Source: Paraphaeosphaeria minitans
Lineage: Eukaryota; Ascomycota; Dothideomycetes; Pleosporales; Didymosphaeriaceae
DNA: 64,000 nucleotides
Direction of reading: 5' to 3'
NCBI GenBank assembly: GCA_015832175.1
Contig: WJXW01000007.1
Span: forward strand, 1,736,001-1,800,000
The translations under genes and the position numbers were made by a program. Shown here in pieces: positions 1 to 64,000 of the stretch; the stretch's first letter is position 1; every line of letters starts with the position of its first letter. The notes under the pieces were generated by a model. The model was not told where the DNA came from. It was given only the letters and a program-made list of their open reading frames with translations, and searched no databases.

Positions 1-381
1 GGCCATTGGCGACACGGCAGCTTCTCGAACGGAACAACGCTAGCGTGTGCTCCTCTCACAACCCAGGCACACGGCAATTACCTACATGTTGTCTGTTGCG
101 CACAACCTTGCGCTGCCTCGTTCCGAAGGAGAACCCTTGGGGGGATTCCGGTGAGGGCAACCCGCATCGCGACAGCCAATCGACGCCTACCTAGATGGAC
201 CGCCCACTTTTTCAAGCGCACGCGAGACACGGAGGAGACCCGCCTTCGATTTCGCACGGCTGTGGTTCGCCTTCGAGCTGTAAGAAATGTGTAGGTGGGT
301 TCTCTTCGCGGTGAATCACACACGAGTTCACTCGCAGGTAGGTAGGACGGCAGGCGGGGTAGGTATGGTAGGTACCTGGGT
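1..381. other. intergenic, no gene seen
   Basis: Short open frames here overlap on both strands, have no recognisable motif and no convincing splice joins. The stretch leads into the CCTA repeat array. Nothing else can be supported. Confidence 0.6.
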
Positions 382-637
382 ATCTACCTACCTTCCCAGC
401 TACCTACCTAGCTACCTACCTAGCTACCTAGCTACCTAGCTACCTAGCTACCTACCTACCTACCTACGTAGACCTACCTACCTACCTACCTACCTACCTA
501 CCTACCTACCTACCTACGTAGACCTACCTAGCTACCTACCTAGCTACCTACCTACCTACCTACCTACCTACCTACCTACCTACCTACCTACCTACCTACG
601 TAGACCTACCTACCTACCTACCTACCTACCTACCTAC
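382..637. repeat. CCTA/TAGG tetranucleotide array
   Basis: An almost pure run of the tetramer CCTA, interrupted early by GCTACCTA units and three times (about 464, 514 and 597) by the same short variant, CCTACGTAGACC, which contains the palindrome CTACGTAG. The first two interruptions are 50 bp apart and the third about 83 bp further on, which suggests the array grew partly by duplication of a larger unit. The unit is not the usual fungal telomere repeat TTAGGG, so I read it as an intergenic microsatellite rather than a chromosome end. Confidence 0.9.
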
Positions 638-994
638 CCCCGTATGGAGGCAACCTCATCAACATCCGCGCGCCCTCGTTCTCACGCATCTTCTTTCCAG
701 CTGCTTCGCATCACCAGACGTCTTCTTCTTTTTCCAGCACCATTCGCTTGCTCGCCGGTCAAACTGGGGGCGGAAGACATGCAACAGGGCCCGCCTGAAG
801 CAGAGTGAGATTCCTTGACCGGAGCTGCAGGTGCGTGTGCCACTTGGCGCCAGTCTGTGCGTGCCTCACCGGTCCGAGACTGGCACTGGCTTTAAACACA
901 TGGCGCACTGCTGTCTGCATCGCGGGCCTCAGTTGCTTTTCTAGCTGCTTGTTCTTTGCAGTGTGCTTCGCCGGCTCGAGGCTTTGGTCACGAG
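638..994. other. upstream region of the Xaa-Pro aminopeptidase gene
   Basis: No gene. It contains pyrimidine-rich tracts around 690-735 that could belong to the promoter or leader of the downstream peptidase. No defined element can be named. Confidence 0.4.
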
Positions 995-3900
995 ATGGAC
1001 GACTTGGCGATGAATCTCGATGCCCTGAAGCTTGCGGAGCGGCTGCATGGGGCGCGAGAAGGGGAGTACTGGTTGCATCTGGACGCAGAGGGTCCTTTGG
1101 AGAAATATCCAGGTGAGTTTGTTCCGATGATGCGAAATCCATCGTGCAGTGGATGCTGATGATGGGGGGTTGCAGCGAAGCAACATGCGCGCCGGGTGCG
1201 TGAGCGCCTGGACGTGGCCGAGGGCTTGATCTACCTCCCTGGTGCGCCAGCAAGAAGCAATGAGGATAGCGACATGCCTGCGCCATTTCGCCAGCGTCGC
1301 TATTTCTACTATTTGAGCGGTTGCAACGAAACAAGCTGTCAATTGGCGTATGACATCAGACGAGATATTCTCACCTTGTTCATTCCGCGTATCAACCCGG
1401 ATCGCGTTGTTTGGAATGGCCGAAGCTCAACTCCCGCAGAGGCCATGGACAAGTACGATATCGACGAAGTTTTCCACACGGATCAGGTGGAGGCCTGGAT
1501 ACATGACTGGTTCCTTCACTACCGACATGATCAACAACTCTATCTCCTGCACAAGGAACAGACACCACCGTTGCGAATTCCCTGGCCCGTGGACTGCACT
1601 TCGTTGCAGCCTGCGATGAATCAGTGTCGGATGGTCAAAGATGACCATGAGATCAAATTGATTCGCAAGGCGAACGACATCTCGTCCAAAGCGCACAAGC
1701 AGATCCTTGCCAACATTACCAAATTTCACAACGAAGCCCAAGTCGAAGGCCAGTTTCTCAACACGTGCGTCTCGCATCAAGCAAAGCAACAAGCCTACGA
1801 CATCATTGCAGCCTCGGGGCCAAATGCTGGCACTCTGCACTACGATGCCAATAATGAAGACTTTGAGGACCGACAACTTATGTGTCTGGATGCTGGATGT
1901 GAATACGAGCTATACGCATCCGACATCACACGCACATTCCCTCTCTCTACATCTTGGCCCTCGAAAGAGGCCGAGAACATTTACAAGCTCGTTGAACGTA
2001 TGCAAGAAGCCTGTATCCAGAAGCTAGGTCCAGGCGTCCGGTACTTGGATCTTCATGTCCTGGCGCATCAGATTGCCATTGACGGCTTGCTAAAACTTGG
2101 TTTACTGCATAACGGCACACGAGAGGAGATATTCAAGGCGGGGACCAGCAAGGCTTTCTTTCCGCATGGTCTAGGCCACCATGTTGGGTTGGAAGTGCAC
2201 GATGTAGGCCAACAGGAGCTGATGAGCTTGTACAAGCATCCTAAGTACGGCAAGGTGAATTTTCCCGCTCGGACAGTGCAGCCGCGGATGCTGACGAATC
2301 GCAGGTCCCTTCACTATATGCTGAGGATTTCCATCTGTCTGTCTACGACAAGAAACAGTGTATGGCCCCAACAGATCCCCAGAGCCCACATCTAGAAGAG
2401 GGTAACGTGGTTACTGTCGAGCCGGGAATGTAAGATATGACTTGCAAAACCGACCGCAGAAGTGAGGACTGACTGAAGAATTTTAGCTACTTCTCCGCAT
2501 ACGCTTTCAGCCACTTCTATCTACCATCTCCAGTGCACTCTAGATACATCAATACCGAGGTACTCTATAGATACTTTCCAGTAGGAGGGGTTCGGATCGA
2601 GGACGACATCCTCATTACTTCAAAAGGCTATGAGAATCTCACCACCGCGCCAAAGGGCGATGCTATGTTCGCTGTCATCAGAGGGCAGCCCACAGGCCCC
2701 ACTTTCAAGTCTCGCGACACGAGGATGGACACCCTAGACGAGCCACTTCGTCGTGCGCCGGGTATCTCAAGACGTGTGGCGGATCTTTTGGTAAACCCCG
2801 TTTCCCGAGCTGCCACAGAACCTCTTGCCACTGCACGAAGAATAAACGTGGAAGAGGACCCGGCCTTCCAGGATCACTGGCTCTTCAATGATCCACAGAA
2901 AACCGCTCCATGTACCCAAGATGAGAGAAGAGAGATGCCTGCCCAGACTGGGCATCATGCCGTCTCGCAAGATAACCATTTGCCTCTGTGCGGTACTCCT
3001 TCTGCAGGTGTCTTACACATGTACATGGGCTGGGAGAATCAAGTACGAAATAACACGGCTTCTCCTTATCTTGGGATCGATATCAAGGCTCAAGTGCAGA
3101 GATGCCAACAGTGCATTATTCTTTTTGAGACAGTCGACCGCTTGAGGGCTACTCTAAGTCGCTCGACGAGGACCTCGGCAACGACTTCACCGAGCCTTGG
3201 GACCGGCGACTTTGAGTGCCGAAGAAGTAATGAACCAGTACCGGCCACTAGGAATCGATCGGTTGCCCCAGTGGGGCCTAAAGTACCAGAGATGCGACAA
3301 ATCACCCCATTGCCATCGAAAGATTTTGCGAAAGGGACGCTGCGTGAGCTCTCAGCTCCAAAAAAAGAGATACCATCGCCTTCCACCATACAATGTCGCG
3401 GAATGATCAACAACAACACCTCCACTCTACCGCAAGCGAAGACACAACGACGTTCTGTGACCTTCGATAGCATTCATGCAGCATCACGCCCCCAGTCGCT
3501 TGCGGCTCCTCCAGAATACCTTCCAGTGCCCAGTGACTGGTACACCGAATCCCCGCATCCTATGACACTTGCGCAAAACACGCGAACAGACCTTCCCGTG
3601 CACAACCCTTCTGAACCACCAAGAACCACTTCTTCCGTCATCCCAGAGCCTGATCAAACCTCCCAGTGGAACGTCACAAATCTTCCAAGGCACGCCTCGA
3701 AGCCACAACCTCCCTTACCAGAGGCATGGGCGCCTATCGTACAAAGGCAGAGGATGTCGACCAATGTCCTCGCCCGAAGAAGCCTCTCTGCAGCAGCTGA
3801 GCGTGGACACCACACGCACCCGACCGAGTCTCCGCACCGCCCCGACCCGCGCCCTTCGCTGCCAAACCTGCATCAAGGCCCGCCGCTGCAGGCGGCGGCG

Positions 3901-4260
3901 ACGACCACGCGAGTCCGACACGACACCGCTCCGTTGCGAAGCCAGGGTCCAGCCTCGCAGACTCGCCTATTCGTGTGCATGCCGGACGTGTCTTCGCACG
4001 AACACGGGCACGAGCACGAGCATGACGTGGATCACAGACGCTCGACGGGCAGCGCGCTCGGAGTTTCCGTCCGAGGTGGCATCTTGCGCGACGTCCACGT
4101 CCAAGCCCCGCTCGGCAGCCAGGCCATCTCCCACTGGAACGAACAGCGCCGGCGCCAGCACCAGCACATCGAGAGACTCGAGAGAGACTCGAGGCCGTTG
4201 CACGGCGGCTCCAGATTCGGTGGGGAGGAGCTTCCGGGCGTAGACTACGCGCGCTGGTGA
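995..4260 (+). CDS. pepP: Xaa-Pro aminopeptidase (M24B) with long disordered C-terminal extension
   Basis: Metallopeptidase that removes an N-terminal residue next to proline. Introns at 1113-1175, 2255-2304 and 2430-2486 join four exons into 1031 residues; the third intron restores the family motif VEPGIYF. An N-terminal creatinase-like domain ([18 protein letters not shown]) is followed by the pita-bread domain. All five metal ligands are present: D278, D289, H374 (HGLGHHVG), E438 (EPGI) and E479 (RIEDD). The family normally ends near residue 500-600. Here the frame continues about 520 residues further, rich in Pro, Ser, Arg, His and Thr, with a His/Glu-rich stretch ([10 protein letters not shown]). 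The start [11 protein letters not shown] lies 39 codons before the first intron. The catalytic part is certain. The tail is open in frame but has no recognisable domain; an undetected intron or earlier true end is possible. Confidence 0.88.
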
Positions 4261-4388
4261 ACGCGTCCTTGTGCAGGCTCGACGTGGGTCGGATTGGCGG
4301 GTTGGGGCTGAGGCGGGCGAGTCGGTGCAGGTTCACAATGTTCAATTTGGCGATATATATACATACGTTTTACGCTCCTCGTTTTTTT

Positions 4389-4425
4389 CCTCCTCCTCCT
4401 CCTCCTCCTCCTCCTCCTCCTCCTC
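4389..4425. repeat. (TCC)n trinucleotide microsatellite
   Basis: Uninterrupted TCC repeats preceded by a T run and followed by TCTTCTTT. It lies about 130 bp past the pepP stop codon, so it is probably in the 3' untranslated or intergenic DNA. On the opposite strand it reads as a poly-Glu frame, which I regard as an artefact. Confidence 0.9.
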
Positions 4426-4642
4426 TTCTTTCCAGTCTCTAGGTAGGTGTCCTACGTGCCTCGTATCAATACGCTTTCCCTGCAACACCCCATCTTTTGT
4501 ACGAGCCTTACGCAGCCAAGGACAGTAATCACGGCGCAAACAGCTTCAATGCATGTGTAACTGTGCTATTCGCTTCAAATATCCTGCATAGAGGCTTACA
4601 GATCGTGACATCCCTTCGTCCCCATGACAATCCAATGTCTAG

Positions 4643-4662
4643 CCCCCCCCCCCCCCCCCCCC
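4643..4662. repeat. 20-nt poly-C homopolymer
   Basis: Twenty consecutive cytosines in intergenic DNA. Exact length is likely to vary between isolates and is sensitive to sequencing error. Confidence 0.85.
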
Positions 4663-4911
4663 GGTAATACAAACGCCAAAACTCCACCTCCTGACAACAC
4701 ATCCCTGACAACGCCGGCAGCACGTCCAAAGCGTGGTCACTGTCCCAATGCTGATGCTGTCTAAAGCCTGCTCCGAATAGAAAAATCTGCAACGTCGCTT
4801 CGTTATTCGATCCCTGCCAAGACCCAAGCCAGCAGACGCTGCATCAAAGCCGAGAATGACACACAGGTCGTAGGAGTAACCGTCTCCTATGTGTGTGGTC
4901 CACACTCGGGC

Positions 4912-5826
4912 TTAGAAAAAACAGTAGAGAATGCTGCCCGAAGCAGTCAGAAAGACGCCAAACCACCACCATCGATCCGCCTGTTGCTGCTGGGGTGTCC
5001 GCTTGCTGAGCACGTTGAGCGGGAGATCGGCACGCTTGATCTTACTGGAGGTCTTTGCGCCGGCGGTGGAGGTGGTGACTGGGTTGAGAGTCGAGGTTGG
5101 AAGCATCTGGGGCGGTGACATGGCCAAGTAAAGCGGCATGAGCGGCGACCCGTCGAACTTGTAGAGGTTCAATCGTGTCTTCTTCGTGTATCCGTCTTTG
5201 ACAACTTCGTAGCGCTGCGGCCTCGGTCAGCATCTTCGCTGGCGAGTATGGAAGTTGTGTACGAGCAAAGGAGTGTGCATGGGTGGCATACCTCGAACAA
5301 CTCGGTGGTGTTGTATCGCGTGTAGATGGCATTTTTGTATGTGCAGGGGTCGGAGTACAGCTGGCGTCCATCATCCTTGATGGGTGCAAGAGCGAGCGAG
5401 CCATTGTCGAGCTTCTTGAAGCTTCCGTGCTGCCACTGGATGATGCCTTTGGGGCAACTTGGGTTCGATGCTGCAGGGTTCGTTAGCACGTGCTGGTCGC
5501 TTATGTGTACACCGAAGCAGGCGTCTTTGGGGTATCTAGCATACGATTTGCGACGGCGCGGTAGTATGCTTCTTCGAAGTGGCCGTCTGGCGAGAAAGAG
5601 TACGAGATGCCCGTGTGCTTCGGTTCCGTGAATTTGTCGTTGACAGGATCATAGAAGCCCTGACGTCGGTCAGCTTTGGGGCTATTCACAGGCAGAATAG
5701 GCTCCATACCGGCCCCGTCAGCGTCGAATTCGACTTGCTGCTCCAGGTGCCAACCAAGTCTGTGAATGATGCTTGCGCGGCCGCTAGGCCTGTGCCGAGC
5801 AGCAGTGTCGCAAGCGAGGCGCGCAT
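4912..5826 (-). CDS. ROT1: ROT1, ER membrane chaperone/cell-wall assembly factor
   Basis: Rot1 is an essential ER membrane protein of fungi needed for beta-1,6-glucan and glycoprotein maturation. Introns at 5660-5709, 5471-5544 and 5215-5291 join four exons into 237 residues (yeast protein about 256). Visible in order are a signal peptide (MRASLATLLLGTGLAAAQA), the family start FTDLVGTWSSKSN, GFYDP, GISYSFSPDGHFEEA, NPSNPSCPKG, DGRQLYSDPC, YTRYN, the YKFDGSP and LYLAMSPPQMLPTSTLNP motifs, and a C-terminal hydrophobic anchor after RWWWFGV. I chose the ATG at 5826 because it gives the signal peptide; an upstream TTG frame does not. It is divergent from the folate gene starting at 6215 and convergent with pepP. 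All hallmark motifs are present, so the assignment is firm. Confidence 0.95.
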
Positions 5827-6214
5827 CTCGCAATTATGCGGCGATGTAACGAGCGTGGATGGTCGGAGAGTGTGCGCGGGAGTGTGGAGAGGGTTCGTAG
5901 AGCGGGGTCCCGGATTGCAGTGCGATTGTTGTAGAGGTGCTGGCCGGCTTCGCCAGGAGACAAGAATGGAGCAGCCGCGACCGCGCGACAGCGACAGCGA
6001 CAGGGATTATACCGGCGCTAGCGGTGCGGGATCGTCAAGCCACCCAACACACTTGCATCGCCGCCTGGTCGGTGCGAATTGGGCGTCCTTCGCGAAGTCA
6101 TAGGGCGAATGCTGCTTTGTACACGCCAGTTGAAACTTGTGAGACAGCAGAGTCGCCCCGTCTCAGATTGCTGTCGCAGTCCCGGCTTGTTGGACGCAAC
6201 CAGAAGCCACCAAC
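5827..6214. promoter_or_regulatory. shared divergent promoter, ROT1 and 5-formyl-THF cyclo-ligase
   Basis: 388 bp separate the two start codons, which point away from each other, so both promoters must lie here. No TATA box or defined operator stands out. The inference rests on gene orientation only. Confidence 0.5.
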
Positions 6215-7018
6215 ATGGCGGCAGTGGCAGCATTGAAGAAGGACTTGAGGAAAAAGATCAAGAAAATCCTCGCCGATATTCCCGATGCATCAGCTGCTTC
6301 ACAGAGTACGTTCATCGTTCCTACGTTTCGGCAAGGGATGGAAGCTGAGCTGGCATCATCACAGCTTCCAATGCGACAAGCACGCTGCTAGGCATGCCAG
6401 AGTACAAAGCTGCGAGACGCATAAGCGTCTATCTGTCCATGCCTGCAGGCGAGATCTCCACGACTGGCATTGTTCGCGATGCACTTTCTCAGGGTAAAAC
6501 CGTCTTCATTCCCTACACATACGCTCTCGATGCTCCAAAAGAAGGTCAACCCAGATCCATCATGGACATGGTCGAGCTCCGCTCCGTGAATGACTTTGAG
6601 TCGTTGCAGCCGGACAAGTGGAACATCCCCACCCCTACTGCGGACTCGATCCCAGACCGTGCCAACTCGTTCGGCGGCAAAGGCGCTTCCCACGGAGACG
6701 TCACGATTGGGAGCGAAGATGTCGGGCTGGATCTCATCGTAATGCCGGGCATGGCATTCGATTCCAACTTTGGTCGGCTGGGTCACGGCAAGGGATTCTA
6801 TGACTACTTTCTGCGTCGCTGCCACGATGCATCGCAGGTGCCTTTTCGCGGTAAGAAATACTGATTTCCACTTCGGGTGGGTATTCTAACTAACCACGAT
6901 AGTCGGCCTGGCCCTGACGGAGCAGCTGCTCTCGCCAAACGAAGCCGTCCCAATGGACAAGTCCGATTTCCGTCTCGATGCCCTGATCACTGGCGACGGA
7001 GAACTGCGCAGAGCCTAA
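6215..7018 (+). CDS. 5-formyltetrahydrofolate cyclo-ligase
   Basis: ATP-dependent enzyme converting 5-formyl-THF to 5,10-methenyl-THF in one-carbon metabolism. Introns at 6306-6364 and 6851-6902 leave a 230-residue protein, the normal size. The N-terminus has the basic helix ALKKDLRKKIKKIL. The middle has the substrate segment RRISVYLSMPAGEISTTGI, and the nucleotide-binding hallmark GRLGHGKGFYDYF lies at residues 167-179. The end, LDALITGDGELRRA, follows the family pattern. The start ATG at 6215 lies in a CCAACATGG context. The gene is divergent from ROT1 and convergent with SmE, with only 100 bp between the stop codons. I am confident of the function; there is nothing odd in the sequence. 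Confidence 0.94.
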
Positions 7019-7118
7019 ACAGAAACGGTGTGCCATGCCCTCCTACCAATCCTCCAACTACCCTTGGAAGCTGCGTCTCGTCATGGCGCTTGTGGAATGA
7101 AGCTCTGGCGTTGGGAGC

Positions 7119-7618
7119 TCAGTTGTTTATTTGTTGGATAAGAGAAATGTTGTCTCCTTTGAGGAGAACTTGGCCTGGACAGCGTTAGCAACGCGCGGAC
7201 GCCCACCAGGTAGCCGAATGCACTCACCAAGCTTCCTCCGCTCTTCTGGGCTTTCCTTCTTTGCCAGTGTGACCTCGACGGCGTCATCGATGACTAGGTT
7301 CATGAACTCATCAAACCCCTGTGAGCTGTCAGCGCGGTGTCCTGCTGCCAATGCGGCGCCTCTGCCTACCCGCAGCTTTCCCTCGATGCGCATGCCCAGG
7401 TTCTCGTACAGCCATATCGACACGGTCGCGCGCTGCTGCAGAAGCTTGAAGATGAAGTTGATGGGTGGCAAGAGCACTGCAAGTACGTCAGAATCGGGGA
7501 GTCGCGACTGGTACTCGTGCTGGGGACGGCGCACCTTTCTGCCCACCGCGGCCTGTGTACTGGTTAGCTACTGCGCGCAACAAAACGAGCATCATATCGT
7601 ACCTCTGCCTCCAGTCAT
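7119..7618 (-). CDS. SME1: small nuclear ribonucleoprotein SmE
   Basis: Core Sm-ring protein of the U1, U2, U4 and U5 snRNPs, acting in nuclear pre-mRNA splicing. Five exons (introns 7553-7602, 7477-7534, 7319-7369, 7175-7227) encode 95 residues, typical for SmE. The Sm1 motif runs from PPINFIFKLLQQ to GFDEFMNLVIDDA and the Sm2 motif is LLKGDNISLIQQ. The first two coding exons are only 16 and 18 nt, encoding MTGGRGRGGQK; they were placed by requiring good splice sites and continuity into VLLPPINFIF. All introns are 50-58 nt. The gene is divergent from MTR10 (325 bp between starts). The identification is firm. The micro-exon boundaries at the N-terminus are the least certain part. Confidence 0.93.
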
Positions 7619-7943
7619 GATTGCAAGTGGTCTTGTTCGGGATAGCGCGTCCGCGACGTTGTGGGGGTGGACAGGTCGGGCAGTTGAAGCTCTGGGAAAA
7701 TAGCGGGCGGTGAGAAACGAGCCTTCTTGGCGCGCGCGGGACTCGACCTTGTCCATGGACGCAACTTCTTGCCCCCGCAAACAAACCTTGGACCGTCCCC
7801 CACTTCACACACCAGTCGCCTCCTTGACCGGCGCACCTGCCTCGAGCCTGCGAACCCTCGATAGCAGCGACTCATCCCCACCACGAACATATCTGCGCCT
7901 TGCCCGCACGCTCCCTTGTACAGCCCGCGCGGGTCAGCCCACC
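7619..7943. promoter_or_regulatory. shared divergent promoter, SmE and MTR10
   Basis: 325 bp between two start codons facing away from each other. The MTR10 side has a long C/T-rich stretch typical of housekeeping leaders. No specific factor site can be named from sequence alone. Confidence 0.5.
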
Positions 7944-10900
7944 ATGGCATCCAACCGAGTGCAGAACGTCTTCGCGCCGGTGCTGGCGGCGCACAACACC
8001 ATGTCCTCGGGCGCCGACCGTGCACAGAAAGAGCAGGCACATCAGTTTCTCGAGCAGTTTCAGAAATCGGTATGGCGCATGAACATGGCACAAACGGAGC
8101 GCAAGCTGACGGACCGCCATAGAACGAGGCATGGACGACCACACTGGCCATGCTCGAAGCCAACAACGTGGACGCCGCGGCAAAGCTGTTTGCGGTTACC
8201 ACTCTCAAGGGCAAGGTAGGTTGCTTCCGCCAACTGAAGCCCTGCGCTCACAACCACAGATCGTCTATGACTTGCACCAGCTGCCTCGCGAGACGCTCCC
8301 GAAGCTGCGCGAGACTATTATCAGAAATCTGGCGACCTTCCACGCTGGTCCCAAGCCAATCCGACTGCAGCTGTGCGTATGCCTGGCGAACCTGGCGATA
8401 CAGATGACAGAGTGGAAGGATGTCCTACCCCTGATACTATCAACACTGGGCTCAGACCCTGCCACGCTGCCTTGCGTTCTAGATTTCCTCCGTGTTCTGC
8501 CAGAAGAGGTCACACATGGCCGGAAAATCGCTCTTACAGTACGTTCGGTCGAATCACCATGCTCCACCACCACCCACCTACCGGCATTTCCTCACCTTGG
8601 TATCGTGGTATAAAATCAGAGTCACAATCTAATGCTTGGATTTGTCAGGAAACCGAGTTGCAAATGAGGACTTCCGAATTGATCGAGGAAAACGCCCAAC
8701 AAGCCCTGAATCTCCTCGTGCAGTACGCCCAATCATCCCGTACGTTCTTCCCACTCCCACATTTCTGCGCTGACTCAAGTAGCCGCCGCCTCTCAAAATC
8801 CCCAGCTACTGAACTGCATTACATCCTGGATGCGAGAAGTTGCGTTGGACGAGATTGTCAAATCGCCTCTGCTGGGAGTTGTTTTCGCGGCTCTATCAGC
8901 ACCGGATGCCTTCGAGGCCGCTGTCGAATGTGTGTGTGCATTGATCGCCGAAACTAGGGACGTCGACGAGTCAACCAACACGATTTTGGTGCTGTATCCC
9001 CAGGTACTGGCTTTGCGACCCACACTTGCTCGGGCGGCAGAGGAAGAAGATACAGAGGCATACAAGGGCATTGCTCGGATCTTCGCCGAAGCAGGAGAGG
9101 CTTGGTGCTTGCTTATCGCAAGGGTACCCGACCAGTTCGGCGAACTGGTTGAAGTTATCCTTGAGGCAGCGGCACTGGACAAGGAGCGGGACGCCATATC
9201 TCATACATTCAAGTTCTGGTATGATCTGAAGCAATATCTTACGCTCGAGAAGTACACGCCAGCTCGACACCAAATGGCGGATATATACTCCAAGCTTGTC
9301 GACATTATGATCGGCCACTTGGAATATCCAAAACCGGAAAGCGGCGACGAGAAAGATCTTTTCGAGGGAGATCGCGAGCAGGAGGAGAAATTCCGCGAAT
9401 TCCGACACCAGATGGGCGATGTGTTGAAAGACTGCTGTGAGGTTATGAGCGTCACAGAATGTCTTCAGAAACCGTACAACCTCATTCAGGCGTGGGTTCA
9501 AACATATGCCTCTCAGGCAGGTCCGAACCACGTTCCTGAATGGCAAAAGCTGGAGGCTCCGTTGTTCGCTGTGCGAGCTATGGGGCGCATGGTACCACCC
9601 GACGAGAACGTCATGCTGCCTCAACTCATTCCAGTTATGGTGCAAATCCCAGACCATCCCAAAGTCCGGTTCCAAGCTGTCATGGCATTGGGTAGGTACA
9701 CAGAATGGACTGCGCAACATCCAGATACCCTACAACCTCAACTCGACTATATCATGGGTGCTTTCGACCACACCTCGAAAGACGTAACACGTGCTGCAGC
9801 TCTCTCGTTCAAGTTCTTCTGCAATGACTGTGCGAGCTCCCTCGTCGGCTTTATTGGACCTATCCAACAATTCTACGCCAAATACCTCGACGTCCTCCCC
9901 GTCAGCAGCCAAGAGGAGATAACGGATGGTGTTGCTTCTGTCATGGCAAAAGTACCTCTGGAGCAGCTGTATCCTACCCTAAAGCTGTACTGTGATCCAG
10001 TGCTGCAGAGCATCATGTCTATCGCGAATGAAGCGAAGGACGAACCGTCACAGAAGCTTCTGGCAGATAAAATCAACCTTCTTACCATCTTCTTTGAAGT
10101 GGTTAGGCCGCAAATACCAGCAGCACAAGAACACCCGGCAGTTAAGTACTGCCAAGAGGTCTTCCCCATGCTTGGCAATATTGTATCGCATTTTTCGAAG
10201 AGTGTTCCAGTTCTCGAGCGGGTATGCCGATGCTGGCGATATATGGTACTCTCATACAGGACGGCGATGCGCCCTTTACTCCCGTTGCTCGCGACTCAAC
10301 TCGTACAAGGGTTCGAATCATCGAGACAGGGCTGCTTCCTATGGGCCACAGCATCCATCGTCCGCGAGTTCTCAGCCGGTGCGGAAGAGTTTGACTCAAG
10401 CCTGACGAATGATGTCTTCCAGTTTTACGAACAGCAAGCTAAGACCTTCCTGCGAATACTCAGCGATCTACCGCCAGAGGATCTTCCCGACATGATTGAG
10501 GATTTCTTCCGTCTGGCTGGCGAAATGGCCATGTATTACCCGATTGAGTCCATATCGTCACCGCTCATGGACACCATCCTTATGGCTGCCTGCTCGTCTC
10601 TTACGCTGCTGAAAGAAGAGCCCATCATTGCAACTCTTCACTTCCTGCGAGACCTCCTCGGATACGGCCGGAACTTGTCACCATCGAGCAGCTTCGACAA
10701 TTCGCGCCACGAAGTTCCTGAGCAGATACAGACACGTGTGAAGCAACTTGTGGCTGCCGCTGGCATACAACTCGTACAACGCATCATGACAGGCATGATG
10801 TACAGCTTCCCCGAAGGCTGCTTCCCGGATGCATCGGGTGTGCTGCTTGACTTGTTCGAGTTGATGCCAGAACAAGTCGCGGGCTGGGTGCAACAGACCG

Positions 10901-11103
10901 TAGGAATGCTGCCACAGGGTAGCATCACCCCACAAGAAAGCGAGCGGTTCCTAAACAACATTAGACAGCGAATCCAGACGGGAGACATTCGCATGATCCG
11001 GACAATCCTGCAAGACTTCACGACGAGCTACAGGCGGAGAAATGTGGCGCCCCGTGAGGGCCTCGGTAGGCTCGAAGCCAGTCGATTCAGGTTCTCTGGT
11101 TGA
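7944..11103 (+). CDS. MTR10: importin-beta-type nuclear import receptor Mtr10/transportin-3
   Basis: Karyopherin that carries SR-like and Npl3-type RNA-binding proteins into the nucleus. Introns at 8070-8122, 8216-8259, 8539-8648 and 8740-8782 give 969 residues, matching Mtr10 (about 970). The N-terminal part has the importin-beta N-domain pattern (KEQAHQFLEQFQKS, NEAWTTTLAMLE, FAVTTLKGK, LRETIIRNL). The rest is a helical HEAT-repeat solenoid with family segments such as WMREVALDEIVKSPLL and FKFWYDLKQYL. The last exon, over 2.3 kb, is uninterrupted. All joins keep the frame and match conserved blocks, including the TTLKGKIVYDLHQLP junction. Distinguishing Mtr10 from other transportins rests on overall resemblance, so the subtype is likely rather than proven. 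Confidence 0.92.
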
Positions 11104-12760
11104 TGGTCTGGTTCACGAGAAGACGTGTATCAACACGATAACAAGGTCTTCAGTCTTCCCGGCGTAACAGGTTCAGAGGAGAGTTTCGTGGAGGTTACAG
11201 CACCTGTAGATATATTTGGAATTAGCAGCATGAGCGACGATTGGGCATTCAGCATGGCGGGTGGTATTTGGGTCGAAGGGTAGCATAGGACGGGGAGCAA
11301 AGTGGCTGTTCTTTTAGATACCGACATTTCGATTCTGCACCGATCATAGATGGATCACCATAGCGCAGTAATTCGCCATGAAGGTTATGGGAAGTATTGA
11401 TGTTTTGCATGTGCAGTGCACCGAAAGCAGGGAGTCCTGAGTCGAACATGTGGCTGTGCTCGTTTGCACCGCCTCTGAGCCTCCGTCCGCTCCCCGCTCC
11501 AGCTGGGACGACTGACATCGATTTATCGAATGCTTTAGCGATTTTCATGCCGAGTGCTGAGTCGTATAGCACCGTCTGAGTCGAACACTCGACCTTTTGT
11601 GTGGGCACGTCGTCAGCTCGGCCCGAGACACGACTAGATACCGCAGGCAGGTCGCGCCCAAGTCATAGGTAAGTCTAGTCTATAACAATAGCCCGAAGCA
11701 TCATTGCCACATGTACCTACCGTGCGAAGCGCCTTACGACGAAGCTATCGATAAGCGCTCGCACACAAGCGTGCAACTGCAGCCATTCCAGCAGACGTGT
11801 GTCGTTGGACTAGATAGGTATCTAGGTAGAGTCTTCCCTACTCAGGGCCCCCCCTCCCCCCACACGGCATCTACTAACGTAGCGAATCGCCTTGGGAGGG
11901 GAAGCGCGGAACCGGTCGCTGCGGACACTGGACAGGAATAGCAGGGTCGCTGAAACGAAAGTCGAAACATGGGGGTGTGAGAGGGTGGGCTGGCGTCGTC
12001 ACCTTCCATTTTGCCCCACGATGGTGTGCTGGTGAGGTGGCAGGCAAGCGGGTCGCGGACTTTGGGTGGCGTCGGGGTATCTACCCACCGTACGGAGAGG
12101 GGGGGGAGTGGCCTGCGCTGCGCTGCGCGAGGGGTCGTCAGGCACGCAAGGTGCGTTGTCGGTGCTGCTGAGGGCTGATGCGATGGTAGGGTGGCCTCCC
12201 TGTCAGTCGGTGGCGCGCTTCGCTCGCATAGTCCGAAAGTGCGCCACGCCACAGTGGGCGGGTCCCAGCTCCCAGGGGGAGGCGGGTGGGGGGTGGAGCA
12301 TTCACCAGGCAGGTCCGATCGAGCGAGCCTTACTTTCGGACTCGGAACAGTAACTGGGAGGTTTTTTTTTGGAAAAAAGTATATTCGTAATTCGCGAGAA
12401 AGGAGTCTATGGTGGCAGCGGAAAACATGAGGAGGGCCAGAGGCGCTATCGCTGAAATACCTAGCAAAAACCCCAATGGAAAGCAACAAAGATTCGTCCC
12501 AAGCATTTCCCGTAGCCCCCGTCCCTGTTCCATGCGTGCGTTGGGGTGTATATCGGAGGTGGTAGATGTGTAAGGAAACAAGATGTAAATGCGACAAAAT
12601 AGGGTGTGTAACACAAGAAGTGAAAATAAAAAGTTGAGAAAGATTCACAGCCCACACCAAACAACTCCTTCACAGTTCCCGTCGTCGAGTCTCCGTCACT
12701 AGAAAATAAGCTGCTTGGTCAGTTGGTCGGTGCCATCGTTTTGGTCGTTTCGTTGCGCGC
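11104..12760. other. 1.66-kb intergenic region, no gene supported
   Basis: Contains the 3' flanks of MTR10 and the LysM-protein gene, G-rich stretches (12080-12300), and a TAGGTATCTAGGTAG motif near 11811-11831. A 272-codon open frame on the minus strand (11842-12660) is low-complexity and shows no domain, so it was not called. Confidence 0.5.
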
Positions 12761-13777
12761 TTAGTTGGGAACGCAGTAGGCGGTGCCGGCCTGGAGGTTG
12801 GTGCAGTTGGCGTCAATGGAGGGGTTGAGCGACCGGAAGGTGGCAAAGTCAACACCGCTGGTGGAGCAGTTGTCGCCGGCGATGGGGGTCCAGCTCTTTG
12901 CGCAGCCGCCGGTGGCAGGAGGGGCGGTGGTGGTGTCAGCCGGAGTGGTGGTGTCAGCCGGAGTGGTGGTGTCGGCCGGGGTAGTGGTCTCGCTGTCGTC
13001 AGAGGGACCGGAGGGAGCAGTGTTGGAAGCACCACCACCGACGCTGCCGATGGTGGCCTCATCACAGCCGTGCTGGTCGGCGTCGGTCCAACCGAGCAGA
13101 CGGTTGGCAACGTCGGTGGCGTAGCAGTGGGTGGCAATGCCGCCATTGAGGTTGCCGTCGGGGGCAATGGAACCCGAGTTGTAGATGCGGGAAGCCTTGT
13201 AGTACTTGGAGACATCGTCGCCGCCAACCTGGGCAAGACCCTCCTTGAGACCGACATCGCCGTTGAGACCGGCACCGTCCTCGATCATGCCCTTGATCAT
13301 GTCGTATGGGCAAGGAACAACACCCTGGCCGTTGGGGTTGCAAGAGTGGGTTCCCTGGAAGGACTGCATGAGTCCCGGGTTGTCGAAGCCGTAGTTGGTA
13401 GTCGGGGCGCGGACACAGCCCTTGGACTCCTGCATGACGATGGTGAGGAGGAACTCGGCCTTGACACCGCTGGCGCCAGAGACCTCCTGGATGGCCTTCT
13501 TGATGTTGTCGGACTCCTCCTGGCTGTTGTTGTCCATGCCGAACTGGGTGCAAGACTTGAGGGTGGTAGCGACGTTTGCACTCCAGAGGTCTTCGAAAGA
13601 CTTCCACTCAGACTCCTGAGGCCAGCCCTGGGACGGGGAGCCATCACCACCGAAGACCTTGTAAGCAGCGCGTGCCACCAGGGAACGAGCTTGCTTGGGA
13701 CTGGCACCGAAGAGGGGAGCGCCGAAAGCGAAAGCGAAAAGCTGGCCAGCAGCGATGATGTAGGAAGCAGTGAACAT
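12761..13777 (-). CDS. secreted lysozyme-like protein with C-terminal LysM domain
   Basis: Intronless, 338 residues. A hydrophobic N-terminus (about residues 1-20) looks like a signal peptide, followed by a short pro-like segment. Residues 60-245 resemble the goose-lysozyme/transglycosylase fold: LTIVMQESKG supplies a candidate catalytic Glu (E117), and NPGLMQSFQGTHSC and RIYNSGSI fit the fold, with paired cysteines for an extracellular protein. A Thr-rich linker with three copies of PADTTT (267-284) joins a LysM-type module (292-338: CAKSWTPIAGDNC ... NPSI...CTNLQAGTAYCVPN), the kind of module that binds chitin or peptidoglycan. The third codon base is almost always C or G, suggesting strong expression. 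I infer a cell-wall-directed secreted hydrolase. Activity on fungal versus bacterial walls cannot be decided. Confidence 0.8.
   Translation of the reverse strand: MFTASYIIAAGQLFAFAFGAPLFGASPKQARSLVARAAYKVFGGDGSPSQGWPQESEWKSFEDLWSANVATTLKSCTQFGMDNNSQEESDNIKKAIQEVSGASGVKAEFLLTIVMQESKGCVRAPTTNYGFDNPGLMQSFQGTHSCNPNGQGVVPCPYDMIKGMIEDGAGLNGDVGLKEGLAQVGGDDVSKYYKASRIYNSGSIAPDGNLNGGIATHCYATDVANRLLGWTDADQHGCDEATIGSVGGGASNTAPSGPSDDSETTTPADTTTPADTTTPADTTTAPPATGGCAKSWTPIAGDNCSTSGVDFATFRSLNPSIDANCTNLQAGTAYCVPN
12929..12982. repeat. three 18-bp coding repeats in the LysM-protein linker
   Basis: Three near-identical 18-bp units encode PADTTT. They form the flexible, probably O-glycosylated linker between the lysozyme-like domain and the LysM module. 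Copy number could vary between isolates. Confidence 0.8.
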
Positions 13778-16672
13778 GTTGATTGATTTGGTTGTTCGGT
13801 TGAACGGCTAAGTGTTGCGAGTGCGTTGGTGGATGAATGAGGGTCTCGGAAAGAATGTATCGAAGTTAGTTGGAAGAAAGAATGACTGGAGGCAAGCCTC
13901 TGTAGAAGGAAGGACTGTGAAGTTGTTGGTGAAGTGTGCTGTGATGATCGACTAGAGCAGCGGCGCCAGCCTGCCTTTATACAGGCGGGAGGCCATCACG
14001 GCGGGGATGTAGGTGGTGAGCATTCGGATGGCCGCCGGCCATGAGCACGGATGCCGGCGCAATGTTACGCTCGCAAACAGCACCGGTGACCCCCGGTCCC
14101 CCGCGAGGTGAAAGAAGGCGGGCGCTAGTGGACTGGATGCATGCGCCATCTGTGCGCGAGGCCTGTTCCTGGCGCCGGTCCAGGACTCTTGCAAAAGCTT
14201 AGACAGCTAGGTGCATCAGTGAAACGAGCGTGCACCACAATTCGTGCACTACAATCAGTTGTTTATGTCTACCTCGAGAAGGCAGACTACAATCACCTGT
14301 TGCTATACCTGAGATATCAACACAGTGTCTTCAGCCGGCGACACGAAGAACAGTCTGTTAGGTACCATTTCGGTCATTCAGCAGCATGCAGTCAGGGAGT
14401 CTCAGTATAGTGCAAGCCGCAGTAGAGAGCACCGCAATGGCGATGCTGACTGTTGCCCTGCGGCGGCGCAGATGGGCTCCCACGGCCTTCCGATTTGGGT
14501 ATGCGGGCCCCCAGTGTCAATCATGCTCAGATACTGTCTCCCACATCTCTGTTGCAACACTTTCGCATGCAGGCATGTGAGTCTGTTCGGTGGGGAGCCG
14601 TGCAAGGGACAGATTCGCAGAACGGGAAACAATCACAGGGCAGAATCGGCGGGAGGGTCGACGGTGCAAGAGATGTCACGCCGGCGCCACTGGAGCTGAT
14701 GTCGGGAACAGCGACGATCCTGGGTTATGCGAGCCACCCCTGCTACGCGCTTTGGTAGGCCGAGTTTGGAGCAGGCGAAAGGTTGGGGGCCTTCGGACAC
14801 GGCGCTATTCGTCGGCGGAGATTCTGCATAGGGAGAATACGACTGCGATTCGCCAAAATCCCGTCTCTTGTCACAGAGCGAGGGCGGGGCGGAAAAGAGA
14901 AAGGTTTCTCGCTCATGTGGTCTTCCGAGGTCCAGCTGTGCCACACCGGCCTAGGCTCCCAATGGCAAAGCGCAGAATATGCCAAGTTGCGCGCGTCTTC
15001 CGCCGTCGACGGCTGCTTCCAGACTGAGCAACAAGGGAGCCTGAGACTTGTTGGGCCTGGACACCATGTGCTGTCCGCTTTGGCCGTCCTCCTAGAGCAA
15101 AGTGAGCATCGTGTTGTGAAGAGCCGCTCATGGCCTGGCAGGCGGAGTGCCATCTGAAAGCGGGAAGGCAAGTGACAGCAGCCAGACGTCGCAAAGTAAG
15201 ACAGCCGAAGAAACGGCCGCTTGTCCAGGCACATGCATCTCGTGCAGGCTCCCGGCATTGGTCGACACCCTGCACATCCTCGTCCCGTACTCGATGGGTG
15301 CTGTCGTCCAGCCCTGCAACAGCAAAGCTCGAGCGCGGCATTGGGTGGTCCACCATTGGTGTTCAGTCCGTTTCTTTTCTTTTCTCGTACGTAGGCGTTC
15401 GTGGTGGCCTAATGACCGGCAGGAGGGCGTGCATCGCAGCGGGCGAAACGCGAAACAGCAGTATCGATGCTCAAAGAAGGATTCGGTGATGGTAACTGTA
15501 TCTTTGGTCTGGTGGGCACTCTGGGAGCCGTCAAACGTCACCTTGTCACCAAGTCGAAGTGTCGTTGACGACTTGAAAGATGCCAATGTTCGGGTCGCGC
15601 CTTTCCCGATCCAGCGACCACGTGATGTACCTAATCCGACAGCCGACTCAACATCAGCCGCCAAGGTCTGGCTCGCATGTTTGTTTGTCCATCATCAGCA
15701 TCATCTCCGGAAAACCCAACATAACAGCCCAGCCTCGTATGCTCACGCCTTGGCATCGCAGCATCGGGAAGAGTTTCCGGCTAACGCAGTCAGCATGGGT
15801 GGCCATACGGCAATAACGAACACTACTACCTAGGTAGTCATCGCAAATCCCTGTTGCGAGGCTGGTGGTTATCCGATTGACTCCTGAGGTAGCCTACAAT
15901 GTAGACATCTGTCTCATTTCCGCTAAAAGACCTGCACCTCACATGTTCCTCCCGAGACCGATCTACCGCACGATAGCTCCAAATTCTAGAACAAGTTCCA
16001 CGTCGTGACGACACAGTCTCGGATCGGGTAACTCAAATTGTTCACATACACACGTCCACGGGGTGCTGCATCGCTCCACCTAGTTGACTATGGTCGGCGA
16101 ACGGGAGCCCAAATCGGTTCGCAGGGCGCAGGGCGTCACAGTCAGCACAATGTTTCCCCACATTATTCCCCCAAACTCCACCGTCTTACCCGCTTTTGGC
16201 CGAAACATACTCAAGTGCATGAGCCCTACGCAGTATTGTGGCACTAGACTCTTCTGACGCGGGCTTGGACATTCCTTATACGAGAACTCCGGAAGGCCAG
16301 TAACATGGCACCCGGCCGGTTTGGACAAGCGAGACTCGGTGCTGTGGTCAGCCTTGTAGTACAACCGAGTCGTAAATAGAAAGACAATCCCAGTGCTTCC
16401 GAATTGGTACTTGGAGAGGTGCTGCGCCTCCCCGTTGGTCCTGGCAATGTCCATTGACGACTCCGCTCTCCCATCTCACTCACGCTTCACCACACTCGAT
16501 CCAACCCAGTGCCCTCTACGACACAACATCTCGATTCTACATTTGAAATCATCAATTCCTTGCTCTGTAGATTTACTGTTTACTAACACATGGGGCATCC
16601 TGTGCAGTCATGAATCGCCTTCAGGAAGCGGCCGAGGTTGACAGATATGTGTTTTGATCGTAACGCTAACAA
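13778..16672. other. 2.9-kb intergenic region, no gene supported
   Basis: The first 200 bp are the promoter and leader of the LysM-protein gene. The rest holds overlapping open frames on both strands (for example 15128-15664 minus and 15147-15833 plus) with no domain, no hydrophobic pattern and no consistent splice joins. A perfect 14-bp palindrome, ACTACCTAGGTAGT, lies at 15824-15837. Confidence 0.5.
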
Positions 16673-17286
16673 CTACGACAGACAGTTCTCCATACCAGGA
16701 TACTCCCGATACAAATTCACCAGCGGCAAAAATATCTGCTTCTTCGCGCTCTTTTCTCCAACCCCCGCCTCCGCCTCCGCCTCCGCCTGCTCCTTCGCCC
16801 AAGCCCACATCTGCGCCCAAGGAATCCAATCCCACCGCGCACATTTCTCCGGCTCCATCGGCTCCGGAAACAATCAGTATGAACATGAGTCCCAAACCAA
16901 GCAGGAGACGTACCTGTGGCGCCGTATTCTCGCCGACAATCCTACACGTCACAAAGACAGTCACGTAGTGCTTCCCCTCCCCAAACACATCATTCGTCGC
17001 AACGAGGAATTTGACGTTGTCCACCTCCAGGCCCGTCTCCTCAAGCACCTCGCGCTTCGCGCACTCGGCGAACGACTCGCCGTATTCGAGGTGGCCCCCG
17101 GGACATTGCATGGTGCCTGCTTTCCCTTAGCACCATCGTCTTTGTCTCCGAAAACATCGACGCTTCAAGTAATACTTAGAACGCACCAGCGCCGTGCGAG
17201 CTCGCTCGCTCGCCCATTACAATGTTGCCAGCGCCATCGTGGATCACGACGCCCACGCCGATTTTCGGTCGCTGCGATTCTGCCAT
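16673..17286 (-). CDS. Nudix hydrolase, NUDT15/MTH2-like
   Basis: Nucleotide-diphosphate-cleaving enzyme, probably for (d)NTP sanitation. Introns at 17117-17186 and 16862-16913 give 163 residues, the same length class as NUDT15. The Nudix box GX5EX7REUXEEXGU is complete at residues 41-63 (G41, E47, R55-E56, E59-E60, G62). Upstream is KIGVGVVIHDG, and downstream KHYVTVFVTC and EPEKCARWDWIPW, the latter being the conserved C-terminal block of this subfamily. The last segment, FLPLVNLY, also fits. The join through the first intron recreates GAGTMQCPGGHLE, which supports the model. An Ala/Glu repeat (QAEAEAEAG) enlarges a surface loop. The substrate cannot be read from sequence. Confidence 0.9.
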
Positions 17287-18558
17287 GGCCGCGATGTAGC
17301 AGATGATTTGTCCGCGTGTGTAATGAACAAAATAAAAAACTCTAGCACAGGTTGAGGTAGGTTCGCTTCTCTCTAGGGGCGCGCACTTGGGTGTGAAACA
17401 TTCACGATCGGCTTTGGGATTGGGTGAGCTAGGTAGGTACCTACCTAGCGCTGCGAGGGGCTGCCTAGAGCGTGGATACTTGCACAAGTCGTCGATGGGG
17501 ACCCACTTTTTTGGTGATTGGACTTCATCTCTGGCTTGTCCAATGAGTAGACGGGAAGTGTATAGACAGTGATTCCTAGATGGTGAAATTCTTTTGGGGC
17601 TTGCGCTGCTGCACGCGAGGCATTGTGCCTTTTAGACTCCTCCGGCTTTAAAATCGGTTGTCTCCCCACGTCGACAGCAAAGACGGACAATGACCCCTGA
17701 TACTGGGAGGACGGGAATTATTAGACTGCACATAAGAATAGCTTCTCCATTTGACATTTCTACCAAACGGTCGTCCAGTGCCTGTTCTGTTCTAGCGTCT
17801 ACCACAAAAACTCTACACTTCATCGCAAGACAAAGATTCATATGCGATCGATATTACATTGTTTTTTGCAGCATGTCAGCCCTTGGGCTTTGGACCTTTG
17901 GAACCGTAATGTCTAACCTCACCCCATCCAAGTCCGTTCATCGTGAGCACCGATGAAGTGCCCAACAACCCAAAGGGAGAACAAGTCACAAATGTGAACA
18001 GCAGCTCCGCGCAAGGTACAAAACACATCTAGCTGCGTACGCGCATTCACGTACATTAATCCTGTTCTATATCTTATTGTGTAGCATCAGTAATGATTTC
18101 CCGAAGTTCTAGACACCGCTTGTAGTGGTGATAATTTCAAAGACCTCAAAACCCAAAAGTTCCACGAATAACACGTGTCATTTCATTTCCATCGTGGCCC
18201 AAACAGGTTGCAGGCCTAGCCTCAACATTCACTTGTGATACTTCGTCTACTTTTGGAAGTCACGGTAAAAGGCTAGAAATGAACTCTGTAGGGTGCGAAA
18301 ACACAACAACTTCAAAAGTCCCAAGCGTTCAATTCCTCTCCTGCAGCAAGCCTTGCTTGGGGCGTAAAAGGCGGGGTATCATGACTCGTTCACACAGTCC
18401 GGGTCTCAACACATCTCCTAAAACGCCTTTTGTCATTTCAGATGGCTAAGTGATGACTCAGTACCTCTCGTTGCAGGCCTATGCAGCCGTCCCTATCGTG
18501 CATCATTCAATCCAATGTTCGTGTCAACCTCGCTATGCCTAAACTCACGCTCAATAGC
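17287..18558. other. 1.27-kb intergenic region
   Basis: The promoter of the Nudix gene lies at the left and the 3' flank of the 18.6-kb gene at the right. A perfect palindrome is listed separately. No gene is supported. Confidence 0.55.
17428..17449. repeat. 22-bp perfect palindrome of the CCTAGGTA family
   Basis: The sequence is its own reverse complement over 22 bp, built from TAGG and CCTA units meeting at GGTACC. It lies about 140 bp upstream of the Nudix start codon. Related motifs recur in other intergenic spacers of this window. Confidence 0.85.
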
Positions 18559-20388
18559 TCAGTACTGCGGATTTTGTCCATATCCTTGAACCCCTTGGTA
18601 ACCCTGGTCTCCTCCATAGCCCGGGTTCTCCCGATATTCGCCCTGTGCGTGCCCATATACACCACCCTGCTGGTAGCCCTGATTGATTTCGTGCCTCTGG
18701 CCGTGTTGGTAGCCTTGCTCGTGCTGGTAGCTCTGATCACCCGGATATCCTCCGCTCGTGGGATAGTTCTGGGGCTGCTGATAGCCGTGATCCTGATTGT
18801 ACCCTTGCGGTTGGCTTGACTGGGATTGAGGCAGTTGGTGTTGTTGATACGGCTGCTGGTATCCAGGGCGGTAGTCTTGGCGTTGGTCCTGCTCCTGGTG
18901 GTACTCATGCTGCTGTTCGGGTCCCGAGCTCTGGTACTGAGAGTTGTTGTCGCTACGGTAGTCTTGACGGTACTGGGACTGGGCGGGATGAATGTACTCC
19001 TGCTGTTGATGTGCTTGTCCACCATGTTGTTCTTGAGTTGCCGGTCTGTCGTATCCTCCCTGCGCAGGAGCAGTATTTTGTCCGAGTTGGACTCCAGCTG
19101 TTGGCGCACCTACACTGACACCCTCATTTCCAATATCATCAGGGACACTGATCTTCACATTGGGAAGGTACCGTTGCACCTTCTGCTCCACAATGTTTTG
19201 CACGAATACCCAGCTCTCGCGCTCGAACTTGCGATGGCCGCCGTTGACTACACCTAAGATGTTCTCTCGCAGGCTCTCCTGTACTTTTTTGATCAGACCT
19301 CGAATCTTGTCAAGAAGCTTGGCCTTGATATCGTCGCCGAAGCCCCGGTCCGCGTTTGGCTCCGCATCGCGGTCCAGCTGCGCATCGAAGGGATTGCCGC
19401 CCAAAATCTTCTCCAAAGGACGTTGGAATTGAGCGGGGAGCAACTCGAACAACTGCCTCTCAATCGCGCCCAGGATCTCCCTGAACTCGAGGCGCACTTC
19501 GCGGTGAACTTTCGCAAGACCGGTGCTGAGCTTATCGCTGATGACCTTCGAGAAGCCGCCGCTTCGTTCATCGCTGTTGTCGCTTTGTGCGCGCTCGTCA
19601 AAACCCCTAGATGACTCTTCGTTTGAATGCTTCTTTCCGAATAGACTACCGATGCCCTTGACAATATCTTTAACCTGGTCTTCGATCTCAGCTTTTGCAC
19701 CGTCGCCTAGATCTCGCGAGCTGGTATTGCCGCGAAGCCAGCGTTTGATGTGTTCGAGCGCTATACGTGTGAACTGTTCTGCGATTGTAGTGTGCTGTTC
19801 GCGCAGCTTAGCACCCACCTTCTCTTTGATTTCCGGGCTGATGAGGCGGGCTTTCATCTCGGGATCGCGGGAGACATCTTTAACAGTGTTGCTGATCACG
19901 CCGAGCAGCCCATCAAGTTGAAACCCCGCACCGCCTGAGCTGTTCCTGTTATCATTCAATTGGTCCTGCACAACGTCCAGGGCTGAAGCAAGAAAGCCTC
20001 TGGCTCCGGAGCCTCTGGATGACTCCACCCCACGCGACTGTATCTCTCTAGAGCCATCCCGACCTTCGGTGATGTTAAAGATATCGCGGAGGTCGTCTCC
20101 GGCTTCTTCAGAGATCTTGCCGAAGTTACGCGTCAACTTGGCAATCTCATCGGCGAAAGGCAACGACTGGCCGCCATACGCATCCGGAGCTGTGTCGTTC
20201 AGGTCTCCCCGCGATCTGTCACTGTTCGAATCCTTATTGAAGAGCGAGCGGAACGCGTCAATGACCTGTTCTTCGAGACTGTCGATGGTCTTCTGCTGAA
20301 AGACATCAAGCTCCGCGGCAACGCGGGGCTGGATTTGTGGAGCCAAAGAATCCACGTACTCATCAACCTTTTTGTACACGACCTCCAT
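18559..20388 (-). CDS. conserved-looking hypothetical protein with prion-like Q/Y/G-rich tail
   Basis: Intronless, 609 residues, function not recognised. Residues 1-430 are rich in charged amphipathic helices (KKVDEYVDSLAPQIQPRVAAE, EIKEKVGAKLREQH, AKLLDKIRGLIKKVQESL) with no hydrophobic segment or signal peptide, so it is probably soluble or membrane-associated. From about residue 435 the composition switches sharply to Gln, Tyr, Gly, His and Pro with repeats of the type YQQ, GYQ, QGYQH and YGGDQGYQG. This resembles low-complexity domains that form condensates. The start MEVVYKKVDEY is the first ATG in frame. Lon follows the same direction upstream. The reading frame and codon use leave little doubt that it is a gene; any role in condensate formation is inference. 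Confidence 0.75.
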   Translation of the reverse strand: MEVVYKKVDEYVDSLAPQIQPRVAAELDVFQQKTIDSLEEQVIDAFRSLFNKDSNSDRSRGDLNDTAPDAYGGQSLPFADEIAKLTRNFGKISEEAGDDLRDIFNITEGRDGSREIQSRGVESSRGSGARGFLASALDVVQDQLNDNRNSSGGAGFQLDGLLGVISNTVKDVSRDPEMKARLISPEIKEKVGAKLREQHTTIAEQFTRIALEHIKRWLRGNTSSRDLGDGAKAEIEDQVKDIVKGIGSLFGKKHSNEESSRGFDERAQSDNSDERSGGFSKVISDKLSTGLAKVHREVRLEFREILGAIERQLFELLPAQFQRPLEKILGGNPFDAQLDRDAEPNADRGFGDDIKAKLLDKIRGLIKKVQESLRENILGVVNGGHRKFERESWVFVQNIVEQKVQRYLPNVKISVPDDIGNEGVSVGAPTAGVQLGQNTAPAQGGYDRPATQEQHGGQAHQQQEYIHPAQSQYRQDYRSDNNSQYQSSGPEQQHEYHQEQDQRQDYRPGYQQPYQQHQLPQSQSSQPQGYNQDHGYQQPQNYPTSGGYPGDQSYQHEQGYQHGQRHEINQGYQQGGVYGHAQGEYRENPGYGGDQGYQGVQGYGQNPQY

Positions 20389-20871
20389 ATTTGGATACGC
20401 AAAGGATTTACGAGCTTGAATTCACTCGTGGCTGTGCTTGTGTGGCGTCGGGTAGGATCCGGGGGACGTTAAGTGGTGTGTACCGGAGTTGGACATGCCC
20501 ATGGGTAGGTACCGGTATGCTATGACGACACAGCACACAGACCACCTCTATCCCACATCTTGGCGAACGTAAGCAAAAACCATCTGTATCATATATGGAT
20601 CGTTGCAGAAAGGTGAGTTTGACAATTCTACGGAGGACCACGTCACACTTATAAACTCGAGCATACGTAGTATCAACAATATAACCGTATAGATCTACCG
20701 TACATGCAGCGAGCTCAGAATCATCCAGGCTGGCAAGGTCTGTCTACATGCTTAGAGAAGGGTTGCAATGTCGTTATTCCATATGCAAGCAAATGCCAAA
20801 GAATTACGCCTTATATGCGATGCTCATCGTCAACACTGTACATATCTTACACATCTTCGCTCAACGATCGC
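20389..20871. other. intergenic between Lon and the Q/Y/G-tail gene
   Basis: Promoter of the 18.6-20.4-kb gene plus the 3' flank of Lon. It contains GGGTAGGTACCGG near 20505. No gene is seen. Confidence 0.55.
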
Positions 20872-23800
20872 TCAATCCTCATCATCCCCGCTCTCTTCCT
20901 CGTCATCCTCACGCTTCTTGTATTCCTTCCTCTTACGATCACCCTTCTTCGACTTCAGCTCTTTCTCCCATAGCTTACTACTGACATCCTGGTCAAGTCC
21001 TGGGAAAACAAGGTCAAAGACTTCATTGTACCACGAGACGGGCCGGCCTTCGATACCATCTTTGATATTCTGTAGAGTTGTTAGTGCACGTCTATGGAAA
21101 GATGATATTACATACCTCAGGTAGCTCAAGCCAATCTGACATGTTGTCGGCCGGGAAGATGACCGTTGTCGCGCCAGCTCGTCTCGCTGCTACAGTCTTT
21201 TCCCTCAAACCACCTATCCTCAAGACCTTGCCGGTTACGGTGAGCTCACCGGTCATTGCTACACCTTCCCTGACTTTAGTGTTGAGTGCAAGACCCAACA
21301 GACTGGTCGCCATGGTTATACCGGCGCTAGGGCCATCCTTCGGTGTTGCGCCTTCTGGGCAATGCAAATGAATCTGGGCATGTTCGAAGAACTTGTTCTT
21401 AGGGAATTCGCGGGCGAGCAGGCTCTTGGCAAAAGAGTACGCCACAATTGTGGATTCTTTCATGACGTTCTTGAGAGAGCCAGTGCGTTCAAGTCCAGGG
21501 GAGGATCTAGCAGAGAGCGCCTTTTCTAGGATTGATTCGACGTAGAGCGCAGCACCACCCATTGAAGTCCACGCAAGACCCATAGCGACACCTGGAGGCG
21601 CGACATCGTACAGTCTGTCAGATGTGAATACCGGTGGTCCAACGTAATCTTTAAGGTTGTCCTTGTTGATAGAGACGTGGACGCTGTCCGGCACCTGGAG
21701 CGCAACTCGCGGCTTCTCAGTGGTCTCCTTCTCGACATTCTCAGACGTTTCTTTTACGTCGGTTTGATCCTTCTCGGCTTCTTGTTGCGCGGTCTTGCCT
21801 TCTTCAGTGAGAGCTTCGGACTCTGGGAAAACTTCCTCGCCTAGATCAGTCACGATCTTTAGGGCTGACTTCCTGTAAACCTTTTCAATCTGTTTCTTAA
21901 GGTTCCGGACACCTGATTCGCGGCAGTACTTGTTAATCAACTCGACGATGGCTTCCTTCTCAAGGATAACGTCTGCTTTGTCGAGACCGTTGACTATCTT
22001 GGCTTGTGGTGCAAGATAACGTTCAGCGATGGCAATCTTCTCATCCGCAACGTATCCGGACAACTCGATTATTTCCATACGATCAAGCAACGGGCGAGGA
22101 ATGGTGTCTAGCATGTTTGCCGTGCACACAAAGAGTACTTTTGACAGGTCGACCGGAACATCGAGGTAGTGGTCCAGGAAGCTGCTATTCTGTTCAGGGT
22201 CAAGAAGCTCAAGCAGTGCCGACGAAGGGTCACCGTTATGGCCGCGACCAATCTTGTCGACTTCGTCAATCAAGATCAATGGGTTCTCAGTTTGGCACTT
22301 CTTGAGTGCCTGAATGATGCGACCAGGTAGCGCGCCAACGTAGGTCCTTCGGTGGCCCTTGATCTCGGCTACGTCCGACAAACCACCGACACTGAAGCGG
22401 TAATACTGTCGGTTGAGTGCTCGCGCAACGGATTTTCCGATTGAAGTTTTCCCAACACCAGGGGGGCCGACCAAACACAATATCTTGCCTTCAACCGTAC
22501 CACGGAGCTTGCCGACTGCGATGAATTCTAGGATGCGATCCTTTACGTCCTTGAGACCGTAGTGGTCCTCATCAAGCACCTCTCGTGCGTGCTTGATACC
22601 AAAGTTCTCCGCGCTCCTTTGACCCCACGGAAGCTGCGTGAGCCAGTCGAGGTAGTTTCGCGTAACATTGAACTCAGATGCGTTGGGTTCGAGGTGACCA
22701 AGCTTGCTGATTTCTTCGTCGAAGACCTTTTTGACAGCTTCTGGCATAGCCAGCTTGCTCGCCTTGTCGTTGAACTTCTCGAGAAGCTTGTCTTTGCCGT
22801 CGGATTCGATACCAAGCTCGCGCTTGATGCCCTTCATTTGTTCCAGGAGCCAATATTCGCGCTGTTTCTTAGTGATCTTGTTTTCAACATCCTTGACGAT
22901 CTTCGACTGGAGCTCAGCGTTCATGAGCTCCTTTTTGAGCACGATGAGAGCCTTACTCAGTCGCTGTTCTACGTTCAACTCCTCCAGTGCCTCCTGCAAC
23001 TCGTGAGAGTCTGCCTGTGCCACCGCAGCTGCGAAATCTGCTAATTTGACGGGATCCTCGCCCACGTTCATAGTGGTCTGCACCGAGAAGGTAGAAATGT
23101 GGTCGCGGAATAGCGGATTCAAAAGGGCGACAGCTTTGAACGTGTTCACGATCTCGCTGACGAGGGCTGGGATAACCTTGTTGCCCTTGATGTCAAATGG
23201 CTCTTCGAAGAGGTTCTCAACGTTCGCGATGCTGACCTCCTTGCCCTTGAGGAACGATGTCGCCTCGTAGTAGTGGGGCGCCTTCGTGGAGTCAGCGCTG
23301 CTCTCCTCGAAGCTTGCCACAACATCGCCCTTAGCTTGCTCGGCTTCAGGCTCTTGCACAGGGGCGGCCTCTCCCAATGTGTTCTCGACCACCGAAGCTC
23401 CGTCCGCCCCCTCGACTCCCTGGGATGGGCTCTCTTGTGGCTTGTTCGCGCCAGCCGGCTTCAGCTCCGTCATCTTGATTCTCCGGTGCGGGTAGAGCAC
23501 GCACGTCATTGCGAAGTTGTCATCCGCCCCGATGGGGAAAGCGCTGGTGACCTGGCAGAAAGTGCCGACATCGTACACCTCGCTCGGGTCGTCGATGACG
23601 TCTTTGTCGGCCTCGTCGTCCTTGAGCAAGAAGGCGCCAATGTATGGCTGGCCGCGCTTCACCATGTCGGCGATGGCCTGGCCAACCTCCTTGTTGCGTA
23701 TGGTGATGGCCTTGTAGAAGCCCGGGAATAGGGGCCGTTTAGCGATGGGTATCGCCATGACCTGAGGGTAGACGTCGGGTATCGAGGGCTTTACGAGAGA

Positions 23801-24238
23801 CTTGTCCGACTGTTTGCGCTTCTTGCCGCCTCCGTCACCTCCTGCGCCCGCGGCTCCATCTCCCGCTGAGCTCCCCTTCGCGTCGCTTGCTCTTGGTATC
23901 GGCTCAGGCGCCTTGCTCTTCGCCTCCACACCTTCGGCATCATCGACTGCCTTAGGCTGCTTGTTCTGCTCCCCCTCGCCTTCTTCTTTCGCTTCTTCCG
24001 ATGTCTCGGGAGACGTCTTCGGCTTCTGCTCCTTCCGCCTGTCCATCGATGTCGAGAAGCTTCGCGAGAAGAGCAGTGCCGCGGGGGGCGACGTGTACCG
24101 GCGCGGGCATCGCGCAAATGATGCTGTGCATTGGGCAGGGAGGTAGGGAGAGGGTACGGTAGAAGACGCGGCCCTCACCGTCGACCGTGAAGCTTGGCGA
24201 AGCGCTGCCCGCCACGGTAGGTGCTGTCCATGGAGCAT
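20872..24238 (-). CDS. PIM1: mitochondrial ATP-dependent Lon protease (Pim1)
   Basis: AAA+ serine protease of the mitochondrial matrix that degrades misfolded proteins. One intron (21070-21115) precedes a short last exon; the protein has 1106 residues. In order there are a basic mitochondrial presequence (MLHGQHLPWRAALRQASRST), a charged low-complexity insert, the Lon N-domain beginning PQVMAIPIAKRPLFPGF, a coiled-coil part, Walker A GPPGVGKTS near residue 590, Walker B ILIDEVDK, and the proteolytic domain with the Ser in PKDGPSAGIT (near 970). The Lys, 43 residues later in GGLREK, completes the dyad. The acidic tail EEESGDDED is typical of fungal Pim1. I start at 24238 because this ATG opens the presequence; the frame extends 60 codons further upstream without resembling the family. 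Confidence 0.95.
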
Positions 24239-24781
24239 CGTCGCGTGTCCGGTAGCGCCGCTTGGAATTGCCTGGATATGGAGGGTTCTGGGTGGCCGTC
24301 GATTGAAAGATGAGATGAGCGCCCACAACGCTCCTTGTGGTAGGAAAAAGTCCGAGATCAGAAGAGCGGGCGCAGAGGTGCAAGTCGCGCAATGAGTCGG
24401 GGTGGTGATGATTAGCAACCACGAAATTTAGCGTCAGAGCGTCATACCGGTACAGCTCCAGCTCCGATAACCCCAGCAAAGCGGCCGAGGCGGAGTCGGC
24501 TGAACCATGTTCCGCCGACACCATGACTTTCTTCGCCTTCCACATACCATTTATTACGGCTTGATTTAGGAGACCATCTAGCGATTATTCGACCCTTCTT
24601 TGCAGCTTGTTTGCTCGACTTGCGGCTGATGTTGCGGCCTTTCCCGCATCTCCTCCAACGGCAACATCGACAAACGACAACCCTAACTTATGCGGCAATT
24701 ACCGGCACTACAAAGTCTTATCATGAATGTCCCGGCAAGAAAGATTGAAATTGCCGATTGCATGATATCTTTCGCCGGCTA
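24239..24781. other. Lon promoter region and boundary to AT-richer DNA
   Basis: Upstream DNA of Lon. Base composition becomes visibly more AT-rich from about 24.7 kb on, where the decayed HET gene begins. No separate gene is seen. Confidence 0.5.
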
Positions 24782-26501
24782 CTAACTGGAACTATACCAT
24801 ACCATCTCAACCCAATGGTCAAGAGAATTCACATCCCTCATCGTCTCGGCGTTGTCCCTCGCTCTGGCTTGCGCATGGTTGACAAAACACTTTCCAACGT
24901 CCTTGTATGTTCCATCGCCAACAGGCCGGAGTAGGATAGGTCCAATTTTGTGCTGCCGGTCGAAAGACAAGATCTACCATGATACAGTCATGGCACACGC
25001 CAAGGCCAAAGCCTAGTATAATGAGGAAAGTGAAGAGTTTGGTACCAATCCAATCTTTGAGCTCCCAAATAGATTCCGGTCATATTTTGTCGTCCATATC
25101 GACCCTATAGGCAATTGAATCCAGCCTATCCTCCAAAGACTCTGGCCAAGTCTTTATGTCGAAGCCGCTATTTATTGTCTCCCACCAAGTGGACAAGCCG
25201 GCCTCATCGTATGCAACTTTCACATGAAGTGGGCAGATTCAAGGCAATTGTACTGATGGGTGCTTTCCCGAACCGAACATGTTACGTACAAATGCCTCAT
25301 AGGTAGTCTCGCCGTGAGATTGAGTCATCAAAACTCTGAGCTCTCGATTTGTGCCGACAATTTAGTGGACAACTTTCGCAAAAACTTTTTAGATGTTGTC
25401 AGTGTAGTTTGGACGGAGAAGGTAGGTCTAGGAACCTTCGCCTATAAAGCCTCATGACGCGAAAAATTTGTCCTGGGGCAAGTCAGTGAGAATTGGGGGA
25501 AATCTTTTAGGATACATCAAGCATTGACGAGGCCTCAGGTCCGGCACAAGACCTCTATCATATTCGGGATTAGCTTGCCCTAGGATCAGTAGCTTTGAAT
25601 GGTACGAATGAAGTAAAAAAATCGTAACTCAGAGTTGGAGCAGACACAGCTGGTCGATCCACATCCCGTACGCTCAACACGGCGTTCGTCATAACCCACA
25701 ATGGCATGCCTTTCACCATTGGGTGGTTGGAAGGTGTCTCCGAAAACTCACCAGGGCCAAACGCCGCGGAGTACTCCGCTGCAGCGTCGTGTGTGTGCTC
25801 GACTTTGGCAGCGAAAAGCAGGTTGCTTAGTGTTGTACATACGTTGCCACTCAAGATACCAGCCTTGCGGCTAAATCAAGCTCTTGGAATATCCATGCCC
25901 TGGAGAAGGATGTTGAGACTCCCACGAGTACAGACTCGAAGATTTCCTTTGGCTTCCATTGGCCTTGACTGGTACGAACCACTCAGGCGAGTATATTTGG
26001 GCTGCCTCAAGCGTCTTGTTCCACGCTACCGGATTTTCGCTATTTGGTTCTTCAGCGTACTGCAAGGTACGCCTTTCCTCAGCGTTTATATCGGTCTGTA
26101 GCACCACTGGAAACATCTGTCTCTGTAGTAATGCCTTAAGAAAGCTGCCATTCTGTGGACCATTTCAAATCTAACGCCGTAAACTTGGGAGTCTGTTCTA
26201 ACCACGCCAGAATTTCTTCTGCACTTTGGTAGATGGACGCCATAGTGGCCACTTGTGATGCACGTTCGTCGTTGTCATCTTGATTGATGTAAATAGCATC
26301 AATCTAGATCGTAAGGAAACTGTCCGTCTCCACTAACTGCGAAAGGGCTGTCAAAGCACTGTTTTGTAGGTCTTCGAATGGATTGGTCCCATTATTGTCA
26401 TTTGCTTTGATTCTGCTGTTGTAATTTCTAGCCATTCTGGGGTCGTGTATCGGTTGCATTGATGATCTGGTATTCGTTTCCGGTCTGGTTTTAGTAGACA
26501 T
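24782..26501 (-). pseudogene. decayed HET-domain (heterokaryon incompatibility) gene
   Basis: HET-domain proteins mediate non-self recognition in filamentous fungi. In the minus strand the HET core is plain: NGTNPFEDLQNSALTALSQL, then IDAIYINQDDNDERASQVA and MASIYQSAEEILAWLEQ (26190-26400), SFSRAWIFQELDLAARLV (about 25860-25920), and a C-terminal ILLRPVGDGTYKDVGKCFV (24880-24970) that matches the usual HET-protein ending. These pieces lie in different frames and are separated by stops. The Trp expected in the signature WIDAICINQ is a TAG stop (TGG to TAG). The total span fits a 570-630-residue protein. No arrangement of introns I tried removes all interruptions, so I call it a pseudogene. The local AT richness and the G-to-A change are compatible with repeat-induced point mutation. 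The exact 5' end is uncertain. Confidence 0.75.
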
Positions 26502-27301
26502 GATCTTAGCTTATGGGTGGCAGGGGAGTCAAGTAGGAAGAAGAACAATGGGCTAGGGATTAGCAATGTATCTACAGGTCCTTTAGCATGTCGACAAACT
26601 GTCATCGGTATTATGGGCATGGCGAAGCAGCGACTCGCTTCAGCCTCGGCATCTCGAGCGAGTACATATCGGTGACGCACAAGTTGGGCCCAATGCTAAA
26701 CCACACGAATTGTCTGTTTCTCCGCAAGATAGTCCTATTCATAATAATGAATGGTCGTTAGGGCATGCTTCATCCTGACTGCCACACCTTATGAAAACAC
26801 GAGTCCTTTACTAGTACTACATCTATGACGTCATCAAGCTGCCTGCCGAAGCTTCATCTTTGTTTTCTTGAGAATGGCCAACACTGTGAATGCAACATAA
26901 CGGAAGTCGTAATAACCATAAGCTTTGCCATGCGACATCTTCGAGAGATTATTTGTCAATCTAACTATTGGATTGAGAACACCTCCGTTTCTTCGGTTTC
27001 ACTGTCTGAGTACCCCAGAGCTCAGTTGACAGGTATTAACAGTACAAATAAAGGTTCCATCACAAGATCGACGAGAGGAACACCTTTCGTAAAAAAAAAG
27101 TTCTTTCCTGCAATGTTTGCCACACAAGCTCTCCCGCGATGCGCAGTCATTTAGCCACGATCCGGTTAGACCTGGCTCGCGCGTCAGACCCCGATGAGGA
27201 AACTCGCAAGGAAAGCGGGAGCGGGCGCGGTTCAGGTACAACCTCGCAAATCCCCCGGCGCTTCATCTTTACAACCCTCAACTCGAACTTCCGAGCCCAC
27301 C
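26502..27301. other. 800-bp intergenic region, AT-richer
   Basis: Lies between the HET relic and the beta-propeller gene. Possible further N-terminal remnants of the HET gene reach to about 26680, but no motif is visible. Nothing else can be supported. Confidence 0.45.
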
Positions 27302-28430
27302 ATGCACTTCTCGCTGGCTCTCTTGATCCCGTTCTTCTCTCTATCGTGCAGTCGCCCAACAAAGAGTACGCCCAGCAGCAACAAATGGCAAACAAAACCA
27401 CTACAGGACGCAAACGGCCTGGTCACGGCTGGCTTTCGCGGTCTATCCGTGGTGTCCGACAAGATCGTCTGGGTCTCGGGAACCAACAACTCTGTCTACC
27501 GAACTACTGATGGGGGAACCTCCTGGAGCGACCTCAAAATTACACACAAAGAGACTTTCACCAATGCAACAGGTACATACCCTGTTATCTTGGATTTCCG
27601 AGATATTGAAGCCTTTTCTGCTCGCGTTGCTGTTGCTATGGCGGCTGGCGATGGTAGCCTATATCAAACGAGCGTGTGGCATACAGAAGATGGAGGCAAA
27701 CATTGGCGCAAATCGAGAACACCAAAGAATCCAATTTTTCTACGACAGCCTTGCTTGGGAGAACAAGCATCACGGATTGCTATTGCAAGACCCTGCAAAT
27801 GCAACGGACGGGAGCATGGGTCTTCTGGAAACCCACGACGGCGGTAAGAGCTGGAGAGAAGTGACAACTACAGATCTGGAAGCCAAAGGTCAAGCAGCGT
27901 TCGCTGCGAGTGGTACATGCGTCGCCTTCGTTTCTGGGCGGTGGTATATCGTCGCCGGAGGTAGCCCCGATCCTTCGCGAGTTTTCCGGAGTTCGAATGG
28001 ACGTAGTTGGAAAGACGCGAACACCAGCCTCGTGGGCGATCCGAACGTCGAGCTCGGATATTCCGGGTACGGGATGAACTCGGTCGCATTTCGCGATTCT
28101 CGGAATGGTCTCGTCGTTGGGGGTAGCTTCAGCAGCGGTGTACCTGCCAGCAAAAACAATGTGGCATATACTCGCAATGGTGGAGTAACTTGGACCTCGT
28201 CAAAACCAGCGCTGGAGTATCGTTCTGCAGTATCATGGCTTCCGGGTAGATCGAAGCTGGCAGTAGCTGCCGGCCAAACCGGCACGAACTTGACACGGGA
28301 TGGAGGCGCTACATGGGAAGGCCTGGTAGATGAGCACCACAACGAATTTTTTGCCGTGCAGTGTATCAAAGGCGGGGTATGCTGGGCATCTGGACGCAAA
28401 GGCGCCATCGGCCGCATTCAAATCAAATAG
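27302..28430 (+). pseudogene. secreted BNR/Ycf48-like beta-propeller protein, frame broken
   Basis: The product would be an extracellular beta-propeller of the sialidase/Ycf48-like type with Asp-box repeats. A signal peptide (MHFSLALLIPFFSLS) is followed by TAGFRGLSVVSDKIVWVSGT and repeated S/T-x-D-G-G-x-x-W motifs: TTDGGTSW, HTEDGGKHW, ETHDGGKSW, TRNGGVTW, TRDGGATW. After HTEDGGKHWRKS the reading frame must shift by one base to continue with FYDSLAWENKHHGLLLQDP. The switch falls at or near the run of five T's at about 27736-27741. No GT-AG intron spans it. Each half is otherwise intact to the stop at 28430, so the break is recent or an assembly error. It is convergent with the flavoenzyme gene, with 103 bp between the stops. 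Enzymatic role unknown. Confidence 0.75.
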
Positions 28431-28533
28431 TGCATGAAAGATATCTTGGGGGAAGGTCATTTTCACATTGAAGGGCTGTGCTCAGCTACATGAAGTATGT
28501 GGTTACCATCTCAACCTTAATACCTCGTCCACT

Positions 28534-30682
28534 CTAAAAACCATCCCTCATCACGCGAGACTTTGCTGGAGCATTTAGCGCGAGAATCCTCTCAGCAGCC
28601 TTCTCCGAAGCAATGATGATTGCCGCAGACGGGTTACCGGTGGTCATTCCCGGGAATATTGACGCATCAACAACGAAGAGATTGTCCGTTCCGTACACCT
28701 TGGTATCAAGGTCGACGACCGCAGTGCCACCACTGCGGCCATCATCCGTGCCGATTCTGTTAGTACCAACCCAATGATTCGAGTTGCGTGAAGCGGGGAT
28801 AGTGGGAATCTGCGGATCATCAATACAGTGCTACAAAAGTTTGTAGATAGATATACCGAGTTGACAAAGGCTGTGGTGTCCTGGCCGGCTGTAGGCTTGA
28901 TCCAAACTAAGTTTTGAACGTTGCTCAAGGCCTTTCGCATGGTGTCAATTCCCTGGATAACGGCTTCCTTGTCTGTCGCATTCCTCAGGTAAGGAGGGGT
29001 AGCGACTTGTGTGTTCAATTGAGGCGTGATGGTCAATCGACCACGAGAGATGGCGCCGTTGCCGAGATATTGAGTGATGGTCATTGCCGCTGAGAAGAAT
29101 TAGCTCGACTGAGGTTATTTGATGCTAGAACCGTACTCTTGGTATTGCCCTCAATGCGAGCTTGCCATTGGATGTGACGGAGGATTCCGTCCGAAGGTGT
29201 ATGTTGAGTCCAGGCCTAGGAATGGGTCAGTGGAACAAATCGACCATCGCGAGGTAACACGCGCTTACTATGGGGCCTAAGTTGGGTGCGACTTGCGTCA
29301 ATATACCTCTTCTGTTCTCTACAAAATGGGTTAGTTTAATCTCTGACCCATTTGGAATGGGAGACGAACTCAGGTAGGCGTCTTTATCAGCTGCAACTGG
29401 GCTGTTGTAGGCAGCGTAGAAATCATAGAAAACGATGTCTGGATGCGAGATTTGGATGTCTGTCTGCAGAGACGTTAGCATAATCCACTTTCGCGCCTAT
29501 TGTTTTCTGCACGCACACCAACATGGTCATCGAGATTATAACCAACTGGAAGGTTGATCCATTGATCTTGCGAGATCATCGTAGCTCCGTCAGTCGACGA
29601 GCTCTTCACAACGTTGAGCTGATCGGTTGGGCCAATACCACCTATCGAGATCAGTAAAAAGTTTTCCAAGCTTTTCTTGACCTACTTCTGAACAGAAGCT
29701 TCGCCGAACCCATCGTGCCTGCAGAAACGATGACACGACCTGTACCAGGCGTCACACTGACGGTTCCTGAATGGCCAGCTCCATTTTTGCATTCCAACTC
29801 GACTCCGGTGACATGACCCTTTGTCCGTACCAACCTTCTTGCGTTTGTGTTTGTCCACAGTGAAAATTTATCAGTGCGTGCGGAAGCAGTTTCCAAGTAA
29901 GTCCTTAGAGGGCCCTGTCTCTCAGCATGCTCGATGAAGAATTCAGGGTGTCCATATGTGAAGTTTTTCTGGTCAGGATGGTCGTTTGGCTTATCGAGCT
30001 GTTTGAACCCAGCGGCGTCTAAGCCTTTCGATACTCTATCGAAACCTTGTTGGAGGTATAATTTACCATCTGTAGAGGGTGTAGCGGTCTGCATACGTTG
30101 TTAAAAAGCGTCCCTTCACTTTCAATTTACGAACATACTCCGGGGATTCTCTGAAAGACTTTCTCGGTCGACTTGGCCATGTCGGCCGACTTCCATCCGT
30201 CCGGGAAGTTACGGTCCCAGTCTCCAGGATGCGGTTTCCACCACAAGGCACTGTTCACTGCTACACCTCCTCCTAGAACACTGTGAATTGTGTCAGAAAC
30301 ATAAACAAATTCGGAAACATGCGACCGTGCATTTGAATACTTACCAGCCTGCCATAACGCCTGTATCATCACAAGTAACTCCGTTGCCGTCAGCCCATAT
30401 CTGATTGAATAGCCCTGGCACGTCGAAGCGAGTCAGGTTTGTGCCCTGCAGCCACGATGGCTTCATAGTGCCACCCCATCGCCCACTTGATGGTGGACCC
30501 TTCTCGAGCAGCAATACCATCTTGCCCGCTTCACTCAGTCGATCTGCAATTGGGATACCACCGGCTCCCGAACCGATGACAATGTAGTCGTACGTCTTGC
30601 TCGTGTCGGCTGGAGTGCATTGCGAATGCGTCAATTGGAACAAGGTCGCAGCAGCAGCAGCTAGAACAAGAGCTCGCGCCAT
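28534..30682 (-). CDS. GMC flavoenzyme, cellobiose-dehydrogenase-type flavodomain without cytochrome
   Basis: Secreted FAD oxidoreductase. Nine exons (introns 30281-30344, 30089-30138, 29642-29685, 29460-29518, 29319-29369, 29216-29268, 29090-29136, 28810-28856) give 577 residues. After a signal peptide comes the FAD motif GSGAGGIPIADRLSEAG (37-53). Blocks characteristic of cellobiose dehydrogenase follow: RWGGTMKPSWLQGTNLTRFD, VPGLFNQIW, VLGGGVAVNSALWWKP, SAGTMGSAKLL, DDHV, HPDIVFYDFYAAY. The catalytic pair is H498 (SNHW) and N545 (GNPSA). Cellobiose dehydrogenases normally carry an N-terminal haem-b cytochrome domain; here the signal peptide leads straight into the flavodomain and there is no C-terminal cellulose-binding module. 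The substrate is presumably an oligosaccharide. The fourth intron has an ambiguous acceptor (two frame-compatible choices near 29460). It is divergent from an MFS carrier. Confidence 0.9.
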
Positions 30683-31798
30683 GGTAGAATAGGACTGATA
30701 ACATGACTGATCTACAGCCGTGGCTGGTGAAGATATAAGGTTGCTGCACCCCGCATCCCAAATTATTACTCCATGTGTTTGGTGGGGTTGGCGCCAATCC
30801 TCCGTTGTCTGGAGCCGTGGGGATATTGCGTTTGGTATTTAGCCACGCGTGGCATCCTTGCTATTGCGGCTATATAGCATCAGCTGAGCACTTTCACCAT
30901 CTAGGAGTGGCAGTCAGCCACATGGTGTTATTAAAACTGTTTAAATATAACAGCAAAATGCCGTTGGCGGGTTCGTCCCCGCAAGACAAGGAGCCACATC
31001 TTGTCTGTTCATCTAAGTAGAATGATCTGGTGCGGGGGGTGACAACGTCAGTGTTGGCGGTCGGAATCCAGAATTATTCATGGACTGTGTTGCCATACAT
31101 TAATGTGTTTGTCTCTTTTCGGAATCGCCTGCGATGTACTACCTACACATGCTTCAAGATTTCGTCATCCATCCGCAGCCGTACCTAGGTACCTTCTGTA
31201 GTTACAATGTGCGCACAAGGTACAGCACCTGCATGACGTAGACAGAAATTTGAGCATCCCATGCTATCCCATGAGGATAACACCATACTAAAATCCTTGG
31301 CCTACTACCATAGGTACATGTGGTGCTGGATTATACCTAGGTAGTTCTTGTGAGGGGACTTCAGTCCCAGATCTTCAATACGAGGGGTTTAGGTTGAACC
31401 GCATGCATATTATCTGAGCAGGTGCAAAGGGAAACCAGCAGAAGAAGACTTCGCAGAATTGATGCTCGATCAGGATGGGGATTGAGTGTGGACAACGAGA
31501 CAACCGGCCAACGTGTTGGTTGTAAGACTCGGCTATCCGCGGGAGGGGACGTCTTTCATTGGCTACGGTAGAAAATTTGTTGTCTACTGCGTTCTCTAGC
31601 CCGAACTGGCGCGCTACCGGTGCTTACCGTACCTATTGAATGCGACATGCAGGGCGCGACGAAGCCGCCCCTCTTAAAAAATGTTTATCGACATTTCGAT
31701 ACACGCTACACACCTCTCCACTCCTACCATACTCTTCTTGTTGCTCTGGGTTTTCTTTGACTTGGTTAGCGTGATCAGTGAAGCAGACGACAGACGCC
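30683..31798. promoter_or_regulatory. 1.1-kb divergent promoter, flavoenzyme and MFS carrier
   Basis: The two flanking genes start away from each other. The spacer contains GTACCTAGGTAC (31181-31192) and ATACCTAGGTAG near 31335, members of the dispersed palindromic motif. No gene is present. Confidence 0.45.
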
Positions 31799-33348
31799 AT
31801 GACCGTTGACGAGCAGCAGCCGTTGCTCAGCTCTGCCCCGAAAACCCTGCAGGATGGCATCAGACACACAGGCGTTGAACTAGACTTCGACATTGAGAAT
31901 CCCAGAGACTGGCCGACGGCGTATAAATGGGCAATGGTGTCACTGCTTGCTTTTACAGCATTTACCGTGTAAGTGTTTTCGTCACCAGCCTTAATTTCAA
32001 TTGCTGATAACATGCAGAACATTCACTTGTATCTCTGTCGTTCCCGTAGCAAACACCATCGTCGAAGAGTTATCTGACCATACAGCGGGTCCATCAGTTT
32101 CGGCCCTCTTGGTGACCATTTGGGAGTTGGGAGAAGCCACTGGTCCATTCTTGATCGCGCCTCTCAGTGAGATCTACGGAAGGTATCCGGTCATGAACGC
32201 ATGCAATATACTCTTCATTTCTGCATCGCTCCTGGCCGCCGTCAGTGAAAGCATCACGTTGTTAATTGGCGCCCGAGCTTTGACTGGAGCTGCTGTTGCG
32301 ACGAACGTTCTCGGGCCTGCGATCATTGGGGACATTTTCGACAATGAAACACGAGGCTCCGCTATGAGTCTCCTCATGTTGGCGCCTCTTCTAGGAGGTG
32401 CAATCGGGCCTGCGTGTGGAGGCGTTATCGCGCAAACTCTCGGGTGGCGCACTATATTACTCATTGCGACAGGTCTGGCGCTGATGTGCGAAATCGCGTT
32501 TGTGACGTGCTTTCGCGAAACGTACAGGATGGTCATCTTGAAGCGCAAAGTTGTGCATATTCAAGAAGAAGCCGACCAGGAAACTTTTGGAAACACTAAA
32601 GATGAAGCCGGTCACAGACTTTGGTACGCGATCAAACGGCCATTTACCGTCCTTTTCGGATCTAGTGTGCTTCTCGGGATGTCGCTATTTGGATCGGTTC
32701 TGTTCAGTTACTTTTACGTTTTGAGTACGACGCTGCCTGTCATCCTTGAAAAATGGTATGGATTTTCGCCATCTCAAATTGGCTCGTCGTTCCTTTGTTT
32801 CAGTAAGAACCCTCGTCTTGTATGCAGGTTCAAACTAACATATAGCAGGCGTCGGCTCGTGCGTCAGTGTTTTGGTGTGCAACTCAAGCCTTGATCGCAT
32901 CTATGTTCGGCTTCGAGACAGAAGCTCTTCAAAAAAGGGTCGCCCAGAGTATCGCTTGCCGTTGGCGATTACTGGCGGTGTTCTCCTGCCATTTACAGTG
33001 CTTGCATATGGTTGGATTGTGCAATTACAGTTGCCTGCTGCGCTCCTTCTGCTTTCTGTGGGCTTAATGGGCTCCACAATCCTCATGACTATGGTACCGC
33101 TCTCCGCATATGTAGTTGATGCGTGTGGGCTGTATTCTGCTTCAGCCATGACCGGCGTCATCGTAACACGATGTTTAATGGGGACGTTCCTACCGTTGGC
33201 GGCTGGCCCTTTGGCCGAAGAGCTTGGATACGGGCTGGCTTTTACATTGTTGGGTTTGCTGAGTCTGGCGCTCGCACCGATCCCAATGTTGGTTTTCAGG
33301 TACGGGCATAAGTGGCGGCAGCGGTCAGAGTTCACAAGAGATGCCTGA
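31799..33348 (+). CDS. MFS drug/metabolite:H+ antiporter (DHA1 type)
   Basis: Twelve-helix transporter of the plasma membrane, probably exporting small molecules. Introns at 31969-32017 and 32803-32848 give 484 residues. The cytosolic N-terminus has the motif VELDFDIENPRDWPTAYKW, usual in fungal DHA1 carriers, followed by helices. The motif after helix 2 is APLSEIYGRYPV (G-x-x-x-D/E-x-x-G-R-x-x pattern), and LGPAIIGDIFDNETRGSAMSL and LLGGAIGPACGGVIAQTLGWR (helix 4-5 antiporter motif C) are clear. The join across the second intron gives SVGSCVSVLV. The start ATG at 31799 is the first in frame. Its divergent pairing with the secreted flavoenzyme suggests, but does not prove, shared regulation. 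Substrate unknown. Confidence 0.88.
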
Positions 33349-33770
33349 ACAAGGACGCCTGACAAAGATTCGAAGTAACCTGCAATGAATTATGATGCTA
33401 AGAAGGTGGAAATGCTTCAAAACGATTGGTTTGAGGATGTAATGCTCAGACGTGGCGTCAGATCTGACTGCGCCCAACGTGGCGAAATCTGTTGCCTTAT
33501 CTGATGAATTACCTGGTCTTTCTTGATTTGTCCCGCCTAATAAGGCTGACGGGACGAACTGAAGTTGCCTGCGGCCGCGGGTCGCCTTTGTGTAACGCCA
33601 GACGAATATTATTCCTCAATAGCCCCCAAATTTTCTCGATGTGAAGTCTTCCAGCGAAACAGCCTCTGCAGGTTATGCCAAAGGTTCTGGAAACGCGATG
33701 TTATTTCGTGGGTAACACATCATAACCATAATCAAAATTATAACCAGGCCTTACACCCACCCGCCCCACG
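33349..33770. other. intergenic, no gene seen
   Basis: 3' flank of the MFS gene and upstream DNA of a small possible gene. Nothing recognisable. Confidence 0.5.
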
Positions 33771-34110
33771 ATGTCATCCAACGAGTGTGAGCTCTCGTCC
33801 TCCGCCTCTGGCTTTAGCAATATGTTGAGCGCATTCATTGGCTCCATACTCAACGGTCTGTTCTCTGGGCTTTGGATCGCATTCTTTGCCGGGTGGATTT
33901 CCTGGTTGTCCGTGATTCGCATCCTGGCCACAATACGAATTCTATCTTACAGCCAAGGCCGGAGCAAACTTCAATTCCGCGGACGAAGCCCAATACCAAA
34001 GCATTGGCTTGAAAATGTATGGCCCAGCAAGAGTCGCAGCAGGAGCTGTGCTTCCAGGAGCAGATGACGAAGATGCGCGATTGGACTATGAGATGAACAT
34101 CGCACAATAG
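33771..34110 (+). CDS. possible small gene of unknown function
   Basis: The downstream part (33953-34110) reads as a well-formed coding segment, AKAGANFNSADEAQYQSIGL...DDEDARLDYEMNIAQ, ending at a stop and preceded by a good acceptor (TATCTTACAG). A start at 33771 (MSSNECELSSSASGFSNML) with a weak donor at 33856 would join in frame to give 80 residues. The donor (GTCTGT) is poor and another first exon is possible. Not recognised as any family. Upstream sequence read without splicing would encode a hydrophobic helix instead, so the model is tentative. Confidence 0.35.
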
Positions 34111-34814
34111 GTAGAACGTCGAGAATAGCTAGGTAGTCTACCACCCCGCTGTCGCAACGCATTTCAATCAACCAAAAACATCATCCTTGGCCGCGCCATC
34201 GTTTGTGCCATCTTCAAACAGCCCGTACGCACTGTTGCGGCGTTCGGCTGGCTGGGCTGGACTTGGAGCGCTGCTGTGTACCTACATCACATCTGATGGA
34301 GGCACCTATTTGTTGCCGCTCCTGTGTTCATACTTTATCAGCACTTCCAAAGACGGCAAAGGCAAAGAGAATTTTGTGCCTACTCGTGACACCTACTTTA
34401 GTGCTACAGCATAAATAGTATGATCGCATAACTCTTTCTATTCCAGACGGTCGTGATCTTCAACATCGCGTTGTTGTGCACGACTCAGGCTCTCGAAGCA
34501 ACTGCTCCTGGAACCTCACAATATTCCCGGACTGTGCTAATCAACTTTTGGCATTGCTATGTGAAGATCACTTCAGTTGTTTCGTGTCTCAGACTATTAG
34601 CACATGCAAGTTTTGACCTTGGGGTGGTGATGTCGTGATGCCTTATCGCGCTGGCGTTGCTTCATGACCCATCCGAGCTAGGCTACTAGGTACCTAGGTA
34701 CCTACCTAGCGTTTCGAATGGCCCGCCACTAGGAGTCATGCGGTCCAGCCCCCAGCCTCACTACTAGGTATCTCGTCGCCCATCGCGCTGCCTGCATCGT
34801 CCACCATCACAAAC
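34111..34814. other. intergenic with CCTAGGTA motif cluster
   Basis: Contains CTAGGTACCTAGGTACCTAC at about 34686-34705, a partly palindromic member of the dispersed motif, roughly 110 bp before the aminopeptidase start. A frame near 34190-34300 encodes a hydrophobic stretch (VAAFGWLGWTWSAAVYL) that could be a remnant of a membrane-protein gene. Not callable. Confidence 0.4.
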
Positions 34815-36438
34815 ATGCGGGCATCCATCTCATCGCTGAGCGTCCTCGTGACAGGCGTGTCGGCGCTCCAAATTCCTCTACTTTCTTCCTCAGAACAGGC
34901 GCCCGTCCAGCCTGCCGGTGATTATCATGGAGAGAAGCCGCTGGTCAACTCATCAGCGCTGCAAGACCTCATCAGTGGGGACAAGTTGTTTGCACGCGCG
35001 GAACAGCTGTACGAGATCGCGAAGCTGAGTCAAGAAAAGTGGCCAACAAGAGTAATTGGCAGCGCTGGTAGATCTCCCACGTAACCTATTGTTGTACCGA
35101 GCTGACCGCCTTGTAGGACATGATGGCACGCTCTCGTACATCTACGAAACCATTCTGGCTCTGGGAAACTACTACGAAATCTCGAATCAGTCGTTCCCTG
35201 CTGTTTCTGGGAACATTTATGAGTCTCGCCTTGTCCTAGGCGATGAGGTGCCAAAATCAGCGTCGCCGTTCGGTTTGACGCCGCCAACCAGGAACAAGGA
35301 GCCTGTGCATGGCACTGTGATCCTCGTTAATAACGAGGGTTGTGAGCTCGGCGACTTCCCAAGCTCTGTGAAGGGCAACATCGCCTTCGTCAAGCGCGGT
35401 ACGTGCCCGTTCGGAACCAAGTCTGAGCATGCAGGCGTACGGGGTGCGGCCGCTGTCGTCGTTTATGACTTAGGAAGCAAAGACGGTATCGGAGGAACCC
35501 TCGGCACTCCGTCACCTAACCACGTCGCAACCTTTGGTATTGGCAGCGAAGACGCGAAGCCCATTCTGAAGAAAATCAAGAACAAGAACTATGTTGATGC
35601 GATTGCGTACATCGATGCCGAGGTCAAGCAGATCGCAACTACGAACATAATCGCACAGACTACGTTCGGTGACCCAGACAACTGTGTCATGCTTGGCGCA
35701 CACAGCGACAGTGTCGCTGAAGGCCCTGGAATCAACGATGACGGCTCCGGCTCTATCAGTCTGCTGGAAGTTGCAAGTCAGCTCACCAAGTTCAACGTAT
35801 CTAACTGTGTCCGCTTTGGCTGGTGGGCAGGCGAAGAAGAAGGCCTCCTTGGCTCCGATTACTACGTGGCCTCGTTACCCGAAGTGGAGAACAAGAAAAT
35901 CCGCCTCTTCATGGACTACGACATGATGGCCAGTCCAAACTTCGCATATCAGATCTACAATGCGACCAACGCAGCTAACCCTAACGGATCCGAAGAATTG
36001 AGGGATCTGTATATCGACTGGTACAACGACCAAGAACTCAACTACACGTTCATTCCCTTTGATGGTCGCAGCGATTACGATGGCTTCATTCGTCATGGTA
36101 TCCCCGGTGGAGGCATCGCCACAGGGGCTGAAGGCGTCAAGACCAAGGAAGAGGCTGAACAGTTTGGAGGTAAGGCTGGCGACTGGTACGACCCGTGCTA
36201 TCATCAGCTGTGTGATGATTTGAGCAATGTGAATGTCACTGCTTGGGTTGTAAACACCAAGGTACGGTTTTCGCCTTCGAAGAATTTTGGAACCCACGCT
36301 GATTGTGAATAGCTCATCGCCCACTCTGTGGCTACATACGCGCGCTCGTTCAAGGGCTTCCCCGAGCGCACAGATTCTGTTGCGGCGACCGAGTACACGA
36401 AGGGTGTTAAGTATCATGGTTCGAAGATGTTCATTTAG
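34815..36438 (+). CDS. secreted M28 aminopeptidase with PA domain (leucine aminopeptidase/aminopeptidase Y type)
   Basis: Zinc aminopeptidase that trims N-terminal residues of peptides outside the cell or in the vacuole. Introns at 35068-35116 and 36262-36312 give 507 residues. After a signal peptide (MRASISSLSVLVTGVSA) comes the family segment RVIGSAGHDGTLSYI. A protease-associated domain (about 140-250; VLVNNEGCELGDFPSS, AFVKRGTCPFGTKSEHAG) precedes the M28 catalytic domain. Metal and catalytic residues are visible: H280 in LGAHSDSV, D292 in GINDDGSGSI, E324-E326 in WAGEEEGLLGS, D in DYDMMASPNF, and the terminal His in YDPCYHQLCDD. The last intron restores NTKLIAHSVATYA, a conserved ending. 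Several N-glycosylation sites fit secretion. Confidence 0.93.
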
Positions 36439-36857
36439 GTGAACACCGTGTTTTACTTCTCGTTCCATATTCGTTGGCATCGAAGATTGCATAGCGGGGG
36501 ATAAAGAGCAAGGGTGTATACATAATTTTATAGGAAGTAACACAACCTTTCTGCAACAAGCAGCCAAATGTTTTCCCTCGAGCTACGAAAGTCGTGCATT
36601 GTTGCTACGCTTTTGTCCAACCTCAGCGCTTTATTTGGCTCTTCGCCGGAGGTAAGCTAATTGGAGGTTTGGCCCACGTTCTGACTATCCACAAGCCTTC
36701 AGGATGCGATATTCTCGGATGATTCGTTGATTCCGCCATTGTCGCTCTCTCGAACCATCAGATTGTTTTAACCATCCTGTATACTTGACGACTGCGACCT
36801 CTTAACGCAACCGTGGCGCCGCTCGTGCTGTGAGACATTGACGTACTAGGTATGATA
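36439..36857. other. intergenic up to the transposon pair
   Basis: 3' flank of the aminopeptidase gene. No gene or repeat is visible until the first Tc1-like element begins right after a TA dinucleotide. Confidence 0.5.
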
Positions 36858-37238
36858 CCCGGCGAAAGTAGCGTTAGGTGGCCCCAGCACAGCAGGGATG
36901 CCGCTCCTATGTAAAAAAATGGCGCTTTTCTATCTTTGCATAATATCCCATACAATACACTAGTACTTTGTATGCCCGCCGTCGGCATCAATCACTGCCT
37001 GGCATCGAGCAGGCATACTAGTGATGAGCTCTTGCAGCAAGTCAAATTCGATTGATGCCCACGCCTCAGGCGCTGTTGACATAGTATGGATGACGCGTAG
37101 ATGGGTGGCGCGACAGAGAAACACGTTAATCAGTACAAAAAACAGTGTATTTTGATGGTCTTTGTCAGCAAGCGACATTTTTCACATAGGAGCGGCATCC
37201 CTGCTGTGCTGGGGCCACCTAACGCTACTTTCGCCGGT
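36858..37238 (-). mobile_element. Tc1/mariner deletion derivative (MITE-like), copy 1
   Basis: A 381-bp element with terminal inverted repeats identical over 54 bp (36859-36912 against the right end), flanked on both sides by TA, the Tc1/mariner target duplication. Between the repeats the minus strand encodes a 72-residue frame (36960-37178) ending in SMPARCQAVIDADGGHTKY, which matches the typical C-terminus of Tc1-type transposases (W-x-x-I ... SMP-RC-AVI-A-GG-TKY). The catalytic DDE part is missing, so the element cannot move on its own. The outer base of the two repeats differs (C versus A). I infer internal deletion of a full Tc1-like transposon. Confidence 0.88.
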
Positions 37239-37252
37239 TACCTACCATACTA

Positions 37253-37628
37253 TGGTGTCAGGCGTTAGTAGTGTGAGTTGGCCCGCGCACAACAGGGATG
37301 CTGGCCCCTGGTAATTAATTGCGACTTTCCCGTTTCTGCACAATGTTACATACAGTTTTTGAGTACTTTGTATGTCCGCCCTGGGCGTCTATCACTGCCT
37401 AGCACGTATCGTGCATACTATAATAAGAGACGAAGTTGTTCAACTGTAATTGACTGCTAGGCCTCCTTCGAGGGGTAGATGGCCTCTCACGCATTTTAAC
37501 GATGAAGCGTGGAATGTAGGTGGACGCTGATACCTGAATCCCAATACATAATACGTGGCGCTAAAGGTAGATTTGTCAGAAAGATTGATTGTGCGCGGGC
37601 CAACTCACACTACTTACGCCTGACACCA
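37253..37628 (-). mobile_element. Tc1/mariner deletion derivative (MITE-like), copy 2
   Basis: A 376-bp element starting 14 bp after copy 1 and flanked by TA on each side. Its terminal inverted repeats match over 40 bp with one mismatch, and differ from those of copy 1 while sharing segments such as GCGTTAG and CAGGGATGC. The inner sequence is a diverged relative: the minus strand near 37370-37415 still reads AVIDAQGGHTKYS. The Gln codon before it has become TAG (CAG to TAG) and the rest of the frame is lost. The overall layout equals copy 1, which suggests two related families condensed in the same way. Non-autonomous and decayed. Confidence 0.85.
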
Positions 37629-38005
37629 TAGTAGACTGTAACAAAGATCGCCGCTGGTTATTCTGCCTTCCCTGCATTCAACAATATCATCGCACCGCCG
37701 TTGGGACGAATCGACGTCACTTCCGTGTATATCCACCCCCAAATGGGACAATGACATGCTTCGTGCGAAATGTTGTGCGATATTGGGAAGGGTATAGAGA
37801 CCGTGCTTGCCTGGAGGCCTGAAATAGGATCTATTGATTTGCGCGCCAGCCACCAACAGAAACATATTTATCTCGAGCTTCATCGCACGAAAAACGCCTT
37901 AAACAAATTCACGATCCATCACGTCTATAGCCTTGACGGTCAAAGTCCCTATACATAACCCGTCGCCACGTTGACTCCTACACAACCAGTTGACCGCCTT
38001 CCATC
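37629..38005. other. promoter region of the small secreted protein gene
   Basis: No gene. It separates the transposon pair from the secreted-protein start by 377 bp. Confidence 0.5.
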
Positions 38006-38575
38006 ATGATGCTACTCTCAACAATCATCTACACCGCTTTCGCGACTCTTACATCAGCGCTCCCAACGACCCTATCAGAACGAGCTGGCGGCCCATCAAC
38101 AAAGCCCATACCGGACACCTGCAAGCTGAGCAATCCGCACGGGCAAACTGCCTCTTGGCCTTCTGATTTCATCCCCGCGCCATCCGTCAAATCTGTTGAG
38201 CTGTACGCTGCATACTACCCCTCACCCTCTCCCAACACAACACAAATGGCGCAACAATGTCTCGAGCAATGCTATGGTTATGGCACTAGCACCGAATGCA
38301 AGGGTAAGATACTCCCCTGTACAAAATCGCTATGTCTTAGACAGAGACAAGTGGCACATGAACCCAACTTTGCAACTCAGCTGACTCTGTACCCGCGAAT
38401 TGTAGGCGCATTCTGGGCCGAAAACGTGGTTGTGCCGCCAGGCTATTACGGAAGCGAGGGCGGCCAGCTGGAGACAGCGTGTGTTTTTTACACAAGAGCG
38501 CTAACAGATGAGGACTTCGAAGAAGCACCTGAGGGACAAGGCACGAGTGCCTTTGCGCGGAACATCGCCTGTTAA
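38006..38575 (+). CDS. small secreted cysteine protein (effector-like candidate)
   Basis: A signal peptide (MMLLSTIIYTAFATLTSALP) and a mature chain of about 135 residues. I favour one intron at 38304-38405 (GTAAGA ... TTGTAG), which joins STECKG to AFWAENVVVPPGYYG and gives 155 residues; without splicing the frame stays open and gives 189. Six cysteines (in DTC, AQQC, LEQC, TEC, ETAC, NIAC) suggest three disulfides. The ending, ACVFYTRALTDEDFEEAP...SAFARNIAC, looks like a recurring pattern in small secreted fungal proteins. No enzymatic motif. It sits next to transposon relics and a gene-poor stretch, as effector genes often do; a host role is inference only. Confidence 0.7.
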   Translation: MMLLSTIIYTAFATLTSALPTTLSERAGGPSTKPIPDTCKLSNPHGQTASWPSDFIPAPSVKSVELYAAYYPSPSPNTTQMAQQCLEQCYGYGTSTECKGKILPCTKSLCLRQRQVAHEPNFATQLTLYPRIVGAFWAENVVVPPGYYGSEGGQLETACVFYTRALTDEDFEEAPEGQGTSAFARNIAC

Positions 38576-41424
38576 GAAGGATGCTACATGGCTCCAAGAA
38601 GTTGCATCAGAGGCTGTCGCGATGGAAGCGAGATGGAGAGTCTGGGAAAGCGACGGCAAGCACTGCGCAATCGAACCGTCTTGGGAACAGATAGTTGAGT
38701 GTGACATGGTCGCGGCGCGGAGGGGTAATGTACGATGAAGACAATGTGGGAACGCCCCCGATAATGTCGGGCCACGAGTAATGACTATTCGAGCGATTAG
38801 CGACTTGTATTTGGAGTGAATGATCAGCTTCCACATTGTTTACCTCATTCGTATCCGTATTCTTTTCCGGCACGTTGTTGTTCGGGCCCATCGCGCACTT
38901 CGGGCTATCGGACATGTTGCCAATGATGATCACCAATGTGTAGGCACCTAACCCACCCACAGGTATAGGGAGTGTCAGTAGACACTTGCCCACGCTGGCA
39001 GCCATCCACGTTTTCAACGGTGCACTCCCAAGCTTACAAGATTACAGGACTCGCTTTGCCACCCATCGAATTTCCGTGGAGTGTATTAGCCCCCACCTAG
39101 TCCCTCCGATCATACACGAGTCCTGAAGACATACGCATGCATGACGCTACACGCACCGACCGTCCCTCGTCCTCCTCCACTTCATTTCCCGAGGGGGCGG
39201 ACTAGGATTCTGCGAGTTTTATTCATGACTATTTTTGCCTTGCGGCTCTGCGTTAAGGTGCTGATGGGTGGCATGGGATGACTGGGGCCTGGCCCTGCAC
39301 AGCACACCGACAACGTCGCTCTTCTCCACACAGAATCAGTGCGCAAATGCAGGCCCGTGATTGCACATACATCTGTAACAACTGGCGAAGTGGCGGCGAA
39401 GTTGCATGCTCGTCCTCCATGGCAACTTTCCAAGTTCTCACAATAACAGGATGGGGCGACATGCACGCCGCGAGGCTTTGCAAACTCCCTTATCCGCCGA
39501 TCATCCAATCCGCGGGTTTTTAGATGCAAACCAATGTTTTTCTTCTTGTCCAAACCCAACGTTCAGCTGCCATGCAAGAGGCTTGAAAGACGGACGCTAA
39601 TTTTAGCACCACGTTTTATGAGTGGTGGTCTGTGCGCTCACGACGCGAGATGCACGAGTCACGATTCAAGCTTTTGAGCCTCCCCTTACACCACTGTGCT
39701 CTCTCAACCTTTCCGGGGTTGACGGCTTGTTTAGGACCGGCGTTCGACGTTTCTTTTCTGCAGGGCTGCACTAGGTACCTAATGCATCGACCGACTGATA
39801 CCATGGGCTACTGAATTGCGGTCGCAAGACGCGAATACGAATGGTCTCTCGGCAGGCGACCGGAAGCCTGGTGAAGCAGGCCGGGCGCTGGACAGGACAG
39901 CAGGGGTTTGCAGGCCGTGAGTTCTACCAGCCTTCAGTGCGTCTTCTCTCCACGCTCCGGCAACACCTAGCCGCGGTGCACCAAGTCCCCTCGCAGCATC
40001 CCTTCGCTACCTCGAATCGCCCAGTCCGGACACCGTTCTAGACAAACCTCGTATGCACGTTTCTCAAGCCTACCTATCACACGACCTCAAAAACTGTCGA
40101 TCCCGCCTATCTGACAACATTTCACGACATTGCACTCGGGATTGTCCACGAGAGCTGCGTCCTGGATGCATATACGAGCCTCCACACTCCGACAGCACTT
40201 CGAAGAGATCGACAAGAATCGACTACCTACGCCGAGATCGTAGCCGTACCGTACCGTAGCGGCCAGGCTAAGCTTTCGGGACCCTAGCAGTCTGTGTGCG
40301 GCAGAGTGCAGCCGTCAGCGGCCGACGCACGAGGCACAGATGCGCGCTGGAACTGGGACTTGCAGGGTTCCATCCCCATGCGTGGCCAACAGGACGGTGT
40401 AGCCGACCCCGTTTCGTGATCGGTGTTCGGTGTACCGTGTAGCTTGCTAATAGAACCTTACATGATGTGTGTCCCCATCCGGCGGATGTGGTATGCCTCC
40501 TGCCCTGTGCCTGGCCGATGAATCCTTCACGTCGCTAACGTGCGTCATTCTACCGAGATGGTCAACCCTAGCCGCGGATTAGCTGCGAATAGCAGCCGAA
40601 ACTTAGTTACGCTACTTGCTACTGTAGGTGGCGACCCATCGCAATCAAGTCTGCTTCAAACGTTCACGGTAGGGATCTCCATAGGCTACCTACCTCCTGT
40701 ATGTCGTAGAGAATAGTCGGTCCCAGTCCATTCGCTTGTGCTAGAACAGCAACCAAAAGTCCCACAAACCGTACCTACTGTATGTAGGTAGGCCATCGTA
40801 GCCCACGGTGATCCCGCCGCAACTGATGCCCGGGAAATTGCCCAGGGTCAGCCACGATGCCAGCTCGCGGTATGCGGGGACGGGTTTGGGGGGTCCGGTG
40901 CCCTGGGACTACAGTGCTCATTACTGTGATGGGTTGTCTCAATGGATCGTCACTGCCGTTGCTGATGCCATGCTAGTGGGCTGAAAGACGCTCAGCGCCA
41001 TGGAAGGGTATTCAAGGTACGGTACCGGGCTTGGGGCGTCGGTTGCAAGGGGCTTGAGCTGCTGGGGATCAGCTGAGCCTGATTGGGCTGGGGGCTATGA
41101 TCTTATTCCCAGGCCTTGGCAGATGTGCAGTGTGACTGATTAGGTATTGTATTTGAAGCTATGCGCTTTCTTGGGGATCGTTGAATCCGGGTCGTGGATC
41201 GGCACATCTAGGTTGGTCCAACGTCCGATGCTCTGCAGCGTTCATTGGCACCTGTTGCCATCCGAAGGGAGCAAAGCCCAGAATCCTGTAGACCATTTCT
41301 ACGCTGAATCGCGGCCATGAAAGATGAGAAAAAGAACATAGTTGACACTCCTTAACGCCTACAGCGCCCGGCTAAGATGAAGAATACAGCAAAAACAAAT
41401 GCACACAAACATGATTGACCCAGT
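38576..41424. other. 2.85-kb gene-poor region
   Basis: Lies between the 3' ends of two convergent genes. Only short open frames without motifs are found on either strand. CCTA-type motifs occur at 39771-39781, 40684-40698 and 40771-40795. No RNA gene is recognised. Confidence 0.45.
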
Positions 41425-42217
41425 CTACGGGGTTTCGTTTTTGACTGCAACCCCTTTGAAGTCGCCATGTATTATCTCCAGAAGTTTCCGAAGCGTCTCC
41501 GGGTTGCTGCTTCTCCGTCTGGATAGGTTGTCCTCCTCATCATCGCCGTCGGCATCATCGTCCTGAGTGAGTAGCTCGATGGTCTTACGAAGCTTCTCAT
41601 ACGCGGCGTTAAGCTCTGTATGTGAGGTCTCGAGCTTGCTGTACCTTTCGTTGAGGGCAGCTAATTGGACTTCCAAGTCGCGGGCGTGTTTTTCCTTTCG
41701 CTCTCTAAAAGCGCGTTGTGCTGCTCGGTTCTGCGCTCGTCTCCTCTGCAGGCTGTTAGCAAGGAGGCCATAGATTCATGCGTAGAAGACTTACTCCTGA
41801 AGTAGTGTGATGTCGTTCTGCAGGTGCGGGGAGTTGAGACATTTGCTGGGATATCTGAGTGTGCGAGTAAACCGGCTCGACATTTGGAGGTGGTTGTGGA
41901 CTGCAGTACGGGCTGTCGTGATCGGAACCAAACTCGGGCGGTGTCATGGGGATTTGATAGGTGCCGAAGTGCGTTGCTTCGCCAGCGATCTGAGGATAGT
42001 ATTCTTGTGGAACAGCGCCCGGGAATTGGTCGTACGTGGAAGAAACCTTGCGACGATGAGACTTGAGGTTACGATGCATTGCTAAGGCACTCACAGGCGA
42101 TCCACTCAGGCTGGGAACTTTTGACAGATCCGGTGGCAGCTCGAATATGGTCGTCTGATGAGGTGGCATGGGGTAGTTGCCTTGCGACCACCACGCATCG
42201 TAAGACTGAGAGTCCAT
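41425..42217 (-). CDS. bZIP transcription factor, Pap1/YAP type
   Basis: DNA-binding regulator of the fungal AP-1-like class, often controlling stress response. An intron at 41746-41794 joins two exons into 247 residues starting MDSQSYDAWWSQG. The basic region RRRAQNRAAQRAFRERKEKH opens the second exon and holds the signature N-x-x-A-Q-x-x-F-R. A leucine zipper (LEVQLAALNERYSKLETSHT and onward) follows. The C-terminus has an acidic run (DDDADGDDEED), and no Cys-rich redox domain as in Yap1 is present. A 48-bp segment (42047-42094) has a good donor (GTGAGT) and an AG end and may be an optional in-frame intron. The reading frame is open 34 codons upstream (MAHQQV), so a longer start is possible. 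Confidence 0.85.
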
Positions 42218-45200
42218 TGCTGTTATGCGAGATGACGGTGATAAAGACTTCGCCGCACGTTGATGACCTGTGAAGCTGATTGCACTTGACAGGGCTGAAG
42301 TTACTTGTTGGTGAGCCAAGGATTGGGGTGCACAAAGTAATGGTCGAGGTAGTAGTCGAGGGCGTATGTATTGGATTGGATTGGAGATGCTTATGAATAA
42401 AGACGAGCTTACACCATCGAGGGCATGCTGAGGGCATGCTGAGGGTCTTATAGAATGGTAGTACTATAACGCTCTCGGAATCGAGCTGTGAGCTACTGGG
42501 GATGAACGGGCCCGCAGGACAGGGGTTGCTCAAGACCACGGCCCCTGGCGTGTTCGTGCATGGCTGCCATCTGCGGGCGGCAGAATGGCGTGGTGTCTAG
42601 CGTTTTTTATCAACATGGATGTCCGTTGGTCTCGGCGCAGGAGGAAACAAGCCTTTTGGTGTGGTTATCTTTGGCCTGGAGTGGCCGGCAGCGATGCACC
42701 GTGAGCTGGGGGTTGCGTGAAGGCGTGCGCTACGCCTCTTCGGGTCTGTGATAACTCCCCATGGTCATTGGCTGTTTTCTGACCCCAGCAGCAACAGCTG
42801 CCATGGAACGGCCACGAGGGTTAGTCAGTTCTGCAGCAGTGTAGTCAGGCTTGTGCCTGATGAGGTCTGGGTAATAGGGTTCACAGAACGCGTTAAGCTT
42901 CCAGAAAGCATAGGTACCTACCGGTACCGTACAATAACAGAGGCGGTATGCTCCCACGAGAGCTGGCGTCTGTACCGCAGCGGACCTTGTCGGAGCTCGT
43001 GGTGCTTGATCGGTTTACGGACGACACGTGGCTCTGCGTAGCTACCTACGCCGTCTTGTCCGCGTCCACTCTGCACTTGAATTCCGCAGAAACTGCAAGT
43101 GTGGCATGCTGATGGCCCCGTCACCGACTTTTGGTCGGCTGCAGTCTGGTTCCGACAAGGGGGGCGAGTGGCTGCAACAGAAATACACCTTCAGAGCGGC
43201 GGCGAACAGGGCGTGGAAAGGGCCATTGGTGCGGGGGCAAAAACTGGAATTTGCAGCTCTTCTGGGTGACAAGCAGCCTCGTATTCCAGGGCTCACGCAC
43301 AGCAGCAGGATGCGGCCGTTGAACACTAAGAACTTCTAAATGTGGTGGGCTCATGTTGGCGAGTTGCATCAACCACTAAGAGCGCGATAGGACTCTATCC
43401 TCATCTCGAGGTCCAGGCAGCCACACGTGACAGTGCCGACGAATAAGCCGATATGCCGATTACCTACCCACGTAGCTGCCGCCACCGGCATCCTCCCACC
43501 GATGCACTCACTCTCTGTGCACAGTGCATAGTGCATTATCTATCAACCCATCACTACGAGCCATAAAATGGCAGTTGTCCCAGTGGCGACTCTCAACCAT
43601 GAATACACTTTGCAAATGCCTCCACCTCAGAGCGCATCCGCGTACCAGAGTCGATCTCCTTCATGGGTAGGTATTGCTTCACCGTTGCCGCGTCTTGTCC
43701 AAGGCGCTGCCAATGCACGATATCACAGCTGGTTGTGCTCGTTGATAAGCCATCGACGAGTATGACTATTTGTCCACACTCGCAGGTCTGCGCCACGGAT
43801 CTACCTACCAGTAGGACCCGAGTGGACAAAACACGGACGACACCACAGCATTTACTGGCGGCCTGTCATCGATCCCGCACATGCCTGCACTGCTGCCTCA
43901 AAGCGGCAATGACCTCTTCTGGCAGATGACCCGCAGCTGACGGGTCACACATATTCGACGAGATGCGTCTTGTTGAATATACATTTGTAACTTCTCTGAC
44001 AATGTTGCCATATGTATTTCCACCTAGATATATCACGCTTTCGCTATCATTGAGGCGTAAGGTTGGGCTAGCCCATAAAGAGCTGTGACATTCACCTCAT
44101 TCGCGCAGACTCACGCCCTTACTAATTACTCGTATGACGTCTTCTGCATCGACTTGCTGATTCTCGTCCTCGCCTGCGACCCCGCATCGAACAACCCCCG
44201 CGAGAAGCCCAATGTTACATAACCCTGGTGCTGGCACACTTGTTTTGGCTGCAACGTAAGAGTCTTACATTTTCGACAATCCAATGGAGGAACGACGACA
44301 TCTTCAGGCTAATTAATATCTCTTCGCAAAGGCGTGCAGTTCTTGGCGGAGAGTCACTAGACAACTAGGACCTAACGGAGCATTTGTCCTACAGGGACTG
44401 GACGAGACATCGCCCAACTCTAGATGGGTACCGCCTTCTCCATCTCTGACACTGTCTTTGGAATATTAATTCATATCTGGCTATGGACAAGAATCCAAAT
44501 GCCCCTTCCTCCTATGGCGCTTAAAGCTTTCAGTCTTCAGTATCACGTCGCATAGTGAGCACTGTAATGCGTGTCTTCTACACTTTGTAGGTCGCTTACT
44601 GGATTTGTTAGATAAATGGTATACAAAGCGGTGCTTCTTACAATCCATCATGGGGTACCTTGGCCACCGTTCCTGTTAAGCTGTGGCGACAAGGTGAGAC
44701 CAAATCGCTCTCAGGTCCTGTAACGGTTGATGATTTAGACTCTCTCAAATTCTTCTTCTTTGAAGGATCTTGTGTTAGGGCGTCGCATATTCAGGATAGC
44801 CCGTCGACTGTGTAACGACACGTGACTTCTCTGCAAGTTTGCGCCGCTGGGATTGTATGCAGTCATTCGAGTCAAGAATACTCTAGAAAACAGCCCAATG
44901 ACCTCGGGACAAGAGTATTGCTTCCTGATGTTCACGTCTATGCCGGAGCTCTCAAGCATTTGCCGCTCGCCTTAATAGGCGATAAGCTATCTCATCCCCC
45001 GCACCGGCAGTTCCCAACCGTCGTACTATCCCAACGAAGAACACCTGGTGCCAATCCACACACGGAAATTTCCCGCCACTCCTTCTCAAAGCATTGCTGC
45101 TCAACGGAGACCTTCCCAATGCAGCAATCATAATGTCGATGAATATGGTTGGCGGTCTCCCTATCAATGATGGGCGTTTTGGTATCATTGTGCTTGTCGG

Positions 45201-45320
45201 GGTACAGAAGTACTACCGAAGACAACGTGTTATAAGAGAGCGCTTTCATTTTTTGTCCAGTCGACATTTGATATGAGTCACATTCGTCGCGAGTGAGAAA
45301 GAGCAGGACACGAAGACGTC
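42218..45320. other. 3.1-kb gene-poor region
   Basis: Contains the bZIP promoter on the left and the permease promoter on the right. The middle has short frames only. One of these (43568-43925) starts with MAVVPVATLNHEY and could be spliced to a segment reading RIYLPVGPEWTKHGRHHSIYW, but the joins are weak and I do not call it. TAGGTACCTACCGGTACCG occurs at about 42911. Confidence 0.4.
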
Positions 45321-46986
45321 ATGGGTAGAGACGAGATCCAACATGCAAGACATCCATCGGTGGACGTAGACGACATAGGCCCCGAGAAAACTGCATACAA
45401 GGATGCGGACAAGGCACTCGAGTTCTTGAAGTTCTACGAGACGGGAGACGAGCGCGATGTGGTTGACGAGGAGAAGCTGGTGAAGCGCATTGATTGGATG
45501 ATCGTACCCATCATGTTTACCTGCTACTTTCTCCAATACCTCGATAAGTCGCTCCGTGAGCAGACATCGATCCTATGCTGCCTTGTGCTAACAACGAAAA
45601 GTCAACTATGCGGCCGTGATGGGTATCTTTGAAGACGCAAACATAACAACTGAACAATATGGCAATCTCTCCTGGCTGTTCTACCTGGCTTTTTTGATAT
45701 TCGAGATGCCTCACGCGTTCATGATGCAAAGGTTCCCCCTAGCAAAGTATCTCGGAACTATGGTCTGCCTCTGGGGCGCGGTGGTTGCTTGTACTGCGGC
45801 ATGTAACTCGTACGCCTCGCTCGCGGCCTGCCGGTTCTTACTGGGCATGTTTGAGTCCGCAATCAGCCCCTCGCTCATCCTCATCACGTCCATGTGGTAC
45901 AAGCGGTATGTAACTATAAGATGTCTTACCAATCTCCAGTCGAGCATCGCTGATGTTTGCAAATCCAGTCACGAGCAACCAAAAAGAGTAGGCTTCTGGT
46001 ACATGGGAGTTGGTATGGCGGTCATGGCTGGTTCCCTCATATCGTACGGCTTCCAGCACTACCAAGGGACACGCTTCAACAACTGGCAAATCATGTTCCT
46101 CACTGTTGGTATAGTCACCGTAGCGGCAGGCGTCGTCGTGATACTCTTTCTGCCCGACACTCCCATGTCAAGCCGATTATCGCACGCGGAAAAGGTCACG
46201 GCGGTCGAGCGTCTCCGCGAGAACAACACCGGCATCGAAAACAAGCACTTCAAACTCTATCAGTTCTTCGAGACGCTGCGTGATCCACAGGTCTGGCTGC
46301 TGGCGTACATCACCAACGCTGCAAGCATACCCAATGGCGCTGTAGGATCTTTCCAGAGTGTACTCATCAAGTCCTTCGGCTTCAGTAACAAGGTCACCGC
46401 GCTGCTTCAAATTCCTGGAGGGTTTATTGCAGTTGTCAGTGTCATTACCGGCACCCAAATTGCTGCTCGATACAACTGTCGCGGTGTAATGCAGATTATC
46501 TGGACTGCGTGGGGCGGCATACTGGGCGGAGGTCTAATCGCATTTCTACCAACCAGCAACCGCACCGGTAGGTTGGTAGGCAACTACTTTACGCATGTTA
46601 CTGGCGCATTCCTTCCACTTTCTTACTCATTTGCAGCTTGTAATTTTGCGGTAAGCCATCTGTTCCCCCAAAACTTTCCGTGATCTGATCACCCACAGGG
46701 CCACACCAAGAAGGTTACCATGAACGCCATTCTTCTCATGTCCTTTTGCCTGGGAAATATCCTCGGTCCGCTCACGTTCCGCGACGAGGATGCGCCGGAA
46801 TTCACACCTGCAAAGATTACAATTGTTGCTGTAGACTCAACCGTCGTTGTTGCAGTCGTGATACTGCTTGGATACTACAGGTGGGAGAACAAGAGGCGTG
46901 ACAAAGCACAGATTCTACATCGGCCAGACATCGAGTTTAGCGACTTGACTGACCGTGAGAACTTGGAACTAAGATACAAATATTAA
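45321..46986 (+). CDS. MFS anion permease, allantoate/Dal5 family
   Basis: Twelve-helix uptake carrier of the anion:cation symporter family (Dal5/Tna1 relatives: allantoate, nicotinate, pantothenate, similar organic acids). Introns at 45556-45601, 45906-45968 and 46651-46698 give 502 residues. Family marks are EEKLVKRIDWMIVPIMFTCYFLQYLDKS at the first helix (split by an intron just after), NYAAVMGIFEDANITTEQYG, the EMPHAFMMQRFPLAKYLG loop, CRFLLGMFESAISPSL, and FLPDTPMSSRLSHAEK between helices 6 and 7. The cytosolic tail is RWENKRRDKAQILH. The splice joins (WYKRHEQPKRVGFWY and CNFAGHTKKVTMNA) recreate conserved blocks. Substrate cannot be read. The nearest downstream gene of substance is the PAL-family protein 2.6 kb away. 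Confidence 0.9.
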
Positions 46987-48457
46987 GTACATAAAGAGGA
47001 GAAAAGCCAAGCTCCTCGAAGGTTATAAGCTACCGCAATCGTTGCACGTTGTGCGGGATCGGGAGCCTACCGTAATCTCATCAATCTACCAACAAACCTA
47101 CCACCGCAATCACAACCACGTTCAACTCTTGGTAGCAATTGTGTGGCGCGTATGGGATACGGGTAGGGCCATGGGCCCTACAACACGAACAGGGCGATCA
47201 CCTGACTACTACGAGCTTCTCACTCAGCTTACTACTTCCTTATGTAAACTAGGTCTATATAAGACGCACTACTGAGCAGGCTTCTCCTGTTCAGTGACAA
47301 TACACTTGATCACCCTAAACAGTATCCTCAGTTCACCTTCACAAATTGTTATAGAGCAGTTTCAAGCCAAAGTGGCAATGACATCAATGCACGCAATTGT
47401 CATGAGGAGTAGGTAGGTAGGGCTTACGCGAGGGCAATCCATGACGTGATAGCGGGACTGAGCTGAGCGCTGACGCCGCTTGGTGGCCGATGTGATGACA
47501 ACCCCAGACAAACCGAGCCCCTGTACTGTCTCCGCTTAATATAGGTAGCACGTCCTACAAAAGTTTGATCGCTATATGCAATGTCTACCGACAAGTTCGC
47601 GATTACCGAGCACTGGTCTCTCGCCCAGTTGATCCGGGTGTACCCACATGCGGTCAAGCGGGACGATGCAGATCTACCTATTCCTTGCCGTCAAAGAATG
47701 TCGCCCACGCAACAGCACTGCGCCATCGGACAACGCAGTGACCACTATAGCGAGCCAATGGGGTTCCGAGAGTATGAAATTCATTGCGAACCTGAGCTCT
47801 ATCAGCTAACGCCCAAAGGAATGCTATGGAGCTTCATGGGATGAGATAATAGATTCTGCCAATGGCTACGAAGTGCGATCCATATGGATGGCTGAATATG
47901 CACATCGGAGTAAAAACTACGTGGGGAATGCGGACGTTCTGGGCAATGATTCAGTTGGATGGACCATTCACGCGATCTGTCGCTGATAGTCAACAACCTC
48001 CGCGATGGTATGAAGCCACCTTTCGTAAGTATGGGGTATAGTATGGGATGTCTTATAGGTATGTAAGTGCGACCCGCCTACGTTCCTTGCGAGGATCACA
48101 GTCATCCAGTCGCAATAGTATATCCTGTTTTGATTTTTCACAGAGCCAATCTGGTATTGATCCATCCACGCCTCTTCCAGTCCCTTTTTATCATCGATCC
48201 TGTCATTGTGGATACGCATCCACCACGACCGAACGCTACTCAGGCTTCGTCCGTACGACGCGAGCACTGGGAGTCACGTGCTAAAGTCGAGGGGACCTCA
48301 AGAAATACCTGTTAGTCGAATCATTCAATCCTCGCATAGCTGAAGCCTTCCTTGCTTGTGGCTTGAAAGATGCAGATGACGCGTATCCTTGACCACTCCC
48401 AAAGCTTAAGGAACCTGGTCGTCCGTCCGCTCTAGTTTCCACGCTATACCGGAAGAC
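46987..48457. other. 1.5-kb intergenic region, no gene supported
   Basis: Open frames at 47581-47844 plus and 47968-48267 minus lack motifs and were not called. A TAGG repeat lies at about 47410-47420. Confidence 0.4.
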
Positions 48458-48843
48458 ATGACACCGCCAGAGGCTAGGAATCGGGAGCGACTCATCAACC
48501 CAAATTTTCTATCCTTTGAAAGCGTAAGCCTGGACCGAGGCGATAGCCTGCAAGATTTTGATCATCTTCCACAAGCCCGTCCCAGGGCGCTCTATCTGTA
48601 CGGGCAACATTCTCTCACATCAACTACACAAGTCAACGCAAGAGGCTGCGCGAATAAACAGGCAAGGAAAGAAGAGGTAGTGGAGGCGCGCAAGACGGCG
48701 GTGTTGGGACGAAATTCTTCGATAAGACTTCCCATTTCCTGTGCTTTGAGTTCCGGCGGGAGACTGCAGCGGACATTTCGGACTGGCTAGCAAAGGAATT
48801 GATGCGACGGACAGTGGAGAAAAAGGGTTTGGGCAACGCTTAA
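48458..48843 (+). CDS. possible small gene, splicing unresolved
   Basis: Starts MTPPEARNRERLINPNFLSF, then a good donor (GTAAGC at about 48522). The last segment, in another frame, reads KFFDKTSHFLCFEFRRETAA and DISDWLAKELMRRTVEKKGL before a stop at 48841, with amphipathic composition typical of real protein. At least one intron is needed to join the two; candidate acceptors exist near 48592 and 48660, but I could not find one combination that is clearly right. Function not recognised. Confidence 0.35.
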
Positions 48844-49635
48844 AACCGGGAAGAGCAGGAACGATATGAAAGAGTTGTCCGAGAGGTGGATCGAGATAGC
48901 CAAAAGAGGTGCGGCTGTACCAATATCAAGAGCAAAAGACGTTGCCAAGCTGTAGGTAGGTAGGTAGATACCTACCAGTTTGTGGGGGCCCACGACTCGT
49001 GACAATCGCAAAGAGATGATCAGCGTGTCGAAAGACAACTAAGTTATATCTTATTGGCCCGCTTTATACGCTAAGCATACTCAAACGTGCAAGACACTGC
49101 CTTTCTCCTGTTGTGGTAATGCGTACCGCGTGGAAAAGCCTGAGATTACGATTGCGATTTCTCAGGCCCAAAGCAGGGCTGGACCCACTGACACAAGAGC
49201 GTCTTTTCGTCGGATCTAGCTACATCTATGGTAGGCGATGCGAACCCGGTTAAATGAATCCTGCAGCACATATCCATCCTATGATGCACGTTGATCAATT
49301 ACGATTCACTTCTTCATATCTTGTTCGCAAATTTTACCACGTGGAGAGCGCCATTCGAATCTGGTAGAGCCAGGCATTCTTTGACACACCTCTTTTGTAA
49401 AAGTCCGAGGAGCGATACCGCGCCAGGCGGCAGTTTAGGCGATCATGCAGGGGTACGAAGGAATCTTGTGACTTCGCGAACTGGATCTGACTAGGTGAAA
49501 GAGAGCTCACCGCTGTTAACATTCGGGCTGTACTCTGCTGTTCGCTTTTTAAAACGTGCTGCATGTGCACCTGCCATCTACTTTGCGAAGAGGCGAAGTT
49601 GAAGTGCTGATTGGGCCTTTGCAAAATCACAGAGC
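48844..49635. other. upstream region of the PAL-family gene
   Basis: No gene. It contains a TAGGTAGGTAGGTAGATACC repeat at about 48954-48973 and moderately AT-rich DNA. Confidence 0.45.
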
Positions 49636-51945
49636 ATGGCGGCTGGAGAGTTCAGTCGCTTGCTCATTTCGCACTGGCGCGATTTGCATGAGAAGCTTCT
49701 CTCACAGGACGAGGAGATCGTCATTGATGGACGCAGCCTTAGTATTGCGTCCGTCGTCGCCTGCGCTAGGTAGGTCTGCACAAAGAGATCCAGGCCACCG
49801 CTAATCTGGCATTAGGTACGGACAGGATGTAGTTTTTAGCGAAGAGATGTTGGAGACGATACGGAGACACACCGAAGCCAAATACGGCGAGTTAGTGGAA
49901 GGTGAATCTTTGTCAGGTATCTAAAGGTCCATTCCAATTGATATGCGCTTACTGATTATAGTAGGCTCATTCAGACCTTTGAGTTTTGATAGCGCTGCTC
50001 CTATACGCGTATCAGCAATCGAAATCGTGCAGCGAGACATGATACGTGATAGCCATTACGCGATTCTGTCTGGCGAGACTGAAATCGACATATCGAATGC
50101 CACTCGCGCGTTCTCTTCGGCAATTCCGTTACTTGATCCTATTGAAAACACTACCATGCCGGAATCGTGGGTCAGGGCGCAGATGCTGATTCGAGCGAAC
50201 TCGTTGGCGTACCCGAGTGTTGGTGTGCGGCCAATTCTACTGGAAAAGATCACTGAACTCCTCAATATGGACGTGGTTCCTAGGGTCCCACTGCGAGGCT
50301 CAATATCCGGCGTTGGGGATATGGTTAATCAGTCCTATGTTGCAAGTGTGCTTGCCGGTAAACCCTCTGTACAAGCCTGGATTGGAGACCGCATCCAAGG
50401 CGGGCGCAGATTGGTACCTGCCGATGAAGCCCTGACGTATGCAGAAATTGAGCCGATAGAAGTGCGTGCAAAAGAGGGCATGGCGCTGTTAGTCGGAACG
50501 TCATCATCTTCGGGCGTAAGCGCGCTTGCAGTACATGAGGCGTTTTGCCTTGCTGCAGCGGTGCAGGTACTGACAGCAATGGCCGCGGAGGCATTATGTG
50601 CTGCCGACATGTGCTTCCATCCTCTGTTATCTGAGCTTCGTCCACATCAAGGACAATCCGAGTGTGCAATAAACTTACGATCATTCCTTGAAGGGTCTAA
50701 GCTCATTATTTGGGACTCGGCCAAAGAAGAATGTACGCGACTCCCAGGTACGGAGTCGATACGTCTTAGACAGAAACTTCGTACCCTAGCCCTACTTTAT
50801 TGACTTACACTGACTCTCTAGTCATGGCCCGATCCGATAAATATCCCGTCAGAGCCTCCCCCCAATGGATAGGTCCTTGTCTAGAAGACCTGCAACTTGC
50901 CCACTCCCAAATTATGATAGAAATTAATTCTGCGACCGATACTCCTCTGATAGATCAATCAGGCAAGATGATTCATGGAGCAAATTTCATGGCGAAGTCG
51001 GTAACTTCAGCAATGGAGAAAATTCGCCAAGGATGTCAGAGTCTGGGACAGATCATGTTCGCGCAATGCACCGAGATCATTAATCCGACGACGAGCAAAG
51101 GTCTTGCACCGTTCTTGGTTGTCGACGAGCCTAGCCAATCCGGTCTCTTCAAGGGGACCGATACCATGGTCGCCAGTCTCCAAAGTGAGCTAGGATTCTT
51201 GGCTAATGCAGTGGGATCCAACGTCCAGTTCGCAGAAATGGGTTTCCAGGCCATCAACTCTCTGGCCCTTATATCGGCCCGATACACCCTTACCTCACTC
51301 GACATTCTTGCCCAGCTGGCAGCCGCACATCTAGTCGCTCTGTGCCAAGCGCTGGACTTGCGGGCACTCCATATGCAGTTCCTTTTCGCTCTGGCTCCAA
51401 AGTTCAAGTTGCTCACACGCCGTTGCCTTAGCGAGTGTATCCCGCCTACCACCCCATCTAGCGATGGGCCTGGGACCGGAATAGCATATGAGCTGTGGCT
51501 CACGCTCTCTGAACGGATCAACACAACTACACACCTCGACTCGCACTCACGCTTCTCTCTAGCCCTCGACTATCTACAAACTATCTTCCTCCGCTACTTG
51601 CCGGCGAACTCTCGCTCTTTAGAAGCAGTACAACAGTGGAATGCCGACTGCGTTCATGAGGCGTGTGCGACCTACATTGCAGTGCGCACTCGCTATCTCG
51701 CGAATCCGGATGCGACACCTATCCTAGGTAAAGCCAGCAAGCGATGCTACAACTTCGTAAGGAGGAAACTAGAGGTGCCATTCGTGGGAAACGATTACTT
51801 CCGCAACGCCGAGAGGGACGATGGGACGAGACTGGGCAGCAGAGTCAAATACAAAACCATGGGAAGCATGAATACTGCAGTCTACGACAGTTTTAGGAAC
51901 GGGGGATTTTATGCTGTGGTTGTGGATTGCTTCGATGATGTCTGA
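49636..51945 (+). CDS. aromatic amino acid lyase (PAL/HAL) family protein lacking the MIO triad
   Basis: Homologue of phenylalanine/histidine ammonia-lyases. Introns at 49770-49815, 49902-49961 and 50748-50821 give 709 residues, normal for fungal PAL. Family blocks are plain: SWVRAQMLIRANSLAYPSVGVR, VPLRGSIS, RASPQWIGPCLEDL, EINSATDTPLID, HGANFMAKSVTSAMEK, KGTDTMVASLQSELGFLAN, and NSLALISARYT. However, the Ala-Ser-Gly that forms the MIO cofactor (family: GSISASGDL) is Gly-Val-Gly at residues 190-192 (GSISGVGDM), and the next DLSPLSY is DMVNQSY. The N-terminal loop that normally reads YGVTTGFG is SFRPLSF here (about 76-82), so the catalytic Tyr is gone too. The frame is intact. I infer a non-lyase or scaffold role, not a pseudogene; no activity can be assigned. 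Confidence 0.85.
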
Positions 51946-52604
51946 ACCAGGCGTGGGAAATAATGGAGGATAAGATGATACCAGCGTTCTGCAAGGTGCG
52001 CGCTTTAACAATAAGAAATATTGAAAGCGCTAGGCACTCAGTGGTTCTGACCGGTGAAGAACGTCGAATTGTCTGCTGAGATGATCGGCAGGAAAGTGCA
52101 GACGTGTATTTTGTTTGGTTAAATCAGGTTCGTGGCATGGCTTTAAAAGGCAAGTATATACCGGACTTCCACCTATGAATCTGCGCCGCGAGCGACGGTG
52201 CAGCCGAATACGGGACACCAGTATTTCGGGCGGCTCAGCTGAAGATCGTCAAGATCACGACTGCTGCTGGCACGAAATCGAAGAAATTGTCTTCCGGACA
52301 CCACTTTTTATCTACAGTAGATAAGGAACGGGCGTGCATGGTTCTGGTAGTGCGTCACTACCTAGTTGATGCACCGACAACAGCATCCACATTGACCCCA
52401 AGCACTCTAAACGACGGGCCTCCCTCAGCCGCCTCCGTGGTCCCACATTTAGACAACGCCATAACTGCGCCTACGTTGCACCGCGCTGTTTTTGAATCCC
52501 CCTCGTATTCATCCCTAGCCACAGTACATAGATGGCAGGCTTCCACCTGCGGCCGAATTTCTACGGAAAGACTCTCAAACCGCCTTGAGAGACGTTCGAA
52601 ATCC
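51946..52604. other. intergenic, upstream of the Ser-rich membrane protein
   Basis: No gene. The frame of the downstream protein stays open upstream of its chosen ATG, but that part looks non-coding and would block the signal peptide. Confidence 0.5.
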
Positions 52605-53724
52605 ATGCTTTGGTATCTATCTCTTGTTGCCTGGAGCCGTTTCGCTGCGGCTGCAGTACTGTCAGCTCCAACAGCTAGAATTACATCCCCGCCTGCTCTG
52701 TACAGAAGAGCAGCTACGACGGTTGGGTACTATTCGACTGGCTTCGAAGATGGAACGGTTCTTTGTAAGTTGAGCTATACTATGCCATTTATCTGTCTTG
52801 ATGATGGTTAGGGGGTACTGTGACTGTCTTATCGGAAGGTGGAATGGTCGCAACGTCGGGTAGCCTGTTTGCGGTGTGTCAGGCGAATCCATGCAACATT
52901 GGAACATGCTCTGCCGGCACCTTTATAATCGGTTCGACAACAACAGCTTGGTATGTAGATTCCATGGCTGATCGATTAATGTGATGATAACTGATCCCTG
53001 CGTGCAGTGGAGCAGCCCAGAGCAGTACATGCAGTTCCAACTTACTGTATCAGGACGTTTATGATACGACACCGCTCACAAATTTCTATTGCGATGCGGT
53101 GACTGAAACTGGCTTTACGATGTACAAAGTCACCCCGACCGGTAATACGTTTGAAGTAGAGATAAGAATGTATGAGAGCTAACAATGTAATCAGGACCCA
53201 TCTCGGCTCCAGGGCCGAGCACCTCGAGTGCGAGCCCAAGCGACAATGAAAGCGACCCATCTTCCACATCCGAAGCGTCCTCAGCTACAGCTCCCTCACC
53301 CACTGGATCGCCATCAAGTCCCCTTGAAACCTCCGGCACACTACCCGAGATCGCCAAGCCCAGGAATTCCACACCTATAGGAGCCATTGTGGGTGGTGTT
53401 GTAGGAGGACTAGCAGTGGTCGGTGCACTGGTTGTAGCAGCGATACTCCTCATCCGACGCAGGCGCGCAACAACCCCAGCGCAACCGAGCTACACAGCAG
53501 TGCCTCCTCCGCAGGAGAGTAAGCCGTACGTTGGCATGGCTGTGGCACCTCCTCCAGGAAAAACACCTGAGGCCACAACGTATCCCTACGCCGTAGAGGT
53601 CGGAAGTACTTCTGCATTACCATCTCAGTCACCTCGGAGTCCAGTGCCTCCGTATACTGCCTACGACCAGCAGCATGCTTCCAACAACGGCGCTTTCAAC
53701 GAACTACCGGCTCACAGGATGTGA
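52605..53724 (+). CDS. single-pass surface protein, Ser/Thr-rich with EGFR-like transmembrane/juxtamembrane segment
   Basis: Introns at 52765-52811, 52951-53007 and 53142-53194 give 320 residues. A signal peptide (MLWYLSLVAWSRFAAAAVLSA) is followed by an extracellular part with paired cysteines (VCQANPCNIGTCSAGTF, CGAAQSSTCSSN, NFYCDAV) and a Ser/Thr/Pro stalk (about 150-200). A glycine-rich transmembrane helix, IGAIVGGVVGGLAVVGALVV (from 206), is followed by RRRR and a Pro-rich cytosolic tail. This layout is common in Pezizomycotina cell-wall or sensor-like proteins. Splice joins keep the cysteine pattern intact. Ligand and role are unknown; cell-wall sensing is a reasonable guess. Confidence 0.82.
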
Positions 53725-54032
53725 GATAGAAATCGTGAATGCGGATGGTCACGATAAAGCCCCGGAGGGTCTACACATTACAGACACTTTATTTACGGGC
53801 GAAGGCTCGTATACAACTATGCAGCATAAATATATTTACTACTTGAAATATCCTAGTTCCACTCGCTATTAAGGTCCAGCAAAGAAATTCGACCATGATG
53901 ACCAAGCCTGGTATTCATCAACGCTCAATACAACTTCATTCTTTCCGAAGCCACAACTTAAGAAGCGCAAGCACGAAGTACAAGAACCATGAAGAGTCCC
54001 AAAGGTACAAAGAGCCCCAATCCCTCATCATC
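53725..54032. other. short intergenic spacer between convergent genes
   Basis: 3' flanks of the membrane protein and the RING protein genes. No further feature. Confidence 0.55.
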
Positions 54033-54914
54033 TTAGGATGTCCAGGTATCCTGACTGCCTGAAGTGCTCGTGCTCCAGCCTGCACGGCGACTCTCGCACT
54101 CATCCGATGGCAGCGGTGGTCCTTGGCTGGGCGGAGTGATGTCCCAGTTGTGTGTGGATGGAGCCGTCGTCTGGACAGTAGGCCGCGCAGGGGTATAGTA
54201 GCCTGGGTTTCCCTGAGACACGTTGCGGAACCTGTATGCAGGTGGCTGATTGTGGTCTTGGTTGCCCCAAGGTACATTATACGCCCCAAACGGAAGCACG
54301 TTCTCGCGGCGTGAAGCCTGTTGCTGGGAGTACGTGTCGAAGGAACGTGGATCAACTCGAGGTGTGTTACGCTCCCAAGCTGGAGCCAAGCCCTCGCAGC
54401 GTGAGGTACGACGGGAGATGGAGATTTCGATGGAGCGTGAACCGACTTGAGCTCCGCTGGGCATTCTAGAAGACTCCGCGTTCTCACTTCGACCATCGTG
54501 GCGTGAGATCCTGGCCGTAGACGCACCATCGCCAATCGTCTCTGTCCTCGCAGCGTAGCGTGGGCTGCCTCCATACCTGCTGCGCGGCCCCTCGTTCTCG
54601 TGGCGGGAGCTGTACCGTGTCCTACTCGACCTTTCAGTGTCGCTTGGTGAAGGCTGTTGGTCTTCCTTGATAAAGAGCCTCTTGCCGCAGAAAGGGCACT
54701 GATTATGATCATCCTTATCTCGGTTATTCGCCCAGTCAACGATGCACTTCATCCCGAACACATGGCCGCAAACCTGTAGGCGGACAGGACTGTGAATGTT
54801 TTTGAAAGAGTTCTCTTCATCAAATCTGTGGGTGCAGATGGAACATGTCCTAGGATAGCTCCGCATGATATGCATCTGGTCTCTAAGGAAGATTGCTTTG
54901 TTCGGAGCAGCCAT
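54033..54914 (-). CDS. RING-finger protein, probable E3 ubiquitin ligase
   Basis: Intronless, 293 residues. The N-terminal zinc finger occupies residues 24-76: C24-S-I-C27, then 21 residues, C49-G-H51, C57, and C73-P-F-C76, a C3H-type RING pattern with a long first loop. The rest (about 85-293) is disordered and rich in Ser, Arg, Gln, Pro and Tyr, with repeated SR-type stretches, and ends QDTWTS. No transmembrane segment. RING proteins of this kind usually transfer ubiquitin. The partner proteins cannot be predicted. The start MAAPNKAIFLRDQ is the first in-frame ATG. Confidence 0.82.
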   Translation of the reverse strand: MAAPNKAIFLRDQMHIMRSYPRTCSICTHRFDEENSFKNIHSPVRLQVCGHVFGMKCIVDWANNRDKDDHNQCPFCGKRLFIKEDQQPSPSDTERSSRTRYSSRHENEGPRSRYGGSPRYAARTETIGDGASTARISRHDGRSENAESSRMPSGAQVGSRSIEISISRRTSRCEGLAPAWERNTPRVDPRSFDTYSQQQASRRENVLPFGAYNVPWGNQDHNQPPAYRFRNVSQGNPGYYTPARPTVQTTAPSTHNWDITPPSQGPPLPSDECESRRAGWSTSTSGSQDTWTS

Positions 54915-55585
54915 TGTTGGATGAGCTGAGAAAGAAGAATTTCTGAAGGTGGATCAGCGTGCTTTGGAAGGTTGAGTTGATGTGGTTCGGAGAGGCAACT
55001 TGTTCGATGGTTGCTGAAAGGATGATAGTAGTTGGATTGTTGATAGAGTTCGAGTTGATGATGGAAGCTGGCTGGATAGTTGATGGAGAAGAAACCGCAG
55101 TGCGGACCATGATTTATATACAACTCCCTGTGTGTTGCCTGATCCATTGTGTTCGTTGATGTCAGAGATCTCGCAGCAATACAGACACCATACAACAATA
55201 CAAGTTACATGGCAGCCTAGAGACATTCTAGGCAACGTGCCCTGCATAATCAAGTTAGATAAGGAGGCTCATATACATAATAGCGAGGGTTCAGGCGCCG
55301 CTAATTGTGTACATTTATGGAGATCTCTGATTGTTGTCAGTGTTGACGTTACAAAAGATTCATAGAGAGGAGCGTTTGTTAACCTTATTGGTTCGACTGT
55401 TCAAATTGGTGAATATATATCGAAGTTTCGGGGGGCGTATATTGACAACTAGCCATGGTAACAATGCTTGGTAGTAAGGCATCTGTTGCTTCATGTGTTC
55501 AAACTGATTTCTATTGTCCAGCTGACCAGCTCGATGCACCTTAGACTTTAGGTAGTCGTGTCGACGTCACCTTCTCGCCACTCAA
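54915..55585. other. AT-richer intergenic region
   Basis: Upstream DNA of the RING gene. No gene, repeat or RNA is recognised. Confidence 0.5.
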
Positions 55586-55605
55586 TTGCACCCTCCTGTG
55601 TCGAC

Positions 55606-56741
55606 GATGGCACGCAGACTTCCAAGAAGTCGTGGGCGAGAACGTACGCAAAAGAAGCGCGCTCCAGATGAATTAACCCAAGGATCCAGCAATTCAAATA
55701 TGGAGAATCGGATCAATACTACCTTGGTTAGCTTCACTCAATGGCAAGTTGTCACTGCGACCGACTTACCCGCTCTGCAAAGATCTTCGAACCACACTAT
55801 CGACTGCATTCTCCAAGCATCTTGGAGAGATTCCCAGAACTCATCGACAATTTTGATACGTCAGGTGAAGCAGGCTTAGGTAGCTCGCACGAAATGACAT
55901 GAGAAAACCGGCTCTCTCCCGGGCCATCATGTCAGGAGTTCGGAGATCCCTTCCTATGGTTAAGGTATTCCTTGGGAACGCTGAGCTGCCTTATGATGGT
56001 CGGTTGCTTGAGGTTACGCTCTAAATGCTCACATATGGTTATGAGCTATACGCTTATCGTACTGTGTACGATGTTACGAACGACTAAGCCCCGGAACATA
56101 TTTCCCAAGATAGCTCTGTGTCAAAATCCGAGCGGCGATGTCTTTCTACCATGCCGTCCGGCCACGCCAGCTTCGGCGGACAAAATGTTTGCAAAGTGAA
56201 TCAAGCGAGGGTAGAGCGTTGGCTGAGATATCGATCGCCACACTTTAGCAGAGCATCTCGAGCAAATAAAAGATCTTGGTCAGGAAGTCAAACAAATAGA
56301 TAGAAACTATGCCGACTAGTGGTGGGCTCTTGGGCCTGGTATCCAGAAATAATTAACGTGATAGAGCGCCTTGCCTGAGACTGGAACGAGAAAAGGGTTG
56401 TGCTGAGTCAGGTAAACCCGGCCCTTTGGCTTCGTAATGAGTGGCGTGCTGAATGCTTGAAATGGGAGGCTAAACACCATGAGGAACCATAGGAGGATGA
56501 CAGATCGGGGTATGCGGAGGGAGTAGAAGGGTGCTCAGGATTGGAGGATGATTATTTGGCAGTAGATGACTACCATGAGTGCTTGTTAGAACAAAGTGAC
56601 TGGAGCACCTTGAAAGGCAGGAGTCAAACAAGCACAATCTATCTCAAAAAGTATGATTCACGGGGGAAATCTCAGTCTTCATGGGTATCCAATCTCCAGT
56701 ATCACAGTCACGCCGAACCAGCCCCTAAAAGCCTGCGCTAA
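55606..56741 (+). pseudogene. decayed coding region, family not recognised
   Basis: Begins MARRLPRSRGRERTQKKRAP, a basic start. Further on, protein-like segments appear in shifting frames: FEPHYRLHSPSILERFPELI, HLEQIKDLGQEVKQIDRNYA (followed by TAG), DWNEKRVVLSQVNPALWLRN, and DDYLAVDDYHECLLEQSDWS. Stops (TAG, TGA, TAA) separate them and no splice pattern cleans them up. Composition and local AT richness fit an old gene worn down by mutation. I cannot name its family. Confidence 0.45.
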
Positions 56742-56870
56742 TGCTACATGCATTTTGAATCATACAAGCCCTCAGCACAAGCCATACACAATCTTTCGAC
56801 GTTCTTCTTGACACTGATCAGCACTCATTCTAATCCTCTCCAAGACACCACAAACTCACCCCCCACACGT

Positions 56871-57086
56871 CTACATATATGTCCTCCCACTGGGCGTCAA
56901 ATCCCTCGCCTGCCTTCCATACTCGCGTAGGTCCTTTGGTTCTACTTTCTCGGCCCCGCCGCGCCGCAGTGCGTATGAGTACCATGTCTTGAACGACTGT
57001 TTCTGGGAAGAAGTCGAGTACCGGATGCCCTTTGCGCGATGTGCTTGCAGGATCATGGTTTCGAGGGTGCGGGTTGTGGCGGGCAT
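56871..57086 (-). CDS. possible small basic protein, unknown
   Basis: A 71-residue frame, MPATTRTLETMILQAHRAKG through KTWYSYALRRGGAEKVEPKD to SGRTYM, with balanced composition. The frame is also open upstream, but that part is rich in His, Leu and Pro and looks non-coding. No domain recognised. Supported only by sequence character. Confidence 0.35.
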   Translation of the reverse strand: MPATTRTLETMILQAHRAKGIRYSTSSQKQSFKTWYSYALRRGGAEKVEPKDLREYGRQARDLTPSGRTYM

Positions 57087-58114
57087 GATGAAGAGTGGGT
57101 GTAAGTGTAGAGACCTCGTGCAGAAGACTGAGGTGATGGGTATGGGGTAGTGTGAAGGTGGTAGCACGTGTAGATTTAGTACTGTTCCTAAGAAGAAGTT
57201 CGAGCTGCACTGCTGTGTTGCTTTGCAAGTGCAATTGAATGGTTGAACACCAGATGGCACTTTCAAGATGCGGTGTCGTGTGCGTACTTATGCCTTTGTT
57301 TCATTGATCTGGCTCTCCGCGTACACCTCCCCTTATCGCCTCTACCATACCACAGGCATGCATCCCCCTCACTCTCAGCTGACGGCCGCCCACCCGCGGC
57401 AGTGCCATTCGCCACGTCTCCGGCTTCTGTATCAGGGTCTGCGTGACGGGCATTCTATTTCCAACATCATTGGCGTGGTGTCGCAGTCAGACGCAATGGC
57501 GCACGCAAAGGTGAGGAGAAGCGGTCCCGCGGGAGGGATGGGAGGTTCCCGCGGGAAGAGCACCCTGCATATATAAAGGGTTCCCGCGTGTGTATGCTTC
57601 TTGGGGCTAGCGGTAGGAAATGGTGGTGATTGGTTGGTGCTGACGTTGGCGTAAACTATGAATGCTGTCGGGCCGAACTGGGTGTGCGTGTGCGACGTCA
57701 GATGTGGTGCAATGGAGTGCATGCTGCGAGGTCGTGTGTGTGTACTGCAGTGAATTGAAGAGTCTGTAGTAATTGGTGAGGGTAGCAGGGCTTATCTCAG
57801 ATGAAGCAAACCGCCCTGTTGGACTGTCGACTTTCCGAGCTTAGTATTGGTTACCATGGGTAGTTTTAAAAATGGGCGCTATCTATGATTGAGCAATTGG
57901 ATACTGTATGCTAAGCCATCTTAGACAATGATGGATTGTCATTGGTATCGTTCCCTCGGCGAATAGGTTCATCTCCAGGCTTATTGTATTGCTGGGGATA
58001 TGCACTCACTCCATATATCCTTCGCCTAGCCAAGCCCTGCTCTATTGATCGTATCACCTAAGCAGATGTCCACGCTGTTTCATGCCCGCAAGCACGTCTC
58101 TATGTCTCGTTCAC
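57087..58114. other. 1-kb intergenic region, no gene supported
   Basis: Includes a G/C-rich segment with repeated TTCCCGCG (57545-57590), possibly regulatory, and the 3' flank of the CUE-domain gene. Short frames lack motifs. Confidence 0.45.
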
Positions 58115-58738
58115 TCATGCCGTCTTCTGCTCTGCCTTTGCCTTCTCCTCTAGTTTCCGCCGCGCAGCAAGAATCATGTCTTCTCTTCTACGCTGTAGAT
58201 TCGCCTGCCGCTCATTCTTATCTTGCGACCACGCCTTTCCCTTGGCTGTCTCCACGCCGCTCGACTCGGCGGCTTGTCCGAGCTTGGAGGCGAGGTTGTA
58301 CCGGGTGATGAGGTCCGGTTGTGCGGGCTTCGCGGGCTGGCGGGGTGCTTGGCGCTGGCCGGTGGAGGTTGCAGCCGTTCTCGAGGGTGGGAGTTGGAAG
58401 GACGTTGGAGGCTATCAATTACATATTAGCGACGGTTCAATAGCTCTCTCTACAACTTCGGTCCCTACCTGCTGCAAAGTTCCCCCCGCAAGAAGCGTCT
58501 CGGTGATCACTTGCACATTCCCACCCGTCCTATTCAAGTTCCAGGCGACAGTGCGCCGGTCGAGCTGCGGGAACATCTGCACGAGGTGGTCTATTTGCGC
58601 GGGGTTGAGGCGCGCAGCGCGGTTGCTGGCTGACGAAGGTTGGCCTGCGCCTGAGGGCTTGAGGAACCATCGTACAATCAGGACAGTGACAGCAATGAAG
58701 ACGATAATTTGCGGTATGTTGAGCGTTTGTTCCGCCAT
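58115..58738 (-). CDS. CUE-domain ER membrane protein (Cue1-like)
   Basis: Likely recruits a ubiquitin-conjugating enzyme to the ER membrane for ER-associated degradation. One intron (58412-58468) gives 188 residues (yeast Cue1 has 203). A short N-terminus leads into a membrane anchor (IPQIIVFIAVTVLIVRWFL, about 8-26), then a CUE domain at about 45-87 with the MFP motif (LVQMFPQLDRRTVAWNL) and a di-leucine end (ITETLLAGG). The C-terminal part holds PDLITRYNLASKLG and a Lys/Glu-rich helix that could serve as the E2-binding region. The join gives TLQQPPTSFQLPP. Divergent from the next gene. Good fit in order, size and topology. Confidence 0.87.
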
Positions 58739-59242
58739 GCTCAGGTTTTGTGTAGGAGCGGACGGGATGCCGCGAGGTGGCGGTGGGCGGCCAGATGTGG
58801 TCAGGATTGTTTAACTGCTAAGGAAAAGCTACCGTGGGCAGTCGTATATCTTTTAGAAGGCCGAGCGAGTTTTGAGGGGTCGGGATGGTTTGTAAAGGTG
58901 AAGGCCTCGAGGTCAGTGAATCATGTTGCACACGACGCTGGGTTGATTATCTCGGGCGAGCATCGGGGTTTACGTAGCCATTGCCGAACCATCAGCGGCA
59001 GTGCACGCCCCCCTTTCCCCAAACTGTGACCCACATGTTCCTTCACTCTCCACTCCACTCCTCCCCGTCGCATTCGCACCGCAACTGCCCCCGCCGAAGG
59101 GCTGCCTGAGGCTTCCGCTCTTTTTACGCCATGCTCTAGTTTCGATTCCGTGATACCCCACCATTTGTTCATAATAGTTTTCCGTATATTCATATAATTC
59201 ACTGCAGCGCGACTCACCGCGCAGCACGATACACGCGCCGCA
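58739..59242. promoter_or_regulatory. divergent promoter, Cue1-like and beta-barrel protein genes
   Basis: 504 bp between start codons pointing away from each other. No distinct element can be named. Confidence 0.45.
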
Positions 59243-60005
59243 ATGGCCACCACTGCCGAAGAGGTGAAGGCGTCGGAGCCAGCGCATGAATCTCAAGGCA
59301 TTCCATACAATGCGCCGGACTGGGAAGTGCCAGAGGAGGGGACCGCAACCAGAAAGAGACTGCATCTTGGTTCGGCAAGCACGCGCTGGGCCATTGCAGA
59401 CCGCTTCGACCGCGTGCTACCCCCGTACAAGCGCTACGCCGGCCTCAAGCGTCGCACCTTCCTCCTGGTCTTTCTCGGCGTATTACTTGCTATAATTGCC
59501 CTTGCCGTAGGCCTCGGTGTAGGTCTGGGCAAAAAGCATAAGTGAGTCGATACTTATTCGACCCTATCTCACTGACTAACTCTTGTCCTTGCAGAGATCA
59601 GAACCTCCCATTGCCTAGTAATACCCAAACTTTCACCGGCGACTTGACATACTATAACCCTGCGCTTGGAGCATGCGGCATCGAAAGCAACGACGACTCC
59701 CCCATCGTCGCCGTGTCGCACTTCACCTTTGACGCAGTGCAGACCGGCGGCGATCCCAACCAGAACCGCCTCTGTGGAAAGAAGATTCGAGCGAGACGAA
59801 CAAGAGAGGATGGAAAAACGGTCAGCGTTGACTTGACTGTCGTGGATCGCTGTGAGTCCTTCAAACGTGCATCAGAGTGTTTGACTAACGAGGGCCAGGT
59901 ACGGGATGTCAACCCACCGACATCGACGTCAGCCCGACCATGTTCGATAAGCTGGCAGACCATGACTTGGGGAGGGTACGTGTGACGTGGGCGTGGTTGA
60001 ACTGA
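59243..60005 (+). CDS. membrane-anchored double-psi beta-barrel (RlpA/expansin-like) protein
   Basis: Introns at 59542-59594 and 59852-59898 give 220 residues. The N-terminal cytosolic part (MATTAEEVKASEP...) is followed by a signal-anchor helix (RRTFLLVFLGVLLAIIALAV, about 73-92). The outer domain has the barwin/RlpA pattern: FTGDLTYYNPALGACG, the Cys in NRLCGKKI, and the joined exon end VVDRCTGCQPTDIDVSP, MFDKLADHDLGRV and WAWLN. The Asp of DIDVSP sits where expansin-like domains carry a key acidic residue. Such proteins bind or loosen cell-wall polysaccharides. The type II anchor distinguishes it from secreted cerato-platanin/expansin-like relatives. Confidence 0.85.
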
Positions 60006-60175
60006 CTGCGCATGCCGAGTCAGACCGTGTTCTTGCAATATTAATATAATACCTCGTTCAGGCTTCACCTTGAACACTTTCGCATTTTCCCTTCTGCAAA
60101 TACCCTGCAGCGTCTCTTCTACTTACTACCGCACCCAGCAGCACTGAACCAGTACAATCCTGCAACTTCTCACCC

Positions 60176-61561
60176 ATGCCCATTCCGCACTACCGATCAG
60201 AGACCCCTTCCATGCCCACGACCGCACGGCCCATCAAGACAACCCAAGGCCACACGATATCCAAACCAACCTTCTTCCCAGAATCCACCTCACCCGGCCC
60301 TCGCCACCCGCCACTTATCCACCGCACGAACACCACAGCCTCCACCACCTCACAGGGCAGCAAAGTAGTCGACTACAGCGAGATATCCGGACCCTTCAGA
60401 GAAGCAGAAGTGTTTCGAAAGGGGCTGAGGCAACAGGGAAATCGGAACCAAACGCCGGATTACTTGCGCAACGGCGGAGGGTCGAAGAGAAAGAGTGGGG
60501 CGCTGGCGTCGAGTCCGCCCGTATCACCGATGAATGGGTCGCGATTTCACGAGAGATTCGACAAGCATGACGCAGTAGAGTGGAGCCCTGCGGCAGAAAA
60601 ACTAGAACGCCTTGACACCGATGACCGACCGGGTGGAAGTCACCAAGCACGGTTCAGCGATGTGAGTCTGAGCGACGAATTCCCTACCTCGCACAACGCA
60701 CATATCCGTAGCCCACGGGTCGCGGCTCCCCTCCGCCCACCACCTCCACCCCCACCTCACGCAGAACCTGCTCAACAGGATCCTTACTTTTGCATTCCGC
60801 CCTCGTCACGCGAAGGGTGTAGACCACGTACCTCATTAGTCCACAGGATCATGTCCCATATGGGCAAGAGTAAACGCAGGACCGCAAAGTACATCATGCT
60901 ATTCCTGCTTCTTCTTGTCGTCGCATTTCTCATCTACGTGTTCTTCCACAAAGTCCTGCCCGTTTACAGCAAGTTGCAGGATCTAAAGAATAAGCTAGCC
61001 ACCCTCGACGCCTTCAAAGATAAAGTTGTCGCAAAGCTGGGAGTCTGGCTCGACGATGGCAAAGAGCTAGTTGGAAATGTGAAAGATATGGTTGGTGACG
61101 GGGTAGACAGGCTCGTCGATGCGGCGAACAAGATGCTGGGCAAGGTGAGGGTGAACATTCCGCATGTAGACCTCGAACAGAGACGTCGTGCCAGGAGTGC
61201 GCGGGCTGTTATGGGTGAACATACTGGAAATACAAGCACCGCTTTGTCTACTCATATAGAGTTCGCGGAGGCCATGGCGGCTCGATTCGCGCTGGAGTCG
61301 AGGCAAAGCTCTAGATCCGCGTCAAACACGGTAAACTTCAAGTCAGTGCACGGGTGTGATATGGGCAGGCACTTCACCAGCACCGCCAGACCGAGGGCAT
61401 ACATCCCCCTACCATTCTCACTCTTGCAAACTTGGCGAAAAGGGTGCGTAGTGTGTCTTCCGTTGATGAAGGTGGCGGAACAGGTGCTGAGGGATGCGAT
61501 ACGTCTACAGTCAAGGTTACGACAACAATGTGGCTGCCTGTTACGCCGACCAACGAGGTAA
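60176..61561 (+). CDS. hypothetical single-pass membrane protein
   Basis: A 461-codon uninterrupted frame. Residues 1-235 are disordered, rich in Pro, Ser, Arg and Thr, with a proline run (RPPPPPPPHAEP). A transmembrane helix (YIMLFLLLLVVAFLIYVFF, about 238-256) is followed by an amphipathic helical region (SKLQDLKNKLATLDAFKDKV, DDGKELVGNVKDMVGDGVDR) to about residue 350. The last 100 residues look less protein-like, so the true end may differ through an intron near 61190-61330. No family recognised. It starts 170 bp after the preceding gene on the same strand. Confidence 0.65.
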   Translation: MPIPHYRSETPSMPTTARPIKTTQGHTISKPTFFPESTSPGPRHPPLIHRTNTTASTTSQGSKVVDYSEISGPFREAEVFRKGLRQQGNRNQTPDYLRNGGGSKRKSGALASSPPVSPMNGSRFHERFDKHDAVEWSPAAEKLERLDTDDRPGGSHQARFSDVSLSDEFPTSHNAHIRSPRVAAPLRPPPPPPPHAEPAQQDPYFCIPPSSREGCRPRTSLVHRIMSHMGKSKRRTAKYIMLFLLLLVVAFLIYVFFHKVLPVYSKLQDLKNKLATLDAFKDKVVAKLGVWLDDGKELVGNVKDMVGDGVDRLVDAANKMLGKVRVNIPHVDLEQRRRARSARAVMGEHTGNTSTALSTHIEFAEAMAARFALESRQSSRSASNTVNFKSVHGCDMGRHFTSTARPRAYIPLPFSLLQTWRKGCVVCLPLMKVAEQVLRDAIRLQSRLRQQCGCLLRRPTR

Positions 61562-61985
61562 TAAATGCGGTGTTTGCATGAGCGCATGAGAGAGGGGCGA
61601 GCGCAGAGCAAGGGAAGAGGGTTCAGTGTGGGGTGGTCTCGTGTTTCGTATTCCTGTTTTGTTGGGTTGAAGTTTACGTATGGTGCGGCCGTGGGGGGCT
61701 GTCTTTCCTGTAAATACCCAGAGACGCATATGAAGTGGCGTTAGGAGCTTGTGGTTGGGTTCATGGATCAATGTACATGTTCGGGGGGGGGGGGGGAGTG
61801 GAAGGAAAATGCGTGAAATCGCCTTGTGTAATGAGACCCTAGCAATCCAGCTTTAAGAACAACTAATATGTACCCATGCATACTGGGTATGAACCAAAAG
61901 CTTGCCCCGTCACCTGGTCACGCAGCCGTACCGACTAACTGCACAGCCTACCTAGGGCTTTCTCTGTCCCGTCTTCTTCAACCGA
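61562..61985. other. intergenic between convergent genes
   Basis: Holds a 14-nt poly-G run at 61783-61796 and no gene. Confidence 0.6.
61783..61796. repeat. 14-nt poly-G homopolymer
   Basis: Fourteen consecutive guanines in the spacer between two convergent genes. The length is probably variable. Confidence 0.8.
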
Positions 61986-63433
61986 CTACACCATATCCCT
62001 CGGCCTCACCGGCTCCCCCAAATCCTCCCCATCCCCAGCAAACGTATCATTCTCATGGACCCAAGTTTCTCTGCTGACCCTCCTCTGAGACTGCAAAGGC
62101 GACTCCGGCAACGGCGTAGTTGCAGCATCGCTGCCATCGACCTCACCGCCCTGTCGGCGCGTCCCACTCGCCTGTACTTCCTGCAGCCTTATATCCGCAA
62201 CGCGCCTATGCTGCGCTGTGCGAGCTCGCGTGTACGTCTGGAAGATAGACAGGATGGTGAGAAGAAGGTAGCCCGCCGCGCTAAAGCTGACCGTTAGTGA
62301 TCTGTCACCTCACTACCGTGACCCACCGTAGATCATCAAAGTGGTAGACTCACACACACCCGGCGGCAATTGCAATCGCCCTCCGCGCACTCAGCGACCT
62401 CTCCCTCGAGAGCCCCAGCTTGCTGATTGCCGCGCCTCTTTCTTCGTGCACGAAACACACGCTTCCTTCACTGAACCCTTTTTGTTGGAGGGGCCAGTCG
62501 ACAGTCAAGGTCGATCCGGTGAAGTATAGGTACAGTAATATGTCAAATGCCTGCCATGCGCTAACGTACAGCGCCATCCTTGGACTCAGCGAAAAGCGAG
62601 AGAAGAAGTGCGCGGAAGCGGCAGCGACCGCCATGAGAATGGTGGAGAGCGGAAGGATAAGGGCGTAGATTACGACATAACTATATCTCCATCATTACTA
62701 TATCTGTTTCTATTTTCAGGGGGGGTTTTGGTGGTGATAGGGTGAGGTGGAGATAAGGGAAAAGAACACGTGATGGAAGTACCCTTTGGAGTCGAGGGCG
62801 CTGAAGTTGCCGACCCAGTGTTTGTGAGCGCCCGTGAATTGGTTGTATTGCGTGTACATGGTGAAGGGGGGACGAAGGGTGTGGGGGTAGTCGACGTTGT
62901 GGACGAAGGCAGAGTAGCATGTTTCGGTCTGCCTGTGTCGGCTCGTCAGTCTACGAATGTCATTGCGACCGAAAATCCGTCAGAGACGAGGTGAGACTAC
63001 TCACCCATTTCCCATACTCCGACAAACTACCCAGAATGTAGCACCCCAGCGCAAGCTGCGTCGCCGCGAGCAGCAAACTTACTAGTTGAAGATGCGGCGC
63101 AAATCTCGCAGTGCCTTCACTTCATTAGTCAAACTAATTTGCACGAGCAGACCATGTCGACGAGAGCAGTGGCTGGGTTGTCTACACCACAAGCTCAACT
63201 TACCAGTCCACTCCCTCGTTCCAGCCGCAGCTCAAAGCCCCCTCAGGCGCGAGGACTGGTGTCGTGCTGGAGGTGCCATTGTTCGGGGAGGGTTCGCCGC
63301 CGATGATACGTGCCAAGGGACTCAAGAAAAATGCACGACTATAAAAAGAGCCAGAAGAGCTTGGGTGCAAGAAATTGAGGTTGGACCAGCTGCTTTGCAG
63401 GTCGTGCAAGCAAGCAAAGTGCGCGGCGGACAT
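61986..63433 (-). CDS. multi-spanning membrane protein, unknown function
   Basis: Introns at 63120-63203, 62929-63004, 62681-62782 and 62281-62359 give 368 residues. The N-terminal 75 residues may face the lumen or exterior (MSAAHFACLHDLQSSWSNLN, SFYSRAFFLSPLARI). Four hydrophobic helices follow: LQLVSLLLAATQLALGCYIL, YVVIYALILPLSTILMAVAA, MALYVSAWQAFDILLYLYFT, and RAIAIAAGAAGYLLLTILSI. A loop with TETCYSAFVHNVDYPHTL and TQYNQFTGAHKHWVGNFSAL lies between helices 1 and 2. The cytosolic tail is polar and acidic. Every join keeps the frame and the topology. I do not recognise the family. The acceptor at 62928/62933 has two possible positions; I chose the one keeping frame. Confidence 0.72.
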
Positions 63434-63714
63434 GGTGCTAAGGTTGTTGCTTAGCGGAGGACAGCCGGTACCTACCGTGGATAGAATGGGGATTGTTGGT
63501 TGGCGTGGGTTTGGGGGACCAGGGGATCTCGCCCCACGGCACACTGCTCAGAAGAAGGACGTATGTAAAATGTCTGAACGAGACAAGAGAAATAATCGAT
63601 AACTACATGAAAATACAGTCGGGGAAGCCTCGCTGCTACATACGCAAGATCCAATATAAGCACCAGAAACATACAGTGCTTTCGCCAAAGACATATTTTA
63701 CGTTCCTACTTCAT

Positions 63715-64000
63715 TCACAGGCGGCTGCGGGGCAGGGTGGGGAAATAGCGATCCGGCAGCCTGTTGCCGTACTCGTCGTAGCGGTAGTCCTCCTTCTCCT
63801 CAATCCAGACCTGCTCGCTTCAGCGGTTATCCTTAGCAATAGTCATTAAACGACTTACCTCGCGCTCATACTCCGGGTTCGGCGGCACTATTTGGATGTC
63901 ACGATTCAGCAACTCGTCGTCGCCAAAGCCAGGATCACCCTCGAACTTACGTCGGTAGTTCGCTGCGCCGCTGGGCTGCGGCGCCCCGTACTCAGCGTAG
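63715..64000 (-). CDS. 3' part of a gene cut by the window edge
   Basis: Two exons are visible (intron 63811-63858). The upstream exon continues beyond the window. The readable end is strongly charged: RRKFEGDPGFGDDELLNRD, QIVPPNPEYERE joined to VWIEEKEDYRYDEYGNRLPD, and RYFPTLPRSRL before the stop. No membrane segment or catalytic motif is seen. The look (short acidic chain, Tyr-rich) suggests a subunit of a larger complex, but I do not recognise it. Confidence 0.65.

Follow-up and report, generated by a model that had tools for sequence, protein, structure and literature searches.

Whether a protein built like an aromatic amino acid ammonia-lyase can be kept in a genome once the residues of the lyase reaction are gone, and what it would then do, is the question raised by a locus of Paraphaeosphaeria minitans. 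The window (the whole stretch of DNA analyzed, 64,000 nucleotides) lies on contig 7 of a genome of 47.45 Mb in 30 contigs and carries, at 49636-51945 on the forward strand, a gene for a phenylalanine ammonia-lyase (PAL) homologue in which Gly-Val-Gly (GVG) replaces Ala-Ser-Gly (ASG).

Gene structure and active-site residues

The splice model was chosen by scoring, with intron 1 fixed, eight combinations of introns 2 and 3 against the three nearest relatives. Among the splice combinations tried, 64 gave open frames. Introns at 49770-49815, 49917-49964 and 50733-50821 gave the top score against all three relatives and a protein of 708 residues, 707 of them identical in the P. minitans database protein (P0001). 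The first-pass annotation had proposed three introns and 709 residues; the number of introns stood and the length did not, as the two 709-residue combinations contained a wrong junction and neither scored best. In the 708-residue model, exon 1 (49636-49769, +) encodes residues 1 to 44 and two bases of codon 45, with an N-terminal segment, MAAGEFSRLLISHWRDLHEKLL, that was more conserved in the clade described below than in intact relatives. Intron 1 (49770-49815, +; 46 bases, GT-AG) is followed by exon 2 (49816-49916, +), which ends at Ser78, the position of the catalytic loop Tyr, and intron 2 (49917-49964, +; 48 bases) splits the Gly codon that follows, in phase 1. Exon 3 (49965-50732, +) carries the changed inner loop, the MIO-site region with Gly194-Val195-Gly196 for Ala-Ser-Gly (50309-50317, +) and Val255 at the active-site Asn position. 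After intron 3 (50733-50821, +; 89 bases, GT-AG), exon 4 with the stop (50822-51945, +) encodes the remaining core, to which Tyr342, Arg345, Lys445, Glu473 and Gln477 as well as Ser339, Thr375 and Phe476 belong, and the C-terminal domain. The GVG reported earlier was thus confirmed, and it is read in frame within a full-length PF00221 homologue.

The genome holds at least two PF00221 genes, the second being an intact PAL on contig 4 (453135-454409; locus 3858-6073) that encodes 720 residues with ASG, the loop Tyr and VNGT and matches a P. minitans protein at 100% identity. Its single modelled intron lies in phase 1 in the Gly76 codon, directly after loop Tyr75, and intron 2 of the GVG gene matched it in place and phase. 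This common position supports reading the loop as a Tyr-to-Ser change (LYG to LSG). The inner loop, said in the first-pass annotation to have been replaced, had indeed lost its Tyr, although its letters were corrected to GESLSGSFRPLSFDSAAPIR, with Ser78 for Tyr.

A pattern search found none of TGFG, TGYG, SASG and ASGD in the three forward frames of 49636-51945, where the sole YG-type matches were YG*S and YGDT, and the loop motif was not found in the printed stretches (residues 41 to 130) of the 64 open splice combinations. An intact motif hidden or restored by alternative splicing was rejected for these frames and stretches. The GVG codons lay within exon 3, away from any junction, in 64 of 64 open combinations. 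The same GVG was present in database entries for P. minitans, Paraconiothyrium brasiliense and Bimuria, the P. minitans record coming from a different contig (57,146 bases); its presence in three species' proteins shows that it is no sequencing error.

The residue table was built on P0001, which differs from the window gene at one residue, and its positions, matched by motif, by alignment and partly from recall, are taken by us to correspond to the published PAL site numbers. The active site was changed at the loop Tyr (Ser78), at ASG (GVG), at a Gln (Ser339) and at three Asn positions (Val255, Thr375 and Phe476), while His109, Asp340, Tyr342, Arg345, Lys445, Glu473 and Gln477 were kept. The losses named earlier, the MIO triad and the loop Tyr, were therefore real but incomplete, as one Gln and three Asn of the pocket had changed as well. 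ASG is described as strictly conserved, and its Ser-to-Ala change as lowering activity more than thousand-fold (PMC3903478); in the account of PMC9002059, the loop Tyr (Tyr110) is needed for activity, the carboxylate is held by two Asn and one Arg, and the active sites of the family are built from three subunits. In the GVG protein, the ASG required for MIO in MIO-dependent ammonia-lyases (PAL/TAL/HAL) is absent, Ser78 stands in place of the inner-loop catalytic Tyr of these enzymes, and of the carboxylate-binding set Arg345 is kept, with Val255 and Thr375 replacing both Asn. Because no Ser stands between the two Gly, the MIO electrophile cannot form, and an MIO-based lyase reaction by this protein is very unlikely. 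With the first and third Gly strictly kept, a backbone ring lacking the methylidene group might conceivably form in G-x-G.

The protein matched the curated PF00221 aromatic amino acid lyase profile and shares its fold. It did not reach the cut-off of the PAL equivalog TIGR01226 (441 versus 519.15 bits for P0001), which an intact sister (573.2 bits) and the paralogue (576.2 bits) passed. In the predicted single-chain model the fold was kept with essential catalytic residues lost. Confidence was low at residues 70 to 90 of the P0001 model, but the inner loop of intact P0021 was likewise of low confidence (80 to 89), and this region is thus uninformative on loss of function; confidence below 50 at 468 to 480 was seen in P0001 only, relative to the P0021 model. 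Elsewhere in the family, P0283 of Cladorrhinum sp. PSN332 (1097 residues) has precomputed domains of both PAL (PF00221) and protein kinase (PF00069), either a real fusion or a merged model.

The ASG-less clade and the order of losses

In the homologue search the best 120 of 1011 proteins were analyzed, of which 117 covered the triad and 18 of those 117 lacked ASG; the fragments P0028, P0029 and P0063 do not reach the triad and were excluded from triad counts (P0063 is in no tree). Two further searches listed 164 proteins, 163 of them with ASG and the remaining one a fragment without the site (P0163, 481 residues). Trees were built from 45 of the best 120 proteins plus two (quick tree) and from 28 plus one (careful tree). 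In both, the ASG-less rows placed in them grouped as a single clade, of 24 rows in the quick tree (SH-aLRT 99) and of 20 rows in the careful tree (support of 100/99). All clade species looked up belong to Pleosporales, and the intact sister group comprises Lojkania, Aaosphaeria and two Phaeosphaeria-type records.

Massariosphaeria (fork above, 98/96) and Corynespora (92/84) branched before the main ASG-less group (100/99), and both have kept ASG and lost the loop Tyr and an Asn. The next branches were AAG, GSG and GAG rows, whose mutual order the tree does not resolve, followed by GVG together with GLG and GIG. With the intact rows as starting state, this branching indicates that Tyr and Asn were lost first and the triad was changed later. 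The N terminus MA(A/S)GEFSR...SHWRE is common to the ASG-keeping intermediates and nearly so to Pleomassaria, and its presence in the intermediates places its origin at or before the loss of Tyr. The GVG species whose taxonomy was checked (P. minitans, P. brasiliense, Bimuria, Byssothecium, Massarina and P. macrospinosa) are in suborder Massarineae, in which Corynespora, Massariosphaeria and Pleomassaria are not placed; this grouping means that the gene tree fits descent with species. The rows carry limits of their own: many metagenome rows lack first exons, so that of 18 G-x-G rows 10 or 11 show the loop; the loops of P0016 and P0017 are oddly modelled; and the gene models of the relatives are automatic.

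The ASG state required a minimum of two changes in the careful tree, the second in Pleomassaria. Pleomassaria siparia P0020 and the metagenome protein P0022 form a sister branch in which both proteins have changed Lys to Gln, Glu to Ala and Asn to Thr; Gly-Phe-Gly at the triad is found in Pleomassaria only and not in P0022. Judging from these residues, the branch is a second, independent route away from the usual lyase site. The Pleomassaria loop looks mis-spliced and was left out of the order-of-loss argument.

Among the matches listed, both kinds of gene were present in P. minitans, Bimuria and both Periconia species. For 4 of the 10 named clade species, the matches included an intact paralogue of the own-genome type (best 120 listed, clusters under one name). 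For P. brasiliense, Byssothecium, Massarina, Corynespora, Massariosphaeria and Pleomassaria this PAL type, the only type considered, was not found among the matches listed. Two members of the family of P. minitans, Didymosphaeria variabile and a Kalmusia, had the intact paralogue among the matches listed, and no GVG gene was found under either name among the best 120 of 1011. The GVG gene may thus be patchy in distribution.

Constraint on the GVG gene and on its intact paralogue

As a clock control, protein identity was compared for the GVG gene and the intact paralogue between the same four species. Identity (GVG gene versus paralogue) was 80.6 versus 78.1% for P. minitans and Bimuria, 61.0 versus 59.6% for P. 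minitans and P. digitata, 61.6 versus 60.6% for P. minitans and P. macrospinosa, 62.7 versus 62.8% for Bimuria and P. digitata, 62.3 versus 60.4% for Bimuria and P. macrospinosa, and 84.6 versus 70.6% for P. digitata and P. macrospinosa. The means were 68.8 and 66.2%, with a 95% interval of the difference that includes zero, and gap positions numbered 0 to 5 for the GVG gene versus 14 to 65 for the paralogue (one long paralogue model adds gaps). Compared with Lojkania, in which both genes are intact, the four species gave 56.8 and 55.5%, 56.3 and 58.7%, 55.8 and 56.3%, and 56.0 and 56.4% for GVG gene and paralogue, respectively, so that in three of the four pairs the identity of the GVG gene did not exceed that of the paralogue. 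Root-to-tip paths from the common ancestor, measured in one tree, were 0.55 to 0.75 for GVG rows, 0.74 for GLG and 0.81 for GIG, and 0.34 to 0.50 for the intact sisters, 0.42 to 0.48 for the two ASG-keeping intermediates and 0.38 to 0.53 for the AAG, GSG and GAG rows. By these measures GVG rows have changed faster than the intact sisters, but not faster than the intact paralogue; the Lojkania pairs and the longer paths count against maintenance by selection, and the paths point to looser constraint relative to the sisters or to adaptive change. The open frame and the length were preserved in the named species down to about 60% identity. On these comparisons the GVG gene does not look decayed and, species for species, has been conserved to about the same degree as the intact paralogue.

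Conservation was distributed differently along the two proteins. In the four matched species, residues 1 to 50 were 79.7% identical in the GVG gene versus 37.6% in the paralogue (difference, 42.1; 95% interval, 29 to 55), the core (51 to 500) 68.6 versus 76.9% (difference, -8.3; 95% interval, -12.6 to -4.0) and residues 501 to 708 66.4 versus 48.8% (difference, 17.7; 95% interval, 11 to 24). Two of the four paralogue N termini look irregular as gene models; in the intact sisters, whose N termini are regular, the first 50 residues were still just 46.7% alike. Seven GVG proteins showed the same shift against four intact sisters, at near-equal overall identity (71.1 versus 70.4%). Constraint has shifted away from the catalytic core and now lies more heavily on the N-terminal segment and on the C-terminal domain.

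Of 152 columns with conservation of 95% or more among 56 intact proteins, 79 were as conserved in the G-x-G rows, 50 were partly lost there and 23 were changed in the majority of them. New residues had become fixed in these rows (Ser85 in 11 of 11, Gly194 in 16 of 16 and Ala286 in 18 of 18), which, together with the kept columns, is not expected from plain decay. Maintenance by selection is thus indicated by proxy, through the new fixed residues and a protein divergence similar to the intact paralogue's; with its 708-residue frame open and conservation kept, the gene does not have the marks of a pseudogene.

Candidate functions and known relatives

Taken together, these sequence data favor, with reasonable but incomplete confidence, a PAL-shaped, non-catalytic binding protein, that is, a pseudoenzyme kept in the genome. 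A pseudoenzyme kept for another function had been proposed from the window alone, and that proposal is now well supported, as loss of the triad, the loop Tyr and Asn is common to the clade and the gene has diverged about as much as the intact paralogue. The GVG protein would combine a PAL fold with the absence of the MIO electrophile and of the loop Tyr and Asn for ammonia elimination. It would fold as a PAL-like oligomer and act by binding, as a scaffold or regulator, with its conserved N-terminal segment and C-terminal domain as the contact surfaces for a putative partner. Part of the old pocket survives (Arg, Tyr, Lys, Glu and Gln) under the rewritten loop that caps it, and this pocket may hold a small ligand. 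The earlier idea that this would be an aromatic amino acid loses ground for binding of the original type: of the three carboxylate residues described in PMC9002059, both Asn are changed and only the Arg is kept.

The kept Tyr, Arg, Lys, Glu and Gln would nevertheless leave room for other catalysis, which counts against a binding-only reading. Tyr342, Arg345, Lys445, Glu473 and Gln477 might carry out another elimination or isomerization in a new MIO-free enzyme, an unlikely outcome for which ergothionase, a PAL-family enzyme that works without MIO, provides a precedent. The catalytic core is, however, the part with reduced conservation. The middle residue of the triad (V, L, I, S or A in the clade) and the former Asn position (V, I, A, T or M) take various hydrophobic or small residues, a pattern more like relaxed chemistry than like a new catalytic set, and the position of loop Ser78 is occupied by Lys or Thr in three rows.

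Slightly less likely still is a helper subunit that would enter a mixed tetramer with an active PAL and lend Tyr342 and Arg345 to the MIO site of its neighbor, or tune its activity. Sites of the family are shared among three subunits (as described in PMC9002059), the other PF00221 gene of the genome is intact, Bimuria and both Periconia species carry both kinds, and the C-terminal domain is well conserved. Yet the seven GVG proteins and four paralogues shared a mean of 40.7% of the core and about 26% at each end, and the intact paralogue type was not among the matches listed for 6 of the 10 named clade species. A mixed tetramer with an active lyase, also raised in the first-pass annotation, is therefore possible but weakened, with an intact paralogue for 4 of the 10 among the matches listed.

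A decaying gene heading to a pseudogene is highly improbable: several catalytic residues are lost, the root-to-tip path is longer than in intact sister rows and 23 of 152 conserved columns differ in a majority of G-x-G rows, but frame and length are kept to about 60% identity, same-species divergence is close to that of the paralogue with fewer gaps, and the N-terminal region is more conserved than in intact relatives. There is virtually no chance that a gene-model or assembly artefact hides ASG and the Tyr loop, for although the 709-residue models do contain a wrong junction, the forward frames hold no such motif, three species' database proteins have the same letters, the P. minitans record comes from a different contig, and the GVG codons lie inside exon 3, away from a junction.

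The pseudoenzyme reading gained no partner from the neighboring frames scanned. A Pfam scan covered 30 of the 64 non-overlapping stop-to-stop frames of at least 110 residues in the window (2 of the 64 being exons of the GVG gene), as single frames from which spliced genes may escape. Matches over the cut-off were aminopeptidase P, an importin-13-like protein, Lon, two MFS carriers, an M28 peptidase and a RING protein, and the neighbors in these 30 of 64 frames indicated no pathway or partner. A biosynthetic cluster was rejected, with no NRPS, PKS, P450 or other cluster enzyme in the 30 frames scanned. A 367-residue frame (27327-28427, +) had weak, below-cut-off BNR/Asp-box matches, and frames of 595 (2473-4257, +), 620 (18562-20421, -) and 495 residues (60074-61558, +) had no Pfam match.

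The clade has a signature of its own, consisting of an N-terminal MA(A/S)GEFSR..(V/I)SHWRE-type segment, the loop R-x-x-S-(W/F/Y), G-x-G and Ala286. We suggest only tentatively that a whole fungal PAL lineage was converted to a non-lyase bearing it, by steps visible in living species, and that its activity, binding or MIO-free, would be new to the family. A conserved MIO-less clade with living intermediates makes the order of catalytic loss and the site of new constraint testable. PALs are much-studied enzymes, one of which is approved as a phenylketonuria drug (PMC6987202). Database proteins called phenylalanine ammonia-lyase in these fungi are probably misnamed.

A full-text literature search, covering mostly open papers and hence no proof of novelty, showed among the papers listed neither a natural PAL clade without MIO nor a PAL-family pseudoenzyme. 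In comparison with PAL of Rhodotorula toruloides (1t6j/1y2m), the GVG protein is without the Ala-Ser-Gly, loop Tyr and active-site Asn, scores below the NCBI PAL cut-off and has its conservation moved to both ends. Its nearest named intact kin among the matches listed, the orthologues of Lojkania, Aaosphaeria and two Phaeosphaeria-type records (52 to 55% identical), keep YGINTGFG, ASG, VNGT and GNQ, unlike the GVG protein. Bacterial ergothionase (6s7j), an MIO-free member of the PAL family, shares the fold at 19% identity in structural alignment; by sequence the GVG protein is far closer to fungal PAL (E of 3.2e-93 versus 8.5e-15). With pseudoenzymes in general, an already known kind of protein, it has in common that catalytic residues are lost while fold and conservation are kept.
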